Below are positions 1 through 64,000 of a stretch of 64,000 nucleotides of DNA, piece by piece (positions within the stretch are counted from its first letter, which is position 1; each line of letters opens with the position of its first letter). The stretch is from Gammaproteobacteria bacterium (lineage in GTDB: Bacteria > Pseudomonadota > Gammaproteobacteria > Pseudomonadales > Azotimanducaceae), in assembly GCA_026706385.1 (NCBI GenBank), contig JAPOYV010000110.1, forward strand, positions 1 through 64,000. Direction: 5' to 3'. A program made the position numbers and the translations under genes. Below the pieces are notes generated by a model that did not search any database, was not told the origin of the DNA, and saw only the letters and a list, made by a program, of their open reading frames with translations.

Positions 1-1
1 G

Positions 2-469
2 CCGGACTTCATGATCGCCATCGACGTCGATGGCCGCGGCGACCGCTCGTCGTTCAAGGTCTGGGACGAGGGCCGCGTCCCCGACCTAGCCCTGGAACTG
101 CTGTCCGTCCACACGTGGCGACGGGATCTCCGGGTCAAGCCCGGTCTGTACCGAGACCTTGGCGTGCGCGAGTACTGGACGGTCGAGTTGCTTGACCGGT
201 TCTCGCCGCCGATCATCGGGCGGCGGCTGCGCGGAGGCGAATACGTGGACATTCCCGCTGAGGCATCAGGTGGGCTGCACAGCGAAGTGCTCGACCTCGA
301 GCTGTGCATGGTGGATGGCGAGTTCCGGTTTCGCGAAGTGGACACGGGCACGATCATCCCCGACTACATCGAGTTGGAAGACATGCGGCGGGCAGAGTCT
401 GACGCGCGACGATCCGCCGAGGCACGAGTTGCGGCCCTAGAAGAGCAACTCGGCCGACTGAAGGGGTGA
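2..469 (+). CDS. Uma2 family PD-(D/E)XK endonuclease, 5' end outside window
   Basis: The reading frame is open to the left edge, so the N-terminus is missing and 155 residues are visible. The segment with VPDLALELLS, a TWRRDL stretch and LGVREYWTVEL is the conserved core of the Uma2 (DUF820) family, which has the restriction-endonuclease fold with acidic and lysine catalytic residues. The C-terminal 30 residues are charged and predicted helical, as is common in the family. An internal ATG at 11 would begin inside the conserved fold and is unlikely to be the true start. Cellular function of Uma2 proteins is poorly known; many occur as solitary copies near mobile DNA. Confidence 0.8.
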   Translation, partial: PDFMIAIDVDGRGDRSSFKVWDEGRVPDLALELLSVHTWRRDLRVKPGLYRDLGVREYWTVELLDRFSPPIIGRRLRGGEYVDIPAEASGGLHSEVLDLELCMVDGEFRFREVDTGTIIPDYIELEDMRRAESDARRSAEARVAALEEQLGRLKG

Positions 470-475
470 AGCGCG

Positions 476-1477
476 TCAGTCCGCCACGCGGATGATCCGC
501 GTGCCGACGTTTCCCCCCGCGAGCATGTCGATGAACGCCCTCGGCGCCTCTTCGAGGCCGTGGAACTCGTCCTGCAAGGGCTTGAGCTCGCCGCTTTCCA
601 CCCAAGCCTTCATCTGCGCACGCCCCTCGGCGTAGCGATCCGCGTAGTCGAAGACCAGGAAGCCCTCCATGCGCACGCGGTTGTTCACCAGCAGTCCCGG
701 AATCCCGCGCGGGCCCGGTGCCGGGTTGCCGGTGTCGTACTGCGAGACCACGCCACAGCAGACGATGCGTCCATGCGGCTTCATCCGGCGTAGCGCACCG
801 CCGAGGATCTCCCCGCCGGTGTTGTCGAAGTAGATGTCGATGCCGTCGCCGCACGCCTCCTTGAACTCGTCGCGAAAGCCGCCGTGCCGGTAGTTCACCG
901 CGGCATCGAACCCTAAGTCCTCGCACAACATGCGGCACTTGTCGTCGCTGCCGGCCACGCCCACTGCCCGGCACCCGCTGATCTTTGCCATCTGCCCCAC
1001 CAGGTGGCCCACGGAACCGGCGGCGGCGGAGACCACGACAGTCTGTCCCGGCTTCGGTTCGCCCAAGTCGAAAAACCCGAAGTAGGCGGTGAGCCCATTG
1101 GTGCCGTAGACGCCAAGGTGGTGCGCCGGATCCCCGACGTCATCGACCACATGCAGGCCAGAGCCCCTGTGGACGGAGTAGTCCTGCCAACCCGCCGGGC
1201 AGGTCACCAGCGAACCGACCGGCACGCGTTCGTCGTTCGACTTCTCGACGCGAGCGACCGCCGAGCCGCCCATGACGATGCCGCTGCGCGGCGCGCCGGC
1301 GTAGCTCGCACTGCCTTGCAGGCCAGCCCTTTGGCCGGCGCCCACGGTGAGCACCAGCGTGCGACACAACACTTCACCCTCGCCCGGTTCCGGTGCCGAC
1401 GCGGTTTGCAGGGCGAAGTGCTCGGGCCCAAGCTTGTCCGTGGGCAGTGCGGCGATGACGACTTGGCGATTGTCCAT
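476..1477 (-). CDS. NADP-dependent medium-chain oxidoreductase, CurA/prostaglandin-reductase-like
   Basis: A 333-residue MDR-superfamily protein that reduces activated double bonds or related substrates with NADPH. The cofactor-binding loop SAAAGSVGHLVGQMAK (residues 150-165) is followed by a typical beta-alpha-beta unit, and GTNGLTAYFGF is the CurA-type signature before it. The catalytic zinc ligands of alcohol dehydrogenases are absent, as expected for this branch. The ATG at 1477 was chosen because family homology begins there. The frame stays open far upstream, but that part lies opposite the next gene and has no recognisable content. It is divergent from the hydroxy-acid oxidase across a 189-bp gap. 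The substrate cannot be told. Confidence 0.85.
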   Translation of the reverse strand: MDNRQVVIAALPTDKLGPEHFALQTASAPEPGEGEVLCRTLVLTVGAGQRAGLQGSASYAGAPRSGIVMGGSAVARVEKSNDERVPVGSLVTCPAGWQDYSVHRGSGLHVVDDVGDPAHHLGVYGTNGLTAYFGFFDLGEPKPGQTVVVSAAAGSVGHLVGQMAKISGCRAVGVAGSDDKCRMLCEDLGFDAAVNYRHGGFRDEFKEACGDGIDIYFDNTGGEILGGALRRMKPHGRIVCCGVVSQYDTGNPAPGPRGIPGLLVNNRVRMEGFLVFDYADRYAEGRAQMKAWVESGELKPLQDEFHGLEEAPRAFIDMLAGGNVGTRIIRVAD

Positions 1478-1507
1478 GTGGGCCTCGACCGTGTGGAAGA
1501 AGCGGCA

Positions 1508-1515
1508 AGCATAGC
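1508..1515 (-). promoter_or_regulatory. Candidate -10 element of the CurA-like gene
   Basis: On the minus strand the sequence reads GCTATGCT, 31 bases before the ATG at 1477. It matches the recurring TAYGCT hexamer seen before many genes here. No clear -35 box was found. Confidence 0.35.
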
Positions 1516-1632
1516 GTGCGTCGGCGCGTCCTTCGGACGCGATTGAGAAATGCTCCGCATTTCTCGCGCGCGCCGGCAATGCAGCTTCCGGCGAAAAACC
1601 CAGCACTCGCGAGACCGAGTAGGCGCGTGCCG

Positions 1633-1638
1633 TATCAT
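1633..1638 (+). promoter_or_regulatory. Candidate -10 element of the hydroxy-acid oxidase gene
   Basis: TATCAT, preceded by GCCG, lies 28 bases before the ATG at 1667. It fits the window's recurrent -10-like motif at the usual distance. Confidence 0.3.
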
Positions 1639-1666
1639 CCGCGCCTTTCGACCGACGGACCGACCG

Positions 1667-2746
1667 ATGCCGGATTTCATGACGCTTGGCGAGATTGCCA
1701 AGCAGGCGGAACGCAATCTGAACCAGAACCTCTGGGACTACCTGCGCGGCGGTGCCGACTCGGAGGCCGCCGTGATCCGCAACCGGATGGCGCTGGCATC
1801 GCTCGCCTTCCGGCCGAAGGTGCTCAACGACGTCTCGACCATCCGCACGGAGCGCACGCTGCTCGGCAAGCCGATGCGCATCCCCGTCGTGCTGCCGCCG
1901 ATCGGTTCCGTCCAGCAGTTCCACCCGGGCGGCGGTTCCTCCGTGGCCGAAGCAGCCACCGAGTTCGGTACCACCATGATCCTGAGTTCCGCCTGCTTCC
2001 CGGCGTTCGAAGAGGTCGCCAAGGTCGGGGCGTGTTCGAAGATCTTCCAACTGTATCTGGCGGGCGACCAGGCGTGGATGGACGACATCATCGAACGCAC
2101 GATCGCTGCTGGCTACGACGCCTTCTGTCTCACCGTGGACACGTCGCTCTACAGCCGCCGCGAACGCGACATCCACAAGCGCTTCATACCCGGCTCCGGG
2201 CGCACCGCGACGCCGGGCAGCGTCTTCGACGCCCAGGCGCGCATGGACTGGGACACGGTGGCCCACATCAAGGAGAGCTTCGACATTCCGCTCATCCTCA
2301 AGGGCGTCGCGCGGGCCGATGACGCCACACGTGCCGTGGAGGCCGGGGTGGACATTGTCTACACGTCGAACCACGGTGGCCGCCAACTCGACCACGCCCG
2401 CGGCTGTATCGCCGTGCTGCCGGAGATCGTGGAGGCCGTGGCCGGGCGCGTGCCGGTGATCGTCGACGGCGGATTCCTGCGCGGCGCCGATGTCGTCAAG
2501 GGCTTGTGCCTGGGAGCGACCGCGGTCGGCACGGGGCGGCTGCTCGGCTTGAGCATGGCCGCCGCCGGGCCGGCTGGCGTTGTGCGGGCTCTCGAAATCC
2601 TCGAGCAGGAGATGCACCTCACCATGGGCCTGATGGGCATTGCGGACGTGGACGACCTCTGTCCGGACCTCGTCGAGGCCGCGCCGATGCTGCCGGGACC
2701 CTACGACATGATGTCCGCGTTTCCGCTGCTTGCCCAAGGGTACTAG
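1667..2746 (+). CDS. FMN-dependent alpha-hydroxy-acid oxidase/dehydrogenase
   Basis: A 359-residue TIM-barrel flavoprotein of the lactate oxidase/glycolate oxidase/mandelate dehydrogenase family, which oxidises an L-2-hydroxy acid to a 2-oxo acid. The family active-site block SNHGGRQLD is at about residues 234-242 with catalytic His236. Lys212 (ILKGV) and the FMN-phosphate loops VDGGFLRGADV and GATAVGTGR are present. ATG 1667 was chosen because homology begins there; an upstream in-frame ATG at 1550 adds 39 arginine-rich residues without family similarity. ATG 1679 is a possible alternative. The substrate is not predictable from sequence alone. Confidence 0.88.
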   Translation: MPDFMTLGEIAKQAERNLNQNLWDYLRGGADSEAAVIRNRMALASLAFRPKVLNDVSTIRTERTLLGKPMRIPVVLPPIGSVQQFHPGGGSSVAEAATEFGTTMILSSACFPAFEEVAKVGACSKIFQLYLAGDQAWMDDIIERTIAAGYDAFCLTVDTSLYSRRERDIHKRFIPGSGRTATPGSVFDAQARMDWDTVAHIKESFDIPLILKGVARADDATRAVEAGVDIVYTSNHGGRQLDHARGCIAVLPEIVEAVAGRVPVIVDGGFLRGADVVKGLCLGATAVGTGRLLGLSMAAAGPAGVVRALEILEQEMHLTMGLMGIADVDDLCPDLVEAAPMLPGPYDMMSAFPLLAQGY

Positions 2747-2794
2747 CGGGAGTGCACGTACTCGCTCGGGCCCGGCCGGCGGCGCGCTGCGTGC

Positions 2795-2800
2795 TACGCT
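2795..2800 (+). promoter_or_regulatory. Candidate -10 element of the M16 peptidase gene
   Basis: TACGCT within GTGCTACGCT lies 49 bases before the ATG at 2850. It matches the recurrent hexamer of this window. Confidence 0.35.
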
Positions 2801-2849
2801 TCGGCTCGCGCCGGCAGTCGCACCACCGCAATTGACTAACGGAGTTCTG

Positions 2850-5663
2850 ATGAGACCAAACGTTGCTTACGCCATGGCGCGCGCCGTGGTCGTCGCTGGC
2901 GTGCTGTGCCTGACATGCGCCGCATGCCGGAGTACCACCCCGGCCTCCTCGGTCGCGACGCAGGATTCCGCAAGGGCCACCGAGGTGGCCTCGGTCGAGG
3001 GGATCACGGAGTACCGGCTGGACAACGGCCTGCGCTTCCTGCTGTTCCCGGACCAAAGCAAGCAGCAGATCACGGTGAACATCACCTATCTCGTCGGGTC
3101 GCGCCACGAAGGCTACGGCGAGACGGGCATGGCCCACCTCCTCGAGCACCTGCTGTTCAAGGGGACACCCAACCACCCGGACATTCCGGCCGAATTGACC
3201 GAACGCGGCGCGTTTCCCAACGGCACGACCTGGCTCGACCGAACGAACTACTTCGAGACCTTCCCGGCGAACGACGACAACCTGGTCTGGGCGCTCGACC
3301 TGGAGGCGGATCGGATGGTCAATTCCTTTGTCTCCAAGGACGACCTCGACTCCGAGATGACCGTGGTGCGCAACGAGATGGAGAGCGGTGAGAACAACCC
3401 TGTCGGCGTCCTGCAAGCCCGCGTCGCGTCGACGGCCTACCTCTGGCACAACTACGGCAACTCCACGATCGGCGCTCGCGCCGACGTCGAGAACGTCCCC
3501 ATCGACCGACTACAGGCGTTCTACCGGAAGTACTACCAGCCCGACAACGCCGTGCTCGTGGTCGCCGGTCGCTTCGAGCCCGTCCGGGCGATCGAGATCA
3601 TCGAGGAGAAGTTCGGCGCCATTCCGCGCCCGGACCGCACGGGAGCCAACCAGCTCTTCGAGACCTACACCGCGGAACCGGCCCAAGACGGCGAACGCAC
3701 CGTCACGCTGCGCCGCGTCGGCGACTACCAACTTGCCATGGCGGCCTACCACATCCCCGCCGGCTCCCACGCGGAATACCCCGCGGTGCAGGTTCTTGCC
3801 CACCTGTTGACGACCCGGCCAGCCGGCAGGCTCTATAAAAACGTCGTCGAGCCGGGCTTGGCGGCCGCGACGGCGGCGTTCACCATGCAATTCCGGGAGC
3901 CCGGCCTACTGCTTGCCATGGCGCAGGTGCGCGAGGAAGACGACCTCGGTGCCGCGTCCGATGCCATGCTGGCGACGCTGCACGGCATCGTCGATACGCC
4001 GCCCACCGAGGAGGAGGTCAGTCGCGCGGCGACCGAGTACGCCTCGTCCTTCGATCTCGCCTACAACAATCCGCAGTCCATCGCGCTTCAGCTCAGCGAG
4101 TGGGCGGCCATGGGCGACTGGCGGCTGATGTTCCTGCACCGCGACCGGGTTGCCGCCGTCACATCCGAAGACGTGCTGGGCGCTGCGGACAAGTACCTCA
4201 AGGCGTCCAACAGGACCATGGGCTTCTTCCATCCGACCAATGAGGCGCCGGCGCGCGCCGAGGTGCCGCCGGCACCGGACGTCGCGGCGCTGGTCGCCAA
4301 CTACAAGGGCCGCGAGGCCCTCGCCGAGGGCGAGGCCTTCGACCCGACTCCCGAGAACATCGAACGCCGCACGACCCGCGTCGAGATCGCCGACGGCATG
4401 CGCGCGGCGCTCCTGCCCAAGGAAAACCGGGGTGATGCGGTCACGATACGGCTGATATTCCGCCACGGCACCGAAGACGCGCTCCTCGGCAAGTCGACTG
4501 CGGCCAGCTACGCTGGCGCGCTCCTAATGCGCGGTACGGAGAAACGCTCGCGTCAGGACATCAGCGACGAATTCGACAGGCTGAAGATCCAAGGCGGTGT
4601 TGGAGGCGGCGTCACGGCGGCAAGCATCGGCTTCACCACCGTACGCGAGAACCTGCCGGCAGCGTTGCGCCTGACCGCCGAGATCCTGCGCGAACCCGCG
4701 TTCGACGAGAACGAGTTCGAACTCCTTCGCGAGGAGTACCTCGCCGGCATCGAGGCGCAGCGTTCGGAGCCCCAGGCACTGGCCAACAACGCGCTCAGCA
4801 GGCACCTGTCCCGCGCCTATGAGCCGGACCACATCTTCTACGTGGCGACGTTCGACGAGCAGGTCGAGCGGAACAAGGCGGTGACGCTTGACGAGGTCCG
4901 GAGCTTCTGGTCCACGTTCTACGGTGCCGGCCACGTGGACATCGCCGTGGTGGGCGACTTCGACCCCGACGAGACCGTGGCTCTCATCGAGGAGCTCTTC
5001 ACGGGCTGGCAGGCCGAGGAGCCCTACGAGCGCGTCGCAACGCCTTATCGAGACCTCGAGGCGGTCGCCGTCGACATCGAGACGCCCGACAAGGCGAACG
5101 CCATCATGTTCGCCTCGCAACGCCTGCGCATGCGTGACGACCACGCCGACTACCCCGGGCTCGTGGTCGGCAACTACATGCTCGGCGGCGGATTCCTAAA
5201 CTCGCGGCTCGCCGTGCGCATCCGTCAGAACGAGGGGCTCTCCTACGGCGTCGGTTCGCAGTTCAACGCCGGTGCCATCGACGAAGTCGGCGGATTCGGA
5301 GGCTATGCCATCTTCGCGCCGGAAAACGCCGACAAGGTCGTCGCCGCGTTCAAGGAAGAGGTCGCCAAGGCGCTCGAGTCCGGCTTCACCGACGACGAGG
5401 TGGAGGCCGCCAAGAAGGGGCTCCTGGACAGCATGCAGAACGACCGGTCCAGCGACACGGCGGTGGCCGGCATCCTGCAGAGCAACCTGTTCCTGGGGCG
5501 CACGATGGCATTCACGGCGAAACGGGAGGCCGCGATCGCGGCGTTGACGCCGGACGCGATCCTTGAAGCCATGCGCCGCCACATCGACGTCGCCAAGCTA
5601 TCGATCTTCCGCGGTGGCGATTTCGCCAACAAGCTCGTCGAGGCCGACGGACCGGCGGACTAG
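2850..5663 (+). CDS. M16 family zinc metallopeptidase, lipoprotein
   Basis: A 937-residue insulinase/pitrilysin-type peptidase. The inverted zinc motif HLLEH is at residues 96-100 with catalytic Glu99, and the distal glutamate is probably in NEMESGENN about 75 residues later. The C-terminal half repeats the M16 fold without HxxEH, the usual inactive partner that closes the chamber. The N-terminus has a hydrophobic stretch ending in Cys-Ala-Ala-Cys near residue 26, consistent with a lipoprotein or signal peptide, so it probably acts in the periplasm on peptides. ATG 2850 gives this signal sequence and follows GGAG 7 bases upstream. It stands alone on its strand. Confidence 0.9.
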   Translation: MRPNVAYAMARAVVVAGVLCLTCAACRSTTPASSVATQDSARATEVASVEGITEYRLDNGLRFLLFPDQSKQQITVNITYLVGSRHEGYGETGMAHLLEHLLFKGTPNHPDIPAELTERGAFPNGTTWLDRTNYFETFPANDDNLVWALDLEADRMVNSFVSKDDLDSEMTVVRNEMESGENNPVGVLQARVASTAYLWHNYGNSTIGARADVENVPIDRLQAFYRKYYQPDNAVLVVAGRFEPVRAIEIIEEKFGAIPRPDRTGANQLFETYTAEPAQDGERTVTLRRVGDYQLAMAAYHIPAGSHAEYPAVQVLAHLLTTRPAGRLYKNVVEPGLAAATAAFTMQFREPGLLLAMAQVREEDDLGAASDAMLATLHGIVDTPPTEEEVSRAATEYASSFDLAYNNPQSIALQLSEWAAMGDWRLMFLHRDRVAAVTSEDVLGAADKYLKASNRTMGFFHPTNEAPARAEVPPAPDVAALVANYKGREALAEGEAFDPTPENIERRTTRVEIADGMRAALLPKENRGDAVTIRLIFRHGTEDALLGKSTAASYAGALLMRGTEKRSRQDISDEFDRLKIQGGVGGGVTAASIGFTTVRENLPAALRLTAEILREPAFDENEFELLREEYLAGIEAQRSEPQALANNALSRHLSRAYEPDHIFYVATFDEQVERNKAVTLDEVRSFWSTFYGAGHVDIAVVGDFDPDETVALIEELFTGWQAEEPYERVATPYRDLEAVAVDIETPDKANAIMFASQRLRMRDDHADYPGLVVGNYMLGGGFLNSRLAVRIRQNEGLSYGVGSQFNAGAIDEVGGFGGYAIFAPENADKVVAAFKEEVAKALESGFTDDEVEAAKKGLLDSMQNDRSSDTAVAGILQSNLFLGRTMAFTAKREAAIAALTPDAILEAMRRHIDVAKLSIFRGGDFANKLVEADGPAD

Positions 5664-5726
5664 CGAGTCGCATCGGAGACACGCGGGCGCTACCCCGTCC
5701 GCCGGCACCGCGAACGTCGGCTTCGC

Positions 5727-5732
5727 TACGCT
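5727..5732 (+). promoter_or_regulatory. Candidate -10 element before the decayed antitoxin
   Basis: TACGCT within TCGCTACGCT repeats the motif found before intact genes. It may be the surviving promoter of the broken antitoxin locus that follows. Confidence 0.25.
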
Positions 5733-5800
5733 GCACTTTCGAGATGTGCCGACTAGCGCTTTCGGGCGACCCGCCGCCGCACACCTCGCTGCAAGCGCGC

Positions 5801-6037
5801 GGCGACGACGTGGTTCGCCACGCTCAGTCCGTCGCGCGGTGGGAAAAGGGGCAGACCAAGATGGTCGGCCCGGCCGATCGGCTACTGCGGCTGCTTTATG
5901 AGAGCCACGCGACCGAAAAGGGCCGCGAGTACGGGATACCGGAACTGCTAGTGCAGTTGCCGGAACTCGACGACACCGACAATCTCGACGAAGTGCAGTT
6001 CGAGGACACCAACCGGGGGTGGAGCCGAGCCGCCTGA
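5801..6037 (+). pseudogene. Remnant of an MqsA/HigA-type helix-turn-helix antitoxin
   Basis: About 78 codons are readable. The stretch QSVARWEKGQT followed by GPADRLLRLLY is the second half of an antitoxin-type HTH domain and its linker, and the acidic C-terminal tail is also typical. The first HTH helices are not recognisable upstream: the preceding frame is arginine/proline-rich and lacks them. An in-frame ATG exists at 5744 but encodes nothing family-like. No partner toxin is adjacent. I read it as a decayed toxin-antitoxin locus, although a short functional regulator cannot be excluded. Confidence 0.5.
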
Positions 6038-6071
6038 CGTACAGGAAACGGCGCAGGCCAGGCCAAGCGCT

Positions 6072-6869
6072 CTACGTACCGGTGTAGTTCGGCTTGCGCT
6101 TCTCCAGGAACGCAGCGATTGACTCCTTACGGTCGTTCACGGCCCGGTTGCCGAAGGAGAGGCTCGTCAACTCGAAACGCAGCGCCGTCTCCAGGTCGCA
6201 CTCCATGTTGTGCTGCAGGACGCGCTTGGACATGCGCAGGGCGAGCGGCGGCCAAGCGGTCATCTGTCCAGCGAGTTCGAGCGCGGACTCCATCAGGTCG
6301 CCGTGGTCGACGAGGCGGTCCAAGAGGCCAATCCGATGGGCTTCCTCCGCGTCCACGGTTCGGCTGGTGTAGATCAGGTCTGTGGCACGGGAGTAGCCGA
6401 CGATGCGCGGCAGGAAGAAGCTCATGCCGGAGTCCGGTGACAGGTTGCGCTCGATGAACACGGTCTTGAAGCGTGACTTCTCCGTCCCTACGCGGACATC
6501 GCAGGCCAAGGCGAGGCTCATGCCCGCGCCCGCCGCCACGCCGTTGACGGCACCGATCACCGGCTTGTTCAGCCCGTAGACCGACAGCGCCTGGCGACCG
6601 ACCCAGCCTAAGTCGTCGAGGTGCTCGTTCTGCGTGGGGGCGGCGTTCTCGCCGCGGCCCCCGGCGGTGAGATCGGCCCCGGAGCAAAAGCCGCGCCCCG
6701 CCCCTGTGAAAACCACGGCGCGGACTTCGTCGTCCGCCTTGACGTCCGCGATGGCATCGAGCATGGCGTCGCGTAGTTCGCCGTTCAGTGCATTGAGTTT
6801 CTGCGGGCGGTTCAGCGTCAGCACCGCCACGTGTTCCGTCTTCTCCAACAGCAACGCCGCGTCCGTCAT
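6072..6869 (-). CDS. Enoyl-CoA hydratase/isomerase (crotonase family, PaaG-like)
   Basis: A 265-residue crotonase. The first oxyanion-hole segment GAGRGFCSGADL is at residues 56-67 and the second at NGVAAGAGMSLALACD (109-124). The segment LSPDSGMSFFLPRIVG resembles the PaaG/isomerase branch, in which an aspartate replaces one catalytic glutamate. It would act on an acyl-CoA in fatty-acid or aromatic degradation. It is divergent from the acyl-CoA dehydrogenase, with 41 bp between the two starts, so the two units may be controlled together. Confidence 0.88.
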   Translation of the reverse strand: MTDAALLLEKTEHVAVLTLNRPQKLNALNGELRDAMLDAIADVKADDEVRAVVFTGAGRGFCSGADLTAGGRGENAAPTQNEHLDDLGWVGRQALSVYGLNKPVIGAVNGVAAGAGMSLALACDVRVGTEKSRFKTVFIERNLSPDSGMSFFLPRIVGYSRATDLIYTSRTVDAEEAHRIGLLDRLVDHGDLMESALELAGQMTAWPPLALRMSKRVLQHNMECDLETALRFELTSLSFGNRAVNDRKESIAAFLEKRKPNYTGT

Positions 6870-6870
6870 G

Positions 6871-6876
6871 TATGCT
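6871..6876 (+). promoter_or_regulatory. Candidate -10 element of the acyl-CoA dehydrogenase gene
   Basis: TATGCT directly follows the divergent crotonase start codon and lies 34 bases before the ATG at 6911. It matches the recurrent hexamer. Confidence 0.35.
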
Positions 6877-6910
6877 CCCGCCGATTCGATACGTTGAGGC
6901 GGACATTCTA

Positions 6911-8137
6911 ATGGCGATCGATTTCACGTTTCCCGACGAGGTTGAGGACGCGCGGCTCCTGGTGAAGCGGTTCATGACGGACGTCGCGAAGCCGAAGATG
7001 GCGGAACTGAGCGCGCGCCGCGCCTCCGGGGACGAGTGGCGCACGGCGATCCACGAATTGCGCCAGACCGCCCGGGACCAGGGCCTGTGGGCGCCGCACA
7101 TGCCCGAGGAATGGGGCGGCATGGGCCTCGGCATCACCGCGGTCGCGGCCATGTCGGCGGAAGCCGTGAAGACCAACATGGGCCCGTACCTCATCAACTG
7201 CCAAGCGCCCGACGAAGGCAATATGCACACCCTGCTGCACTTCGGCACCGACGAGCAGAAGGACAAGTGGCTGCGGGGGTTGTGCGAGGGCACGATGCGG
7301 TCCTGCTTCTCCATGACCGAGCCCGAGGTCGCGGGGTCGGACCCCACGCAGATCCAGACCGCTGCCGTCCGCGACGGCGACGACTGGGTCATCAACGGCC
7401 ACAAGTGGTTCACCTCCGGCGCACACGGCGCCACCTTCGCCATCGTGATCGCCAAGACCGACCCGGATGCCGAGATCGCCCAGGCCAGGAACAGCGCCTT
7501 CATCGTGCCCACCGATACCCCCGGCTTCGAGATCGTCCGCGACATCTCCACCATGGGCGGCGGCGGGGGCCACCCCGAGATTCGCTACAACGATGTCCGC
7601 GTCCCGCACGCCAACATGCTCGGCGAACAGGGCGGCGGCCACAAGCTCGGGCAGGTCCGCCTGGGTCCCGCGCGCCTCGCCCACTGCATGCGCTGGATCG
7701 GCACCATCGAACAGGCGCTGGAGATGCTCGTCGACCGGGCCCAGAAGCGCTATGCGCACGGCTCGCTGCTCTCGGAGAAGCAGGGCATCCAATGGATGAT
7801 GGCGGAGAGTGCCCTCGAGCTTTACTCGTCGAAGCTGATGGTGCTGCACGCCGCCTACAAGATCGAGAACGGCATGGACTTCCGCTCCGAGGTGTCCATG
7901 GCCAAGCACCATGTCGCAAACACGCTGTGGAAGACCGTGGACCGCGCTTTGCAGGTGCACGGCGCGCTCGGCTATTCGAACGACTCGCCGCTCGCGCAGA
8001 TGCTGATCCAGGCGCGCTGGTCGCGCATCGCCGACGGCTCCGACGAGGTACACCTGATGCGCATCGCCGAGATGGTCATGCGCTCCTACAACGAGACCGG
8101 CAGCGTCAACCACGCCGTCGGCGACCTGCCGCTGTAG
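6911..8137 (+). CDS. Acyl-CoA dehydrogenase
   Basis: A 408-residue FAD-dependent enzyme that introduces the alpha-beta double bond of an acyl-CoA. Family blocks are in order: the N-terminal helical domain, CFSMTEPEVAGSDPTQIQT in the middle beta domain, NGHKWFTSGA, and the C-terminal helical bundle with QVHGALGYSNDSPLAQ and IADGSDEVHLMRIAE. ATG 6911 starts the conserved MAIDFTF sequence; an in-frame ATG at 6872 overlaps the promoter region. The next gene, a crotonase, starts 6 bp after the stop, so the two enzymes probably work in sequence on one substrate. Confidence 0.92.
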   Translation: MAIDFTFPDEVEDARLLVKRFMTDVAKPKMAELSARRASGDEWRTAIHELRQTARDQGLWAPHMPEEWGGMGLGITAVAAMSAEAVKTNMGPYLINCQAPDEGNMHTLLHFGTDEQKDKWLRGLCEGTMRSCFSMTEPEVAGSDPTQIQTAAVRDGDDWVINGHKWFTSGAHGATFAIVIAKTDPDAEIAQARNSAFIVPTDTPGFEIVRDISTMGGGGGHPEIRYNDVRVPHANMLGEQGGGHKLGQVRLGPARLAHCMRWIGTIEQALEMLVDRAQKRYAHGSLLSEKQGIQWMMAESALELYSSKLMVLHAAYKIENGMDFRSEVSMAKHHVANTLWKTVDRALQVHGALGYSNDSPLAQMLIQARWSRIADGSDEVHLMRIAEMVMRSYNETGSVNHAVGDLPL

Positions 8138-8143
8138 CGCGCC

Positions 8144-8893
8144 ATGCTCATCATCAACAACCAGGACCGTGTCCGCACGGTGGCGCTCAACCGGCCCGAT
8201 GCGTTGAACGCCTTCAACGGACAGCAGTACGACGAAGTGACCGATGCGCTGCTCGAAGCCGCTACCGATGACGACTGCCGCGTCGTCGTGCTCACGGGCA
8301 CCGGTCGCGCATTCAGCGCCGGGGCCGACCTTTCCGGATCGGCCGGACCGCCGCCCCGGCACGGTTTCCGCGGCATGCTGCACGCGATCGTGGACTTCGA
8401 GAAGCCGTTCGTGCTCGGCATCAACGGCCTCGGCGTCGGGATCGGGGCGACGATCTGCGGCGTTGCGGATTTCGCCTTCATGGCGGCCAGCGCCCGCTTG
8501 CGCTGCCCGTTCTCGGAACTCGGCCTCGTCGCCGAGGCTGGCAGCACGCGGACGTTTCCGGGTCTCATGGGACGCCAGCAAGCGATGTGGTTCCTCATGG
8601 CCTCCGAGTGGATGTCCGCCGAACAATGCCAAGCGGCCGGGCTCGTCCTCGACGTGCTGCCCGACGAGGGATTCGCCGACGCCGTGCACGCCAAGGCGGC
8701 ACGCCTAGCATCGCTGCCGCCCGAGTCCCTCGCGGAAGCCAAGCGCCTGGTCGCCGGGCCCGATCGCGATCGGTTGAAGGCGGTGATCGATGCCGAGAAT
8801 GCAGCTCTCGCACGGCTCTCCGGCGGTCCGGCCAACCGCGAAGCGGTGGCGGCGTTCCGCGAGAAGCGCAAGCCGGATTTCTCCGCGCTTTGA
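8144..8893 (+). CDS. Enoyl-CoA hydratase/isomerase (crotonase family)
   Basis: A 249-residue crotonase with the oxyanion-hole motifs GTGRAFSAGADL (about residues 55-66) and NGLGVGIGATICGVADF. The C-terminus ends in REKRKPDF, typical of the family. It is co-transcribed with the acyl-CoA dehydrogenase (6-bp gap) and is clearly divergent in sequence from the crotonase at 6072-6869, so it is probably a different paralog and not a recent duplicate. Hydratase and isomerase activity cannot be separated by eye. Confidence 0.88.
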   Translation: MLIINNQDRVRTVALNRPDALNAFNGQQYDEVTDALLEAATDDDCRVVVLTGTGRAFSAGADLSGSAGPPPRHGFRGMLHAIVDFEKPFVLGINGLGVGIGATICGVADFAFMAASARLRCPFSELGLVAEAGSTRTFPGLMGRQQAMWFLMASEWMSAEQCQAAGLVLDVLPDEGFADAVHAKAARLASLPPESLAEAKRLVAGPDRDRLKAVIDAENAALARLSGGPANREAVAAFREKRKPDFSAL

Positions 8894-8903
8894 CGGGAGA
8901 CCG

Positions 8904-11015
8904 CTAGCTCATCCGCGCAGCCACGTCCGCCCGGGTGATCTCGAAGCGCCCCAGGATATCCGCGGTCGGCACATCGCGCCCGCCACAGAGCGCCCAAAGC
9001 AAGTCGAGCGTCGTTGCCTGGGGTCGCGCCGAGGATCGTGCCTTGGCAACGGCCATCTGCATGACACGGTTCAGCGCCCGCGTGGGCTGGGGTACGTCGT
9101 CGCCCACGCCAACGACGGTTGCATCGACATAAGCGTGAAGCTCGCCCTCTAACGCGTCCACCCTGGCATCCATCGATCGCAGAACACGAACGATGCTCGA
9201 GTGACCAAGCAAGGCAAGGAGGAGGCGATCGAGCGTCACGTACTTCGTCGCTTGGTCTCGGGCCTTGGCGAACGCGGCCTGTGCCACTTGCTCCACCTGT
9301 TGCTCGAAGACCGATGCGCCGGCCTCCTGGTCTTCGACCACGGCGCGAGGAAGCCCGTGGGTCACGTAGTTGACGATGTCCCGCTGCAGGATCCCTTGGT
9401 CGTTAAGCAGGTTCGTTGCCGCACAACTCTCCCCGAGCAACCCAGCCAGCAGGTTCGCGGGATTGGTTCCCTCGCGACCGATCGCGCCGATGAAGTTGGC
9501 TCGGTAGACCGCGCCGGAAACCGCTTTCGCGACGCTTCTGGCACGCCCGTCTCCAGATGGTGCTCTCAACTGGGATCGCAGGAGGTCGGTGTTGGCGCCC
9601 GCGCAACCGAGGGCATGCGACGCAATCGGATCATCCAACAATGCGAGAAGCAGGTGTTCATCGGAGAAGGTCTCGTCACCAGACAACGCACGAGTTAGGG
9701 CGAGCCGAAGTTCGTCAGTGAAGTCCTCGGCGTACTCGATGAGCTGTTCCATCGTGAACGACTCGCCGTACTGCACCCTGACCCTCGCATCGAAGCTGTC
9801 CGCGCCCGCCGTGCCGCCTCGCATGTCGAAGACCGGCGCCCACGCGACGTGTGCCTCAAGATCCCCCCAAGCCTCGAATCCGTGCTCGCGCGCCGTGGCA
9901 AGACGCGCTACATCGATGCCAATGGTCTGCGCTGCACGGGAACGATCCCAAGCCGCGCCGTTGACGTACTCGAAGCTCGCGTTGCCCGGCAGGGCCCGGA
10001 CGGTGGAGCCGGAATCCTCCGTGTCGTAGCGAACCGTCAGCTTTGCGCAACACGCATTCTCATGGTCGAAGTTCTGCACGCCAAGCAACCAGTGCCGGTA
10101 GCCCACGGCCTGAATGGCGTTCTGGCCGATGTTGGCGGCAATGGTCAGCGTCTTGCCATCCTCGGTGTCCACACGCGCGCCGTGCAAGGATTTCTTACCT
10201 CCGCCGAAGTACATTGCCATCGCATTGGAGCCCGCGTGCTTGAGCGTGGCGGTGAAGGCCGTCGGGGTTTCGAAGCGGAAGTAGAAGTTCCGGTGGGAAC
10301 CGCTTTGCTTTTCGGAAATCGGCTCCAACTCGAACCGCACCGAACCGGGTGGATGGACTTGCCGCTCGACGACGATCGGCTCGAGAGCCTCGACGGGACG
10401 TCCGGCAAGCGCAACCGCCACACTTCGCATCAGGGAGCGGTATTGCTCGGACCACTCGTCGGGGTGCGCCCGCACACCCGCAAAGACGAAGCTCGCCTGC
10501 CGTACGACGACGGCGCAATCCTCGTGCCGTTCGGGAACCAGAATGTCGTCGACGCCTGGACGGTATTCCGCGATGCCGCCCGAGAAATAGACCCTGGGCG
10601 TTTGTGGTGTCCAGGCGTCCAACGGAACTCTTTGCACCGTTCTGAACGGGCGAATGGGGTCAACCGACCGCTTCCCTAAGAGGTCGCTGTCGGCGACGAG
10701 CATCGCCAAATCGTCCGTCACGTTGCCGCCGCGAAACTCAATCTCGTCCAACTGGGCACAGAGCCAGTCGGCACCCGGGGCCATCGCGATGATCCGGCGC
10801 CGCTTCAGCGCCTCGATGCGATCAGCGCAGAGCGTGGTGTCGCGGTCCCGGTCCAGGTTGAGGATGAGCACATCGGCGTCTCCGTCGAAGGCCGCGTCGA
10901 GGCTATCCGCGACGTCGACTCGGTCTGACCCTCCTTCGCGAAGGAGCGCCGCGAAGGCCTCGGCCCAACCCGCACTGCCGGCCTCAGAGAAGATCGAGAA
11001 GGTCACGCCGGGCAT
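8904..11015 (-). CDS. Protein with two tandem ClpA-type N-domains and no AAA+ module
   Basis: A 703-residue protein that I do not recognise as a whole. The C-terminal third is two consecutive ClpA/ClpC N-domains. The first (about residues 422-560) contains FSDEHLLLALLDDP and ends in RDIVNYVTHG, closely matching the E. coli ClpA N-domain pattern. The second (about 567-703) contains VTLDRLLLALLGHS and TTLDLLWALCGG. No Walker A or B sequence follows. The first 120 residues look alpha/beta (DVLILNL, RIIAMAPGADWL), and about 210-330 is probably a beta-sandwich. The ATG at 11015 is preceded by GGAGAG at 7 bases. A GTG at 11090 is in frame but overlaps the upstream gene. Clp N-domains bind substrates or adaptors, so a substrate-recruiting role is inferred only. 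Confidence 0.7.
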   Translation of the reverse strand: MPGVTFSIFSEAGSAGWAEAFAALLREGGSDRVDVADSLDAAFDGDADVLILNLDRDRDTTLCADRIEALKRRRIIAMAPGADWLCAQLDEIEFRGGNVTDDLAMLVADSDLLGKRSVDPIRPFRTVQRVPLDAWTPQTPRVYFSGGIAEYRPGVDDILVPERHEDCAVVVRQASFVFAGVRAHPDEWSEQYRSLMRSVAVALAGRPVEALEPIVVERQVHPPGSVRFELEPISEKQSGSHRNFYFRFETPTAFTATLKHAGSNAMAMYFGGGKKSLHGARVDTEDGKTLTIAANIGQNAIQAVGYRHWLLGVQNFDHENACCAKLTVRYDTEDSGSTVRALPGNASFEYVNGAAWDRSRAAQTIGIDVARLATAREHGFEAWGDLEAHVAWAPVFDMRGGTAGADSFDARVRVQYGESFTMEQLIEYAEDFTDELRLALTRALSGDETFSDEHLLLALLDDPIASHALGCAGANTDLLRSQLRAPSGDGRARSVAKAVSGAVYRANFIGAIGREGTNPANLLAGLLGESCAATNLLNDQGILQRDIVNYVTHGLPRAVVEDQEAGASVFEQQVEQVAQAAFAKARDQATKYVTLDRLLLALLGHSSIVRVLRSMDARVDALEGELHAYVDATVVGVGDDVPQPTRALNRVMQMAVAKARSSARPQATTLDLLWALCGGRDVPTADILGRFEITRADVAARMS

Positions 11016-11059
11016 GGCACCGCTCTCCGCAAAGGCGCGTCCCCACTCTAGCCCGGCTG

Positions 11060-12847
11060 TCAATAGGCATTCGATGGGGCGATTCGCCACGCCTCGAGTG
11101 CGTGCATGTGCGCCGGACCGCCTCGCGCGAATACGTGCACGCCCAGGCTATCCCCACGCGACGGGTAGATGCGCCGCGCGATGGCCTGGCGGCTGTTGGC
11201 GAACACTTCGACCACGGACCGGTCGACGAAGACCCGGAGCCTCAACCGCTCGCCCGGCATCAACTCGAACGGCGCCGCCTCGACAGCTCGCGGCGTGTCG
11301 TCGGGGCCCGATCGCCGCGTGTCGACTTTCAATCGCTTCTCGGTCGCGTCGTAGAAGATCGACGTTTGCTCCCCGCCATCCGGCGATGCGCAGACGATGA
11401 CCCCGTACGACGAGGCCCCCTTGCCTTCCATCTCGACGAGCAACTCGAGGCTCGTCCCGGCAACGCCTTCGACGGCCAGGTCCGAGTCGGCTTCGATGGT
11501 GACGGGTCCGTGCCGCTGGGCATCGTAGCGTAGCGCCTCGATCTCCTCGGCAACGTCGATACGGAGTCGTCCATCGTCGCCCAGGGACAGCACCCGCGGC
11601 AAGCTCAACACCCCCGACCAGCCGTGCGCCGCGCGCACGCCGAAACGCGGCTCGTCCATGATCCACGCCCACATGATGCGCCGGCCACGGTCGTCGAGAA
11701 GGCTCTCCGGGGCAAAGAACGAGTGGTCGACCCAGCTCATCATGGCATGGGACTCAGGATGGAACTGCTCGTCCTTCCACCTTCCCACGTAGTACCGGCA
11801 GCCCAAGCGGTGACTGATGCAGAGCAGGACGTGCTTGTCGCCGAGCCGGAACAGATCCGGACACGACACGTCCTCGTCAAGCGCCACGCCCTCGACGCCA
11901 TGCGCGAAGAGATCGCCCACGTAGCGCCACTCGCTGTCGAGTACGCTCGACTTGGCGATGCCCGGTCGCTTGCCGCCGAAGATGGCGTAGTAGGTGTCGC
12001 CTTCAAGCCACCCGAAAGGGTCCCAGGACCGGTAGCGCTCGTGGTGCTTATCGCCCTTGCGCGTCCTTGACGCGCGCCGCGTCGTCGGCGTGATCGTGTC
12101 GAGCTTTCGCCACGCGTTCAGGTCGTCGTCGAGGGCCACCGCCATGGCGTTTCCTTCGCCCTTCTGGTGGTAGCAGATCGTCGGGACGCCATCGCCGTTG
12201 ATGAAACAGTTGCCGCTGTACATGCCGTCGAGCAAGCCGGTCGGGTGGTGCCGCCAATGGAACAAGTCCGTGCTGGAGACATGGCCCCAGTGGTCGGCGC
12301 GCTGGCCGGATCGTGAGTCCTGGAAGATGTAGAACAGGTGGTAGCGGCCCTTCCAGTAGATGGCGCCATTCGGATCGAACGGCATTGCGACGCCCTCCGG
12401 GTTCGCGAAGTGGTACCCGGGCCGAGCCGGATCGCTCAGAATGCGCTCGCGCAGTTCGCGGGCATTCTCCGCCAGTCCATCTGCGCCCTTGGACAAGCGG
12501 ACCGAGAGACACCGCCACGCGCCGTCGGCGTCTTTGCGCATCATGAACACGAAGGATCCGCCACCGGTGGGCGAACGGAGCCGTGCGCCATCGACGGTTG
12601 CCCGATCGCCCTCGACGACGACTGTGGCCGCGTCGAGGGTGAACCGCTTGGTCTCGTACTCGCCACGCGCGAGCTGTGTCTCAAGGCGACTTCTGAGCGC
12701 CGCCTTGTTGGTGTCGGCACCGTCCGCGAAGAAGCCGACCTGGGCGTCGACATCCCGGTCGCGCACGGCGATGTCGTAGGCGCGTACCGCGGCCAGCACT
12801 TCGTCTTCGACCGTCTCGCCGGGCGCCGTCACCTCGCTATCGCTCAT
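11060..12847 (-). CDS. GH32-like glycoside hydrolase with N-terminal NTF2/SnoaL-like domain
   Basis: A 595-residue fusion. Residues 14-118 resemble an NTF2/SnoaL-like domain, and the rest is a GH32 five-bladed propeller plus C-terminal beta-sandwich, the fold of invertases, levanases and inulinases. The nucleophile motif is FDPNG with Asp158, and the stabilising aspartate is in SWDPFG (Asp276). At the acid/base position, usually Glu-Cys-Pro-Asp, this protein has SCPDLF with Ser328, so activity on fructosides is uncertain. The beta-sandwich shows DRSVVEVFAN, typical of GH32. No signal peptide is visible. The downstream Clp-N protein starts 44 bp later on the same strand. Confidence 0.82.
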   Translation of the reverse strand: MSDSEVTAPGETVEDEVLAAVRAYDIAVRDRDVDAQVGFFADGADTNKAALRSRLETQLARGEYETKRFTLDAATVVVEGDRATVDGARLRSPTGGGSFVFMMRKDADGAWRCLSVRLSKGADGLAENARELRERILSDPARPGYHFANPEGVAMPFDPNGAIYWKGRYHLFYIFQDSRSGQRADHWGHVSSTDLFHWRHHPTGLLDGMYSGNCFINGDGVPTICYHQKGEGNAMAVALDDDLNAWRKLDTITPTTRRASRTRKGDKHHERYRSWDPFGWLEGDTYYAIFGGKRPGIAKSSVLDSEWRYVGDLFAHGVEGVALDEDVSCPDLFRLGDKHVLLCISHRLGCRYYVGRWKDEQFHPESHAMMSWVDHSFFAPESLLDDRGRRIMWAWIMDEPRFGVRAAHGWSGVLSLPRVLSLGDDGRLRIDVAEEIEALRYDAQRHGPVTIEADSDLAVEGVAGTSLELLVEMEGKGASSYGVIVCASPDGGEQTSIFYDATEKRLKVDTRRSGPDDTPRAVEAAPFELMPGERLRLRVFVDRSVVEVFANSRQAIARRIYPSRGDSLGVHVFARGGPAHMHALEAWRIAPSNAY

Positions 12848-12857
12848 CGCGTCAAGG

Positions 12858-13310
12858 TCAGGTCAGATCCCACCCGGGCAACGCCGACGCTTGCCGGACC
12901 CAGCTCGCCATCTGCGCCTCGTCCAGTTCGCCCTCGTGGACATCGACCCAGCGCGAGTCCTGATCCTTGCCTTTGCCCACGCCGGGTGGGAGGGGTTGCA
13001 GCGACGAGCCGCGGAAGAAGGTCACCTTCACGTAGCGTGTGAAGACGTGGTAGCTCACGAACCAGCCCCGGCCCTCGACGCCGTAGAAGGGCGAGTTCCA
13101 CCGCACGCACTTCTGCACACCCGGCACGGCGCGCTCGATGAGCGCGTCCAAGCGGTGGCCGAGGTCGCGCTTCCACTCCGGCATGGCGGCGATGTATGCC
13201 TGCACCGGGGCGTCGCCGTCGCCTTTGGGAATCTGTGGATTGCCGCCGCTGAGCAGGCGGGGCTTGGTATCGGCCGGCTTCGCTGACGTCCTGGAAGGCC
13301 TGTTGGTCAT
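12858..13310 (-). CDS. DUF1801 domain protein
   Basis: A 150-residue protein with the DUF1801 (YdhG-like) core: VQAYIAAMPEWKRDL, then KCVRWNSPFYGVEGRGWF and YVKVTFFRG. The fold is known but the biochemical role of the family is not established. Its ATG overlaps the stop of the upstream Fic gene by four bases (ATGA), which suggests translational coupling. The GH32 gene follows after only 10 bp on the same strand, so these may share one transcript. Confidence 0.82.
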   Translation of the reverse strand: MTNRPSRTSAKPADTKPRLLSGGNPQIPKGDGDAPVQAYIAAMPEWKRDLGHRLDALIERAVPGVQKCVRWNSPFYGVEGRGWFVSYHVFTRYVKVTFFRGSSLQPLPPGVGKGKDQDSRWVDVHEGELDEAQMASWVRQASALPGWDLT

Positions 13311-14051
13311 CTAGCCCCTTCTTCAACGCCGATCCGCAACTGCGGATCCAGCGAACAACCGGCCATAAAGCGCATCATCTCCGTCCCGTCCTGGCTGTCG
13401 TAGAAGCGGATCATCGCCTCGTTGAACTCCAACCGTCGGCGCGCGGGGACCGAGATCGCGTCCTCGCCGGCACCCAACAGAATACCGTTCATCATAAGCC
13501 GCGATGTCCGCTTGTTGCCGTCGTAGAAGAACTGGTTGAGGGCACCGAAAAGGAACAGCGCGATGGCGCGCTCGTGGAGGTCGCCGATGCGGGCCAGCGC
13601 TCCGAGGCCGGCCTCGAAGATCGACGCCAGCGATTGCCACCGTGGCGGCTCGAAGTTCGTTCCCGCCACTGTCACGGCACCGGTACGGAATGTGCCCCAC
13701 TCGAGGGCTTCCTCTTGGGCGACCAAGGCATGTAGCTCGCAGAACGTGGCGCGGTTCAGTTCGAAGTTCCCACGTTCCACGAGGGAAAGCAGCGCTTTCC
13801 AGCTCGCGGCCTGGTTCAGAACCTGCCGCTCGTCTTCGAGGCGATGCCCGCCCACGGTGACGCCCTCGAGTAGCGTCTTGACCTCCGGCAGGGTTGAACG
13901 GGTTGCCCTCCAAGGCAACGGTGTCGTGGACCACGCCTTCGAAGACCTTGCGAACACCAAAGCAAGCCCGTCGGACATCGCGTCGTTGGCCGGTCCGGAA
14001 CGCGACCGGCCCATAGGTGAATCCCAACCCGCTCAAGCTCGCGTCGGCCAT
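13307..14051 (-). pseudogene. Fic family protein, interrupted by a one-base frameshift
   Basis: Reading from the ATG at 14051, one frame gives VRKVFEGVVHDTVALEGNPF, and the neighbouring frame continues seamlessly with TLPEVKTLLEGVTVGG through the rest of a Fic domain to the stop at 13307. Removing one T of the TT at 13894-13895 (plus strand) would join them. The active-site loop is QFFYDGNKRTSR, with Gln where the catalytic His of HPFxxGN sits, so AMP transfer is doubtful even if translated. Either the gene is recently broken or there is a consensus error. A TTG at 14093 is an alternative start. The DUF1801 gene overlaps its end by 4 bases. Confidence 0.7.
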
Positions 14052-14183
14052 GCCGCTCACGTCAAACGTTGGCGCATTGTCGCGGAACCTCAACGCGAGT
14101 TAAACGCCCGACGGTGCGCTTACCGTCCTCGCCCGCATTCCGGCCTGGTACAGGTTTCATTGCGCGCCGGGAGGCGGACCTAC

Positions 14184-14204
14184 CGGTCCGCGCGCACCGG
14201 ACCG
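14184..14204. repeat. 7-bp inverted repeat upstream of the CMD gene
   Basis: CGGTCCG and CGGACCG are separated by seven bases. The hairpin lies just upstream of the candidate -10 of the next gene and could be an operator or chance structure in GC-rich DNA. Confidence 0.25.
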
Positions 14205-14212
14205 CTAGCGGT

Positions 14213-14218
14213 TACGAT
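14213..14218 (+). promoter_or_regulatory. Candidate -10 element of the CMD-like gene
   Basis: TACGAT, inside GGTTACGATCC, lies 30 bases before the ATG at 14249 and matches the recurrent TAYG-T pattern. Confidence 0.35.
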
Positions 14219-14248
14219 CCGACCACACGCAGCGGCAGCAGGGACACC

Positions 14249-15055
14249 ATGACCGACGACGCAAGCTGGGACGACCGACTCGGGCACGCGTTCGCGACCT
14301 ATACACGCTTCGTACCGGACGCGGAGCCAGAGCGCGTACTCGCGTCCATGGAGCGGCGCCTGGGTGCGCTCGGCACGTTCGCGTTCGCCGCCGTGGGCGA
14401 GATGTGGGACCGGCCGCAGCTTTCCAGGCGCGACCGCAGCCTGATGATCATCGCGGTGCTGGCGGCGCAATCGCGTGCCGAGGAACTCGAACTGCACACC
14501 CGCGTCGGGCTGCGCCACGGCTTGAGCCGCACGGAGATCGAGGAGGTCAACCTGCACATCGCGGCCTACGCAGGGTTCCCGGCGGCGATGGCGGCCAGCC
14601 GGCGCATGGATGCGGCGTTCTGCGAAGCGGAAAGGGTGCAGCGGATCGAGGGTCGCGAACCGGCCGAGCACCTGTCCGACGCCGAGCGGCTCACGAGGGC
14701 CGCCGATGTCCGGGCCTCGCTCACCGGCGGGCGGGCCGACCCCGACCCCAAAGCGGATCTAGAGGCGCTCCGGCCGCGCCTTGGGGGCCTAAGCGATTGG
14801 GCAATGAAGTGGGCCTTCGGCGAGATCTGGTCTCGGCCGCAGCTCAGCCGCCGGGATCGCTCGCTGGTGGTCATCGCGATTCTCGCGACGCTGGGACAAG
14901 AGGCTGAACTTGGCTTTCACGTGCGCGGGGGATTGAACCATGGCCTCACCGCGGACGAGATCGAAGAGGTCATGACGCATCTGTGCCTCTACATCGGATT
15001 CCCCCGGGCCGTCGACGCCATGCGCGCGGCAAAGGCGGCCTGCGGCGAACCCTGA
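14249..15055 (+). CDS. Carboxymuconolactone decarboxylase-like protein with duplicated domain
   Basis: A 268-residue protein made of two copies of the CMD/AhpD-like helical domain. Each copy contains RPQLSRRDRSL followed by a helix and then HGL-(S/T)-x-(T/D)-EIEEV. The typical CxxC of AhpD peroxidases is absent, so a decarboxylase-like or unknown role is more likely than peroxidase activity. The ATG at 14249 follows AGCAGGGA at a good distance, whereas an in-frame ATG at 14069 adds a basic leader without homology. The esterase gene begins one base after its stop, indicating an operon. Confidence 0.85.
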   Translation: MTDDASWDDRLGHAFATYTRFVPDAEPERVLASMERRLGALGTFAFAAVGEMWDRPQLSRRDRSLMIIAVLAAQSRAEELELHTRVGLRHGLSRTEIEEVNLHIAAYAGFPAAMAASRRMDAAFCEAERVQRIEGREPAEHLSDAERLTRAADVRASLTGGRADPDPKADLEALRPRLGGLSDWAMKWAFGEIWSRPQLSRRDRSLVVIAILATLGQEAELGFHVRGGLNHGLTADEIEEVMTHLCLYIGFPRAVDAMRAAKAACGEP

Positions 15056-15056
15056 G

Positions 15057-16214
15057 ATGGGCGTCCAAACGCAAATGCCAGACCCGGACTCAGCGCCGCA
15101 AGTCGGCGTGCCGACCGGCGCCGTGACAAAACACACTTGGGCGACCAGCCGCATCTACCCGGGCGCGAACCACGACTACTGGATCTACGTCCCCGCGCAG
15201 TACACACCCGCCGAGTCCGCCTGCGTGACGGTGTTCCAGGACGGCCAAGCCTACGTCGAGCCGGCGGGGCCCGTGCGCGCGCCCATCGTCTTCGACAACC
15301 TGATCCACAAGGGTGAAATGCCCGTGACCATCGGCGTATTCGTGAATCCAGGCGCAAAGAAGGAGGTCTACGACCAACGCCAAGTGCAATACGTGCCGCT
15401 CGACGACACGTACGCACGGTTCCTTCTCGACGAGATCCTTGTGGAAGTCGGCAAGAGCTACAACCTTGTCGAAGACCGGGCAGGGAGGGCGATCTGCGGC
15501 ATGAGCGATGGTGGCCTGTGCGCCTTTACCGTCGCCTGGGAACGGCCCGACGCCTTCAGCAAGGTCATCAGCCACATCGGCAGTTTCACGAGGCTTCGAG
15601 GCGGTTCGGAGTATCCGTACCTGATCCGTCAGACGCGCGGGAGCCCCAAGCCGCTACGCGTTTTCCTGCAGGATGGCATGAACGACATCAACCTGACCGA
15701 GGGAAGCTGGACGCTTGCGAACATGACCATGGCATCCGCGCTGATGTTCGCGCGCTACGACTATCGGTTCGAGTTAGGGACGGGCGGGCACGACCTGACG
15801 CACGGCGGCCGGATCTTTCCCGACACGTTGCGATGGCTGTGGCGCGACTACCCGGGCGTGAGGAGCGTTCAGCCTGGCCCGGACGCCGTGATCGGGACAT
15901 GGGACGTTGTGACCAACGCCAATGGGGCCGTGCGCCATGGTGTGTTGACAATCTCTCGAATCGCAGATGGTCTCGACGCGACACTCTTCGACGACGTGGA
16001 CGGCAAGTTCGAGATCACTCGGGCCGGCTTCGACGACAGCATCCTCAGCTACGAGTACGTGGCGCCGCAATCGCAGCAGCACTGGGGCAAGGGATCGGTG
16101 CGTACGATGGAGACTTGGTTGAAGGTGGCCGGGGACACCTTCGAGGGCGCATTGAGCTGCGGAACGGATCCTGTGGTCGATTACTCGATCACGGGTCGAC
16201 GGCGGCGGGCGTAG
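15057..16214 (+). CDS. Alpha/beta-hydrolase esterase (enterochelin-esterase-like) with C-terminal extension
   Basis: A 385-residue protein of the putative esterase (esterase D/Fes) family. The nucleophile elbow is GMSDG with Ser150, the acidic residue is probably in FLQDGMND, and the histidine in TGGHDLTHGG. Residues after about 285 form an extra beta-rich domain that I do not recognise. No signal peptide is seen, so it is probably cytoplasmic. It begins one base after the CMD-like gene, so the two may act on the same lactone or ester. ATG 15075 is a possible alternative start. Confidence 0.82.
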   Translation: MGVQTQMPDPDSAPQVGVPTGAVTKHTWATSRIYPGANHDYWIYVPAQYTPAESACVTVFQDGQAYVEPAGPVRAPIVFDNLIHKGEMPVTIGVFVNPGAKKEVYDQRQVQYVPLDDTYARFLLDEILVEVGKSYNLVEDRAGRAICGMSDGGLCAFTVAWERPDAFSKVISHIGSFTRLRGGSEYPYLIRQTRGSPKPLRVFLQDGMNDINLTEGSWTLANMTMASALMFARYDYRFELGTGGHDLTHGGRIFPDTLRWLWRDYPGVRSVQPGPDAVIGTWDVVTNANGAVRHGVLTISRIADGLDATLFDDVDGKFEITRAGFDDSILSYEYVAPQSQQHWGKGSVRTMETWLKVAGDTFEGALSCGTDPVVDYSITGRRRRA

Positions 16215-16229
16215 CTCTTGTGACCACGA

Positions 16230-16442
16230 TGGTCCAACTACAAGCTGGTTCGACGTACGGCAGGCCAGGACGAGCTCTACGCCCTGAGGAACGGCCCGCG
16301 CGAGCTGCACAATCTCATCGACGAACCGGGGATGAGGGAGACGAAGGCGGATCTGGAAGGAGCGATGCTCGACTCTTCCAGGCGAACTTCCGACACCGTG
16401 CCATTAGCGCGGGATCCGAGGAAGTTCCCATCTCAGCGCTGA
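16230..16442 (+). pseudogene. C-terminal remnant of a sulfatase
   Basis: After a stop codon at 16221 the frame reads about 70 codons with no start codon at its head. WSNYKLVRR, DELYALRNGPRELHNLIDEP and a tail ending DPRKFP match the C-terminal end of type I sulfatases (the YKYV...ELYDLxxDPxExxNL pattern). The catalytic N-terminal domain with its formylglycine motif is absent; the esterase gene ends only 15 bases upstream. This is therefore a leftover from deletion of a sulfatase gene. Its last bases overlap the 3' end of the Doc toxin on the other strand. Confidence 0.7.
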
Positions 16443-16834
16443 CGCGAGAGCCGCTGCCGAAACCAGCCAGCCAATTCAGGCTCTGAAACCACGCCGCTCG
16501 CCACGCCTTCGATCAGGCGGATGGCGTCGACGGGATCGAACTCAAGCTCAAACCCGTTGTCGGCAAGAAACAAGCGAGCAGCCAACCACGCTACACGCTT
16601 GTTGCCGTCGACAAAGCCGTGGTTCCTCGCCAGACCAAACGCGTAGGCGTCGGCCAAGTCCGCCGCGTCAGGATCACCACAGTGAGCCAGGTTGGCCGGC
16701 CGTGCGAGGGCCGCATCAATCCGTCCTGCGTCAAGGACACCTTCCGTGCCACCGTGCTCAGCGAGCTGACGACCATGGATGGCGTAGACCACGTCGACAC
16801 GGATCCACCGCCAGTCAGCGGCGGATGGTGTCAC
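16433..16834 (-). CDS. Doc-type death-on-curing toxin
   Basis: A 133-residue Fic-fold protein with the Doc motif NHGFVDGNKR (His72, Asp76, Asn78, Lys79, Arg80), which is intact. Doc kinases phosphorylate elongation factor Tu and stop translation. Its start overlaps the antitoxin stop by four bases (ATGA), the standard arrangement for this type II module. Length matches the family. Confidence 0.9.
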   Translation of the reverse strand: MTPSAADWRWIRVDVVYAIHGRQLAEHGGTEGVLDAGRIDAALARPANLAHCGDPDAADLADAYAFGLARNHGFVDGNKRVAWLAARLFLADNGFELEFDPVDAIRLIEGVASGVVSEPELAGWFRQRLSRQR

Positions 16835-17058
16835 CGCGCCAAGGCCCGCAGGACCTCGCGGTCGTCATGCATGATGTCCTCAGCTAGCGCCATCTGCCGT
16901 GCGAAGTCGGGATCGTAGGGCGTCAGGCGATACCCACCGTCGGGCGCCTCGGTCAGATAGAGGGTATCCCCCTTGCGAACCTTCAGGTGCGCCATGACTT
17001 CCTTGTTCAGAATGACCCCCGCCGATGCACCCACGGTTGTGATCTTCAAAGAGTGCAT
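16831..17058 (-). CDS. AbrB/MazE-type antitoxin of the Doc module
   Basis: A 75-residue protein with a SpoVT-AbrB swapped-hairpin domain in residues 1-50 (GVILNKEVMAHLKVRKGD is the recognisable part) and an acidic helical C-terminus that should bind and neutralise the toxin. The ATG is preceded by GGGAGG at 7 bases (plus-strand 17066-17071). Antitoxins of this kind normally repress their own operon through the AbrB domain. Confidence 0.88.
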   Translation of the reverse strand: MHSLKITTVGASAGVILNKEVMAHLKVRKGDTLYLTEAPDGGYRLTPYDPDFARQMALAEDIMHDDREVLRALAR

Positions 17059-17071
17059 GGGACTGCCTCCC

Positions 17072-17096
17072 TCTATATAACAACGATTATTAAGCG
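17072..17096 (-). promoter_or_regulatory. AT-rich promoter/operator of the AbrB-Doc operon
   Basis: A 25-base AT-rich island in otherwise GC-rich DNA contains TTATATAG on the minus strand directly before the ribosome-binding site, a good -10 candidate. AATAATCGTTGTTAT just upstream has weak dyad symmetry and could be the antitoxin's operator. No perfect palindrome was found. Confidence 0.45.
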
Positions 17097-17130
17097 AATG
17101 TCGCTCTCGGGTGCCAACCGTTGAGCGGTC

Positions 17131-17958
17131 TCAACTCCGGTCAAGGAACGGGCGGTCGCCACTGACGGTAACGCGCAGCCCGCTGCGCGTTTCCGGGTAG
17201 TAGTCCCACATCGCCATGTGCTGCACGCAACGGTTGTCCCACATGGCGACCGAGTTCTCCCGCCAGCGGAAACGACACTGGAACTGCGGCTTGGCGACGT
17301 GCGCGTAGAGGAATGCAAGGATCGCCTCGCCTTCGGCCTTCGGCACGCCGCATAGCTCGGTGGTGAACACCGAGTTCACGTAGATGCCTTTGCGGCCCGT
17401 GCGCGGGTGCGTGCGAATGACGGGGTGCTCGGCGCGCGGATAGACGCGGTCGCTGTCGTCGAAGCCAATGCGCCGATTGCGGTCGCGGTAGTTCGGTCCG
17501 CCGTCGTGGATCGCCGTGAGGCCGGCGAGGTAGGTCCGCATGGCGTCGGAGAGGGCGTCGTAGGCGGCGTACATGCTCGAGAACAAGGTGTCTCCACCAC
17601 CTCCGACGGGAAGCGTATGCAGCTTGAGGATCGAGAGCATCGGCGGTTCCGGATCGCAGCTCACGTCGGAGTGCCACCCATCGCCCGCCGTGCGTTTCGT
17701 TTTCTCGTCGGCGTGAACCCTGAGAATCTCGGGATGACCCGGCGCGCCCGGCGGTGCGCTTGGATGGATGTGCAACGGACCGAACAGTCTGCCGAGCGCC
17801 TTGTGCTGGTCGATGTCCATTTCCTGGTCGCGGAAGAACAAGACCTGGTGGTCCAGGAGCGCCGTTTCGACTTGGGCGAACTTCGCCTCGTCCATGGCGG
17901 CGAGGTCGAGACCATGGATCTCCGCGCCAATCACCGGGGTCAGCGGTTCAACGTTCAT
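17131..17958 (-). CDS. TauD/TfdA family Fe(II)/2-oxoglutarate dioxygenase
   Basis: A 275-residue dioxygenase. The iron ligands are His96 and Asp98 in GWHSDVSC and the distal His247 in CVQHMAMWDYYP; the 2-oxoglutarate-binding arginine is in ETRSGLR (258 or 262). This family hydroxylates small acids such as taurine or aryloxyacetates, but the substrate here is unknown. No Shine-Dalgarno sequence precedes the ATG; a perfect TATAAT sits almost directly before it (see that entry). Upstream and downstream genes do not share an obvious pathway. Confidence 0.88.
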   Translation of the reverse strand: MNVEPLTPVIGAEIHGLDLAAMDEAKFAQVETALLDHQVLFFRDQEMDIDQHKALGRLFGPLHIHPSAPPGAPGHPEILRVHADEKTKRTAGDGWHSDVSCDPEPPMLSILKLHTLPVGGGGDTLFSSMYAAYDALSDAMRTYLAGLTAIHDGGPNYRDRNRRIGFDDSDRVYPRAEHPVIRTHPRTGRKGIYVNSVFTTELCGVPKAEGEAILAFLYAHVAKPQFQCRFRWRENSVAMWDNRCVQHMAMWDYYPETRSGLRVTVSGDRPFLDRS

Positions 17959-17964
17959 GCGGCG

Positions 17965-17970
17965 ATTATA
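17965..17970 (-). promoter_or_regulatory. Consensus -10 element immediately before the TauD-type start
   Basis: The minus strand reads TATAAT followed by six bases and then ATG. Transcription starting 6-7 bases after the -10 would begin at the start codon itself, so the mRNA would be leaderless. No ribosome-binding site is present. Confidence 0.5.
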
Positions 17971-17996
17971 GGCACGTGACGGGCGGCGTCTGTCGC

Positions 17997-18758
17997 TCAG
18001 CCGCCACTACCCAAGTCCGGACAACGCATCCGCCTCACGCCCGGGCCGTTGAGGTTGCGGACGGCGAATCTGAGCCTTCCGGGATAGGCGGTGGCCAACG
18101 CGGTTCCCGCCGTTCCGATCTGGCCCGAATCCGGTGCAGCGCCACCCATGGCCGCTTCCAGTTCCGCGTCTGCAAGCACTCCGGATGAATACAGAAGCCT
18201 GGCGAAACCGCAGTCGACCCGTCTGTGGCCCCGATTGATGCGGAGCGACAGTCCCCGTGTGCCCTTGATGCGCCGGCACGCCATGCCGGTGGCCCGGCGT
18301 CCGTAGCGGTGCCGGTAGTCGGCGACGATGGCGTCGAAGCGCTGCTCGCAATCCTCGCGCCCGCCGCACATCGCCTCCCTCGTTTCGCGCAGTCTCTTCT
18401 GAGCCATCGGCTTGATGTCCCCCTCGGCCGCCACCCCGAGCCAACCAACAGCGGCGTCCCAGTCCTTCGGGACAACCTCGCCGGTCCTCAGCATGGTCGC
18501 GGCGATGTACTGGCTGTCGATGTCGCCATAGCGCGCCCCCATCCTGATGTACGGCCACGCGGCGTGCTTCTGGCCGTCCCCGTAAAGCCGCTTGCCGCAA
18601 CGGATGGCACGGGCTACGAATTCCATGTCCTCGTAAGACATCTCCCACTTCCCGACGCGCTCCGCGGTCACCGTGATGTCCGGCTCGCGTTCGGCTTCCG
18701 CATCGACGCCGCAAGCGTGCAAGGCCAACAGCAATGCCGCACAGAGCCGCGGCGTCAC
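17997..18758 (-). CDS. Secreted Sel1-like repeat protein, function unknown
   Basis: A 253-residue protein with an N-terminal signal peptide (LCAALLLALHACG). Residues 60-120 contain helical repeats resembling Sel1/TPR units (WPYIRMGARYGDIDSQY and WDAAVGWLGVAAEGD). The second half has several cysteines (AMCGGREDCE, MACRRI, DCGF, MRCPD) that could form disulfides in the periplasm, but I do not recognise a domain there. Cys16 in LHACG could make it a lipoprotein. It lies between TauD and the amidohydrolase on the same strand with gaps of 27-38 bp. Confidence 0.65.
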   Translation of the reverse strand: MTPRLCAALLLALHACGVDAEAEREPDITVTAERVGKWEMSYEDMEFVARAIRCGKRLYGDGQKHAAWPYIRMGARYGDIDSQYIAATMLRTGEVVPKDWDAAVGWLGVAAEGDIKPMAQKRLRETREAMCGGREDCEQRFDAIVADYRHRYGRRATGMACRRIKGTRGLSLRINRGHRRVDCGFARLLYSSGVLADAELEAAMGGAAPDSGQIGTAGTALATAYPGRLRFAVRNLNGPGVRRMRCPDLGSGG

Positions 18759-18785
18759 CGTCCCATCACCTTGGCGGCGCCGTCG

Positions 18786-19811
18786 TCATTCGCCCGCCGT
18801 CACGGTCGGTAGGCGATAGATGCGCGCCGCGGTGCCGCTGAAAAGCGACGTCTTTTCGCCTTCGCTCAGCCCCATCTTGCTCGCGATGCGTTTCATCAGG
18901 TTCCACAGCGTGCGGTAGGAAACCGACTCCTTGTCGACGGGGAAGTTGCTCTCGAACATGCAGCGGTCCGGACCGAGGGCCTCGATGGCGTGGCGATAGA
19001 ACGGGTAGAGCAGTTCGCAGAGCTCCTCCGATGACAGGGGGCCTTCCGCGCGGTGGTACATGTGAAAAGGTGGCTCCCAGGATCGTCCAACCCGTTGCTG
19101 GGCACCGCCGCATTTCATGACGACGTTGGGGCAGTCGGCGAGCGAATCGATGCACACCTGCCAGCGGGCGGTCGTTGCCCGATCGGCGTCGGGATCGATC
19201 TTCCCGCCGAGGTGGTTGACGATGATGGGGACGTCGGGATGCGCGGAGGCCAGCTTGGCTAGGGCGGGAAGCCTCTCGTAGTCCGGCGAGTAGTTGTCGA
19301 AGCTCAAGTCGTACTTGCCGAGCATCGCGTAGCCCGCGCGGAACTCGGCGTCGAGTTCGGCGGGAAACCCGGTGCGGATGCCGCGGAAGTTGGGCGAGGC
19401 GGCGAGGTGCGCCTGGAGTACGGGCTCCACCGCTTTGCCGAGACGGAGATCGGCCGTGCTGAAGATCCCGGTGCAAAGCCGCATGTCGCCGTACCGCCCG
19501 GACCGGCTCATCGCGGCGACGCCGTGCACGAACTCGGTCTCGCCAACGGGGCGCATCTCCTCCGGTCCGTCGGCGCGATAGAAAGCGCCGCATTGGGCGA
19601 ACACGGTCTGCACCACGTTGTGCCCGGATGCCCGGATCTCCTCGGACATCTCTTCGCAGAGGTAGACCTTCTGCTCCCATGGCGCCTGCAAGCCCCGCAT
19701 GTCCCACAGGTGGTGGTGGGGGTCGATGATCGGGAGGTCCGGCTCCAGGACGTCCTCCGGCGTCTCCTGCGCCAGCCAGTCCTCGATGGGCGCGTTCTCA
19801 GGATAGGGCAT
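18786..19811 (-). CDS. Amidohydrolase family 2 (TIM-barrel metal hydrolase)
   Basis: A 341-residue metallohydrolase of the amidohydrolase-2 family (decarboxylases and lactonases). The metal-binding HHHLWD block is at residues 32-37, NHLGGK marks a later barrel strand, and FESNFPVDK carries the conserved C-terminal acidic region. The ATG at 19811 is chosen because homology begins there; the frame continues upstream through the divergent promoter region. It faces the LLM monooxygenase across 103 bp containing back-to-back -10-like elements. It probably hydrolyses a ring or lactone in the same catabolic route as the LLM and CaiB genes. Confidence 0.86.
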   Translation of the reverse strand: MPYPENAPIEDWLAQETPEDVLEPDLPIIDPHHHLWDMRGLQAPWEQKVYLCEEMSEEIRASGHNVVQTVFAQCGAFYRADGPEEMRPVGETEFVHGVAAMSRSGRYGDMRLCTGIFSTADLRLGKAVEPVLQAHLAASPNFRGIRTGFPAELDAEFRAGYAMLGKYDLSFDNYSPDYERLPALAKLASAHPDVPIIVNHLGGKIDPDADRATTARWQVCIDSLADCPNVVMKCGGAQQRVGRSWEPPFHMYHRAEGPLSSEELCELLYPFYRHAIEALGPDRCMFESNFPVDKESVSYRTLWNLMKRIASKMGLSEGEKTSLFSGTAARIYRLPTVTAGE

Positions 19812-19838
19812 CGGTGGCGTCCTTGGCGGAAGCGCTCG

Positions 19839-19844
19839 ATCATA
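19839..19844 (-). promoter_or_regulatory. Candidate -10 element of the amidohydrolase gene
   Basis: The minus strand reads GCGGTATGATCG; TATGAT ends 27 bases before the ATG at 19811. Confidence 0.4.
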
Positions 19845-19864
19845 CCGCTTACCCCGCTGTGCGC

Positions 19865-19870
19865 TATGCT
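19865..19870 (+). promoter_or_regulatory. Candidate -10 element of the LLM-CaiB unit
   Basis: TATGCT in GCGCTATGCT lies 44 bases before the ATG at 19915, back-to-back with the element of the divergent amidohydrolase. Confidence 0.4.
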
Positions 19871-19914
19871 GATGTGGCAAGAAGAACGAACACCAAGGCG
19901 ATGACCCGTCCCAC

Positions 19915-20847
19915 ATGACCCGCTTCGGCTACCTGATTCCCACCCGGGAAGCGGTGATGGGCAGCGCTCCCGCGGCGGCGCCGCTGCTCGAACTCGCCAC
20001 GCGGGCCGAGCGCGCCGGATACGACAGCGTCTGGGTGGGCGACTCCCTGCTCGCGCGTCCCCGGCACGATCCGTTGACGCTCCTCGCCGCGATCTCGGGG
20101 CGAACGGAGAACATCACCTTGGGCACGGCCGTCCTGCTGCCCGCCTACCGCAACCCCGTTCTTCTCGCGCAGCAACTGGCAACGCTCGACCAGGTGAGCG
20201 CGGGACGGCTGATCGTGGGTGTCGGCATCGCCGCTGACCGGCCCAACATCCGCGCCGAATTCGAGGCCGCCGGCGTGCCCTTCGAGCGCCGCGTCGGTCG
20301 ATTGCTGGAAGGCTTGAGACTCATGCGTGCCCTTTGGCGCGGCGACGCCGTGGACTGGGACGGCCGCTGGACGCTGCGCGATGCGGTCCTCGGGCCGTTG
20401 CCTCACCGTCCCGGCGGGCCACCGGTCTGGGGCGCGGGATCCCATCCCAACTCACTGGCGCGGGCCGGCAAGTCGATGGACGGCTGGTTGCCGATCTGGC
20501 CGGACGATGGACCGGGGTGGAGGCGGCTCTTCAACGAGGTCTGCGACCACGCCCGCGCCGCCGGGCGAGCAAGACCGACCGGCGCGCACTATCTCACCTG
20601 CTTCGTCGACGACAGTCCCGAAACGGCATTGCAGCGCGTGGACGACTTCCTTGCCCGCTACTACGACGTGCCCGGCCCCGCCATGCGCAAGGCCCAAGCC
20701 TGCTTCGGCGGTAACGCGGAACAGACGGCGGACTGGATCGAAGGCTTCGTCGACGCAGGCGTCGAACACATCGTGTTGCGCTTCGCCGGCGACCACGTCC
20801 GCCATCTGGGGACGTTGGCCGAGCTTCGCGCCCGGCGCGGTTGGTGA
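19915..20847 (+). CDS. LLM-class flavin-dependent monooxygenase
   Basis: A 310-residue luciferase-like TIM-barrel protein that would use FMN or F420. Characteristic blocks are YDSVWVGDSLLARP, ITLGTAVLLPAYRNPVLLAQQ and SAGRLIVGVGIAAD. It begins at the ATG with no plausible earlier start. The double CoA-transferase follows 32 bp later on the same strand, suggesting a two-gene catabolic unit. The natural substrate is unknown; family members oxidise alkanes, sulfonates, terpenoids and other small molecules. Confidence 0.87.
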   Translation: MTRFGYLIPTREAVMGSAPAAAPLLELATRAERAGYDSVWVGDSLLARPRHDPLTLLAAISGRTENITLGTAVLLPAYRNPVLLAQQLATLDQVSAGRLIVGVGIAADRPNIRAEFEAAGVPFERRVGRLLEGLRLMRALWRGDAVDWDGRWTLRDAVLGPLPHRPGGPPVWGAGSHPNSLARAGKSMDGWLPIWPDDGPGWRRLFNEVCDHARAAGRARPTGAHYLTCFVDDSPETALQRVDDFLARYYDVPGPAMRKAQACFGGNAEQTADWIEGFVDAGVEHIVLRFAGDHVRHLGTLAELRARRGW

Positions 20848-20879
20848 CCTAGGAACTTTCTTCCGCACGAGGAACAAGA

Positions 20880-23249
20880 ATGCCCGCCACCGAAGCACTG
20901 CGCGTCCTGGAAATCGGCACCGGAATCGCCTCGGCTTACGCCGCCCGGCTGCTCGCCGATCAGGGCGCGGATGTGGTGAAGGTGGAATTTCCCGAGGGCG
21001 ATCCCGCGCGGCGCTTGGGCCCCTTCGCCGACGCGGTCGACGAGGAGCGCAGCGGGCTCTTCCTCGCCGTCAATTTGAACAAGCGCGGCATCTGCCTGGA
21101 CCTCGGCACGGACGACGACAAGGACCGCCTGGCCGGGTTGGTCGGCTGGGCCAACGTCGTCGTGCACTCGTTGCGGCGAGACGAAGCCAAGGCCCTCGGC
21201 CTGGATCCGGCGTCGGTCCGCGAGACTCGTCCCGACCTGATCGTGCTCGCGATGACGCCGTTCGGCCTCACCGGTCCCTATGCCGACTTCGCGGCCAGCG
21301 AACTGACCCTGTCCCACGGCGGCGGCTGGGCCGGCCTGTGCCCGATGGCGCACCCCGAGCCGAGCTATCCGCCGCTCAAGATGCATGGCCACCACTGCAG
21401 CATGATGGCCGGCGTCGCCGGCGCCACGACCGTGTTCGCCGTGGTCCGCGACCGCGTGCGCTCAGGGGTCGGCGAGTACATCGACTTTTCCGTGCTCGCC
21501 TACGTCGCGTCGGTGCTCGAATTCGGCATCCACGTCTACACCTACCACGGTTTCGTGATCAAGCGGACCGTTCCGCGGTCGCTGATTCCCTGGCGCATCT
21601 TCGACACCAAGGAGGGTGCGATCTTCCTCGCCTGCATCGAGCAGGACCAGTGGGACCGGCTGGTCGAGTTCATGGGCAATCCGGAGTGGGCGACGCTGGA
21701 GGTATTCGCCACGCCGGCCGGGCGCAACCAGAACCAGGACGTCATCCATACGTTCCTGGAGGATTTCATTGGCGGCTGGAACACCTTCGACCTCTACCAC
21801 GCCGCGCAGCGGCAGCGCATCTGCTTCGCGCCGGTCATGACGTTCGAGAACCTGGCTACCGACGCCCATCTCAAAGAACGGCGGTTCTTCACGACCGTGG
21901 TGGGAGACGAGGCCCGCTACGTTGCGCCCGCCCTGCTGATCGACGACGAGCGCCCACAATACCGAAGACCGGCACCGCGTCTCGGCGAGCACAACGCCGA
22001 AATGCGCACGGCAGCACCGCAACCGGTTCCGCCCGCCACTGCGCCGCCGCGCCGGCCTCTCGAAGGCGTGCGCGTCCTCGACCTGACGTGGGTGTGGGCC
22101 GGACCGTTCGGGAGCATGAACCTCGCGCACTTAGGCGCGGACGTGATTCGCGTCGAGTCGTCCGTGCGCCCCGACCTTTACCGGCGCGGGCCGGCGGCGC
22201 CCGAAGGCGTCGAGCCGTCGCTCAACACCAACGGCATGTTCAACCAGTGGAACCAGGGGAAGCGCAGCGTGGGCGTGGATCTGCGCGATCCGCGCGGGAT
22301 CGAGATCGTCAAGGCCCTGGTCGCCGAGGTCGACGTGGTCTTCCAGAACTTCGCCACCGGTGTGCTGGAGCGCTTGGGGTTGAGCTACGACGTCCTGAAG
22401 GCCATCAACCCGCGGGTCATCCTCGCCTCCGTGAGCGGCTACGGCCAGACCGGCCCCTACCGCGAGTACATGGGTTACGGCCCCGCCACCGGTCCCCTGT
22501 CCGGGCTGGCGTCGGCCTCCGGGTTCCCCGGCGAAGGGCCCGAGGAGACCGGCGTCGCCATGCCCGACCCCACGGCCGGGATAACGGCGGCGTACGCAGT
22601 TACCGCCTCCCTGCTACGCCGCGACGAGACCGGCGTCGGCGAACACCTGGACGTGACGCTCTGGGAAGCGACCGCGGCCCTCAACCTCGACGGCTGGATG
22701 GAATACGCGCTTCGCGGCACCCAGGCGGAACGCATCGGCAACCGCGATCCGTGGATGGCGCCGCATGGCTGCTTCCCGGCCGCTGGCGACGACGAGTGGG
22801 TGACCATCGCCTGCTCCGACCACGGGTTCGCGAAACTCGCCGAGATCATCCCCGGCCTCAAGGAGGAACGGTTCGCGTCGGTTGCCTCGCGCAAACAGCA
22901 CGAGGACGACCTCGAATCGGTGGTCTCCGCCTGGACGAGCGAACTCGACCGCTGGTACGTCACCGGGTTGTTGCAGGCCCAAGGCATCGCCGCGTTCCCG
23001 AGTTTCACGGCCAAGGACATCATCGAGGATCCCCACCTCAACGCGCGCGGATTCGTCGAGCGGCTGGAACACCCGGAGGTCGGCGCACGAGCCCACACAG
23101 GGATTCCCTGGCGCTTCGCCGAACGGCCCAACGGCGTACGCATGCCCGCACCGCAGCTTGGCGGACACACGGATGAGGTGCTACGCGACGTACTCGGACT
23201 CAGCGGTGGGGAAATCGAAGATCTGCGGGAGCGCGGTGTCCTGACTTGA
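20880..23249 (+). CDS. Class III CoA-transferase, tandem CaiB/BaiF fusion
   Basis: A 789-residue protein made of two CaiB/BaiF (formyl-CoA transferase family) domains, about residues 1-380 and 391-789. Domain 2 has RVLDLTWVWAGPFGS, GYGQTGPY and the catalytic aspartate Asp563 in MPDPTAG. In domain 1 the equivalent segment is HHCSMMAGVAG with serine at the aspartate position, so it is probably inactive or structural. Most family members are single-domain homodimers that interlock as rings, so the fusion would supply both subunits in one chain. It probably activates an acid as its CoA thioester for the nearby beta-oxidation-like enzymes. GAGGAACAAGA precedes the ATG. Confidence 0.88.
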   Translation: MPATEALRVLEIGTGIASAYAARLLADQGADVVKVEFPEGDPARRLGPFADAVDEERSGLFLAVNLNKRGICLDLGTDDDKDRLAGLVGWANVVVHSLRRDEAKALGLDPASVRETRPDLIVLAMTPFGLTGPYADFAASELTLSHGGGWAGLCPMAHPEPSYPPLKMHGHHCSMMAGVAGATTVFAVVRDRVRSGVGEYIDFSVLAYVASVLEFGIHVYTYHGFVIKRTVPRSLIPWRIFDTKEGAIFLACIEQDQWDRLVEFMGNPEWATLEVFATPAGRNQNQDVIHTFLEDFIGGWNTFDLYHAAQRQRICFAPVMTFENLATDAHLKERRFFTTVVGDEARYVAPALLIDDERPQYRRPAPRLGEHNAEMRTAAPQPVPPATAPPRRPLEGVRVLDLTWVWAGPFGSMNLAHLGADVIRVESSVRPDLYRRGPAAPEGVEPSLNTNGMFNQWNQGKRSVGVDLRDPRGIEIVKALVAEVDVVFQNFATGVLERLGLSYDVLKAINPRVILASVSGYGQTGPYREYMGYGPATGPLSGLASASGFPGEGPEETGVAMPDPTAGITAAYAVTASLLRRDETGVGEHLDVTLWEATAALNLDGWMEYALRGTQAERIGNRDPWMAPHGCFPAAGDDEWVTIACSDHGFAKLAEIIPGLKEERFASVASRKQHEDDLESVVSAWTSELDRWYVTGLLQAQGIAAFPSFTAKDIIEDPHLNARGFVERLEHPEVGARAHTGIPWRFAERPNGVRMPAPQLGGHTDEVLRDVLGLSGGEIEDLRERGVLT

Positions 23250-23344
23250 CCCAGCGACCGTCGACCGCCGCCGCGCGTGTAGGAGATGCGCCCGTTCTCA
23301 CGTCAGAGAACATCCGTGTGGCCCGACACACACCGGCAAGGTGC

Positions 23345-23350
23345 TATTCT
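23345..23350 (+). promoter_or_regulatory. Candidate -10 element upstream of the small CCDC90-like gene
   Basis: TATTCT within GTGCTATTCTC lies 112 bases before the ATG at 23463. The leader would be longer than for other genes here. Confidence 0.25.
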
Positions 23351-23462
23351 CATTTCCGATCGGCACCGAATGAACCGTTGACTCCTAACCCGATCCAGCC
23401 CGACCGCCGAGAGCGGACTTGCCGATCAGCACAGGCATCAGCCCATCGCGGGAACACGCCTC

Positions 23463-23732
23463 ATGCCGACCTTCAACATCGATACGGCCGCCGCGGTCTC
23501 TCGCCTTGAACGCGTCGGCTTCCCGGCCGAGCAGGCCCGCGAAATCGTGAGCATGCTCGCCGAAGCCGACGCAGAGCATGTCACCAAGACGGACTTTCAC
23601 GTCCTCGAACAGCACCTCGAAACCGGCTTCGCCAAGCTCGAAGCCACCATTGCCCAAACCCATCTGCGCACCATCGGAATCGGCCTCGCTGGCTTGGCTG
23701 TCGCCACTGCTATCCTGCTAACGCTCGGCTGA
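23463..23732 (+). CDS. Small DUF1640/CCDC90-like coiled-coil membrane protein
   Basis: An 89-residue protein. Residues 8-45 match the CCDC90/DUF1640 pattern (LERVGFPAEQAREIVSML, then VTKTDFHVLEQHLE), followed by a helical coiled coil and one C-terminal transmembrane helix (IGIGLAGLAVATAILLTLG). Bacterial homologues are often found near restriction or mobile genes; relatives of the mitochondrial calcium uniporter regulator share this architecture, but function in bacteria is unknown. The ATG follows GGGAACACGCCTC, a weak ribosome-binding site. Confidence 0.7.
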   Translation: MPTFNIDTAAAVSRLERVGFPAEQAREIVSMLAEADAEHVTKTDFHVLEQHLETGFAKLEATIAQTHLRTIGIGLAGLAVATAILLTLG

Positions 23733-23760
23733 CATCTTCCGGCCGCCGGATTGCCGCGTC

Positions 23761-25728
23761 CTACGCTGCTGCGCCGACCTGCAATTCCACGAACCGCCGG
23801 TACGCGCCCGCAGGCCTAGCCATGAGTTCCTCGTGGCTTCCCGTCTCAATGATGCGTCCTTCGTTCATGAAGCAGATGCGGTCGGCGCGCCGGATGGTGC
23901 TCAGACGGTGGGCGATGACGACCAGCAACCGGTCGCGACGACCGGCCTCCAGCGCCGCCACCAGGGCGTTTTCCGTTTCCGGGTCCAACGCTGCGGTGGG
24001 TTCGTCGAGTACGAGCACGGGCGCTTTGCTCACCAGGCCGCGGGCGATGGCAAGGCGCTGCTTCTGGCCGACCGATAGCGTGCCGCCCATTCGCCCCAAG
24101 CGCGTGGCGAAGCCCTGCGGCAACGCCTCGACGAAGCCAAGTGCACCTGCGACGCGAGCGGCCTCCACCACCTCGTCGCGGGTCGCGCCCGGAGCGCTCA
24201 AGCGGATGTTGTTCTCCACGGTGTCGTCGAACAGGAACGCCTCCTGGAACACGAACGCGACCTGCGCCCGCAGGCAATCGACGCTCAAACTGCGCACGTC
24301 CACGCCGTCGTAGCGCACCGAGCCGGCCTGCGGCTGGACGAATCCCGCGAGCAGGTAGGCCAACGTGCTCTTGCCCGCGCCGGTCGCCCCAACCAGGGCA
24401 ACCACCTCGCCGATCCGTCCGTCGAGACTCGCTTCGCGGACCGCCTGCGTCCCATCCGGGTAGCGGTAGCTCACGTTGTCGACTTCGACGCCGCGGCCCA
24501 CGCTTTCAATGACGTCGTTTCCCTGCATGTCGGCATCCACGTGGGCGTCCACCACATGGTAGACGCGGCGCATGCCGGCGACGTTGTTCTGCAGGTTGAA
24601 CCACATCGAGCCGAGGCCGCTCAGGTTGCCGACGAGCTGCACGAAGTAGGCGTACACGACGCTGAAGTCGCCCGGCGACATCCGGCCCACGATGATCGCT
24701 TCGCAGATGTCGAAGAAGACGTAGAACACGAGCGAAACGGTGACCACGGACTGCACGGCGATCAGGAGCATGATCATCACGATGTACGCCCGGAAGCGCT
24801 TGAAGGACTGGCCGCTGTCGTCGGCGAACGCGTCCCGCTGCCGAGCGCTGGCACCCAATCCCTGCACGGCCACGACGTTGCTCATGCCCTCTTCCACTGT
24901 GGCCGTAGTCGTAGCCCCCGCGACGCGACTGGCGAGGGAACGCCGGCGGGTAACGCCGGTCATCAGGAAGGTGCCGAGGAGCACCATGGGCGCGGCCAGA
25001 CAGGCGACGATGGTGACGGACGGCACGGCGCTGAAACTGTGCGCCGTGGTCCAGATCACCGTTGCGATCACGAACAGGTTCGCAATTGGCAGGACCAGGA
25101 TGTCGTAGCAGACGCGGGAGATCGCCGGGGTGTCGTACATGGTCCGGTACACCGCGTCTCCGACACTCGCGTCCGAGAACCGGGTGAGCGGCAAAGCCAT
25201 CAGGCGGCCGAACAGCAGTGCCCGCAAACCGTGGTTGATGCGGTGGGTGATGCGCAACTGGTAGCGGAATTCGAAGAGGCCGAGGAGCCCGCTCACCCGG
25301 CTGCCGGACTCGTTGGCTTGGTTCTCGCTCTGCGTCGCCGTATCGAGCCCCTCGGACAGTCCGCCGCTCGCGCTGTCGCGCGCAACGCCACCCCCGAACG
25401 CACCGACCAGGACGATGCCGAGCAGGCTGACGCCGATGATCACCCAGACGATCTCGAAGGGTGTCAGGCCGTGGAGTAGGTCGACGAACCAGCTCACGTA
25501 GGGCGGGTAGGGCGTCGGCGACGAGCCAACGGGCAAGCCCATGACCACATGGTCGATGAGGATCTTGATCGGCCACGGCAGGAACAGCACGATGGAGAGG
25601 CCAATCAAAGTCAGCGCGATCTTGACCCCGATCTGGCGGCGGTACGGCCAGACGAAACTCAACGAGCGGCCGAGCAGGCGGAACGTCTCGCCGGTCGTGA
25701 TCCGTTCGGCGAAAGCCGCTTCCGCCAT
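23761..25728 (-). CDS. ABC exporter half-transporter (permease-ATPase), subunit B
   Basis: A 655-residue fused transmembrane and nucleotide-binding protein. The transmembrane part covers about residues 25-390 and has an unusual polar insertion around residues 110-145. The ATPase has Walker A GATGAGKST, signature LSVGQ, Walker B LVLDEPTAALD and the switch histidine in IAHRLST, so it is a competent site. Its ATG overlaps the stop of the partner gene by a few bases (ATGA). The pair would form a heterodimeric type-I exporter in the inner membrane; the cargo is unknown. Confidence 0.9.
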   Translation of the reverse strand: MAEAAFAERITTGETFRLLGRSLSFVWPYRRQIGVKIALTLIGLSIVLFLPWPIKILIDHVVMGLPVGSSPTPYPPYVSWFVDLLHGLTPFEIVWVIIGVSLLGIVLVGAFGGGVARDSASGGLSEGLDTATQSENQANESGSRVSGLLGLFEFRYQLRITHRINHGLRALLFGRLMALPLTRFSDASVGDAVYRTMYDTPAISRVCYDILVLPIANLFVIATVIWTTAHSFSAVPSVTIVACLAAPMVLLGTFLMTGVTRRRSLASRVAGATTTATVEEGMSNVVAVQGLGASARQRDAFADDSGQSFKRFRAYIVMIMLLIAVQSVVTVSLVFYVFFDICEAIIVGRMSPGDFSVVYAYFVQLVGNLSGLGSMWFNLQNNVAGMRRVYHVVDAHVDADMQGNDVIESVGRGVEVDNVSYRYPDGTQAVREASLDGRIGEVVALVGATGAGKSTLAYLLAGFVQPQAGSVRYDGVDVRSLSVDCLRAQVAFVFQEAFLFDDTVENNIRLSAPGATRDEVVEAARVAGALGFVEALPQGFATRLGRMGGTLSVGQKQRLAIARGLVSKAPVLVLDEPTAALDPETENALVAALEAGRRDRLLVVIAHRLSTIRRADRICFMNEGRIIETGSHEELMARPAGAYRRFVELQVGAAA

Positions 25729-27683
25729 CAGGCGCCCCCAGCCCGCGCGGCGGGACCGGTCGTCTCGCTGCTCACGAACCGTCGATAGGCCCCGTCCGGC
25801 CGCGCCATCAACGCGTCATGCGTACCGGTCTCGCGGAGGCGGCCTTCGCGCAGGTAGGCCACGGTGTCGGCCTGGCGAATGGTGGACAGGCGGTGCGTGA
25901 TCAGGAAGATGCAGCGACCGCGTCCCCATGCCTTCAGGTTGTCCAGCACGGCGAGTTCGGTCTCCGCGTCCAACGCAGCCGTCGGCTCATCGAGAATCAG
26001 GATCGGCGCGTCCTTGACGACGGCACGTGCGATGACGAGCCGCTGCCGCTGGCCGCTCGACAGTTTCGTCGCGCGTTCGCCGAGCGGGGTGTCGTAGTCG
26101 TTCGGCAACGCGATGATGAAATCGTCCGCGCAGGCGACCTTGGCTGCATCGACGACCGCCTTGCGGGTCGCTCCCGGGGCCGCGTAGCGGATGTTCTCGA
26201 GGACGGTGTCCGAGAACAGGATGTTCTCCTGCGTCGCGAGCGCGATCTGCGTCCGCAAAGAGTCGACCTTGAGGTCCTTGAGGTCGTTGCCGTCGATCTC
26301 GATTGAGCCGGTGTCCGGGTCGGCGAGTCGGAGCAACAGAGACATCATCGTCGACTTGCCGCTGCCGGTCGGCCCCACGATCGCCGTGACAGTGCCCGGC
26401 TTCGCCTCGAGGTCGATGTCGGTCAGTACCGGCCGCCCGGGCAGGTAGGCGAAACCCACGTTGCGAAACTTAACGGCACTGCGGAAAGGGGGCATCGCAC
26501 TGGCCTCCGGCGCATCCTGGATGTCGGGCTCAAGATCGAGCACCTCGAATACGCGACCCAGGCCCACCGCCATGTCCTGCGCTCGCCCCCACAGCGAGAT
26601 CAATGCGTTAACCGAGCCGAGGCCGTCGGCGATGCGCCCGGTCGCCGCCGTGAACGAGCCCAGGTTCCAGACCGCGAAGCCGAAGCCCAGCAGGATATTG
26701 CGCGCGAAGGTGGGAGCCTCGGCATTCGACCACATGGCGGCAGTGGACTGTGTGGCGAGCACGGCCAGGCCGATCGCCACGAACGCCAGGATGCCGAGCA
26801 CGGTCAACATGACGCGCGACCGGAACGCCGCCTCGAAGGCGGCGAGCGAATGACTGCGGAACGACCGCTCGCGGCTCGCCTCGCCTCGTGTCGCTTTGAC
26901 GACCCGCACGCCCAGCACGCTCTCCTGGATCCACGACGTGAGCAGGCTGTTGCGTTCCCGCGCGGTTCGGAAGGCACGCCGCAAGGGTGACGAGAACACC
27001 CGTCCCAAGAGCAGGACTGGCAAGGTCACGACGGCCAGCATGGCGGCAAGGGCGGGGTCGAAGGCAGCGACGATGGCCACCGCGAACAGGAAGCGGCCGG
27101 TGAACATCAACGGTTCGAGGAAGATGGCGCGAATTATCTGCGTCACCATGGCGCTGTCCTGGTAGACGCGGTAGATGGCATCGCCGGTCCGGGCGTTGGC
27201 GTGGAAGTTGAGCGACTGGGCCTGCAGGCGGTCGATCAGCGACACCCGCATGCGCTGGTTGATGCCCTGGAAGATCCAGATGCTGTAGTAGTAGAGCCCC
27301 AAGCCGCCCACGACCACCACGCCCACCAGCGGGATCGTCGTGAGGATGACCAGCCATCGCAGCGAACGACGCGCGTCGGGGGCAAGCGCTTCGACGTCGA
27401 CATACACCGCCGGATCGAGCCCGTAGATCGCCACGTGCAACGCCCCGAGTGGCCTGCCGCCGACGATCCCGCCATTCATCAGCCCGGTGATGATGAACAG
27501 CAGCGCGGCGCTGAAGATCGCAATGGCGATCGAGATGAGGATGAAGACGACGATGTGGGGTACCGCTGGCCGGATAAATGGCCAAGTGCGCAGGAAGATG
27601 TGGACGACGCGCCGGAAGTCGAGATCGTCGTGACCCTGGAAAACTCCGTCTGGATCCCGTTCGCCGCGCGGACCTTGCATCAC
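25728..27683 (-). CDS. ABC exporter half-transporter (permease-ATPase), subunit A
   Basis: A 651-residue half-transporter. The membrane part spans about residues 28-370. The ATPase contains Walker A GPTGSGKST, signature LSSGQ, Walker B LILDEPTAALD and ITHRLST. Both partners therefore carry canonical catalytic residues, unlike many asymmetric heterodimers with one degenerate site. The first codon is GTG at 27683; the ATG at 27680 is equally possible. It is translated first, and its stop overlaps the next start. A perfect inverted repeat lies between its start and the amine-oxidase gene. Confidence 0.9.
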   Translation of the reverse strand: MMQGPRGERDPDGVFQGHDDLDFRRVVHIFLRTWPFIRPAVPHIVVFILISIAIAIFSAALLFIITGLMNGGIVGGRPLGALHVAIYGLDPAVYVDVEALAPDARRSLRWLVILTTIPLVGVVVVGGLGLYYYSIWIFQGINQRMRVSLIDRLQAQSLNFHANARTGDAIYRVYQDSAMVTQIIRAIFLEPLMFTGRFLFAVAIVAAFDPALAAMLAVVTLPVLLLGRVFSSPLRRAFRTARERNSLLTSWIQESVLGVRVVKATRGEASRERSFRSHSLAAFEAAFRSRVMLTVLGILAFVAIGLAVLATQSTAAMWSNAEAPTFARNILLGFGFAVWNLGSFTAATGRIADGLGSVNALISLWGRAQDMAVGLGRVFEVLDLEPDIQDAPEASAMPPFRSAVKFRNVGFAYLPGRPVLTDIDLEAKPGTVTAIVGPTGSGKSTMMSLLLRLADPDTGSIEIDGNDLKDLKVDSLRTQIALATQENILFSDTVLENIRYAAPGATRKAVVDAAKVACADDFIIALPNDYDTPLGERATKLSSGQRQRLVIARAVVKDAPILILDEPTAALDAETELAVLDNLKAWGRGRCIFLITHRLSTIRQADTVAYLREGRLRETGTHDALMARPDGAYRRFVSSETTGPAARAGGA

Positions 27684-27743
27684 TCGACGCCGACCGGCCT
27701 CAAGCCCGAGACCGACGTCGAGGCGACGTGCTCCTTACGAGGG

Positions 27744-27749
27744 ATCATA
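27744..27749 (-). promoter_or_regulatory. Candidate -10 element of the ABC exporter operon
   Basis: The minus strand reads CGCTATGATCCC; TATGAT lies 60 bases before the start at 27683 and immediately downstream, in the direction of transcription, of the 11-bp inverted repeat. Confidence 0.4.
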
Positions 27750-27765
27750 GCGTCGGACGTTACTA

Positions 27766-27796
27766 TGAAATCTCGGGGGTAGCGGCCGAGATTTCA
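27766..27796. promoter_or_regulatory. Perfect 11-bp inverted repeat, candidate operator
   Basis: Arms TGAAATCTCGG (27766-27776) and CCGAGATTTCA (27786-27796) are exact complements around a 9-base spacer. The repeat sits 16 bases upstream of the candidate -10 of the ABC exporter operon, where a regulator would overlap the -35 region. It also lies just after the amine-oxidase stop, so a terminator role is possible, but no T-run follows on the minus strand. Confidence 0.5.
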
Positions 27797-27808
27797 CGGT
27801 TTTGGCCT

Positions 27809-29182
27809 TCAGGCAAGTCGCCCCCCGCCCCGTTCAGCCACCGTCACAGCTTGGCGTGCGGCACGAACACCGGACAGGAAAGCGCCGTGGACGGTGGCTG
27901 GATAGTCCTGGTGTGTCGCCTCGCCCGCGAAGAAGACCTTGTCGTCGACTGGCCTCGCCAAGTCCTGGTGACGCCGAAAGGACACGCCCGCAGGCACGAA
28001 CGAATACGACCCGTGCGACCACGAATCCAACCCCCAACGGGTGACCAGCGTGTCCTTGGGCACTGGGACCCGCCCGTACATGACCTCAAGTGCCGCCAAG
28101 GCTTGGTCCACGATTCCCGTGTCGGCCATCGCTTCGATCCGTGCGCCGTACGAGGCTGCGTTAAACATCATCAGGATCGGCTGCCCTGTGTAGTGGTACA
28201 GGTTGAGTGTTTCCGCCCATTGCCCGGTTTCTGTGCCGACATAGCCGATCAGCTCGACATCCTTTTCCCAGAAGACATCCTCGAAAAGCAGACAGGTCTT
28301 GTTCAGAACGCCCATGCCAAGTTCGTCGATCGCGCGACGCGTCCGGGGCGGGAGATCAGGCCGAAACACCACGGATTCCGCTTTGAGGACGCCGAGCGGA
28401 ACGGTGACGACGACGGCATCCGCCTGCAAGGTACCGGCACCGGCATGGACTACGACGCCCGGTCCCGCGTAGTCGATCTGCGTCACCGCGTGTTCAAGGC
28501 GGATGTCCAACCCCCCAGCAAGACGGTCGACGATCTGGTCGTACCCCGCGACCAAGACCGCGTCAGGCCCGGTGAACTCCTCGCCGCCGTTGACGCTCCG
28601 GAAGGACAGATCCGCTATGTCGGCGCCGAGCTCATGCTCGACGGTCGTGTTGAGCATGTACGCCAAGAAGTGCTTGTCCCTTTCGACGAGCGATGCGGCG
28701 TACCGCTCGTAGACAGCATGAAGAGGCGCATTCGGGCGTCTACGAGCCAACGCCCAGAAGCCCCTGACGAGACCGTCGTGCGTTGGACGGGCCTCGGCAC
28801 CGCCGTGGAAATGCACGAACGCGTTGTCATAGTCGGTCGGCGAGAGCTCGATGCCGTTTTCGGCGGCAAACGAGGTGATCGGATTGCCTTCCACCCCATG
28901 GACCCACGACGCGCCGAGATCCACAGGCACACCATTGCCCAACCGCGTCGTCCAGATGCGACCGCCGATGCGGTCGCGCGCCTCCAAGACGACAACATCG
29001 TGAACACCCATGTCGCGAAGCGCCGTCGCTGCCGCCAAGCCAGCAATGCCCGCACCGACGATCACCACACGACCTGCTCCCGGCCGCGAGGCGGTCGATC
29101 CGGGCGCAGGGCGAAGGACTCCACAGCCAGGCATCATCGTCGCTACGGTACCAACGCCGGCGGCACGGATTCCCCCGTTCAC
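27809..29182 (-). CDS. FAD-dependent amine oxidase, probably Tat-exported
   Basis: A 457-residue monoamine-oxidase-fold protein. The dinucleotide-binding motif VVIVGAGIAGLAAA is at residues 39-52 (numbered from the GTG at 29182), then LEARDRIGGRIWT and GASWVHG, and the C-terminal FAD block VFFAGEATHQDYPATVHGAF. In frame just upstream of the GTG is LNRRNFV, which with NGGIRAAGVG and MMPGCG reads as a twin-arginine signal. The only start that would include it is a CTG at 29200, or a frame slip from an ATG a few bases earlier. The annotated GTG may therefore be too late. Substrate is probably an amine or polyamine. Confidence 0.85.
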   Translation of the reverse strand: MNGGIRAAGVGTVATMMPGCGVLRPAPGSTASRPGAGRVVIVGAGIAGLAAATALRDMGVHDVVVLEARDRIGGRIWTTRLGNGVPVDLGASWVHGVEGNPITSFAAENGIELSPTDYDNAFVHFHGGAEARPTHDGLVRGFWALARRRPNAPLHAVYERYAASLVERDKHFLAYMLNTTVEHELGADIADLSFRSVNGGEEFTGPDAVLVAGYDQIVDRLAGGLDIRLEHAVTQIDYAGPGVVVHAGAGTLQADAVVVTVPLGVLKAESVVFRPDLPPRTRRAIDELGMGVLNKTCLLFEDVFWEKDVELIGYVGTETGQWAETLNLYHYTGQPILMMFNAASYGARIEAMADTGIVDQALAALEVMYGRVPVPKDTLVTRWGLDSWSHGSYSFVPAGVSFRRHQDLARPVDDKVFFAGEATHQDYPATVHGAFLSGVRAARQAVTVAERGGGRLA

Positions 29183-29231
29183 GAAGTTGCGCCTGTTCAG
29201 ACGGGCATTCCGTCAGCCATCCCGCTCGACA

Positions 29232-30779
29232 TCAAGCATGGGCCACTTCGAAGGCGGTCACGTTGCGTGCCGCGCTGCTGAACTCCACACCGACGAGGTG
29301 GATCGGCTCTCCCGAGGCGCGGTACTTGGCGGCGTAGTCCTTCTCCTCGAGCTGCTTGAGGGCCGAGCCGGGCGGCGACTGCTCCGCCACCTTGAACTCG
29401 AAGAGATACACGTTGCCGTTGGCGCGTACGGCCATGTCGAGGCGGCCATGGCTGCTTGAGTCTTCGACCACGATGTCGAGCCCCAGGGCCGCGAAGTACG
29501 AGTAGAAGACGCTCGCGTAGTAGCCCTCGTAGTCGGCGATGTCGTTGTTCGTGTACCACTGGTACGGGATGCTTGCGTAGAAGGCCTCGAAGAGGTCGCG
29601 CATGCCGTCGAAGTCGTTCGCGGCGAGCAACTCGGTGAGTCGGACGCTGTTCCTGAGTTCCCGACCGACGTCCTTGACGAGGTTCCCCAAGAGCGCCCGG
29701 TTGAGGCTCTGGCGCACTTCTCGGTTCGGATACCCAAGCCGGAACAACCGCTCGCCGATCGCGTCGTCCACGGACCGGACCGTCAGATAGCCTGTCTGGA
29801 AAAGCAGCGCCTCGGTGCCGATCTGCCCCACGTCGAACGCCGACAGAAGCTCCACGCCGCCGACCATCTCGGCGAGCGCCATGGTCGTCACCCGTCGCTC
29901 GAAGAGCGTATCCACCAGGAACCGGGGCGTGCCGGTCTCGAACCAGTAGGCATCGAAACGACGGTTTAGGAAGAGGGGCAGCACGTCGTAGGGGTTGTAG
30001 ACCTTCTCTTCGCCAAGCCACGCGTAGCCGCTGTACCACTCCCGTATCCGCGCCCGATCAAGACCGGGAAGCTCCGCGGCGAAAACGTCGTCCAAGTCCG
30101 CATCGGTGAAGCCGCAGATCGCCGAGTACCGCGCGTCCAGCGTGATGTCGGCTAGGTTGTTGAGCCCTGAGAATAGGCTGACTTTCGAGAACCTACTCAC
30201 GCCTGTCAGGAACACGAAGCGCACATGCGAGTCCGCGTCTTTGACGACGCTGTAGAAGCCCCGCAGGAAGTCCCGGTTGTCCCGAGCGACCTCGGGGCTG
30301 TCTAGCGCGTCGAGTATTGGCCTGTCGTACTCGTCCACAAGCACGACCACGCGGCGACCACTCTGCTGGTGCAGTTCCTCAAGGACACGGGCGAACCGCT
30401 CCGGCGCCGTTGCGCAGTCCGATGCCGCGCCGGTTCGGCGCTGCACGGCATCCAACTGCGCCATCAGGCTTGCGTGCAGTTGTCCCGGTTCGGTGTAGTT
30501 GCCCCCGCCGAAGCTCAACCGAACAACTGGATGGCGCACCGACCAGTCCCAGTCGCCGTGGATGGCCAAGCCGCGGAACAACTCCTCGCTGCCTTCGAAG
30601 AGTTCCTCCAAGGTGTCCAGAAACAGGCTCTTGCCGAAGCGCCTCGGGCGCGACAGGAAGAAGTGCGTGCCCTCATCATTGAGCTGCGTCAAGTAGGCGC
30701 TCTTGTCCACGTAGTAGTAGTCGTCCTCCCGGATCTTGCGGAAGGTCTGGATGCCTATGGGCAGTTTTCGCTTCTGCAC
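29232..30779 (-). CDS. AAA-ATPase-like/PD-(D/E)XK nuclease-like protein (DUF1703)
   Basis: A 515-residue protein with an N-terminal AAA-ATPase-like domain (PF09820 type). FFLSRPRRFGKS at residues 40-51 replaces the classic P-loop and VVVLVDEYDRPI is the Walker B region. The C-terminal part carries a PD-(D/E)XK-like core (GRLDMAV, then YLFEFKV). Such proteins are abundant in gut Bacteroidota, Clostridia and other lineages, usually in many copies, and their function is unknown. The start is a GTG at 30779. It is an isolated gene with no obvious partner. Confidence 0.85.
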   Translation of the reverse strand: MQKRKLPIGIQTFRKIREDDYYYVDKSAYLTQLNDEGTHFFLSRPRRFGKSLFLDTLEELFEGSEELFRGLAIHGDWDWSVRHPVVRLSFGGGNYTEPGQLHASLMAQLDAVQRRTGAASDCATAPERFARVLEELHQQSGRRVVVLVDEYDRPILDALDSPEVARDNRDFLRGFYSVVKDADSHVRFVFLTGVSRFSKVSLFSGLNNLADITLDARYSAICGFTDADLDDVFAAELPGLDRARIREWYSGYAWLGEEKVYNPYDVLPLFLNRRFDAYWFETGTPRFLVDTLFERRVTTMALAEMVGGVELLSAFDVGQIGTEALLFQTGYLTVRSVDDAIGERLFRLGYPNREVRQSLNRALLGNLVKDVGRELRNSVRLTELLAANDFDGMRDLFEAFYASIPYQWYTNNDIADYEGYYASVFYSYFAALGLDIVVEDSSSHGRLDMAVRANGNVYLFEFKVAEQSPPGSALKQLEEKDYAAKYRASGEPIHLVGVEFSSAARNVTAFEVAHA

Positions 30780-30831
30780 AGCCGCACCTTACGCCAGCGC
30801 CGTGTGGATGCAAAGGCGACGCTCCAGCCGC

Positions 30832-32112
30832 TCAGGGTTCGTCGTAGGTGTACCCCGTCCGCCAATCGCCGAACGCGAGTTCGCGGCTGGCGAACGCGTA
30901 GACGACGACCTTCTTCCCCGACAGGCGGTCCCGTCCCCGACGGATGCCTGCCGCCACCGCCGCGCGGGTTGCGTAGCTGCCGTTGTCGTTGATCGCGAGC
31001 GCATCCACCGGCCTGCCGAGCGCCGCGCTCAACTGCGCCGCCAGGCCTGCGCCGCTGCCCCAGCCAAGCGACGGCAGGGCATAGATGTTGGTGAAACTGT
31101 CGCCCAGCAGGAGGACTTCCGCGTTGGGTTGCGGTGCCCAGGGCTGTCCGTCCCTGGAGATCCGCTGAAGCGTGACCGTCTCCGGCGCTCGGCGGGTCAG
31201 GTCCAGCATGGCAATGGTGTCGCCCCGGCCGGCGACCTCGGTCGGTGTGCGCGCATGCGAGACCTGCAACCGCTCCCACGAGACCCCCATCCTCTCGATC
31301 GCCTCGCCGAGTGCTGCGGCGCCCAAGGCGACGCCGACGGGTGACCAGTGCGTGTCCGTGGTCAGGAACACCGATCCCTCGGTTCTTCGAGCTTCCCAGA
31401 GCACGGCACCCAGATCGACATGCGCGATGCCAGCGTCGTCCAAGCGCGCGAGAAACTGTGCGTAGGAGGGATTCTGGATCGCGGTCTGCGCGCCTTCGAA
31501 GCGGGTACTGAACCGCTCCGGGTAGATGCTCGGCTTCACGGGGATCGGGGCGACGATGAGAGCGATCTTTCGCTCGTTAAGCGCCCGATGGAACTCGTCG
31601 AGAGCCGGCAGTGGATCCCATGCTCCCTCTACCCGGGGGCGAGGCGTCAGGAATCCAGGCCCGGTCACGTAGTCGATGTCCGGCCGGAAGAACCACCAGC
31701 CGTCGCGACCGCGATAGACCGACTCCGTCGAGCCCCCAAGGAGGTCCGTCACGACGGCGTTAACCGTTGGCATGAGCGCATCGATCACCGGCGAGCCATC
31801 CTCGAGGTCGGTCTCGTAGTCGGCGATATTAGTGCCCATCCGGTCGTTCGCGGCCTTGAGCGCGGCCGCCCACCCGGCCTCCGCAGCCACTGCACGCACT
31901 TCCTCCGTTGCTGGCAGCAAGCGCGTCGGGTCGAGGATTCGCGGCCATGGACGGGGCGTGTCGACGAGGTCCAACGCCAGGTGCCAGACCGTGCCCCCGG
32001 CTACCGTCACCACGAAAAACGCCGACAGGAACCACTTCACCCCGCGCGAGTAGGACGTGACGCCCACCTCCTCGCGGGCCTGCCTTTCGCGCTCGATCGA
32101 CAAAGACGCCAT
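30832..32112 (-). CDS. AlgX/AlgJ-like SGNH O-acetyltransferase component
   Basis: A 426-residue membrane-anchored protein with one N-terminal transmembrane helix near residues 28-48. The AlgX/AlgJ SGNH-like domain is shown by TDTHWSPVG (the Asp-x-His pair) and LLLGDSFTN (the Ser block). These proteins transfer acetyl groups onto exopolysaccharide in the periplasm using acetyl delivered by the MBOAT partner. It starts one base after the MBOAT gene stop, so the two are translated together. The polymer acetylated is unknown: no alginate polymerase or epimerase genes are present in the window. Confidence 0.86.
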   Translation of the reverse strand: MASLSIERERQAREEVGVTSYSRGVKWFLSAFFVVTVAGGTVWHLALDLVDTPRPWPRILDPTRLLPATEEVRAVAAEAGWAAALKAANDRMGTNIADYETDLEDGSPVIDALMPTVNAVVTDLLGGSTESVYRGRDGWWFFRPDIDYVTGPGFLTPRPRVEGAWDPLPALDEFHRALNERKIALIVAPIPVKPSIYPERFSTRFEGAQTAIQNPSYAQFLARLDDAGIAHVDLGAVLWEARRTEGSVFLTTDTHWSPVGVALGAAALGEAIERMGVSWERLQVSHARTPTEVAGRGDTIAMLDLTRRAPETVTLQRISRDGQPWAPQPNAEVLLLGDSFTNIYALPSLGWGSGAGLAAQLSAALGRPVDALAINDNGSYATRAAVAAGIRRGRDRLSGKKVVVYAFASRELAFGDWRTGYTYDEP

Positions 32113-32113
32113 G

Positions 32114-33526
32114 TCAGAAGATGAAGTAGATGAACGGATTGAATGCCTGTCCCATCATCACCGCGAGGGCGGTGGCGAACGCCGCGGCCGCCCAGGCCGC
32201 CTTCGGCCAGGTCATTCGCCGCGTGTAGTCCCAGGTCTGCGGCGCGAGCCAGACGACGCCCGCCGCGACGGCCATCACGAGCAAGTAGTACGGCTGGTAG
32301 ATCAGCCCGGCGATCATCGGCCCGCCTGCCGTCTGCGGACCCAGCCCGACCATCGCGCCAAGGTAGTCGAGGGCCTCGCCGAGCGTTGGCGCTCGGAAGA
32401 ACACCCAGGCGATGGTGACGATCAGGAACGTCAGCAGCATCTTCGCCGGCGCCGGTAGACGCCGGTACAGGCTGTCTTTCTCGAACCGCCGCTCAACGGC
32501 CAGCATGACGCCGTGGATGGCGCCCCAGATCACGAAGTTCCACAGCGCGCCGTGCCATAGTCCGCCGAGCAGCATCACCGTCATCAGGTTGACGTAGGTG
32601 CGGCGCTCCCCTTTGCGGTTGCCGCCGAGCGGTATGTAGAGGTAGTCGCGCAGGAACGACGAAAGCGACAAGTGCCACCGTCGCCAGAACTCCGTGATCG
32701 ACTGCGAAAGGTAGGGCGAGTCGAAGTTCTTCGGAAATGCGAACCCGAGCATCAGCCCCAAGCCGATGGCCATGTCGCTGTAGGCGCTGAAGTCGAAGTA
32801 GATCTGGAACGAATAGGCGACGATGCCGTACCAGGCATCGACAACGGTCAGCGAACCGGCTTCGAAGCAAACGTCCGCGATCTTTCCGCACGGGTTGGCG
32901 ATGAGGATCTTCTTCGCCATCCCGAACGCGAAGAACGAAACGCCCCGCGCGAAATTGGCGATGCTGTGGCCGCGTTCGGCGAGCTGATCGGCGATTTCCC
33001 GGAAGCGGACAATGGGCCCAGCGACCAGTTGCGGGAAGAGCGCGACGTAGCAGGCGAAGTCGACGAAGTTGCGCACCGGCTCGGCATGGCGTCGGTAGAC
33101 GTCGATGGTGTAGCTCATCGACTGGAACGTGTAGAAGCTGATGCCGAGCGGCAGCGTGATCCGAAAGAAGGTCTCCCACTGCAGGTGGTCGCCCCCGAGC
33201 GCCGTCACCAGGGCGTTGTAGTTGTCGATTCCGAAGTTGGCGTACTTGAAGAAGCCGAGGAGCCCCAGGTTCGTGACGATGGACGTCACCAGGGCGGCCC
33301 GCCGCGTCCCGTCCCCGGCATCCCTCCGGCCCGCGATCAGGCCGCAGCGGTAGTCCACGGCCGTGCTGAACAGCATGAGGAACGCGAACGCGGGATTCGC
33401 CCAGCCGTAGAAGCCGTAACTGAACAGCGTCAGTAGGAGGTGTTTGAGTTTCCGCGGCGCGAGGTAGTAGGCGACGAGAACTGCCGGCAGGAACACGAAA
33501 ACGAATACGTAGGATGAGAAGACCAT
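32114..33526 (-). CDS. MBOAT family O-acyltransferase (AlgI-like)
   Basis: A 470-residue multi-pass membrane protein. Signature blocks are FDFSAYSDMAIGLGLMLG, ITEFWRRWHLSLSSFLRDY and MLLGGLWHGALWNFVIWG, where the histidine of LWHGA is the catalytic residue of AlgI-type transferases. It passes acetyl groups across the inner membrane to the AlgX/AlgJ-like protein encoded immediately downstream. The upstream LamG gene ends 15 bp before it. Confidence 0.92.
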   Translation of the reverse strand: MVFSSYVFVFVFLPAVLVAYYLAPRKLKHLLLTLFSYGFYGWANPAFAFLMLFSTAVDYRCGLIAGRRDAGDGTRRAALVTSIVTNLGLLGFFKYANFGIDNYNALVTALGGDHLQWETFFRITLPLGISFYTFQSMSYTIDVYRRHAEPVRNFVDFACYVALFPQLVAGPIVRFREIADQLAERGHSIANFARGVSFFAFGMAKKILIANPCGKIADVCFEAGSLTVVDAWYGIVAYSFQIYFDFSAYSDMAIGLGLMLGFAFPKNFDSPYLSQSITEFWRRWHLSLSSFLRDYLYIPLGGNRKGERRTYVNLMTVMLLGGLWHGALWNFVIWGAIHGVMLAVERRFEKDSLYRRLPAPAKMLLTFLIVTIAWVFFRAPTLGEALDYLGAMVGLGPQTAGGPMIAGLIYQPYYLLVMAVAAGVVWLAPQTWDYTRRMTWPKAAWAAAAFATALAVMMGQAFNPFIYFIF

Positions 33527-33541
33527 CCCGCGCGGCTCTCG

Positions 33542-34663
33542 CTATTCGGCTGCCGTCGGTTCGGATACCGCGTAGAAGAGCGGCAGGTGCCAATCCTCGT
33601 CGTTGCCAACCATCTGCAGCCCGCCAAGTTCCGGATGCCCTTCGAACGGCTCGAGGTTCAGGAGGTAGCGCCGACCGACGACGAGGTCGCCGACCACGCG
33701 GTTGCGCTTGCCGTTCAGATTGCCTCGGTGGGCAACGAGTATTTTCTCGTCTCCGTAGTCGCCCTCGCGGACTGTCGAGACGCGGTAGTCGTAGACCACG
33801 AGCGAATTCGGATACACCTCGGCCCTCGGAATGCGGCGCTTCTCGACGAGGCGTGCGTCGACCTCGAGCACGGGCAGCGGCGAACGGCCCGCCAGTCGCG
33901 CGACGTTGGCGTTGTAGTGCGCCGCCGCGTCGGCGGCGCTGAACGCCCGCGTGTACAAGGCGACGCGCTCGACGCTGCCGTTCCACGTGCCCGGCCGCGC
34001 GCCGAACGCCAATGCGGCGTCGGCGCTCGACGACAGATCGAACCCGGCCTGAGGGAACCGGCGCGGTTCGCCGTCCAGGTAGATGTCGAGTTGGCCCGAG
34101 TTGTACGTGATCAGCACATGGCGCGGCCGTTCGCCGAGTTGGAAGCCGACGTCGAAGACGCGGGAACCCTGCGATTGCGGCCCGGCCAAGCCGAAGAGGA
34201 CCAGGTTGAAACGCCCGCCGAGTACGAACCCGTGCTGCCTGCACGCGTCCGCCTCCGGGCGGGACGCGTTACACCGGCCTGCGGCCCCGATCGACAACCC
34301 GAACGACATGATTTCGTAGAAACCCTCGGCCGCCTCACCAGTGCGCGTCAGCACCGCCTCGATGGTGAAGGCTTCGCTGTCGCGGATCGCGTCGTGCAGC
34401 AAGGCGTTGGTGTCGGCTTCCGCCCGAAAGGCGCCACCGTTCAAGTCCATGGCCCAGAAGCGGTCGAACACCGCGGCAGCCTCGGGGACCAGTCGGCAAA
34501 GCCTGCCGATACCGTCGCTGGTCGGCACCGTGTTGGATGCCTCGCCGTTTTCCCAGAGGAACACCAGCCCCGCCGTGCTCGGTGGCCACGCCGCTTGGGC
34601 AGGGAGACCGGCCGCGAGCAGACCGATCACGGCGATGCGCGCCCGACGCCTGAATGCGATCAC
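33542..34663 (-). CDS. Secreted LamG/concanavalin-like lectin protein
   Basis: A 373-residue exported protein with a signal peptide (AVIGLLAAGLPAQA). The central part, about residues 85-260, has the LamG-type beta-sandwich pattern: IEAVLTRTGE, HVLITYNSGQLDIYLDGE and SVERVALYTRAFSAADAAAHY. Residues after 270 are of unknown fold. Encoded directly upstream of the acetylation pair, it may bind the polysaccharide in the periplasm. Two disulfide-candidate cysteines occur near residues 132-143. Confidence 0.75.
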   Translation of the reverse strand: MIAFRRRARIAVIGLLAAGLPAQAAWPPSTAGLVFLWENGEASNTVPTSDGIGRLCRLVPEAAAVFDRFWAMDLNGGAFRAEADTNALLHDAIRDSEAFTIEAVLTRTGEAAEGFYEIMSFGLSIGAAGRCNASRPEADACRQHGFVLGGRFNLVLFGLAGPQSQGSRVFDVGFQLGERPRHVLITYNSGQLDIYLDGEPRRFPQAGFDLSSSADAALAFGARPGTWNGSVERVALYTRAFSAADAAAHYNANVARLAGRSPLPVLEVDARLVEKRRIPRAEVYPNSLVVYDYRVSTVREGDYGDEKILVAHRGNLNGKRNRVVGDLVVGRRYLLNLEPFEGHPELGGLQMVGNDEDWHLPLFYAVSEPTAAE

Positions 34664-34674
34664 CTTAGGCCCTG

Positions 34675-35580
34675 TCAGGGCGCCAGCCAGCCCTGGCCAA
34701 CGCCGTCCCCCACGGTGAAGTCGCCGTAAACCATATGCCGCGCCAGACCCTTGTTTCCCAACCTCGCGCCCCGGCTGCCGTCGGCGCGCATGACCACTGG
34801 ATAGGTCACGCCCTTCGTCTCTTCGCCGACCTCATCGACAACGACCATGTAATCGGGATGGTGCGAAGCCCAGCGGTGGTTGTCGAAGCCGCCGGCGTAG
34901 CGCCAATGCACTTTGCGCGCCACACCCCCCGGCCGGATCGCCTCGATCGACAGAACCTGGTGGCCGCGGTGCAGCGAGGTCACCGACCTGCCGTCCGGCG
35001 ATAGGCTGACCGAACAGGTCCCGGCCACGCGACCCCGGTGGCCGTCCGACGTCCGCCAGGTCTCGTCGTCGACGTAGGACCAGATCCCGTCCTCCGCCTG
35101 GCGGATGTCGCACTCGGGCCCGCCCCTGCCCAGTGCCGTCAATTCCAGGATCTCGGTGAACTCGCCTCCCAAGGACACGCGAAACCAACGCTTGCCGTCC
35201 TTCTTGCGCAACGCGACGGCGACTTCCGTGTTCGACAGCCAATGCACGCCGCCCAACCGTTCGACATTCTCGGCGATGACGTGGATCGAGGAGTCCCCGC
35301 GCCGCAAGCGACCCTTGGCGGCGGTGCCATCGATCCAGGCGAACTTGGTGCCGTCCGGCGAGAACTCCGGCTGATTGCCGTTGCCGACCAGGACGCTTTC
35401 CGCAGTGGCGAGTTCCGTCAGGTAGATGCGCCCGTCCGAGTGGTGGATCAGGGCGCCGTCACCGACTTCGGCACGAAGCCACTCGAGATCGGTCGGGCTG
35501 CCTTTGGTGTCCCCGTCCGCCAGCGCATTGACCCCGACAAAGGCGCAGACCGCCATTGCGATTCCGCGAGCCGTCAACAT
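34675..35580 (-). CDS. Exported beta-propeller (PD40/TolB-like) protein, copy 1
   Basis: A 301-residue protein with a signal peptide. QPEFSPDGTKFAWIDG and SVSLSPDGRSVTSL are PD40-type propeller strands. It is the same length as the neighbouring gene at 35599-36504 and very similar throughout (for example GGVHWLSNTEVAV and GFDNHRWAS), so the pair is a tandem duplication. It ends 11 bp before the LamG gene, on the same strand, and is probably the second gene of the acetylation operon. Role unknown; a periplasmic sugar- or protein-binding scaffold is plausible. Confidence 0.72.
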   Translation of the reverse strand: MLTARGIAMAVCAFVGVNALADGDTKGSPTDLEWLRAEVGDGALIHHSDGRIYLTELATAESVLVGNGNQPEFSPDGTKFAWIDGTAAKGRLRRGDSSIHVIAENVERLGGVHWLSNTEVAVALRKKDGKRWFRVSLGGEFTEILELTALGRGGPECDIRQAEDGIWSYVDDETWRTSDGHRGRVAGTCSVSLSPDGRSVTSLHRGHQVLSIEAIRPGGVARKVHWRYAGGFDNHRWASHHPDYMVVVDEVGEETKGVTYPVVMRADGSRGARLGNKGLARHMVYGDFTVGDGVGQGWLAP

Positions 35581-35598
35581 CGAATCTGTCTCCCCCGG

Positions 35599-36504
35599 TC
35601 AGTCGGCGAGCCACCCTTTGCCGACGCCGTCGCCAACAACGAAGTCGCCGTAGACGCCATGCCGCGCAAACCCCTTGTTGCCGAGGCGCGTGCTGCGCTG
35701 CCCATCGGCACTCATCACCACCGGGTAGGTGACGTCCTTGGACTCCTGGTCGACTTCGTCTACCACCACGATGTAGTCCGATCCGCTCGCCCAGCGGTGA
35801 TTGTCGAAGCCGCCGCCGTGGTTCCAGCGGAGTGTGCGCTCCACGCCGCCGGGACGGATCGCCTGGATTGCAGCCGTCCTGTGGTCGTCGTGGAGCGAGG
35901 TGACGGAACGGCCGTCCGGGGACAGACTGACGGAACACGTCCCGGCGACCCGACCCCGCCGTCCGTCCGAAGTTCGCCAGACTTCGTCGGCAACGTACGA
36001 CCACACGCCGTCATCGGCCTGGCGGACGTCGCATTCGTAGCCTCCGGTCCCAAGGGCGGTCAACTCGGGGATCTCGGCCTGGCTACCGTCGAGGGAGACG
36101 CGAAACCACTTCCTGGCGCCTTCCCGGCGGAGCACGACGGCCACCTCGCTGTTGGACAGCCAATGAACGCCGCCCTCGCGCCCGACTTCATCGGCGATCA
36201 GGTGGATGGTTGCATCACCCCTACGCAAGCGGCCCTTGGCCGTGGCGCCGTCGATCCATGCGAACTTGGCACCGTCCGGCGAGAATTCCGGTTGGTTGCC
36301 GTTGCCGACATGAACGGTCTCGGCGGTGAGCAGTTCGGTGAGATATATGCGCCCGTCCGCATGGTGAACCAGCGCGCCGGCGCCCACCTCGCCACGGAGC
36401 CACTCGAGATCGGTTGGACTGCCCTCGTCGCGCCCGTCTGCGAGCGCAAAAACGGAAACCAGGAGGGGCACCACGAAGATTGAGCCGGAGCCGCGAGCCA
36501 ACAC
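35599..36504 (-). CDS. Exported beta-propeller (PD40/TolB-like) protein, copy 2
   Basis: A 301-residue paralog of the gene just downstream, with conserved QPEFSPDGAKFAWIDG, GGVHWLSNSEVAV and the C-terminal GDFVVGDGVGKGWLA. The signal peptides differ completely while mature regions stay alike, so the duplication is not very recent. It starts with GTG at 36504, with AAGGGA about 6 bases upstream. As the first gene after a gap it probably opens the five-gene unit running to 30832. Confidence 0.72.
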   Translation of the reverse strand: MLARGSGSIFVVPLLVSVFALADGRDEGSPTDLEWLRGEVGAGALVHHADGRIYLTELLTAETVHVGNGNQPEFSPDGAKFAWIDGATAKGRLRRGDATIHLIADEVGREGGVHWLSNSEVAVVLRREGARKWFRVSLDGSQAEIPELTALGTGGYECDVRQADDGVWSYVADEVWRTSDGRRGRVAGTCSVSLSPDGRSVTSLHDDHRTAAIQAIRPGGVERTLRWNHGGGFDNHRWASGSDYIVVVDEVDQESKDVTYPVVMSADGQRSTRLGNKGFARHGVYGDFVVGDGVGKGWLAD

Positions 36505-36545
36505 TTGCGTCCCTTGTCCATGCCCGATGGCGAATCAAAGCCACA

Positions 36546-36551
36546 ACGATA
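36546..36551 (-). promoter_or_regulatory. Candidate -10 element of the propeller/LamG/MBOAT operon
   Basis: The minus strand reads GCGGTATCGTTG; TATCGT is 41 bases before the GTG at 36504. It resembles, but does not exactly match, the recurrent hexamer. Confidence 0.25.
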
Positions 36552-36605
36552 CCGCAAACGCTAAGGCGTTGACGTGACACGCGCGCCTCCGCCGGTTTTC
36601 GAATG

Positions 36606-37031
36606 TCACTTGCCGGGAACAGTCGCGAATGCAGGGAGGTCGGGGTCCAGCGCAACCCAGTCCGCCTTTTCCGCGACGTGGAGGTGTGCTTCGGGGCGAG
36701 CGCCGGGATCGTCGTCCAGGCTCCCGGCGGGTACGTCAATGCGCCCGGATGGAGTCGACCGGGGCATCGGCGAGCCACAGGTGCCGCAGAACGCCGACGA
36801 CGCGTGCGCCGACCCCGGCTTCGAATAGCGCACGACGTTCGACTCGCCAGCGAGCCAACGGAACGCTTCGCGTTCGATGGTGACGAAGGTGGCGAATCCC
36901 GCACTCATGGCACGCCGGCATGCCCGACAGTGGCAGTTCACCATCTCGACGGGCCGGCCGCTGTACTCGAACGCGACCGCGCCGCATAGGCAACTGCCAC
37001 CCGTCGCGCCAGGCGTCGACGCCGCACGCAA
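36606..37031 (-). CDS. GFA family (Mss4-fold) zinc protein, downstream copy
   Basis: About 141 residues if translation begins at the TTG at 37031. The zinc cysteines are complete: SCLCGAV, NCHCRAC and FCGTCGSP. No ATG or GTG lies near the start of homology, and the upstream GFA gene, in another frame, overlaps its first 94 bases. GFA proteins were first linked to glutathione-formaldehyde adducts, but most family members have no proven activity. The absent start codon suggests that a frameshift has separated or joined the two copies. Confidence 0.65.
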   Translation of the reverse strand: MRAASTPGATGGSCLCGAVAFEYSGRPVEMVNCHCRACRRAMSAGFATFVTIEREAFRWLAGESNVVRYSKPGSAHASSAFCGTCGSPMPRSTPSGRIDVPAGSLDDDPGARPEAHLHVAEKADWVALDPDLPAFATVPGK

Positions 37032-37477
37032 CGGTCGCCGCGTGACGAGGCGTCGAAGCCGAACGAGGGCGGGTATTCGTCGTACTGCGGGAGGTCGTCG
37101 ACGATGTCGCGCCACGGCGCCTTCGAGCCCACGAAGAAATGCGACTTCGGCCGTGCCGCCGGGCTCGGCTCCACGTTCCCCAACGCGATGGCAACGGGTT
37201 TGCCCGGAATCAGTACCGGCACGACGGAACCGCAACGCGGGCAAAAAACCCGCCTACCGATCGGCGAGGATCGATAGCTCCGGGCCAGGGATTCGCCACG
37301 CAACATCCGGAAGTCCTCCGATGCCGCACCGCCATACGTGGCGAACGCGGCACCGTGGGCTTTGCGGCACATCGAGCAGTGGCATTGGTCCACGTGCTCG
37401 ATGGGGCCGTCTACGACGAAGGCGATGTCACCGCAAAGGCAGCTTCCCGAGTACACGTCGGGCCCGTATCCCGGCAC
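36938..37477 (-). CDS. GFA family (Mss4-fold) zinc protein, upstream copy
   Basis: A 179-residue frame starting at GTG 37477. The GFA zinc ligands are in SCLCGDI, QCHCSMC and FCPRCGS. Homology ends near DEYPPSFGF (about residue 140); the last 40 residues are arginine-rich, lie opposite no homology and overlap the next GFA gene in another frame. A stop codon has probably been lost or a frame slip has occurred. The two copies form a tandem duplication. Confidence 0.7.
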   Translation of the reverse strand: MPGYGPDVYSGSCLCGDIAFVVDGPIEHVDQCHCSMCRKAHGAAFATYGGAASEDFRMLRGESLARSYRSSPIGRRVFCPRCGSVVPVLIPGKPVAIALGNVEPSPAARPKSHFFVGSKAPWRDIVDDLPQYDEYPPSFGFDASSRGDRCVRRRRLARRVAVAYAARSRSSTAAGPSRW

Positions 37478-37501
37478 GCGGTCGAGAAGGGGGCCGCGCG
37501 G

Positions 37502-39202
37502 CTAAGCCATCGACGGGTTCCGCAGTACCAGCCCTGCCCGCTCGCCCGTGTGCTCGTCGTCGGCGAGGATCACCGTGCCGTTGCAGACCGTCGCCTTGTA
37601 GCCAACAGCCTTCTGGATCAGCCGCGGCGCACCGCCGGGGAAGTCGTGCACCAGCTTGGGCTGCCGTTCCCGGACGCGGGTCATGTCGATGACGTTGATG
37701 TCCGCCTTCATGCCCTCGCGCAGCGCACCACGGTCCGTGAAGCCCAGCACCCGGGCCGACGCGCTGGTCATGCGCCGCACGGCTTCCTGGATACTGAATT
37801 CGCCCTTCTCGCGCACCCAGTGCGAGAGCAGGAACGACGTCCAGCCGGAGTCCATGATCTGGCTGACGTGCGCACCCGCATCGCCGATGCCCGGCAGAAC
37901 CCAGTCCGCCTTCAGGAAACCCGGCAACGCCTCGAGGTCGGTGTTGAAGAAGCGCACATGGAACATCGCCTGGCCGTCGGTCTCCAGCATCTTGTCGAGC
38001 CAGATCTCCACCGGATGCTTGCCCGCTGCCTTGGCGAGGCTCTTCAGGCTTTGCTCCGCCGGCTTGACGTACTGCGGCCGATCCTCGTCGCCGAGCCAGA
38101 AGTAGTTGGCGGCGCGTTCCTCGATGGTCGGGTCGGCCTTCGCCTCCTCGACAAGCTTGGCGCGCGTATCCGCATCCTGGATCGCGGCCAGCCGCGCCTC
38201 GAAATCGAGCTTCACCAGGCTGCCCCAGGCCGTGGTCCCGCGCGGTCGCAGCCCGGCACCCGGCGCGAACAGGATGTCGGTCTTCAAGCCGGACAGGAAG
38301 CCGCCGCTGCGCGGCAGCGTCAGGCCACTGATGTCGATGCCTTCGGCCTTCATCGAGGCGATCGCTGCGTCGTAACCGGTTCCTTGGCCGTCGGTACCTG
38401 GGTTGTACGGGGCACTGAACAGCATCCTCGTACGCCCAGCCCGGCCCTGCTTCGTGAGGATGGCCATCTCGTCGTCGAGCTTGCCGTAGTTCAGGACGCT
38501 CTGCAGGATGCCGCCGTGCTTGCCAACCTGCTCGGAGATCGCGACAAGCTCCTCCGGCTGGGCGAAGGTGCCCGGGATCGAGCGGCCGTCTGGCAGCACG
38601 TGCCCCGGGAGCCGGTTCGTCGAGAATCCGATGGCGCCTTCCTTCACCGACTGGCCGACCAGGGCAGCGATCTGACGGATCTCGTCCTCGGTCGCATCGT
38701 CGGTGATCGCCCGCTCGCCCATCACGTAGAAGCGCGACGCGCAGTGGCCCACCAAGCCCGTGATGTTGATCGCGGGGTTGAGCTTCTCGATGGAGTCGAG
38801 GTACTGGCCGTAGGACTCCCAGTCCCATGGCAGGCCGCCGAGGATCGCGTCCTTCGGGATGTCCTCCACCGTCTCCATCATGCCGGCGAGGAACTCGCGG
38901 TCGGCCGGCTTGCAGGGCGCGAAGGTGACGCCGCAATTGCCGAAGAGCGCGGTCGTGACGCCGTGCCAGGACACGGGCGTCAACAGCGGATCCCAACCCG
39001 CCTGGGCATCGAAGTGGGTGTGCAGGTCGACGAAGCCCGGCGTGACCGCGTGGCCTTCGGCGTCGACTTCCTTAGCGCCCCGGTCGTCGACCTTGCCGAC
39101 CTTAGAAATGGTCGCGCCGTCCACGGCGACATCGCCGGTGAATGGTTCAGCGCCGGTGCCGTCGACGATGTTGCCGCCGCGGATTACGAGATCGTGTGGC
39201 AT
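37502..39202 (-). CDS. N-acyl-D-amino-acid deacylase-type amidohydrolase, copy 1
   Basis: A 566-residue metallohydrolase of the D-aminoacylase branch. The beta-lactam-like entry MPHDLVIRGGNIVDGTG is followed by the metal ligands in FVDLHTHFDAQ (His61, His63) and WHGVTTALFGNCGVTFAP. DAGAHVSQIMDSGW near the C-terminus carries the catalytic aspartate. It cleaves N-acyl D-amino acids or related cyclic amides. A close functional relative lies at 50337-52073. It is a single-gene unit behind its own candidate promoter. Confidence 0.87.
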   Translation of the reverse strand: MPHDLVIRGGNIVDGTGAEPFTGDVAVDGATISKVGKVDDRGAKEVDAEGHAVTPGFVDLHTHFDAQAGWDPLLTPVSWHGVTTALFGNCGVTFAPCKPADREFLAGMMETVEDIPKDAILGGLPWDWESYGQYLDSIEKLNPAINITGLVGHCASRFYVMGERAITDDATEDEIRQIAALVGQSVKEGAIGFSTNRLPGHVLPDGRSIPGTFAQPEELVAISEQVGKHGGILQSVLNYGKLDDEMAILTKQGRAGRTRMLFSAPYNPGTDGQGTGYDAAIASMKAEGIDISGLTLPRSGGFLSGLKTDILFAPGAGLRPRGTTAWGSLVKLDFEARLAAIQDADTRAKLVEEAKADPTIEERAANYFWLGDEDRPQYVKPAEQSLKSLAKAAGKHPVEIWLDKMLETDGQAMFHVRFFNTDLEALPGFLKADWVLPGIGDAGAHVSQIMDSGWTSFLLSHWVREKGEFSIQEAVRRMTSASARVLGFTDRGALREGMKADINVIDMTRVRERQPKLVHDFPGGAPRLIQKAVGYKATVCNGTVILADDEHTGERAGLVLRNPSMA

Positions 39203-39232
39203 TTGGTATCCCCTCCCTTGCTCAAGGGTCCA

Positions 39233-39238
39233 ATCATA
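39233..39238 (-). promoter_or_regulatory. Candidate -10 element of the D-aminoacylase-type gene
   Basis: The minus strand reads GCGTATGATTGG; TATGAT ends 30 bases before the ATG at 39202. Confidence 0.4.
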
Positions 39239-39257
39239 CGCTGTCCATGGGAAGTCG

Positions 39258-39518
39258 CTACTCGGCTACGAGGTCGACCTCGATTCCGCCGACCCAGCCG
39301 GAGACGACGTTGTACAGCCAGGCGTACAGAGCGCCGCCGACAAAGCCCAGGGCGCCGTAGAGCAAGGGCAACGCAACGGCGGTTACCAGTTGCCACGCAG
39401 GTCCCGTGAAGTAGGCCACGACGGCGAACGGGATGCCGAAAACCAGTCCCACAAGCGCAGCGATCACACCCGCGATCTTCGCCACCGATAGCACGCCAAT
39501 CACCTTGATGACGGTCAT
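39258..39518 (-). CDS. Small membrane protein, glycine-rich helices
   Basis: An 86-residue protein with two or three hydrophobic segments (VIAALVGLVFGIPFAVVAYF and ALPLLYGALGFVGGALYAWL) and an acidic C-terminus. Similar short proteins are annotated as hypothetical membrane proteins; I do not recognise a named family. The ATG at 39518 follows GGAGAGG by a few bases; the earlier in-frame start adds a basic leader and lacks this site. It is divergent from the PhyH gene. Confidence 0.65.
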   Translation of the reverse strand: MTVIKVIGVLSVAKIAGVIAALVGLVFGIPFAVVAYFTGPAWQLVTAVALPLLYGALGFVGGALYAWLYNVVSGWVGGIEVDLVAE

Positions 39519-39548
39519 TTTCCTCTCCGCGTGTTTCACGAACCGTTG

Positions 39549-39554
39549 AGCGTA
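39549..39554 (-). promoter_or_regulatory. Candidate -10 element of the small membrane protein gene
   Basis: The minus strand reads GTGTACGCTCAACG; TACGCT is 30 bases before the ATG at 39518. Confidence 0.35.
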
Positions 39555-39589
39555 CACTCTTGACCGTCTGTCGAACCGGAGGACTTGCC

Positions 39590-40591
39590 GTGCAAGGCGT
39601 CAACGAGCCGCTGCCGCAGGCGACGCAGGACATCGGGCAACTGAAGCGCGACGTCGACGAGTTCGGCTATTGCGTCTACGAGCGCGCCCTCGAGGGCGAC
39701 TTCCTGACCGCGGTGCGGGACAGGCTCGTCGAGCAGGCGCAAGCCGAACTGGAGTTGGGCCTGGCGTTCGAGGACGGCGGCCCCGCCCAGCCGATGCCGA
39801 GGAACTTCAGCGACGAACCAAACCGCGCGTTCCGGGCAAGAAACGGCGGCGTCAACCAGCGCCTGTGGATGCTGATCAACAAGGGCGAGGAGTTCCGCCA
39901 AGTCGCGATGCACCCGGGGACCTCCGAAGTGGTCGCGCACATCCTCGGGCGCGAGTTCCAGCTCTCGACCTTTTCCGCGAACATCGCCAAGCCTGGCGGG
40001 GCCGAGATGAAACTGCACACGGACCAGTGGTGGATGCCGGCGTCGTCTCGCCCGGATGATACGCCCGTCCGGCCCGGAAACATCACCCGCCTCGACTTCG
40101 ACCGCGACAACGACGAGGCCGAAGTGGTGCAGATTCCGCCGCCGTCCGCGTGCAACGTCCTGTACATGCTGAACGACTTCACGGCCGACAACGGCGGCAC
40201 GCGGTTGGTGCCCGGAAGCCACCGCACGGGGCGACAACCGACCGAGACGCTGGATCTGCAGCCGATTGCGGCCGAAGGTCCCGCCGGAACAGCCGTCATC
40301 TTCGAAGGCCGCACTTGGCACGGCACCGGCGCCAACACCAGCGACCGGGTGCGACTCGGCCTGCTCGCGACGTTCTGCGGCCCGCAGTTCCGTACCCAGG
40401 AGAACTACACGCTCGGCATCCTGCCGGAGGTCTACGAGCAGTGCGCGCCCGAACTGCTGCAGCGGTTGGGCTTCGGGCTGTGGAACGCCTACGGGAGGGT
40501 GGGCAGTCCCGCCCGCGCGTTCGCGCTGCCCGCGGAAGAACGAGTCGGCCAGTTGAGACCTTCCGGTGATGCGCCGTCGATGAAGCTCTAG
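39590..40591 (+). CDS. Phytanoyl-CoA dioxygenase (PhyH) family protein
   Basis: A 333-residue Fe(II)/2-oxoglutarate dioxygenase. The iron ligands are in KLHTDQWWM (His and Asp) and the second histidine in GRTWHGTGANTSDRVR, which also holds the co-substrate arginine. The GTG at 39590 is chosen because GGAGG stands exactly 7 bases before it (39578-39582); a TTG at 39560 is in frame but has no ribosome-binding site. PhyH proteins in bacteria hydroxylate small molecules and their substrates are rarely known. Its 3' end faces the mutarotase gene. Confidence 0.86.
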   Translation: MQGVNEPLPQATQDIGQLKRDVDEFGYCVYERALEGDFLTAVRDRLVEQAQAELELGLAFEDGGPAQPMPRNFSDEPNRAFRARNGGVNQRLWMLINKGEEFRQVAMHPGTSEVVAHILGREFQLSTFSANIAKPGGAEMKLHTDQWWMPASSRPDDTPVRPGNITRLDFDRDNDEAEVVQIPPPSACNVLYMLNDFTADNGGTRLVPGSHRTGRQPTETLDLQPIAAEGPAGTAVIFEGRTWHGTGANTSDRVRLGLLATFCGPQFRTQENYTLGILPEVYEQCAPELLQRLGFGLWNAYGRVGSPARAFALPAEERVGQLRPSGDAPSMKL

Positions 40592-40592
40592 G

Positions 40593-40607
40593 GCGCCAGC
40601 GAGGCGC
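40593..40607. terminator. Weak bidirectional hairpin between convergent genes
   Basis: GCGCC and GGCGC flank a five-base loop, right after the PhyH stop and just before the mutarotase stop. No T-run is present, so intrinsic termination is doubtful. Confidence 0.2.
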
Positions 40608-40613
40608 GACGGT

Positions 40614-41729
40614 TTACCGCGTGTAGAACCGGTACACCGTCGTCGTCGCGTACGTCTCGCCCGGACGCAGCACCGTAGGCGGGAAGCTCGGCTGGTTCGG
40701 CGAATCCGGGAAGTGCTGTGTTTCCAGGCACAACGCGCTGTGACGCTGGTGTCTCACGCTTCCAATACCGACATGGCGGCCATCGAAGTGGTTGCCGGTG
40801 TAGAGCTGTACGCCCGGCTGGTCCGTCAAAACATCCATGGCCCGACCGGTCGTCGAATCGTAGACGACCGCCGCAAGCGGCAAGTCCCCGCCGGCCTCGT
40901 CGAGCACGAAATTGACGTCGTAGCCGCCGCTCGCAGTTAGCTGCGGTTGGTCGTCCGCGATGCGGGCACCCAGGGTCTGCGGACTCCGGAAATCGAACGG
41001 CGTGTCCGCCACCGGCACGATCTCGCCGGTAGGGATCGAAGCGCTGTCCGCCGGCGTGTAGCGCGCCGCGTTGACCGTCAGGTGGTGGTCGAGCACCGTG
41101 CCTGCGCCACCGTCGGCGAGGTTGAAATAGCTGTGGTTGGTCAGGTTCACGACCGTGGGCTTGTCGGTGCGGGCCTCGTAGTCGATGCGCAACGCGTCGT
41201 CGTCCGTCCACGTGTAGGTCACCGTGGTCGTCAGCTCGCCGGGATAGCCTTCGTCTCCGTCGGGACTCACGTACGTGAGCGCGACGCCGTCGCCTGACGC
41301 GGTCGGCACGCCGTCCCAGACCACCTTGTCGAATCCGCGGACGCCGCCATGCAGCGCGTTTTCGCCGTCGTTCTGCGCCAGCTGCCAGGTCTCGCCGTCG
41401 AGTTCGAAACGGCCGCCGGCGATGCGGTTGGCATAGCGCCCGGTGATCGTCCCGAAGAACGGATTGTCCGTTACGTAGGCGTCCAAGCGGTCGTAGCCGA
41501 GCGCGACGTGGCCAAGCCGGCCGTCGCGGTCCGGAACGCGGATCGAGACGACGATGCCGCCGTACTCGGTGATGCGGACTTCGGAACCGCCCGCGTTGGT
41601 CAAAGTGAAGAGCTTGACCGGCCGGCCTTCAACGACGCCGAACTCGGACACCCCAAGCGATCTCTCGGCGGCCGAGGACCAGGCCCATGCCGCGACGACG
41701 ACTGCAACGACTCCCGGCCGCACGTTCAT
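40614..41729 (-). CDS. Aldose 1-epimerase (mutarotase), exported
   Basis: A 371-residue galactose-mutarotase-fold protein. TGRYANRIAGGRFELDG, NDGENALHGG, VVNLTNHSYFNL and the final LCLETQHFPDSPNQ are the characteristic blocks, with catalytic histidines in LHGG and NHSY and the base glutamate in LETQ. A signal peptide (VAVVVAAWAWSSAAE) suggests a periplasmic enzyme for external sugars. The ATG at 41729 begins this signal sequence and overlaps the stop of the upstream serine hydrolase (ATGA). Confidence 0.9.
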   Translation of the reverse strand: MNVRPGVVAVVVAAWAWSSAAERSLGVSEFGVVEGRPVKLFTLTNAGGSEVRITEYGGIVVSIRVPDRDGRLGHVALGYDRLDAYVTDNPFFGTITGRYANRIAGGRFELDGETWQLAQNDGENALHGGVRGFDKVVWDGVPTASGDGVALTYVSPDGDEGYPGELTTTVTYTWTDDDALRIDYEARTDKPTVVNLTNHSYFNLADGGAGTVLDHHLTVNAARYTPADSASIPTGEIVPVADTPFDFRSPQTLGARIADDQPQLTASGGYDVNFVLDEAGGDLPLAAVVYDSTTGRAMDVLTDQPGVQLYTGNHFDGRHVGIGSVRHQRHSALCLETQHFPDSPNQPSFPPTVLRPGETYATTTVYRFYTR

Positions 41730-42994
41730 ACGAGCGCCTGGTAAACCAACCGCTGGAAGTCCTCCTGGTAGGTATTGCCCGGCATCATGCCGTGCGACAT
41801 CACCTGGGTGAGACACACCCCGAGCAGTTCCTCCGAAGGGTCGGCGAAGTAGGTCGTCCCCGCCGCACCGCCCCAGCCGTACGTGCCAACCGACCGGATC
41901 AGCGGGAACCGGTCCCGGCCGTGGTACATCGCCACGCCCAGGCCCCAGTGGAAACCCGGCCCGGTCATGGGAATCACCATGTCGCCGGTGTGGTTGCCGA
42001 TCATCAGATCGACGGTCTTGCGCCCTAAGATACGTACGCCGTCGAGTTCGCCGCCGTTCAAGAGCATCTGGCCGAACCGGGCGTAGTCGCCCGCCGTGGA
42101 GAGGACGCCGCCCATGTCGCCGCCGGCCGCGAACTCCACTTGCGGGCCGACCGTCTTCTCACTGGTTGCCGCCTTGTCCACCGCCACCAGGCGCACCTCA
42201 CCATCCACCTCGCGCGGCACGTAGCTGGCGCCGAAGCGATCCAAGGCGCCGTCCCTGAGGTAGAAGCCGGTGTCGTCCATGCCCAGCGGATCCAGGATCG
42301 CCTCCCGGAACAGTTCGTCCAGGCGCTGGCCGCTGGCTTCCTCAAGCACTGCGGACAGCAACCGGTAGCCGAGGTGATAGCCGAACTGCTCGCCGGGGTG
42401 CGCGGCCAGCGGCAGTTCCGCCTGGGCACGCACGCGCTCGCGGTTGGTTGGCGGGGACTCGCCGTCCGGCAGGGAGAGCATGTTCGCGTCGCGGCCGATC
42501 CAGCCGAGCGTGGTCAGCACGTCACCGTACTGCTGGCGATAGAAGTGCGGCATCGTGCTGGGGTTGACGAGGCCGGTGGTATTGGTGAGGCAGTCGCGGA
42601 CGGTGATGCCGCGCTTGGCGGGCTCCGTCATCATCGGCGCGTCCGCAAGGCGCACCCGCTGGTCGGCGTACTCGGGCAGGAACTTGGACACGGGGTCGTC
42701 GGGGGTGAGCAAGCCGCGCTCGTAGAGAACCATCGTGGCGACACCGGCGATGGGCTTCGTGTTGGACCACATGCGGAACAGCGTATCGACGCCCGCGGGC
42801 GCATCGTCGTCCAGATCGAGCACGCCGCAAGCATGGTGGTGTACGACCTGCCCGCGCCGGGCAACCAAGGTGACGAGATTCGGCACGCGCCGCGTGTCGA
42901 CGAATTCCTGCATCGCCGGAGCGATACGGGCGAGGCGTTCGGGATCGAATCCGAGGGCGACGGGATCGCCGACGGGGAGAGGAGAATCGGCCAT
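41726..42994 (-). CDS. Serine hydrolase, beta-lactamase/class C-like, copy 1
   Basis: A 422-residue member of the beta-lactamase-related (EstB/penicillin-binding-like) family. The nucleophile tetrad SNTK is at residues 77-80, within RMWSNTKPI. The second-motif tyrosine is in FGYHLGYRLL. It has no signal peptide, so it is probably a cytoplasmic esterase and not a resistance enzyme. It overlaps the mutarotase start by four bases. A second family member is at 45609-46733. Confidence 0.87.
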   Translation of the reverse strand: MADSPLPVGDPVALGFDPERLARIAPAMQEFVDTRRVPNLVTLVARRGQVVHHHACGVLDLDDDAPAGVDTLFRMWSNTKPIAGVATMVLYERGLLTPDDPVSKFLPEYADQRVRLADAPMMTEPAKRGITVRDCLTNTTGLVNPSTMPHFYRQQYGDVLTTLGWIGRDANMLSLPDGESPPTNRERVRAQAELPLAAHPGEQFGYHLGYRLLSAVLEEASGQRLDELFREAILDPLGMDDTGFYLRDGALDRFGASYVPREVDGEVRLVAVDKAATSEKTVGPQVEFAAGGDMGGVLSTAGDYARFGQMLLNGGELDGVRILGRKTVDLMIGNHTGDMVIPMTGPGFHWGLGVAMYHGRDRFPLIRSVGTYGWGGAAGTTYFADPSEELLGVCLTQVMSHGMMPGNTYQEDFQRLVYQALV

Positions 42995-43022
42995 GGGGGG
43001 ACGCTACGTCGGTTAATGGGGT

Positions 43023-43099
<77 letters not shown>

Positions 43100-43172
43100 T
43101 TAGGCGTTACCTTAGCAGGAACTCAACGACGCAGGAGCATCGAGCATCGAGGCGCGGGGCGACCGACCTCGT

Positions 43173-43556
43173 TTACTGCTGCCGCTGTCCTTCCCGCGCC
43201 GGACCCCGTCCTCCCGCTCGCCCACGCTGGCCGGCCCGCATCTGCGCCATCATCTCCCGGTACGTGGCCATCTGATCCTCGCTGAGTACCTCGCCGAGTT
43301 TCTTCTCCGTTGATGCCATCACGGCCTGCATCCTGTCGCGCACAGCACGCCGATCACCGGTATCCCTTGCCTCCTGCATCAGGGCGCGCCGTTGCTCGGC
43401 CTGTTCGCCGAGAATCTTCTCCACTTCAACGGTTTGCTCGTCCGACAGACCCAGTGCAGTCTGTAGACGATCCAGCATCGAACCGCGCTCTTGCGCGTTT
43501 GCGCCCAAGCCTAGCGTGACCAAAACAACCAAGGCAGCTAACGACGGTGCTTTCAT
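43173..43556 (-). CDS. Periplasmic Spy/CpxP-like (LTxxQ) small protein
   Basis: A 127-residue exported helical protein. The signal peptide is followed by two LTxxQ-like motifs, LGLSDEQ and VLSEDQMATYREMM, and a long helical region rich in Glu, Arg and Met. The C-terminus is Gly/Arg/Gln-rich. Spy-like proteins act as ATP-independent periplasmic chaperones or metal sensors. ATG 43556 gives the signal peptide; the longer in-frame extension upstream has no homology. Confidence 0.78.
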   Translation of the reverse strand: MKAPSLAALVVLVTLGLGANAQERGSMLDRLQTALGLSDEQTVEVEKILGEQAEQRRALMQEARDTGDRRAVRDRMQAVMASTEKKLGEVLSEDQMATYREMMAQMRAGQRGRAGGRGPAREGQRQQ

Positions 43557-43584
43557 GGGGTTCCTTCGAGGGTAGCTTGTGCAC

Positions 43585-43590
43585 ATTGTA
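43585..43590 (-). promoter_or_regulatory. Candidate -10 element of the Spy-like gene
   Basis: The minus strand reads TACAAT, 28 bases before the ATG at 43556, a good match to the sigma-70 -10 consensus. Confidence 0.4.
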
Positions 43591-43646
43591 CGGTCCGTGA
43601 CGTCGCACCCGTCGGCTGGCGCGCGATCTTGGACCGACACCCGGGT

Positions 43647-43689
43647 TGCCACGTATCTATCGATGTGGCACTCTGGCGTACCAGTGGCA
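43647..43689 (+). promoter_or_regulatory. Candidate VapB operator/promoter with GTGGCA repeats
   Basis: TGCCAC (43647-43652) is inverted to GTGGCA at 43665-43670, and a second GTGGCA follows at 43684-43689, just before TATACG. Repeated half-sites of this kind are usual for autoregulated AbrB-type antitoxins. The exact binding pattern is inferred. Confidence 0.4.
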
Positions 43690-43732
43690 TATACGAGAAT
43701 CGTGTCGGAGACAACCGTTGGCAGAACAGACC

Positions 43733-43981
43733 ATGGCACGACCCCAGGCAAGCATCACGTTGGGGGCTCAAGGACGGCTCGTGCTACCCGCGCCTTTCCG
43801 CAAGGCGCTCGATCTGTCGGTAGGCGAGCACCTCGTGGTCCGGCTGGAGGCCGACCATCTGGTGATCGAGAAATCCGCCGCGGTGGAACGTCGGGTACAC
43901 CAACGGTTCCGCAAGGCCGATGGGCGCAGTTTGGCCGACGAACTCATCGAAGAACGGCGCCGTGAAGCCGCGAGCCCCTAG
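43733..43981 (+). CDS. AbrB-type antitoxin of a VapBC module
   Basis: An 82-residue protein with an N-terminal SpoVT-AbrB domain (ITLGAQGRLVLPAPFRKAL, DLSVGEHLVVRLE) and a basic helical tail that should bind the PIN toxin. The ATG 43733 was preferred over 43646 because the domain begins here. The toxin gene follows after 9 bp. Confidence 0.88.
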   Translation: MARPQASITLGAQGRLVLPAPFRKALDLSVGEHLVVRLEADHLVIEKSAAVERRVHQRFRKADGRSLADELIEERRREAASP

Positions 43982-43990
43982 GAACCACGA

Positions 43991-44371
43991 GTGAGCGTCG
44001 TACTGGACTCGTCGGCGCTACTCGCCTACCTGCAACAGGAGCCCGGTGGCCAAGGCGTAAGGCAGGTCCTCGACCAGGCCGTGATGTCCACGGTCAACTG
44101 GGCCGAGGTGGTCGGCAAGGCACGCACCGCGCAGGTCGACACCGCCGGCTTGTTGTCCGAGCTCGAAGCGCTGGGGCTTTCGGTGCTCCCGTTCTCAGCA
44201 GCGCAGGCGGAACTCGCAGGCAGCCTTGTTGCGGTGGCGAAGCCGCTTGGGCTGTCGTTGGGTGACCGCGCCTGTCTCGCCGTTGCGATGGACCGCCGGG
44301 AGAAGGTCTACACGGCCGATCGGACGTGGACTGCACTTGCCGCGGATGTCCAAGTCGAGACGATCCGCTGA
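43991..44371 (+). CDS. PIN-domain ribonuclease toxin (VapC-like)
   Basis: A 126-residue PIN domain. The acidic metal-binding residues are all present: Asp6 (VVLDSSALL), Glu39 (NWAEV), Asp92 (LGDRACLA) and Asp110 (TADRTW). VapC enzymes cleave tRNA or rRNA and are held inactive by the upstream antitoxin. The start is GTG, with AGGAACCACGA upstream. Confidence 0.9.
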   Translation: MSVVLDSSALLAYLQQEPGGQGVRQVLDQAVMSTVNWAEVVGKARTAQVDTAGLLSELEALGLSVLPFSAAQAELAGSLVAVAKPLGLSLGDRACLAVAMDRREKVYTADRTWTALAADVQVETIR

Positions 44372-44398
44372 AGACCATGGCCGCGCAAGCGACGTGTG

Positions 44399-44404
44399 TA
44401 GAAT
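44399..44404 (+). promoter_or_regulatory. Candidate -10 element of the amidohydrolase gene
   Basis: TAGAAT lies 34 bases before the ATG at 44439. Confidence 0.3.
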
Positions 44405-44438
44405 CGAGACGAAACGGCACACTTGAGGGAGAGGGACG

Positions 44439-45605
44439 ATGAAACCCATTTCGGCGGATTCGCACGTCGTGGAGGGGCGGGACGTGTTCACAGGGCTCGC
44501 GGAACGCTTCGGCGACGAGGCACCGCGCATCATGGATGTCGGCGATCAAGTGGACGCCATCGTCGTACCGGCCCGCGGCATGCGCGGGGTCAGCGTGGCG
44601 CGTATGGGCATGGCCGCGACCCGGTTGGCGCGCAACGAGCCGTTGAAGCGCAAACCAGGGCACAAGCCGGACGTCGCGCACATGAAGGACCCCGAGCTTG
44701 TGGCGCTCTTCAACAGCGGCTACGCCGGCATGCGCAAGGGCCTTGTCGACGGCGCGCACCGCTACGAGGACCAGGACGCCGACGGGCTCGCCGCGGAGTT
44801 CCTCTACCCAGGCTTCTTCGGCATGTTCGGCATGGCCAATACGGCGCTGCAGGTGGCGCTGCAGAAGAATTACAACGACTGGCTGCACGACTACACGACG
44901 GCGTCGAAAGGGCGCCTCTTCGGCCTCCCCGCAATCCCCGTCCAGGATCCCGAAGCCGCCACCGAAGAGATCGACAGGGTCATCAAGATGGGCTTCAAGG
45001 GCGGCTGCATCCCGTGCACGTCACCAGCCGATGCGCCGTACTACGACGACGTCTACGAGCCCATCTGGGCGCGCGCCGAGGAGGCCGGATTCCCGCTCTC
45101 CATGCATGTCGGGTGCAACGCCTATCTACCGAAGGAGCGTCGCAACACCGCGCATCGCCCGGACGCCATCGCCGACTACGCGGCGACCCAGGGCACCGTG
45201 CAGCGGACCATCGTCGAGTTCATGTGCCGAGGCGTCTGCGAACGCCATCCCAACCTCAAGATCGTCGTCGCCGAGTTCAACGCGGGCTGGATCGCGCACT
45301 GGCTGGATCGCGTCGACCAGGGCCTTCAGCGGGAACGGCGCAACATGGACGAGCCGTTCACCGGGACGCCCCCGCACGAGGTCTGGCGCCGCCAGTTCTA
45401 CGCGACCATCGAGGATGATCGTCCGGCGCTCGCGACACGCGAAATGATCGGGCTCGACAACCTGATGTGGGGCTCCGACTACCCGCACACCGACTCGACG
45501 TGGCCCTGCTCGAACGACGTGCTCGACGAGTTGTTCGAGGGAGTCGAGGAGACGCACCGCGCGAAGATCACGCGGGACAATGTGAAGGCGCTGTACGGAG
45601 TTTGA
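44439..45605 (+). CDS. Amidohydrolase family 2 metal-dependent hydrolase
   Basis: A 388-residue TIM-barrel hydrolase. The entry ISADSHVVE carries the first metal ligands (Asp7, His9), MHVGCN holds a later histidine, and LMWGSDYPHTDSTWP contains the conserved aspartate of the amidohydrolase-2 family (ACMS decarboxylase and related enzymes). GAGGGAGAGGG precedes the ATG. The reaction may be decarboxylation or hydrolysis. It is convergent with the serine hydrolase; their stops are only 3 bp apart. Confidence 0.88.
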   Translation: MKPISADSHVVEGRDVFTGLAERFGDEAPRIMDVGDQVDAIVVPARGMRGVSVARMGMAATRLARNEPLKRKPGHKPDVAHMKDPELVALFNSGYAGMRKGLVDGAHRYEDQDADGLAAEFLYPGFFGMFGMANTALQVALQKNYNDWLHDYTTASKGRLFGLPAIPVQDPEAATEEIDRVIKMGFKGGCIPCTSPADAPYYDDVYEPIWARAEEAGFPLSMHVGCNAYLPKERRNTAHRPDAIADYAATQGTVQRTIVEFMCRGVCERHPNLKIVVAEFNAGWIAHWLDRVDQGLQRERRNMDEPFTGTPPHEVWRRQFYATIEDDRPALATREMIGLDNLMWGSDYPHTDSTWPCSNDVLDELFEGVEETHRAKITRDNVKALYGV

Positions 45606-45608
45606 GGC

Positions 45609-46733
45609 TTAGCCGAGCCCCTCGTAGAACCGCGCGGTTAGACTGGAACCGCGTTCGTCGCCGAGCATGTTCATGTCCATCTGGTTCATGACGTAGGACA
45701 GGCACGCACGGTTGGTGTGGTCGAGCAGGATCGTCGAGCCGCCGGCCCCGCCCCAAAAGCACATCTTCACGTCCTTCGGGACCCCGCTGGTGAAGAAGCC
45801 ACTCAGGCCGTACCCGATGCCGTGCCTGACACCCATGCCGGCCATCTCTCCTTGCTCGCGGAAGATCTGCTCGATGGTCGCAGGCGACACGAGGTTCACC
45901 CCAAAGGCGGTCCCGCCGTTGGCGATGGCGGTCTGAGCGCGCACGACCGAACGCGCGTTGCCATGCCCGTTCCCGGCCGGGATCTCGGCTTGGCGCCAGC
46001 CGTCTGTGTTCGTGGCCGGCGGCATGACATCCGGCGTGCCGTCCACGCGACCGCGCATGTACTCCGGCGTCATCTCCTCCGGCATCTCCGGAATCGCACC
46101 CCCCGACAGCATCTCCGCGGTGCGGCCAAAGTGCGCCTGATCGAGCCCGATGTGAAAGTCCACGCCCAGCGGAACAGCAACGTTCTCGCGGAAGAACGTC
46201 CCGAGCGACATGCCCGTGATGCGCCGGACGACCTCGCCGACGAGGAAGCCCTGCGTGAGCGCGTGATAGCCACACTCCTCTCCCGGCTGCCACCAGGGCT
46301 CCTGGCGCTCGAGTACGCCAATCACGTGGTCCCAGTCGTAGAGCTCTGCCTCGGTGAGCTTCTCGCCGAACCCCGGAAGCCCGGCGGTGTGGCCCATGAA
46401 GTGGCGGATCTCGGTCGACTCCTTGCCGTTCTGCCCGTACGCAGGCCAGTACTTCGTCACCGGATCGTCGAAGCTCAGTTCGCCCCGGTCGAAGAGCACG
46501 AGCGCGCAAAGCGCGGTCATCGTCTTCGTGGTGGAGAAGACGCATACGATCGTGTCCTCTTCCCACGGCAGTGTCTTCGCCCCGTCGCGATGCCCCGCCC
46601 AGATGTCCACGACGTATTCCCCGTCGACGGTCGCCGCGCAGCTCGCCCCGACATCGCCGCGCTCGGTGAAGTTGCGCTCGAACTCCTCGCGCAGCGCGCC
46701 GAACCTCTCGTCGCAGTAGCCGTGAATCTCCAT
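45609..46733 (-). CDS. Serine hydrolase, beta-lactamase/class C-like, copy 2
   Basis: A 374-residue enzyme with the SxxK motif STTK (residues 67-70) in VCVFSTTKTMTAL and conserved HFMGHTAGLPGF. EstB-like esterases of this family hydrolyse esters or lactones. ATG 46733 was preferred over the long upstream extension because GGGAGAAAGG directly precedes it and the extension is the antisense of the dikinase gene. No signal peptide. It is divergent from the dikinase gene. Confidence 0.87.
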   Translation of the reverse strand: MEIHGYCDERFGALREEFERNFTERGDVGASCAATVDGEYVVDIWAGHRDGAKTLPWEEDTIVCVFSTTKTMTALCALVLFDRGELSFDDPVTKYWPAYGQNGKESTEIRHFMGHTAGLPGFGEKLTEAELYDWDHVIGVLERQEPWWQPGEECGYHALTQGFLVGEVVRRITGMSLGTFFRENVAVPLGVDFHIGLDQAHFGRTAEMLSGGAIPEMPEEMTPEYMRGRVDGTPDVMPPATNTDGWRQAEIPAGNGHGNARSVVRAQTAIANGGTAFGVNLVSPATIEQIFREQGEMAGMGVRHGIGYGLSGFFTSGVPKDVKMCFWGGAGGSTILLDHTNRACLSYVMNQMDMNMLGDERGSSLTARFYEGLG

Positions 46734-46765
46734 CCTTTCTCCCTGCATGCCGACGGCCAACGACA

Positions 46766-46771
46766 AGCGTA
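46766..46771 (-). promoter_or_regulatory. Candidate -10 element of serine hydrolase copy 2
   Basis: The minus strand reads GCTACGCTTG; TACGCT lies 32 bases before the ATG at 46733. Confidence 0.4.
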
Positions 46772-46802
46772 GCTGCTTGCTGGAGAGGCTGCATGAACAT
46801 GT

Positions 46803-46808
46803 TACGGT
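46803..46808 (+). promoter_or_regulatory. Candidate -10 element of the pyruvate phosphate dikinase gene
   Basis: TACGGT lies 30 bases before the ATG at 46839, back-to-back with the divergent serine-hydrolase element. Confidence 0.3.
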
Positions 46809-46838
46809 TAGGCGCGTCGAACTCGCGGAGAGCATCGC

Positions 46839-49550
46839 ATGGCGGACCAGCGTCCTCGGTACGTGTTCGCGTTCGGCGCAGAGACCGATGGCAATGCGAA
46901 GATGCGCGAACTGCTCGGCGGCAAGGGCGCGAACCTCGCCGAGATGGCGCGCATCGGTCTCCCGGTTCCGCCTGGCTTCACCATCTCCACCGAAGTCTGC
47001 ACCTACTACTACGACAACGAACGCAGCTATCCGACCGGTCTCCGTGAAACGGTTCGCAACCAGCTCGCCTCGATAGAGACCCAGCAAGGCACGCGCTTCG
47101 GCGACGCCGGCGACCCGCTGCTGGTATCGGTACGCTCCGGGGCGCGCGAGTCCATGCCCGGGATGATGGACACCATCCTCAACCTCGGCTTGAACGACGA
47201 CACGGTGGAAGGGTTGGCGAGGCTCACCGGCGACCGGCGCTTCGCCTACGACTGCTACCGCCGTTTCATTCACATGTACGGCGACGTCGTGCTCGAAGTT
47301 CGCGCCGAGTCCGACCAAGTCGCCGATCCGTTCGAGGAACTCCTCGCCGCCGCCAAGCGCCAAGCCGGTGCCGCCCAAGACACCGACCTCGACGCCGACG
47401 CTCTATGGGCTTTGATCGAACGCTACAAGGGCCTTGTTGCGAAGCACGTCGGCGCGCCGTTCCCGCAGGACGTCCATGAGCAGCTCTGGGGCGCCATCGG
47501 CGCCGTGTTCGGCTCCTGGTCGAACGACCGCGCCGTCCTCTATAGACAACGCTACGGCATCCCGAGGTCGTGGGGCACCGCCGTCAACGTCCAGGCCATG
47601 GTGTTCGGCAACCGCGGTGCCGACAGCGCCACCGGCGTCGCCTTTACGCGCGACCCGGCGAACGGCGAGAAGACGCTGTACGGCGAGTACCTCGTCAACG
47701 CCCAGGGCGAGGACGTCGTGGCCGGTGTGCGCACACCGAAGGCCATCGCCGAGTTGGCCGAGGACATGCCGCCCATATACGACGAGCTTGACGAGGTGCG
47801 ATCGAAGCTCGAAGGCCATTTCCGCGACATGCAGGACTTCGAGTTCACGATCGAGAACAAGAAGCTCTACATGCTTCAGACCCGCAACGGCAAGCGCACC
47901 GGGCTCGCGGCCGTCAGGATCGCTGTGGACATGAACGACGAGGGGCTGCTCGAGCGCGACACCGCGCTCATGAAGATCCCCGCCGACTCGATCGACTCGC
48001 TGCTCGCGCCGATGTTCGACCCCGATGCGCTCGCCCGCGCCCACGAGATCGCACGTGGCCTGCCGGCGGGTCCGGGTGCCGCGACCGGTCGCATCGCCTT
48101 CACCTCCGAGGGCGCCGATGCCGCGACCAAGCGCGGCGAGCGCGTGATCCTGTGCCGCACCGAGACCAGTCCCGACGACTTGAAGGGAATGCTGGCTGCC
48201 GAAGGGATCCTGACGTCGCGCGGAGGCGTGTCCTCGCACGCCGCCCTCGTGGCGCGGCAACTGGGCAAGGTGTGCGTCTGCGGGGCCTCCGAAGTCGCCG
48301 TGGACTACGCCGCGCGAACGCTTGGCGTCGGCAACGTGTTGCTACGGGAGGGGGACGCGATTTCGTTGGACGGTTCGACCGGCACGGTCTACGCCGGCGA
48401 AATCGCGACTTCCCCGTCGGAGGTCCGGCGCGTACTTGCCGGCGACTTGGAGGCGTCCCGAAGCCACTGGTACGGCCTCTACCAGACGGTAATGAACTGG
48501 TCCGACGGTTTTCGCCACATCAAGGTACGCACCAACGCGGACACGCCGTCCATGGCCCGGGACGCCCTGGATTTCGGGGCCGAAGGCATCGGGCTGTGCC
48601 GCACGGAGCACATGTTCTTCGAGGGCGACCGCATCGACGACATGCGGCGCATGATCCTCGCCGCCGACGAAGGCGAACGGCGCGTGGCGCTCGCGCGGCT
48701 GCTGCCGTTCCAACGCGACGATTTCGCAAGCATCTTCGAGGCCATGGCCGGGCGACCCGTGACGATCCGTCTGCTCGATCCGCCGCTGCACGAATTTCTT
48801 CCGGGCGAGGCCGACGTGCGCCGCGCCCTCGCGGACAAGCTGGGTGTTTCGCCAGCCAAGGTCGAGGAGCGGGTGCACGACTTGACCGAAGTCAACCCGA
48901 TGCTCGGCTGTCGCGGCTGCCGGCTCGGCATTCTCTATCCCGAAATCACCGAGATGCAGAGCCGCGCCATTTTCGAAGCCGCGGTGGAAGCGCAACGCTC
49001 CGGCATCGAGGTCAATCCCGAAATCATGGTGCCCCTGGTCGGCTTCCGGGAGGAACTCGCCGACCAGACGGCCATCGTTCGCCGCGTCGCCCGCGAGGTC
49101 ATGGACGCGACCGGGGTCGAGCTCGACTACCAAGTCGGCACGATGATCGAGGTTCCGCGTGCCGCGCTCACGGCCGACGAGATCGCGAACGACGCCGAGT
49201 TCTTCAGCTTCGGCACCAACGACCTGACCCAGATGACCTTGGGATTGTCGCGCGACGATATGAACTCGTTCTTCGACCGGTACGTGCAGAAGGAGATCTA
49301 CGCCGCGAACCCGTTCGCCAGCATCGACGAGCACGGTGTCGGGCGGCTGATTACCGAGGCCGTGAACCGCGGCCGGTCGACCCGCAGCGACATCAAGATC
49401 GGAATCTGCGGCGAGCACGGCGGCGATCCGGCGTCCATCGAGTTCTGCCAGCAGGCAGGGCTCGACTACGTGAGTTGCTCACCGCCACGGGTACCCGTGG
49501 CCAGGTTGGCGGCGGCGCAGGCCGCGCTGTTGGAAGCCGACCGATCGTAG
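46839..49550 (+). CDS. ppdK: Pyruvate, phosphate dikinase
   Basis: A 903-residue, full-length enzyme that interconverts pyruvate, ATP and phosphate with PEP, AMP and pyrophosphate. The N-terminal ATP-grasp domain begins [20 protein letters not shown]. The phosphohistidine is His467 in [16 protein letters not shown]. The C-terminal PEP/pyruvate barrel shows [25 protein letters not shown] and the final ICGEHGGDP with the catalytic Cys. Such an enzyme supports gluconeogenesis or reversible PEP metabolism during growth on organic acids. A regulatory protein partner is not nearby. The GST gene follows 60 bp later. Confidence 0.95.
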
Positions 49551-49569
49551 GGCCCGGCCCGACTCTTGC

Positions 49570-49575
49570 TATGCT
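49570..49575 (+). promoter_or_regulatory. Candidate -10 element of the glutathione transferase gene
   Basis: TATGCT in CTTGCTATGCTTC lies 35 bases before the ATG at 49611. Confidence 0.4.
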
Positions 49576-49610
49576 TCGCGCCGCCCGCCGCTGCGCAACG
49601 AAGGAAACCC

Positions 49611-50237
49611 ATGCCACGCGACCTGACGCTTTACACCAATCCCATGTCACGTGGCCGAATGGTGCGCTGGATGCTCGAGGAAGTCGGCGCGAGCTACGAC
49701 GTCGAGATGATCTCGTACGACGGTGCCCTCAAATCCCCCGAATATCTCGCCATCAACCCCATGGGCAAGGTGCCCGCCATCCGCCACGGCGACATGGTGG
49801 TCACCGAAACCGCAGCGATCTGCGCCTATCTTGCCGACGCGTTCCCGGAATCCGGCATGGCACCGCTGCCCGACGCGCGCGCTGCCTACTACCGCTGGCT
49901 GTTCTTTGCGGCCGGCCCGCTCGAAGCCGCCACCTGGAACAAGATTGTCGGCTTCGAGGCGAACCCGGAACAGGAAGCCGGGTTGGGCTACGGCAACCTG
50001 GATACCGTCCTGAACGCCCTGGAAGGCGTACTGAAGAGCAACGCATACATTGCCGGTGACCGCTTCTCGGCTGCCGACCTGTACGTCGGCGCGCACCTCA
50101 ACCTGGACCTGAACCTCTTCAAGACCATCGATAGGCGCCCGGCATTCGTCGAATACACGAACCGGCTCACCGCGCGCGAAGCCTTCAAGCGCGCGGGCGC
50201 CTTGGACGATGCGCTGGCGGCCGCGCAGAGCCAATAG
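49611..50237 (+). CDS. Glutathione S-transferase-like protein
   Basis: A 208-residue thioredoxin-fold/helical protein. The N-terminal domain shows LTLYTNPMSRGRMVRWMLEE (Ser13 is the likely glutathione-activating residue), KVPAIRHGDMVVTETAAIC with the cis-proline loop, and the C-terminal helical domain has ADLYVGAHL. It probably conjugates or isomerises electrophiles. ATG 49611 was preferred over 49566 because the family core begins there and a candidate promoter lies between them. Confidence 0.85.
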   Translation: MPRDLTLYTNPMSRGRMVRWMLEEVGASYDVEMISYDGALKSPEYLAINPMGKVPAIRHGDMVVTETAAICAYLADAFPESGMAPLPDARAAYYRWLFFAAGPLEAATWNKIVGFEANPEQEAGLGYGNLDTVLNALEGVLKSNAYIAGDRFSAADLYVGAHLNLDLNLFKTIDRRPAFVEYTNRLTAREAFKRAGALDDALAAAQSQ

Positions 50238-50279
50238 CATCGCGTGGTCCCGGCCTTTTGACTCCCCGCGGGTCGTTCT

Positions 50280-50285
50280 TTGACA
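50280..50285 (+). promoter_or_regulatory. Candidate -35 element of the second D-aminoacylase-type gene
   Basis: A perfect TTGACA lies 51 bases before the ATG at 50337. The matching -10 is poor (ACGATC region around 50305-50310, spacing 19), so the assignment is weak. Confidence 0.25.
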
Positions 50286-50336
50286 ACCGCGCAGTAGTAG
50301 GCGCACGATCAGTCATTGGTAGAGGAGGGGCTACTG

Positions 50337-52073
50337 ATGACTGACTACGACGTGCTCATCAAGAACGGGACGATCGTCGACGGGACCCGCGTTCCACGCT
50401 TCAAGGGCGATCTCTGGATCAAGGACGGTCGCATCGCGCAGATCGGTGGACGCGCCACCGGCAAGGCGGCCCGGGAGATCGATGCCGAGGGCCTGATCGT
50501 CGCGCCGGGCTTCGTCGATCTGCACACCCACTACGACGCGCAGATCCAGTGGGACCCCTACTGCACGATCTCCGGCTGGCACGGCGTCACGTCGGTGGTC
50601 CTCGGCAACTGCGGCTTCGGCTTCGCGCCGGTGACGGTCGAGGGCCGCGACCGGGCGATGCTCACCATGTCGCGCACGGAGGCCATTCCGTTCGAGTCCA
50701 TGAAGGCCGGCATGATCTGGGACTGGGTGACCTTCCCGGAGTGGCTTGAGACCCTGGCGCGGATCCCCAAAGGCGTGAACTGCCTGACCTACATGCCCGT
50801 GGCGCCCCTGATGACCTGGGTGATGGGCCTCGAAGCGGCGAAGACGCGCCCGGCGACGCGCCAGGAGCAGGCCGAGATGAAGTCCCTGCTCCACGAAGCC
50901 ATGGACGCCGGCGCCTGCGGATTCTCCGTGCAGCGTCTCGGGGAGCATTCGGTCCAGGCCGACTTCGACGGGACGCCCATGGTCACCGACACCATGTGCG
51001 ACGAAGACGTCCTGGCGCTCGGTGAAGTACTCGCCGAACGCGACGAGGGGTTTATCCAGATCACGCAGTTCACCGGCGACCTCGAAAAGGACTTGGCGTT
51101 CCAGGAGCGACTGGCCGAAGTCAGCGGGCGACCGATCCTGCACAACATCGTCGCCGTCAGCCGGGAGAAGCCGGAAATCCATCGCAATCGGCTGCAATGG
51201 CTTGACGGTGCCAACGCCAAGGGCCTGCGCATCTTCGGACAGGGCGCCACCATACGCACGGGCTTCGCATTCACGCTGGAACACTGGAACCTCTACGACT
51301 CGAGTCCGGCCTGGAACCGCGCCACGACCGGCACGTTCGACGAGAAGATGGCCAAGTTCCAAGACGAAGAAGTCCGCGCCGCGATCCGTGCGGAAACCGA
51401 CGCCGCCATCGAGAAACTCGGCAGGACGCAGGCGCTCGGCGGACCGATCGAGGAACTCGTCATCCAGTCGGTTGACGACTGTCCGAACGCCGAAGCCCTT
51501 GAAGACTACGTCGGCAAGACGGTGCAACAGATCGCGGACGATGCGGGCAAGCATCCGATCGACGCCATGCTCGATCTCGCCGTCGAAGGCGGGCTCAAGG
51601 TGGAGTTCCTGGGCCGAGACCGGGGCCAGAACGCCGACTACATGGCGGAAATGATCACGGCACCGTACTCGATCCCCGGCGTCTCCGATGGCGGCGCGCA
51701 CACCAAGTTCTTCACCGGTGGTGCCTACACGACGGACTTCCTGGGATGGATGGTGCGCGACGAGAAGAAGGTCACCTTGGAGGAGGCGCATTACCGGCTG
51801 AGCTACCTGCCCGCGTTCGCCGCTGGCTTCCGCGACCGCGGTTTCCTCCGGGAAGGCGCGCCCGCGGACGTGGTGGTTTACGACCTCGACGCCTTGGAGG
51901 TCACGCCGACGTGGGTCGGCGAGGTCGCCCACGACTTCCCGGCCGACGAGTGGCGCCGCGTGCAGCACGCCAAGGGGTATCGAGCGATCCTGGTGAACGG
52001 CGTCACCACGTTCGAGGATGGCGAGTGCACGGGTAGCACGCCGGGCCAGTTGCTCCGCCACGGTCGCGCCTAG
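50337..52073 (+). CDS. N-acyl-D-amino-acid deacylase-type amidohydrolase, copy 2
   Basis: A 578-residue metallohydrolase related to the protein at 37502-39202. The entry is DYDVLIKNGTIVDGTRVP, the metal ligands are in FVDLHTHYDAQ (His63, His65), and GVTSVVLGNCGFGFAP follows. The C-terminal aspartate motif is in GVSDGGAHTKFF. GAGGAGGGG stands a few bases before the chosen ATG. The PQQ-dehydrogenase gene starts 36 bp after its stop, on the same strand, so these may form a unit. Substrate is unknown. Confidence 0.88.
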   Translation: MTDYDVLIKNGTIVDGTRVPRFKGDLWIKDGRIAQIGGRATGKAAREIDAEGLIVAPGFVDLHTHYDAQIQWDPYCTISGWHGVTSVVLGNCGFGFAPVTVEGRDRAMLTMSRTEAIPFESMKAGMIWDWVTFPEWLETLARIPKGVNCLTYMPVAPLMTWVMGLEAAKTRPATRQEQAEMKSLLHEAMDAGACGFSVQRLGEHSVQADFDGTPMVTDTMCDEDVLALGEVLAERDEGFIQITQFTGDLEKDLAFQERLAEVSGRPILHNIVAVSREKPEIHRNRLQWLDGANAKGLRIFGQGATIRTGFAFTLEHWNLYDSSPAWNRATTGTFDEKMAKFQDEEVRAAIRAETDAAIEKLGRTQALGGPIEELVIQSVDDCPNAEALEDYVGKTVQQIADDAGKHPIDAMLDLAVEGGLKVEFLGRDRGQNADYMAEMITAPYSIPGVSDGGAHTKFFTGGAYTTDFLGWMVRDEKKVTLEEAHYRLSYLPAFAAGFRDRGFLREGAPADVVVYDLDALEVTPTWVGEVAHDFPADEWRRVQHAKGYRAILVNGVTTFEDGECTGSTPGQLLRHGRA

Positions 52074-52109
52074 GCGATCCACCGCAAAGGAGGGGAGCGG
52101 CTCGGGCAG

Positions 52110-54071
52110 GTGACACGGCGACAGCGCCGCGTGGTGCGACCGTTCGCCGTCATGCTGTTGACGGCATGCGGCTCCCTCGCCGTGGCCGCGGATGGTTGGG
52201 GTAACTACGGCGGCTCGCTCGCCGGCGACCGCTACGTCGTCCCCTCTGCCATCAGCCCCGAGTCCGTCGACCGGCTCGCCCTAGCGTGGGTATACCGCAC
52301 GCGGGAAGGCACCGACCACGGGGAGACCCGTCTTCGCGCAACGCCAATCATCGTGAACGGCAAGCTGGTCGTCTCGACCGGTTTCAATCGGGTTTTCGCC
52401 CTGAATCCGACGACGGGCGAGGAGTTCTGGACATACGACCCTGAGGTCGACTTCTCCCAAGGGTATCGCGAGATGTTCACGTCGCGCGGCGTGGCCGGGT
52501 GGCAGGATCTCAATGCGACGAAAGGGCCCTGCCGGGCAAGGGTATTCCTTGGGACGCTCGACGCCCGACTCATCGCCATAGACGCCGACACCGGACAGGC
52601 ATGCGACGGTTTCGGCCGCGGCGGAGAAGTGGACCTATCGAAGGACATCTCCCGGTATCGCGAGCGCGACTATTCCGTGACGTCGCCGCCCGCCGTGGTC
52701 GACGACCTCGTCATCATCGGCTCGTCCATCGGCGACAACGATGTGGCCCATGCCGAACCCGGTCGTGCGTGCTACGACGTCCGCAACGGTGCCCTAGCGT
52801 GGTCCTGGGATCCAATTCCGCGTGACGACACGCATCCGGGTGCAGGCAGTTGGCAGCAAGTGAAGGGCAACCGGACGGGCGGCGGGAACGTCTGGAGCGT
52901 GATGGCAGCAGACCCAGAACGCGACCTGGTCTTCCTCCCCACCTCGTCGCCGGCCCCCGACTTCTACGGCGGCGAACGCCTCGGCGACAATGCCTTCGCG
53001 AACTCGGTCGTCGCGCTCCGGGCATCGACCGGCGCATTCCTATGGGGCTACCAGACCGTGCGCCACGACGTCTGGGACTACGACCTAGCGGCGCAACCAC
53101 TGCTGTTCGAGCACACGCTGGCCGACGGCACCACCCGCCCCGCCGTTGCGCAGGCGGCGAAGACGGGCTTCATCTTCGTCTTGGACCGGGAGACGGGCGA
53201 GTCGCTGCACCCGGTGGAGGAACGCGCCGTGCCGCGAACCGATGTCCCCGGCGAGGTGGTGGCCACGACCCAACCGTTTCCGAAACTGCGTCTGCACGAC
53301 ACGGACGCCCGGCCCCTGCTGCTATGGGAGTTCACGCCGGAGCACAAGGCCGGATGCGAGCGACTCCTGTCCGGCGTGCGCTACGAGGGCGTGTTTACAC
53401 CGCCGGCACTCGGCGGCAGTTTGCTCTATGCCGGCAACGTCGGGGGCACCAATTGGGGATCGATGGCCTACGACCGAGGGGCACGCGTGGCCTACCTCGT
53501 CATCAACCGCTGGCCGACGATCGTGAAACTGATCCCAAAGGCGGAGTTCGCTGCGGCCAAGCGCCGGGGCACGCTGAACGGCGCGCGCGCAGAGTTCGGC
53601 GCACAGTCGGGCACCCCCTTTGGGATGGCCCGAATCGAGCTCTTCTACAACCACCTGCCGTGCCTGGAAGGGCCTTGGTCCACCTTGGCGGCGGTCGATC
53701 TCGATCGCGGCGAGGTGCTCTGGGAACGCGGAGTGGGCACTCCGCCCTTTGTGCAAGCCGACAACCCTGCCTCGAACTGGGGCTACCAACAAAAGGGTGG
53801 GCCGCTAGTCACGGAAGGCGGCGTGGTCTTTCTCGCGACGACGTACGACAACATGCTGCATGCCCACCACGGCGCAACAGGCGAGGTGCTGTGGTCGCGC
53901 GCGTTGCCGGCGAACTCGCACGCGACGCCGATGGGGTTCCGCCACGAAGGTATGGACTACATAGTCGTGACCGCCGGCGGGAGTCTTCCCAGTGGCAGAG
54001 GTCGCGGCGATTTCGTCGTCGCCTACCGCGTAGCGGCCGGCGAGACCCCTGTCAACGCGCGCTTGCCCTGA
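52110..54071 (+). CDS. PQQ-dependent dehydrogenase (glucose-dehydrogenase-like), periplasmic
   Basis: A 653-residue eight-bladed propeller protein with a signal peptide (FAVMLLTACGSLAVAAD). LDARLIAIDADTGQACDGFG, FPTSSPAPDFYGGERLGDN and QTVRHDVWDYDLAAQPLL are PQQ-binding blade motifs, and NWGYQQKGGPLVTEGGVVF is the conserved glucose-dehydrogenase-like end. The five-helix membrane domain of the Gcd enzyme is absent, so it must pass electrons to a separate carrier. It starts with GTG. Its last 49 bases overlap the convergent YejA-like gene. No PQQ biosynthesis genes are in the window. Confidence 0.87.
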   Translation: MTRRQRRVVRPFAVMLLTACGSLAVAADGWGNYGGSLAGDRYVVPSAISPESVDRLALAWVYRTREGTDHGETRLRATPIIVNGKLVVSTGFNRVFALNPTTGEEFWTYDPEVDFSQGYREMFTSRGVAGWQDLNATKGPCRARVFLGTLDARLIAIDADTGQACDGFGRGGEVDLSKDISRYRERDYSVTSPPAVVDDLVIIGSSIGDNDVAHAEPGRACYDVRNGALAWSWDPIPRDDTHPGAGSWQQVKGNRTGGGNVWSVMAADPERDLVFLPTSSPAPDFYGGERLGDNAFANSVVALRASTGAFLWGYQTVRHDVWDYDLAAQPLLFEHTLADGTTRPAVAQAAKTGFIFVLDRETGESLHPVEERAVPRTDVPGEVVATTQPFPKLRLHDTDARPLLLWEFTPEHKAGCERLLSGVRYEGVFTPPALGGSLLYAGNVGGTNWGSMAYDRGARVAYLVINRWPTIVKLIPKAEFAAAKRRGTLNGARAEFGAQSGTPFGMARIELFYNHLPCLEGPWSTLAAVDLDRGEVLWERGVGTPPFVQADNPASNWGYQQKGGPLVTEGGVVFLATTYDNMLHAHHGATGEVLWSRALPANSHATPMGFRHEGMDYIVVTAGGSLPSGRGRGDFVVAYRVAAGETPVNARLP

Positions 54072-55912
54072 TCCAGATTGCTCGCCTTCTCGTCATCCCA
54101 CCACCAGGTGTCGGGAAACCCGGGGCGGTATCGACCGATGACCTCGGGCCGAGACAACCGGTCCCAGTAGATGAAGCGGTAGCCGGGGGCGTAGAAGCCG
54201 GGGACGCCGTAGAAGTTCCAGAGCAGGACGCGATCGAGCGCACGCGCCGCAGCGATCATCTTGGGCCGCGATTCGGCTGCGATCACCTTCTCGATGAGTT
54301 CATCCACCACGGGATCCTTGATGCCCATCAAGTTGCGGGACGAGTCGACGTCCGCCGCGTAGGAACCGAAGGTCGTGCGCAACTCGACGCCCGGGGTGAG
54401 GCTGCCGCCGATGCCCAGGATCGTCGCATCGAACTTGCGGCGTCGCAGCCGGCTGACGTAGTTCGACGGCTCGATCGTCCGCGCGGAGATGCCGATTCCC
54501 ATCTTCGAAAGCGTCGTGACGTACGGCAGACCGACGCGCTCAAGGTGATCGCCCGCATACATGAAATCCAAGGCGAACCGCTCGCCCGTGTCGCGATGCA
54601 CGCGGCGACCGTCTTGGAGAATCCAGCCCGCTGAGGCGAGCAACCGTTCCGCGCGCACGATCGACTCTCGGTGCACACCCCGACCCTTCGTATCAGGAAC
54701 CCGGTAGACGTCCGTGAACACGCGCGGCGGAATCCTCCCGCGATACGGTTCCAGGATTTCGAGCTCCGCCGGTGACGGCAACGTGCCGCTGTGGGACATG
54801 TCCGTGTTGGTGAAATAGCTGTCGGCGCGCAGGTAGAAGTCGTGGTAGAGCACGCGATTCGACCACTCGAAGTCGTATAGCCACCACAGCGCCTCGCGTA
54901 CTCGGATGTCCGCGAACTGCGGTTCACGCAGGTTCCACATGAAGGCCACCGGGAAGCCGGCGGGGTTCTGGTGGAGGACCAGCTCCTTCACGAGCAGCCC
55001 ACGCTCGACCTCGTCGATGTTGTAGTTGCTGTACCAGTCCTTGGCGACGTCCTCTAAGAGCACGTCGAAGACGTCGCCCTTGAGCGACTCCTTCTGCACG
55101 TGCTTGTCCAGGTAGTAGTCGTAGCTGATGGCGTCGAAGTTGTAGCGCCCGACGTTGACCGGCAGCTTCGATCCCCAGTAGTCCGCGACCCGCTCGTAGA
55201 CGATCCATTTGCCGTCGCGCGTCTCGCCGATGCGGTACGGCCCGCTGCCGAGCGGCGGCTCCGTCGTCGTGCGATCGAACTCCCGCTCCGCCCAGTAGTG
55301 CCGCGGCAGCGCGTAGAGGCTCGCCAGGTAAAGCGCCACGTTGAGGTTCGTCGAACTGCCGGCGCCAACGTGGAAGTGGATCTCGTAGTCGCCGTTCAGG
55401 GTCGCGTGGGTGACGTCCCGGAAGATGGTCTTCAGGCTCGGGCCGCCGTGGGCCTTGATCATGTCGAAGGTGAACTTGACGTCGTGAGCGGTGACCGGCA
55501 CGCCGTCGTGGAACCGCGCGCTCCGGCGCAAGCGGAAGGCGACCAGCGTGAGGTCGTCCGACACCGCGACCGCTTCGGCCAATCGACCGTACTTCTCCGC
55601 CGCGCGGTCCGCCGTCGGCTGCATCAGCCGGTCGTAGAGGTGGTTGTCCTCGCCGAAGTTCGCCACCCCCGCCGGCGCGCGGCCCTTCTCGATCAGCGGG
55701 TTGAACGTGTCGAATCGGCCGACGGCGGAAAGCCGCAGCGTGCCGCCCTTCGTCGCAGCCGGGTCCGCCCATTCGAAGTGCTTGAAGTCAGCCGGGTACT
55801 TCAGGTTCCCGAAGTACGAGAGGCCGTGCTTGAATACGAGGTCGTGACCCGCCACGTCCGCAATGGCCGTGGCCGTGCTCAGAACGACAGTCAACGCGAT
55901 CGCGACTCTCAT
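54023..55912 (-). CDS. Family 5 extracellular solute-binding protein, YejA-like
   Basis: A 629-residue periplasmic peptide-binding protein. A signal peptide is followed by a mature protein beginning HDLVFKHGLSYFGNLKY. PLLGSGPYRI-type and FDTFNPLIEKG segments are characteristic, and KWIVYERVADYWG and VREALWWLYDFEW fit the YejA subgroup (microcin C/oligopeptide import). The permease and ATPase genes that normally accompany it are not in the window. The 5' end is divergent from PhyH copy 2, with only 2 bp between start codons. Confidence 0.85.
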   Translation of the reverse strand: MRVAIALTVVLSTATAIADVAGHDLVFKHGLSYFGNLKYPADFKHFEWADPAATKGGTLRLSAVGRFDTFNPLIEKGRAPAGVANFGEDNHLYDRLMQPTADRAAEKYGRLAEAVAVSDDLTLVAFRLRRSARFHDGVPVTAHDVKFTFDMIKAHGGPSLKTIFRDVTHATLNGDYEIHFHVGAGSSTNLNVALYLASLYALPRHYWAEREFDRTTTEPPLGSGPYRIGETRDGKWIVYERVADYWGSKLPVNVGRYNFDAISYDYYLDKHVQKESLKGDVFDVLLEDVAKDWYSNYNIDEVERGLLVKELVLHQNPAGFPVAFMWNLREPQFADIRVREALWWLYDFEWSNRVLYHDFYLRADSYFTNTDMSHSGTLPSPAELEILEPYRGRIPPRVFTDVYRVPDTKGRGVHRESIVRAERLLASAGWILQDGRRVHRDTGERFALDFMYAGDHLERVGLPYVTTLSKMGIGISARTIEPSNYVSRLRRRKFDATILGIGGSLTPGVELRTTFGSYAADVDSSRNLMGIKDPVVDELIEKVIAAESRPKMIAAARALDRVLLWNFYGVPGFYAPGYRFIYWDRLSRPEVIGRYRPGFPDTWWWDDEKASNLDQGKRALTGVSPAATR

Positions 55913-55914
55913 AC

Positions 55915-56784
55915 ATGGATAACACCACAGAAAAGGCGGTCGCAGGGAAACTTGGCACGCACCGGGTCGCCGGCAGCGATGTCCGCTTCCATCCGGTCGT
56001 CAATCCCACGCCCAGGACCTTGAGCCGCGGCCAGGTCGACGCTTTCAACAGCGATGGGTTCATCCAACCGCTCGATGCATTGGGCTCGGCGGAAGCCCGC
56101 GAAGCTCGGCGGTACTTCGACGGCCTGCTCTCGCAAGTGACGGCCCAAGACGATGGGCGGGGTGCCTATTCAATAAACGGCTACCAAACTCGCTGTGCCG
56201 GGATCTGGGACCTGGCAACGCATCCACGGATTCTCGACTACGTCGAAGACCTGATCGGCCCCGACATCGTCTGCTGGGGCACGCACTACTTCTGCAAACT
56301 GCCGGGCGAGGCCAAGCGGGTTCCGTGGCACCAAGACGCATCCTATTGGCCGTTCCGCCCAACGCGCACGGTCACGGTCTGGCTCGCCATCGACGACGTG
56401 ACCGAGACCAACGCACCGATGTTGTTCCTGCCGGGCACTCACCGCCACGGGCACCTGCGCTGGCAGCCCGCAGACGGCGACGTCGTTCTGCACCAGGAAA
56501 TACCCGGCCTGGACGATTGCGCAGACGGCTTCGCCAACACGATGGACAGCGGCCAGTTGTCGTTGCATGCGGACACGCTCGTCCACGGCTCGGCACCGAA
56601 CACCTCTCCTCGCCGCCGCTGCGGGTTGACGATGCGCTACGTGCCACCGAGGTGCTGGGTGAACGACGAGCGCGAGGCCGGCTGGACGGCCAGCGCGATC
56701 CTGTGTCGTGGCAGCGACCCCACCGGACGCTGGCCGGTGAACACGCCGCCTCGCGGCGACGATATACGCCCCCGGGGACGCTAG
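55915..56784 (+). CDS. Phytanoyl-CoA dioxygenase (PhyH) family protein, copy 2
   Basis: A 289-residue Fe(II)/2-oxoglutarate dioxygenase. The iron-binding pair is in VPWHQDASYWPF (His and Asp), the second histidine in LVHGSAPNTSPRRR with the co-substrate arginine, and LPGTHRHG is the conserved strand before it. It resembles bacterial PhyH enzymes that hydroxylate alkaloid-, ectoine- or polyketide-like small molecules. Its promoter and ribosome-binding site must lie inside the 5' end of the YejA-like gene. Its stop overlaps the LLM gene by 4 bases. Confidence 0.87.
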   Translation: MDNTTEKAVAGKLGTHRVAGSDVRFHPVVNPTPRTLSRGQVDAFNSDGFIQPLDALGSAEAREARRYFDGLLSQVTAQDDGRGAYSINGYQTRCAGIWDLATHPRILDYVEDLIGPDIVCWGTHYFCKLPGEAKRVPWHQDASYWPFRPTRTVTVWLAIDDVTETNAPMLFLPGTHRHGHLRWQPADGDVVLHQEIPGLDDCADGFANTMDSGQLSLHADTLVHGSAPNTSPRRRCGLTMRYVPPRCWVNDEREAGWTASAILCRGSDPTGRWPVNTPPRGDDIRPRGR

Positions 56785-57845
56785 CGCAGCCGCGGCAACA
56801 CCTCGTGCGAGAACCGTCTTGCGGCGAGCTGCGCCTCGGGCGAGTTCGCCGCGAAATTCGGTCCCATGACGGCGAACTTGTCCAGCCCTAAGTCGAGGAG
56901 CGCGCGGAGCCTCGCCGCGCAATGGTCCGCATCGCCGACGATGGCGTAGCCGTCGATGAAGTCGTCCGTGAGAGCCGTCGTCTGCTGACCGCCCTGCCGC
57001 CCGTGAGCGGTCATGTCGTAGCGATCATGCAGTTTCCTGAACACGTCCCGCTGCTCATCGTCGGCCGGCCCTGAGACCTCGCCGTACATCACGGAGAAGC
57101 GTGCGAAGAGGCCCGTGGTCGCGCGGCCAAGCTCCCGACCGGTCGCCACGTCGTCATGGCAGACGATGTTCACGTAGGCGCCGAAGCGGAGCGACTCGGG
57201 ATCCCGGCCCGCAGCACGGGCGGCTTCCTTGGCCGTGTCGATGCCCCAAGCCACCCGCGCGGGATCGGTACCCACCGCCAGCATGACGCGCTCGGCATGG
57301 CGGGCGGCGATGCCGATGACTTTGGGGCCGGTCGAGGCGACTTCGACCGGTACCTTCGGTCCATCGCCGATCCACTGGATCGCACTGGTCGGCGGGCCGT
57401 GGGCGAGTCCGAGCTTCTCGGCCGGCGGCGCCGCTTCGGCAGGAATCTGGGCGTTCTCGAAACTGACCTCCTCGCCGCGAAGGTACGCCTGCAGGTTCTC
57501 AAGGTAGTCCTCGAACCAGCCGAGACGTGCCGGTGCCCGACCGAGGTGGGCCAAGGCGCTGTCGCCGCGTCCGATCCCGAGCACCATGCGACCGCCGGAG
57601 AGCCGCTGCAGCGTGAGTGCCGAACTTGCGGTGACCGCCGGATGCCGCGTGACCGGGTTGGTGACCGATGTGGCAAGCCCGAGGCGTTGGCTCGCTGTGG
57701 CCGCCTGGCCCAGGCAGACATAGGGGTCGCCGGACAGGTTCTGCGAGTCCACCACCAGCATCCCGTCCCAGCCTTCCGCTTCGGCCTGTTGGGCGAAAGC
57801 CGCGCTCCGCGTCGGCGCCGCTACTGTCGACGTCCAGAACTCCAT
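56781..57845 (-). CDS. LLM-class flavin-dependent oxidoreductase, copy 2
   Basis: A 354-residue luciferase-like protein. It contains EGWDGMLVVDSQNLSGDPYV, LGLATSVTNPVTRHPAVTAS and GGRMVLGIGRGDSALAHLG, which resemble F420-dependent glucose-6-phosphate dehydrogenase/methylene-tetrahydromethanopterin-reductase-like enzymes. It is convergent with PhyH copy 2. A possible -10 (TAAGCT, minus strand 57876-57881) is 30 bases upstream. Cofactor (FMN or F420) cannot be decided from sequence alone. Confidence 0.87.
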   Translation of the reverse strand: MEFWTSTVAAPTRSAAFAQQAEAEGWDGMLVVDSQNLSGDPYVCLGQAATASQRLGLATSVTNPVTRHPAVTASSALTLQRLSGGRMVLGIGRGDSALAHLGRAPARLGWFEDYLENLQAYLRGEEVSFENAQIPAEAAPPAEKLGLAHGPPTSAIQWIGDGPKVPVEVASTGPKVIGIAARHAERVMLAVGTDPARVAWGIDTAKEAARAAGRDPESLRFGAYVNIVCHDDVATGRELGRATTGLFARFSVMYGEVSGPADDEQRDVFRKLHDRYDMTAHGRQGGQQTTALTDDFIDGYAIVGDADHCAARLRALLDLGLDKFAVMGPNFAANSPEAQLAARRFSHEVLPRLR

Positions 57846-57956
57846 GATCGATTGCCCTCCGCTGACTCGGAGCGAAGCTTAACGTCTGCCCACGGTCGCG
57901 CTAGAGTCCGATCCGGGTCGTGCCGTCGTAGACGAGGGGCTCCATTGAAAACACTT

Positions 57957-57961
57957 GGAGG
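57957..57961 (+). promoter_or_regulatory. Ribosome-binding site that fixes the esterase start
   Basis: GGAGG lies 9 bases before the ATG at 57971 and overlaps the alternative in-frame ATG at 57962, which can therefore be rejected. Confidence 0.6.
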
Positions 57962-57970
57962 ATGTTTTCC

Positions 57971-59164
57971 ATGAGCAGGACGTTCCCGTCCGCGGTCGTC
58001 GCGGGCACCTTGCTGGCCGCGGCGGTTGCAGCGTGGGCCCAGCCCCCCACCGACGCCGAACCTGAGACTTGCCAAGGCGCTGGTTTCGTGCCCATGCCCG
58101 ACTACCAGTCCGTTGAAGTGCTCACCGACGGCCGGGTGACGTTCCGCCTCTGCGCACCAGAGGCCACCACGGTGCGTTTGATCAGCAGCGATGCTGCGGA
58201 TGTCATCCCCCTCGGGTTCGGCGGCGAGACACCGGGACTGGCCATGAGCAAGGACAACGACGGTCTCTGGACCGTCACCACGCCGGCACCGCTCGAGGTG
58301 GATACGTTCCGGTTCGTCTTCCGGGTCAACGGCGTCGACGTCGCCGACCCCGTCGGCAGCACCGTCATCGGCGGCTACCCCGGCGGTGTTAGCAGCGTCG
58401 TAGCGACCGGCCGTAAGGCCGGTGCGTTCCAAGCCTACGACGAGAACGTCCCGCACGGCGTCGTATCGCGGATCGAATACTGGTCGTCGTCCTTGAGCGT
58501 CAAACGGCCAGCCGTCGTCTACACGCCGCCCGGCTACATGACGAACGACGTGGCATATCCCGTCCTCTATCTCGTCCACGGTGCCGGAGATAGGGAAGAC
58601 GGCTGGACCGCGATCGGCCGGGCGCACTACATCCTCGACAACCTGATCGCGGCCGGCAAGGCCGAACCGATGATCATCGTCATGCCACTCGGGCACACCC
58701 CGCCGAGGCCCGACGCGGACATGCTCGCAAACACGGACTTCTCCGACGATTTGCTGACCGACCTCGTGCCGTTCATAGAGGCGAGTTTCCGGACCGTCAA
58801 CGAGCGTGGCGCACGGGCGATGGCCGGCTTGTCGATGGGAGGCGCGCACACGATGTCGGCCGGACTCGTTAACCCGGAACTGTTCGCTTACGTCGGGATC
58901 TTCAGCATGGGCCTGATGTCGGCGGAACGCGTCGAAGCGTACGAGTCGCACAACGCCGCCGCGCTGGCCAACGCGGCCGAATCGATGAAGCTCGTCTACT
59001 ACGCCATGGGCAAGACCGACTTCCTGTACGGTTCGGTCGCACCCACGCGGGCCGTGTTCGAGAAGCACGGCATCGCACACGTCTACGTCGAAAGCGAAGG
59101 CGGCCACACATGGGCCAACTGGCGCGACTATCTCGCCGACTTCCTGCCGCGGTTGTTCAAGTGA
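57971..59164 (+). CDS. Secreted feruloyl/enterochelin-esterase-like hydrolase with N-terminal CBM48-like domain
   Basis: A 397-residue exported protein. A signal peptide ending AWAQ is followed by an E-set/CBM48-like beta-sandwich (RVTFRLCAPEATTVRL, FVFRVNGVDVADPV) and an alpha/beta-hydrolase domain. The nucleophile is Ser288 in AGLSMGGAHT, the acid is probably Asp in MGKTDFLYG and the histidine in GGHTWANWR. Similar XynZ-like enzymes remove feruloyl or acetyl groups from plant or algal polysaccharides. It is convergent with the RND permease gene 25 bp away. Confidence 0.87.
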   Translation: MSRTFPSAVVAGTLLAAAVAAWAQPPTDAEPETCQGAGFVPMPDYQSVEVLTDGRVTFRLCAPEATTVRLISSDAADVIPLGFGGETPGLAMSKDNDGLWTVTTPAPLEVDTFRFVFRVNGVDVADPVGSTVIGGYPGGVSSVVATGRKAGAFQAYDENVPHGVVSRIEYWSSSLSVKRPAVVYTPPGYMTNDVAYPVLYLVHGAGDREDGWTAIGRAHYILDNLIAAGKAEPMIIVMPLGHTPPRPDADMLANTDFSDDLLTDLVPFIEASFRTVNERGARAMAGLSMGGAHTMSAGLVNPELFAYVGIFSMGLMSAERVEAYESHNAAALANAAESMKLVYYAMGKTDFLYGSVAPTRAVFEKHGIAHVYVESEGGHTWANWRDYLADFLPRLFK

Positions 59165-59189
59165 CCACGGACCTCAGTAGACGCGGCGT

Positions 59190-62100
59190 TTAGTCTGCGC
59201 CCACCTCGGCGCGACGGACACGCGCCGAAAACCACGTGTCGATGTGTTCTGCGCTCCGTTCCCGGGTCTCGGCAAGCGAGAGAGCCAAGTCGGCGAGTGC
59301 CACGCCGTCGCAGGCTTGCGCCAGCGCCGACTGCTGCTCCGGCGACAGGAGATCGGGATCCTGCTCGACGGACGCCATGCGCATGAAACCGTCGAAGTTC
59401 TGCCACAACCGTGTCGCTCCGGCGAGTTCGGCTGCGACCGTCGCATCGATCAAGTCGTTCTGAGCCCCTGCCTCCAAGGTCGCCACAAGCCCGTCGGCGC
59501 TGGTGACGGGGACCGCGGACGCTGCGGCGGCGACCAAACGCAGATGCTCAACGAGCAGCTCGATGTCGCTGAGCCCTCCGGGCGCTCCCACGACGTCCCA
59601 AGGTCCCTCGCCCTGCTCCGGGCGCAAGGCCGAGAGCGCCTCGCTCACCGCGCCGAACTGCCGCTCGTGGCCGAGGACCGCTTGACGAACGGCCTCGAAG
59701 CGCTCTCCGAGATCGCCGTCGGCGACCACGACTCGGGCATGCACCAGCGTGCGCAGATCGGCGGTGGACGGCCGAGCCGCGAAGTGCTCCTCGAAAGCTT
59801 GCAGGGAGTAGGCCGCATTGGAGTCCCCTTCCCCTTGCCACGGCGGGGATGGCTTGTACAAGACGCCGCCAGGCGACAACTCGCCGAACACACGCACGAA
59901 GCGCTGCAGCAATGACGTGTGCCACGCCTGCGCGTCAACCGAGGACGGGGTCGCCTCGATGCAGTCGTACACGAGCAATATACGCAGCGAGCCCCCGATG
60001 GCGAATTCCCGTCGCCCGTGCGCGTCTAGGGCGACCAAGGCCACCCGTCCGTCGCCTATCGGACCATGTTCCGCGGCGCAATCCCGCCGGACGGCAGCCA
60101 GTGCCTGGACCAGACAGGTGTCGAGAATGTCCGAGAACGGCCGCGCCGCCTCCAGGGGTTCCACCGCGCCGCGCAACATATGCGCGCCAAGCTGGAACGC
60201 GCGCTGCTGTGCCCAGTTCCGAATCTCCACGACGAGACCGTCCGTAGAGGGTGCCTTCTCCGCGATTGCGGATAGCTGCTCCGCCATCGCCTGCCGGTCG
60301 AATTCGCGGCGGTAGTAGAGCCGGACCAGACCGGTACGGGCGATGCGGGCAGTCTCGGGATCCAGTCCCTCTTCGTCCTCGATCAAGAGATCCGTGAATT
60401 CACGGCTCTGCAGACTGTCCTGGAGGAACGGGTAGCGTGCCAGCCACTGCGCTACGCGCGGCGCTCTGCCGACGAGGTCGCCGAGACTCGTCGCCGTCCG
60501 CTGCGTGCCGATCCCGATGCGGTGCAGGACGAGCCATAGGGCAGGTACGAAGACGAGGGCCGCAACCGAGGACACGACGACGCCGAAGGCCAGCGATACC
60601 ACCATGGGAACCATCGGCGCGGCACTGGGACTGCGGGTCAACATCAACGGCATGAGGCCGACGAATGACGTCACGGTGGTAATCAGAATCGGCCGGCACC
60701 GGGAAGCCGCGGCATTCTCGAGGGCAGCTTCCACGTCATCTCCATCCGCGCGGAAGCGCTGCACGCCGTGTAGCAGCACCAAGGAGGCATTGATCGCCAC
60801 GCCAGCGGCTGCCAAAAGCCCGAACGCGGAGGGCATGGAAAAGCCGAGCACGATTCCGGCGATCATGGTCACGAGGTGCCCCAAAACCGCACCCACGAAG
60901 CAGAACGGCAGCACCGCCATGACGATGAGCGGCTGATGATACGAGCGCAGCGGAATCGCGAGGAGCGCGTAGATGGCACCGAGCGCCGCCAGAAACAGCG
61001 GCGCGGCACTTGCCACCGTCTCCCGCACGGCCCGATTGCTCTCGATCTCGTAGCCAAGTCCGGGACTCGCGCTGACGGTGGCATCCAAGAACGGTCCCAT
61101 CGCAGCCAGCACCGCGTTCCCGGACGTCTGATCCAAGTCGACCTTGCCGGTGACGTTGATGGAACGTACGCCGTCGACGCGCTCGATCAACTGCGTGCCT
61201 CGCCCCCACTCCGCTTCGGCCACTGTGCGAAACGGCACGTACGTGCCGGCAGGCGTGCGCACGTGGAGTGACTGTAGGGACTCAAGCGAACGCCGAGCGT
61301 CCGCCGGGTAGCGAACCATGACGCGCAGGTCGTCCTCCCCACGCTGGACGCGTTGCGCTTCCTCGCCGTAGAAGGCCTGCCTGACCTGGCGCCCCACGTC
61401 GGCGAGGGTGAGTCCGAGCGCGGCACCGGTGTCGGTGAGCGAAAGCGAGAGTTCCTCCTTCCCTTCCATGAACGAGACGGACACCTCGCGGACGCCCGGG
61501 TAGCTGACCAGCTCCGCCTCGACCGCGGCCGAGGCAGCGGCTAAGCCGTCCACGCTGTTCCCGAACAGTCGGATGTCGATGTCCGGGGCCGTCTGCCTGA
61601 AGTCGGTGACAAAGACAAGCTCCTCGGCACCTTCAATGGACCCGACCGCGGTGCGCCAAGCGTCTGCCACCTCAACGGTCGCAACGTCGCGTTCCTCCGA
61701 TGGCGACAACTGCAGGTAGATCTCGCCGAGGTGGCTCCCGGTGGGCGCGTCGCCCGACCCACCCGGCAGGTGCGAGCCGTGCGATTCGGCTATGTGCACG
61801 ATGACGGGCGCCCCGTATTCGCGGGCGAGTTCGGCCTGCAAACCCCGGGCCGCCGCGGCCAATCGCACGAGCGCCTGGTCGGTGTCGTGCCGCGGCGCGC
61901 CGAAAGGCATGGTCAGCCTGGCCACGATCCTGTCGCCCTGATCTGAGATCAGAAACGAGAACGGCAAGTGGCCGCCGACCACCGTCGCAACGGCAAGCCC
62001 GAACGCAACGACACCGGACGTGACGGTCAGCGCACGCTTATCCAGCGCCTGCCGGACCAGGCGTCGGAAGGTGCCTTGGATGAACGTCTCAAGCCCGCGT

Positions 62101-63752
62101 TCGAAGCGAACCTGAACGCGGGCGAATGCCGCCCCCAGCCGACCGAGCGCACCGCTCATGTGTGCGGCCACGACCAGGCATGTCACGCCGGCCGTCAGGC
62201 CGATCGCATCGCCCGGACTCGCCGCCAGCACGATCACGGCGAGCACGGCGACGGCCAGCAGCGCGATGCCGAACTCGCCGAGCGGCATCGCGTCCGATCG
62301 ATGCCCCAGGTGCAGCGGCAGGATCACGTGGCACTCGATCAGCGAAAACGCAAGACAGCAGATCACCGGCGCCGCCACCGCCGCCATGAACTGGCCGGCG
62401 ACGCCGGTCAGGAAAAGCATGGGGATGAACGCGGCCACGGTCGTCAAGACCCCGAACGTGACAGGCACGAATACGCGCCGGGCACCCTCGATGGCCCCGG
62501 CCAGTTGGCCCGCTCCTTCGCGCTGCGCAACATACGCGGACTCCCCGACGACGACCGCGTCGTCGACCAGAAGCCCGAGGACCAGTATGAAACCGATCAA
62601 CGAAATCGCGTCGATCGAGACACCGAAGCAGAAGAGCAGGAAGACGGCACCGAGCAGCGCGATCGGGATGCCTGCCGCAACCCACAGCGCCAAGTGCGGC
62701 CGCAGGAACAGCGCGAGTACCACGAGCACCAGCAACAATCCCTGCAGGCCGCTGTCGATCAACGTCTCCAGACGGTCCACGAGCAACGACGACTGGTCGT
62801 TCCACACCGTGAGTTCGACGTCTTCCGGGTATTTGGCCGTGGACTCGGCCACATAGCGCCTGACTTCGGCCGAGATCTCCCGCAGATCCTGGCTTCCCAC
62901 TTGGGAGACGCGTATCAGCGCCGCCGGTCGCCCATCGAACCGAAACTCCTGTCCCGTGTCCGCGAAGCCGTCGACGACGCGCGCAACGTCCTCCAGAAGC
63001 ACGCGCGTGCCGTCCTCGCGCGTGGTCACCTCGATCCGGCCGAATTCCTCCCCGCGATCCGCTTGCCCGTGGGTTCGCAGGAGCAGCTCGCCTCGCTCGG
63101 TCTTGATGGCACCACCCGGGAGGTCGACGGAGTTGCCGCGAATGGCACCCGCGACCTGGTCGAACGTGAGTTGGTTCCGCTGCAGCGACGCTTCGGAGAC
63201 TTCGATGGAAATCTCGTAGGGGCGGACGTTGGCGACGGACGCCCGCGTAACCGCCGGCAGGGATAGAAGGTCGTCGCGCACACGGCGCGCAAGCTCCTTC
63301 AGCGCCCTCTCGTCCGTCGGACCCGTGACGGCCACCTCGATCACGACATCGCTCGAGGACAGGAGCCTCACCACAGGCGTTTCCGTCTCCTTGGGCAAGG
63401 TGTCGATCGCGTTGACCTGGTTCTGGACGTCGGCCAGCACGGCGGCCCGGTCGGCATCGAAAAGCAAGGCGACCGCAACCCGGCACCGCCCCTCCTCTGC
63501 GGTGGACCGGATGCGGTCGATGCCCTCGATGCCCTCGAGCTTCTCGTCGACGCGCGCGCAAACGGCCGACTCGACCTCCTCGGGCGCGGCGCCGAGGTAC
63601 GGAACGACGATGCTGATGATCGGCACGTCGAGGTCCGGCCAGATCTGCACCGAGATCCGTGCGAACGACGCGATGCCTGCGAAAAGCAAGAACGCCACCA
63701 GCAGATTGGTCGCCACGGGATTCGTGGCGAACCAGGAGACCAGGCGCTTCAC
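59190..63752 (-). CDS. RND efflux permease fused to a degenerate GlnE-like adenylyltransferase domain
   Basis: A 1,520-residue protein; ordinary RND permeases have about 1,040. Residues 1-1080 are a complete inner-membrane HAE1/AcrB-type pump with two six-helix repeats and two porter loops. The proton-relay pair Asp397-Asp398 is in GLLVDDAVVVGE. Residues 1090-1520 match the C-terminal half of glutamine-synthetase adenylyltransferase (GlnE): QWLARYPFLQDSL, GGVLYKPSP, SLQAFEEHF, LVHARVVVADGDL and PGGLSDIELLVEHLRL (1391-1406). The catalytic SDxD is replaced by SLRI (1255-1258), so the domain is probably a binding or signalling module. The GTG start overlaps the adaptor stop by four bases. The adaptor gene lies upstream on the same strand. 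Confidence 0.85.
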   Translation of the reverse strand: MKRLVSWFATNPVATNLLVAFLLFAGIASFARISVQIWPDLDVPIISIVVPYLGAAPEEVESAVCARVDEKLEGIEGIDRIRSTAEEGRCRVAVALLFDADRAAVLADVQNQVNAIDTLPKETETPVVRLLSSSDVVIEVAVTGPTDERALKELARRVRDDLLSLPAVTRASVANVRPYEISIEVSEASLQRNQLTFDQVAGAIRGNSVDLPGGAIKTERGELLLRTHGQADRGEEFGRIEVTTREDGTRVLLEDVARVVDGFADTGQEFRFDGRPAALIRVSQVGSQDLREISAEVRRYVAESTAKYPEDVELTVWNDQSSLLVDRLETLIDSGLQGLLLVLVVLALFLRPHLALWVAAGIPIALLGAVFLLFCFGVSIDAISLIGFILVLGLLVDDAVVVGESAYVAQREGAGQLAGAIEGARRVFVPVTFGVLTTVAAFIPMLFLTGVAGQFMAAVAAPVICCLAFSLIECHVILPLHLGHRSDAMPLGEFGIALLAVAVLAVIVLAASPGDAIGLTAGVTCLVVAAHMSGALGRLGAAFARVQVRFERGLETFIQGTFRRLVRQALDKRALTVTSGVVAFGLAVATVVGGHLPFSFLISDQGDRIVARLTMPFGAPRHDTDQALVRLAAAARGLQAELAREYGAPVIVHIAESHGSHLPGGSGDAPTGSHLGEIYLQLSPSEERDVATVEVADAWRTAVGSIEGAEELVFVTDFRQTAPDIDIRLFGNSVDGLAAASAAVEAELVSYPGVREVSVSFMEGKEELSLSLTDTGAALGLTLADVGRQVRQAFYGEEAQRVQRGEDDLRVMVRYPADARRSLESLQSLHVRTPAGTYVPFRTVAEAEWGRGTQLIERVDGVRSINVTGKVDLDQTSGNAVLAAMGPFLDATVSASPGLGYEIESNRAVRETVASAAPLFLAALGAIYALLAIPLRSYHQPLIVMAVLPFCFVGAVLGHLVTMIAGIVLGFSMPSAFGLLAAAGVAINASLVLLHGVQRFRADGDDVEAALENAAASRCRPILITTVTSFVGLMPLMLTRSPSAAPMVPMVVSLAFGVVVSSVAALVFVPALWLVLHRIGIGTQRTATSLGDLVGRAPRVAQWLARYPFLQDSLQSREFTDLLIEDEEGLDPETARIARTGLVRLYYRREFDRQAMAEQLSAIAEKAPSTDGLVVEIRNWAQQRAFQLGAHMLRGAVEPLEAARPFSDILDTCLVQALAAVRRDCAAEHGPIGDGRVALVALDAHGRREFAIGGSLRILLVYDCIEATPSSVDAQAWHTSLLQRFVRVFGELSPGGVLYKPSPPWQGEGDSNAAYSLQAFEEHFAARPSTADLRTLVHARVVVADGDLGERFEAVRQAVLGHERQFGAVSEALSALRPEQGEGPWDVVGAPGGLSDIELLVEHLRLVAAAASAVPVTSADGLVATLEAGAQNDLIDATVAAELAGATRLWQNFDGFMRMASVEQDPDLLSPEQQSALAQACDGVALADLALSLAETRERSAEHIDTWFSARVRRAEVGAD

Positions 63753-64000
63753 GGCGCTGCTTCCGGTGCGCCCCCGTTGCCCCCCGCGCGGACGCGCAAA
63801 CCATCGACCGCGCCGGGCAGCCGCGTCAGGGACACCCGTTCGCCGCTCTGCAAACCCTGAACGAAGGCCTCCTCGCCGAGCAGGCGCAACACGTCCACCT
63901 GCCGTACGGCGAGCCGACCGTCTGCGTCGATGACATGCACCTGCCTGTCCGACTGAAGCGCTGCACGCGGGACCACCACCGCGTCCCCGACCTCGCGGCC
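63749..64000 (-). CDS. RND periplasmic adaptor (membrane-fusion protein), cut by window end
   Basis: Only the C-terminal 83 residues are visible. DAVVVPRAAL, QVHVIDADGRLAVRQVDVL and GLQSGERVSLTRLPGAVDG are typical of the barrel and membrane-proximal regions of HlyD/AcrA-type adaptors that connect the permease to the outer-membrane channel. The C-terminus is glycine-rich. The permease is translated from an overlapping start, so the pump is one operon. Confidence 0.85.
   Translation of the reverse strand, partial: GREVGDAVVVPRAALQSDRQVHVIDADGRLAVRQVDVLRLLGEEAFVQGLQSGERVSLTRLPGAVDGLRVRAGGNGGAPEAAP

Follow-up and report, generated by a model that had tools for sequence, protein, structure and literature searches.

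RND permeases carrying a degenerate GlnE half, with a sister module on AlkB-type proteins of srp-type peptide clusters

Results

A permease continued by half of an adenylyltransferase

The window, by which we mean the whole 64,000-nucleotide stretch of DNA that was analysed, carries near its end a minus-strand gene (59190..63752) for a protein of 1520 amino acids in which an RND permease is followed by a degenerate C-terminal half of the glutamine synthetase adenylyltransferase GlnE. Its GTG start was inferred from the paralogues. The AcrB/MexB-like permease part covers residues 1–1093 (60474..63752, minus strand), and the module, residues 1094–1520 (59193..60473, minus strand), aligns to residues 558–946 of E. 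coli GlnE. Within the module, on the same strand, lie the conserved stretch REFTDL...IARTGLVRLYYRREFD (residues 1117–1152; 60297..60404), which includes a segment of about 23 residues, the old GSDLD active-site segment, now G-G-S-L-R (residues 1253–1257; 59982..59996), and the old DxRLRP segment, now K-P-S-P-P-W (residues 1300–1305; 59838..59855). The inferred permease start shares 4 bases with a gene for an HlyD-type membrane fusion protein, whose 3' end falls in the window (63749..64000, minus strand). The full gene (L006:8750-9919:-; contig C64, 63749–64918) runs past the window end, and upstream of it are genes for a second RND permease and a second membrane fusion protein.

The permease part shows ACR_tran homology (E 1.5e-144) in two stretches spanning both permease halves, across which MexB and other solved chains also align. 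Residue roles were assigned from the proton relay of AcrB, which we take to consist of Asp407, Asp408, Lys940 and Arg971. Asp397, Asp398, Arg1020 and Thr1025 are retained in all 15 fusions compared; the Asp pair and the Arg are thus present throughout, with Ile or Val at the Lys940 position in 15/15.

The window genome (5.1 Mb, 134 contigs) yields three GlnE-family matches, every one the C-terminus of an RND permease and every one adjoined by an HlyD_3 gene. The other two paralogues are 54 and 52% identical to the window protein. The RND-GlnE order, first read in the earlier note from the DNA alone, is thereby borne out by the ACR_tran and GlnE C-half matches, by the three paralogues and by the family genomes described below. 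A sequencing or assembly join at the fusion border would have to have arisen in three paralogues of one genome and again in independent assemblies elsewhere, and we dismiss it as an explanation.

Spread of the module

With the three modules of the window genome as queries, an RND-type module was found in 20 of 200 genomes of the family, as judged by frame length and score with at most 8 candidates scored per genome and several frames truncated. A second class, with frames of about 800 amino acids, is an AlkB-type protein bearing the same module. The best 80 of 138 relatives from the genome scan comprise 21 RND-side and 59 AlkB-side loci, 5 of the 59 being missed by the motif rule; the homologues of like domain order that the earlier note had proposed to look for therefore exist both in the family sample and in these 21 loci. 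Among these best 80 of 138, the RND-side records are all labelled Gammaproteobacteria (21/21), and the AlkB-side labels include Gamma-, Alpha- and Deltaproteobacteria, Nitrospira, Nitrospinota, Latescibacterota, Gemmatimonadetes, Bryobacterales and Terriglobia.

In 369 genomes of the class (E 1e-20, at most 4 candidates scored per genome), the module-level hits among the matches listed were the window genome's own three and one 822-residue frame of AlkB-fusion length, classed by length alone; the rest were at GlnE level. A scan of 398 genomes of the phylum (E 1e-45, at most 4 candidates scored per genome) gave module-level matches in the window genome only, the other 52 matching genomes being at GlnE level. 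No further carrier was seen in 33 module-holding genomes, whose frames were of RND, AlkB or GlnE length or truncated. Bin names lead us to read most of the module-bearing bacteria as sponge symbionts, a sponge being named in two records. Our search of open-access papers found none on an RND-GlnE fusion, in agreement with the earlier note, which knew of no described protein of such architecture.

Loss of the catalytic acids and retention of the fold

GlnE has two homologous nucleotidyltransferase halves, of which the fusion holds only one, joined to the permease. The module matches the GlnE C-half by sequence, its fold is predicted with confidence, and structural alignment of the model with GlnE, a comparison suggested beforehand in the earlier note, indicates that the C-half fold is retained.

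In one alignment, each of 28 intact GlnE C-halves has the three catalytic acids together and none of 30 RND, 62 AlkB and 6 unclassified modules does, a count restricted to modules with at least about 250 residues matched and leaving aside the truncated RND copy L046. The window protein has Ser1255, Arg1257 and Ser1302 in place of the three catalytic Asp of SDxD and DxRLRP, and the catalytic loss first noticed there holds for every RND module counted. The site might instead have been rebuilt, giving a nucleotide-using or nucleotide-binding enzyme of altered activity. The retained fold would suit this idea, as would the acids found at both of the first two catalytic positions in 6 of 62 AlkB modules, but none of the 98 modules has all three, and the RND modules carry Pro or Ser, and mostly Arg, Lys or Glu, where the acids once stood. 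We consider altered catalysis very improbable.

Simple Nei-Gojobori counts on hand-picked pairs, with sequences recurring between pairs, gave module dN/dS values of 0.176–0.323 in 7 RND pairs (carriers 0.056–0.147) and 0.211–0.369 in 5 AlkB pairs (carriers 0.076–0.195). These ratios indicate purifying selection on the modules, genuine but less strict than that on the carriers; since all 12 pairs show the module evolving faster than its carrier, the constraint is only moderate. Were the module a neutral passenger, a harmless tail retained for no other reason, both the missing acids and this consistently greater variability would be expected. However, dN/dS stays at 0.18–0.37 in all 12 pairs and the predicted fold is confident, which makes a neutral passenger improbable. 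The most conserved columns of the modules fall in the N-terminal helical part, not in the old catalytic core, and this helical part is more variable in six alpha-type and eight gamma-type GlnEs than in the modules.

Descent from an alphaproteobacterial-type GlnE

Trees were built with 15 RND modules (two of these rows being one gene) and 27 AlkB modules, a chosen subset of those available. In the second tree, of 74 hand-chosen rows from which the long or odd GlnE rows L196 and L197 had been dropped after the first, the RND modules form one clade (100/100), the AlkB modules another (100/100), and the two are sisters (100/99). The first tree agrees on both clades and on their sister relationship. 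The nearest neighbour of the joint clade (100/99) is the C-half of an intact GlnE, L223 (L223:3188-6220:-), a protein of 1011 amino acids whose halves both bear the catalytic motifs and which comes from an Alphaproteobacteria MAG. Next in the tree come two GlnEs of MAGs labelled Alphaproteobacteria; 12 more alpha-type rows were classed as such by score. Among 15 of the fusions (105 pairs), carrier identity tracks module identity with r = 0.87.

By pattern, the segment of about 23 residues occurs in 27 of 30 RND, 62 of 62 AlkB and 5 of 6 unclassified modules, and in none of the 21 other GlnE C-halves of the tree set. It is also present in L223, which leads us to reject the idea that it arose in the dead modules. 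Since L223 is both the nearest in the tree and a holder of the segment, the donor was probably a GlnE of the L223 kind, a kind met once in our sequence comparison. A gammaproteobacterial donor can be rejected, the module profile scoring 129–218 bits against six alpha-type C-halves vs 67–102 against eight of gamma type and both trees placing the modules among the alpha type. The genome of L223 (G216) also contains a second GlnE-length frame and two AlkB-type modules.

A separate inactivation was observed in genera g7 and g34, whose alpha-type GlnE paralogues (L057:3316-6267:-, L058:3374-6313:-, L059:1309-4293:+ and L060:3759-6767:-) have intact N-half motifs (SSDIDLI, DLRLRP) and degenerate C-half motifs. 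Judging by these motifs, such a GlnE could be left able only to remove AMP. Segment pattern and tree exclude these paralogues as donors of the module.

The sister module lies in srp-type clusters

The protein of locus L147, the one AlkB-side fusion so tested, aligns over residues 51–373 with alkane 1-monooxygenase (8f6t; 7.1e-48), His motifs included. Among its neighbours, two score above the family cut-offs, one encoding a TOMM SagD/YcaO protein and the other a tryptophan-halogenase-like protein. NHLM-type exporter genes and a gene for an NHLP-leader protein that continues into a squalene-cyclase-like tail were recognised as best matches under the cut-offs.

These neighbourhoods resemble the srp clusters, reportedly defined by a 2021 paper in J. 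Am. Chem. Soc. With contig ends counted as misses, a YcaO/TOMM family occurs in 47 of the 59 AlkB-side loci, and three further families recur in 40, 34 and 28 of them (best 80 of 138 relatives). A short open reading frame ending in CCCW is present in 31 of the 59, 27 of these having the YcaO family too (same best 80 of 138). Locus L076 unites genes for an AlkB-module protein, a YcaO protein, a halogenase-like protein, an NHLP-leader-type protein and an LCCCW-ended frame, the last about 3.6 kb from the AlkB-module gene. LCCCW is also the SrpE core given in the excerpt available of PMC10858898; the excerpt of PMC9426513 makes no mention of an AlkB fusion with a GlnE module. On the RND side, about 7 kb were searched in each of 21 loci (best 80 of 138): no AlkB-side family was present, bar a generic ABC ATPase in L078, and no frame ended in CCCW.

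Several other features of the AlkB-side loci were observed. Directly upstream of the AlkB-module genes of L147 and L129 lie genes for proteins of 432–433 amino acids (L147:4419-5714:+; L129:4433-5731:+) that combine an NHLP-type leader, matching its NCBIfam model below cut-off, with a squalene-hopene-cyclase-like stretch. The family found in 40 of the 59 loci (best 80 of 138) is represented in L147 by a 372-residue protein (L147:10552-11667:+) without a Pfam or NCBIfam match. RND permease genes occur within about 7 kb of the AlkB-module clusters of L098, L102, L104, L108, L147 and L151, from Nitrospira-type and Terriglobia MAGs; those that end inside the locus have no module.

The two module types also meet in the same genomes. 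In the family sample an AlkB-type module accompanies the RND module in 19 of 20 genomes vs 19 of 180 others, a comparison confounded by kinship. Among the 19 of 20, the AlkB-type gene of G060 is interrupted by the contig end ahead of the module, and several more were assigned on frame length and score alone. Of the genomes tested, YcaO was likewise present in 13 of 15 with RND modules vs 2 of 7 others, again confounded by kinship; in G130 it is on a different contig from the AlkB-type module. The window genome, with its three RND modules, gave no AlkB-type module, no YcaO match and no NHLP leader over cut-off, and none of its three desaturase-family genes comes close to the module-bearing AlkB. 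Two weak NHLP-leader matches on contig C88 fall under the cut-off and by eye resemble nitrile-hydratase-type proteins.

These observations bear on the idea that the module is an adaptor of srp-type biosynthesis, recognising a precursor, maturase or product and so bringing oxygenase and exporter to the same peptide. The frequencies of YcaO and CCCW-ended frames in AlkB-side loci, the resemblance of the CCCW end to the SrpE core, the gene set of L076 and the joint occurrence of both modules in genomes are in line with it. However, that joint occurrence is confounded by kinship, YcaO and CCCW ends are missing from the RND-side loci searched, and the window genome is without the AlkB/YcaO cluster, so that this cluster cannot supply an obligatory partner there. 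We regard the adaptor idea as tentative.

Nitrogen genes of the window genome

An intact glnE elsewhere in the genome, a question raised by the earlier note, was not found by a GlnE-family search of the contigs; PII is present and so is GlnD, over its cut-off. Nor did any of the 16 genomes of the window's genus in the 200-genome family sample give an intact-scale GlnE match, and 5 of the 16 gave no GlnE-family match whatever, hence no module; across the sample, some GlnE-family match occurs in 27 of 37 genera. In g7 and g34, intact GlnE and RND modules share the same genomes. With both present there, and GlnE missing from the window's genus whether or not a module occurs, the module is no substitute for a lost GlnE.

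The module might still bind PII or glutamine as GlnE does and tune efflux to nitrogen supply. The half from which it descends is the one that adenylylates glutamine synthetase, and PII switches GlnE, according to the excerpt available of PMC12409994, which makes nitrogen control conceivable; the persistence of PII and GlnD beside the missing GlnE fits as well. Against it stand the lack of GlnE across the sampled genomes of the genus even where there is no module, so that the module is not a substitute for a lost GlnE, and the AlkB-type carrier of the sister module, which belongs to a peptide cluster and leaves nitrogen sensing as just one possible role among several. Nitrogen control is thus a doubtful, if reasonable, candidate.

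Discussion

Our preferred reading, to which we give a probability of roughly 0.6, is that the RND-fused module is a pseudoenzyme serving as a docking or sensing domain, a role that from sequence looks the same as one in oligomerisation. The window protein would be a proton-driven RND exporter with a C-terminal pseudo-adenylyltransferase taken from an alphaproteobacterial-type GlnE C-half. Both carrier families, RND and AlkB, end in the cytosol, and the module is therefore presumably cytosolic. A candidate partner, either an old GlnE binder or a later acquisition, may bind the module and thereby recruit or gate the pump, and the AlkB copy may likewise bring the oxygenase to its partner. The position of the AlkB sister in a peptide cluster favours a partner of wider use. 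PII is one tentative candidate and a protein of the peptide pathway another, with room for a different protein.

On a broader and more speculative view, the dead GlnE half would be a portable cytosolic adaptor of sponge symbionts, joined in one event to RND pumps and in another to an AlkB-like tailoring enzyme of srp-type clusters that later spread across phyla. A single partner common to both, with PII and a peptide-pathway protein as the candidates, might then couple oxidation and export. We hold this scheme to be possible rather than probable.

In general terms, what began as part of an enzyme has apparently been reused as a portable unit for docking or sensing. A domain from a nitrogen-signalling enzyme is now an accessory common to two unrelated membrane proteins, and the intact GlnE L223 marks the likely route from enzyme to accessory. 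The large C-terminal domain on some RND pumps could be a control point, and an unexplained domain has been added to the AlkB-like protein of a peptide cluster type widespread in sponge microbiomes. As the module is soluble by origin, direct expression and partner testing are possible.

Comparison with known systems

Compared with RND permeases of the AcrB/MexB/MdtB type (PF00873), the window protein shares both permease halves, an adjoining fusion-protein gene, the Asp pair and the Arg. It differs in its 427-residue C-terminal domain and in Ile/Val for Lys940, and it scores under the NCBIfam subfamily cut-offs. Unlike the GlnE C-terminal half (PF03710, PF08335; PDB 3k7d), the module stands without an N-terminal half and without the catalytic acids, and is joined to a membrane transporter.

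The sister fusion resembles AlkB alkane 1-monooxygenase (PDB 8f6t, 8sbb) in homology and in the membrane di-iron His motifs, and differs in its C-terminal degenerate GlnE module and in the position of its gene within a peptide cluster. Whereas the RND fusions sit outside clusters like the srp proteusin clusters of sponge microbiomes (SrpE, the YcaO protein SrpC and the brominase SrpI), the AlkB side matches them in its LCCCW-ended precursor and in its YcaO, halogenase-like and NHLP-leader-type genes.
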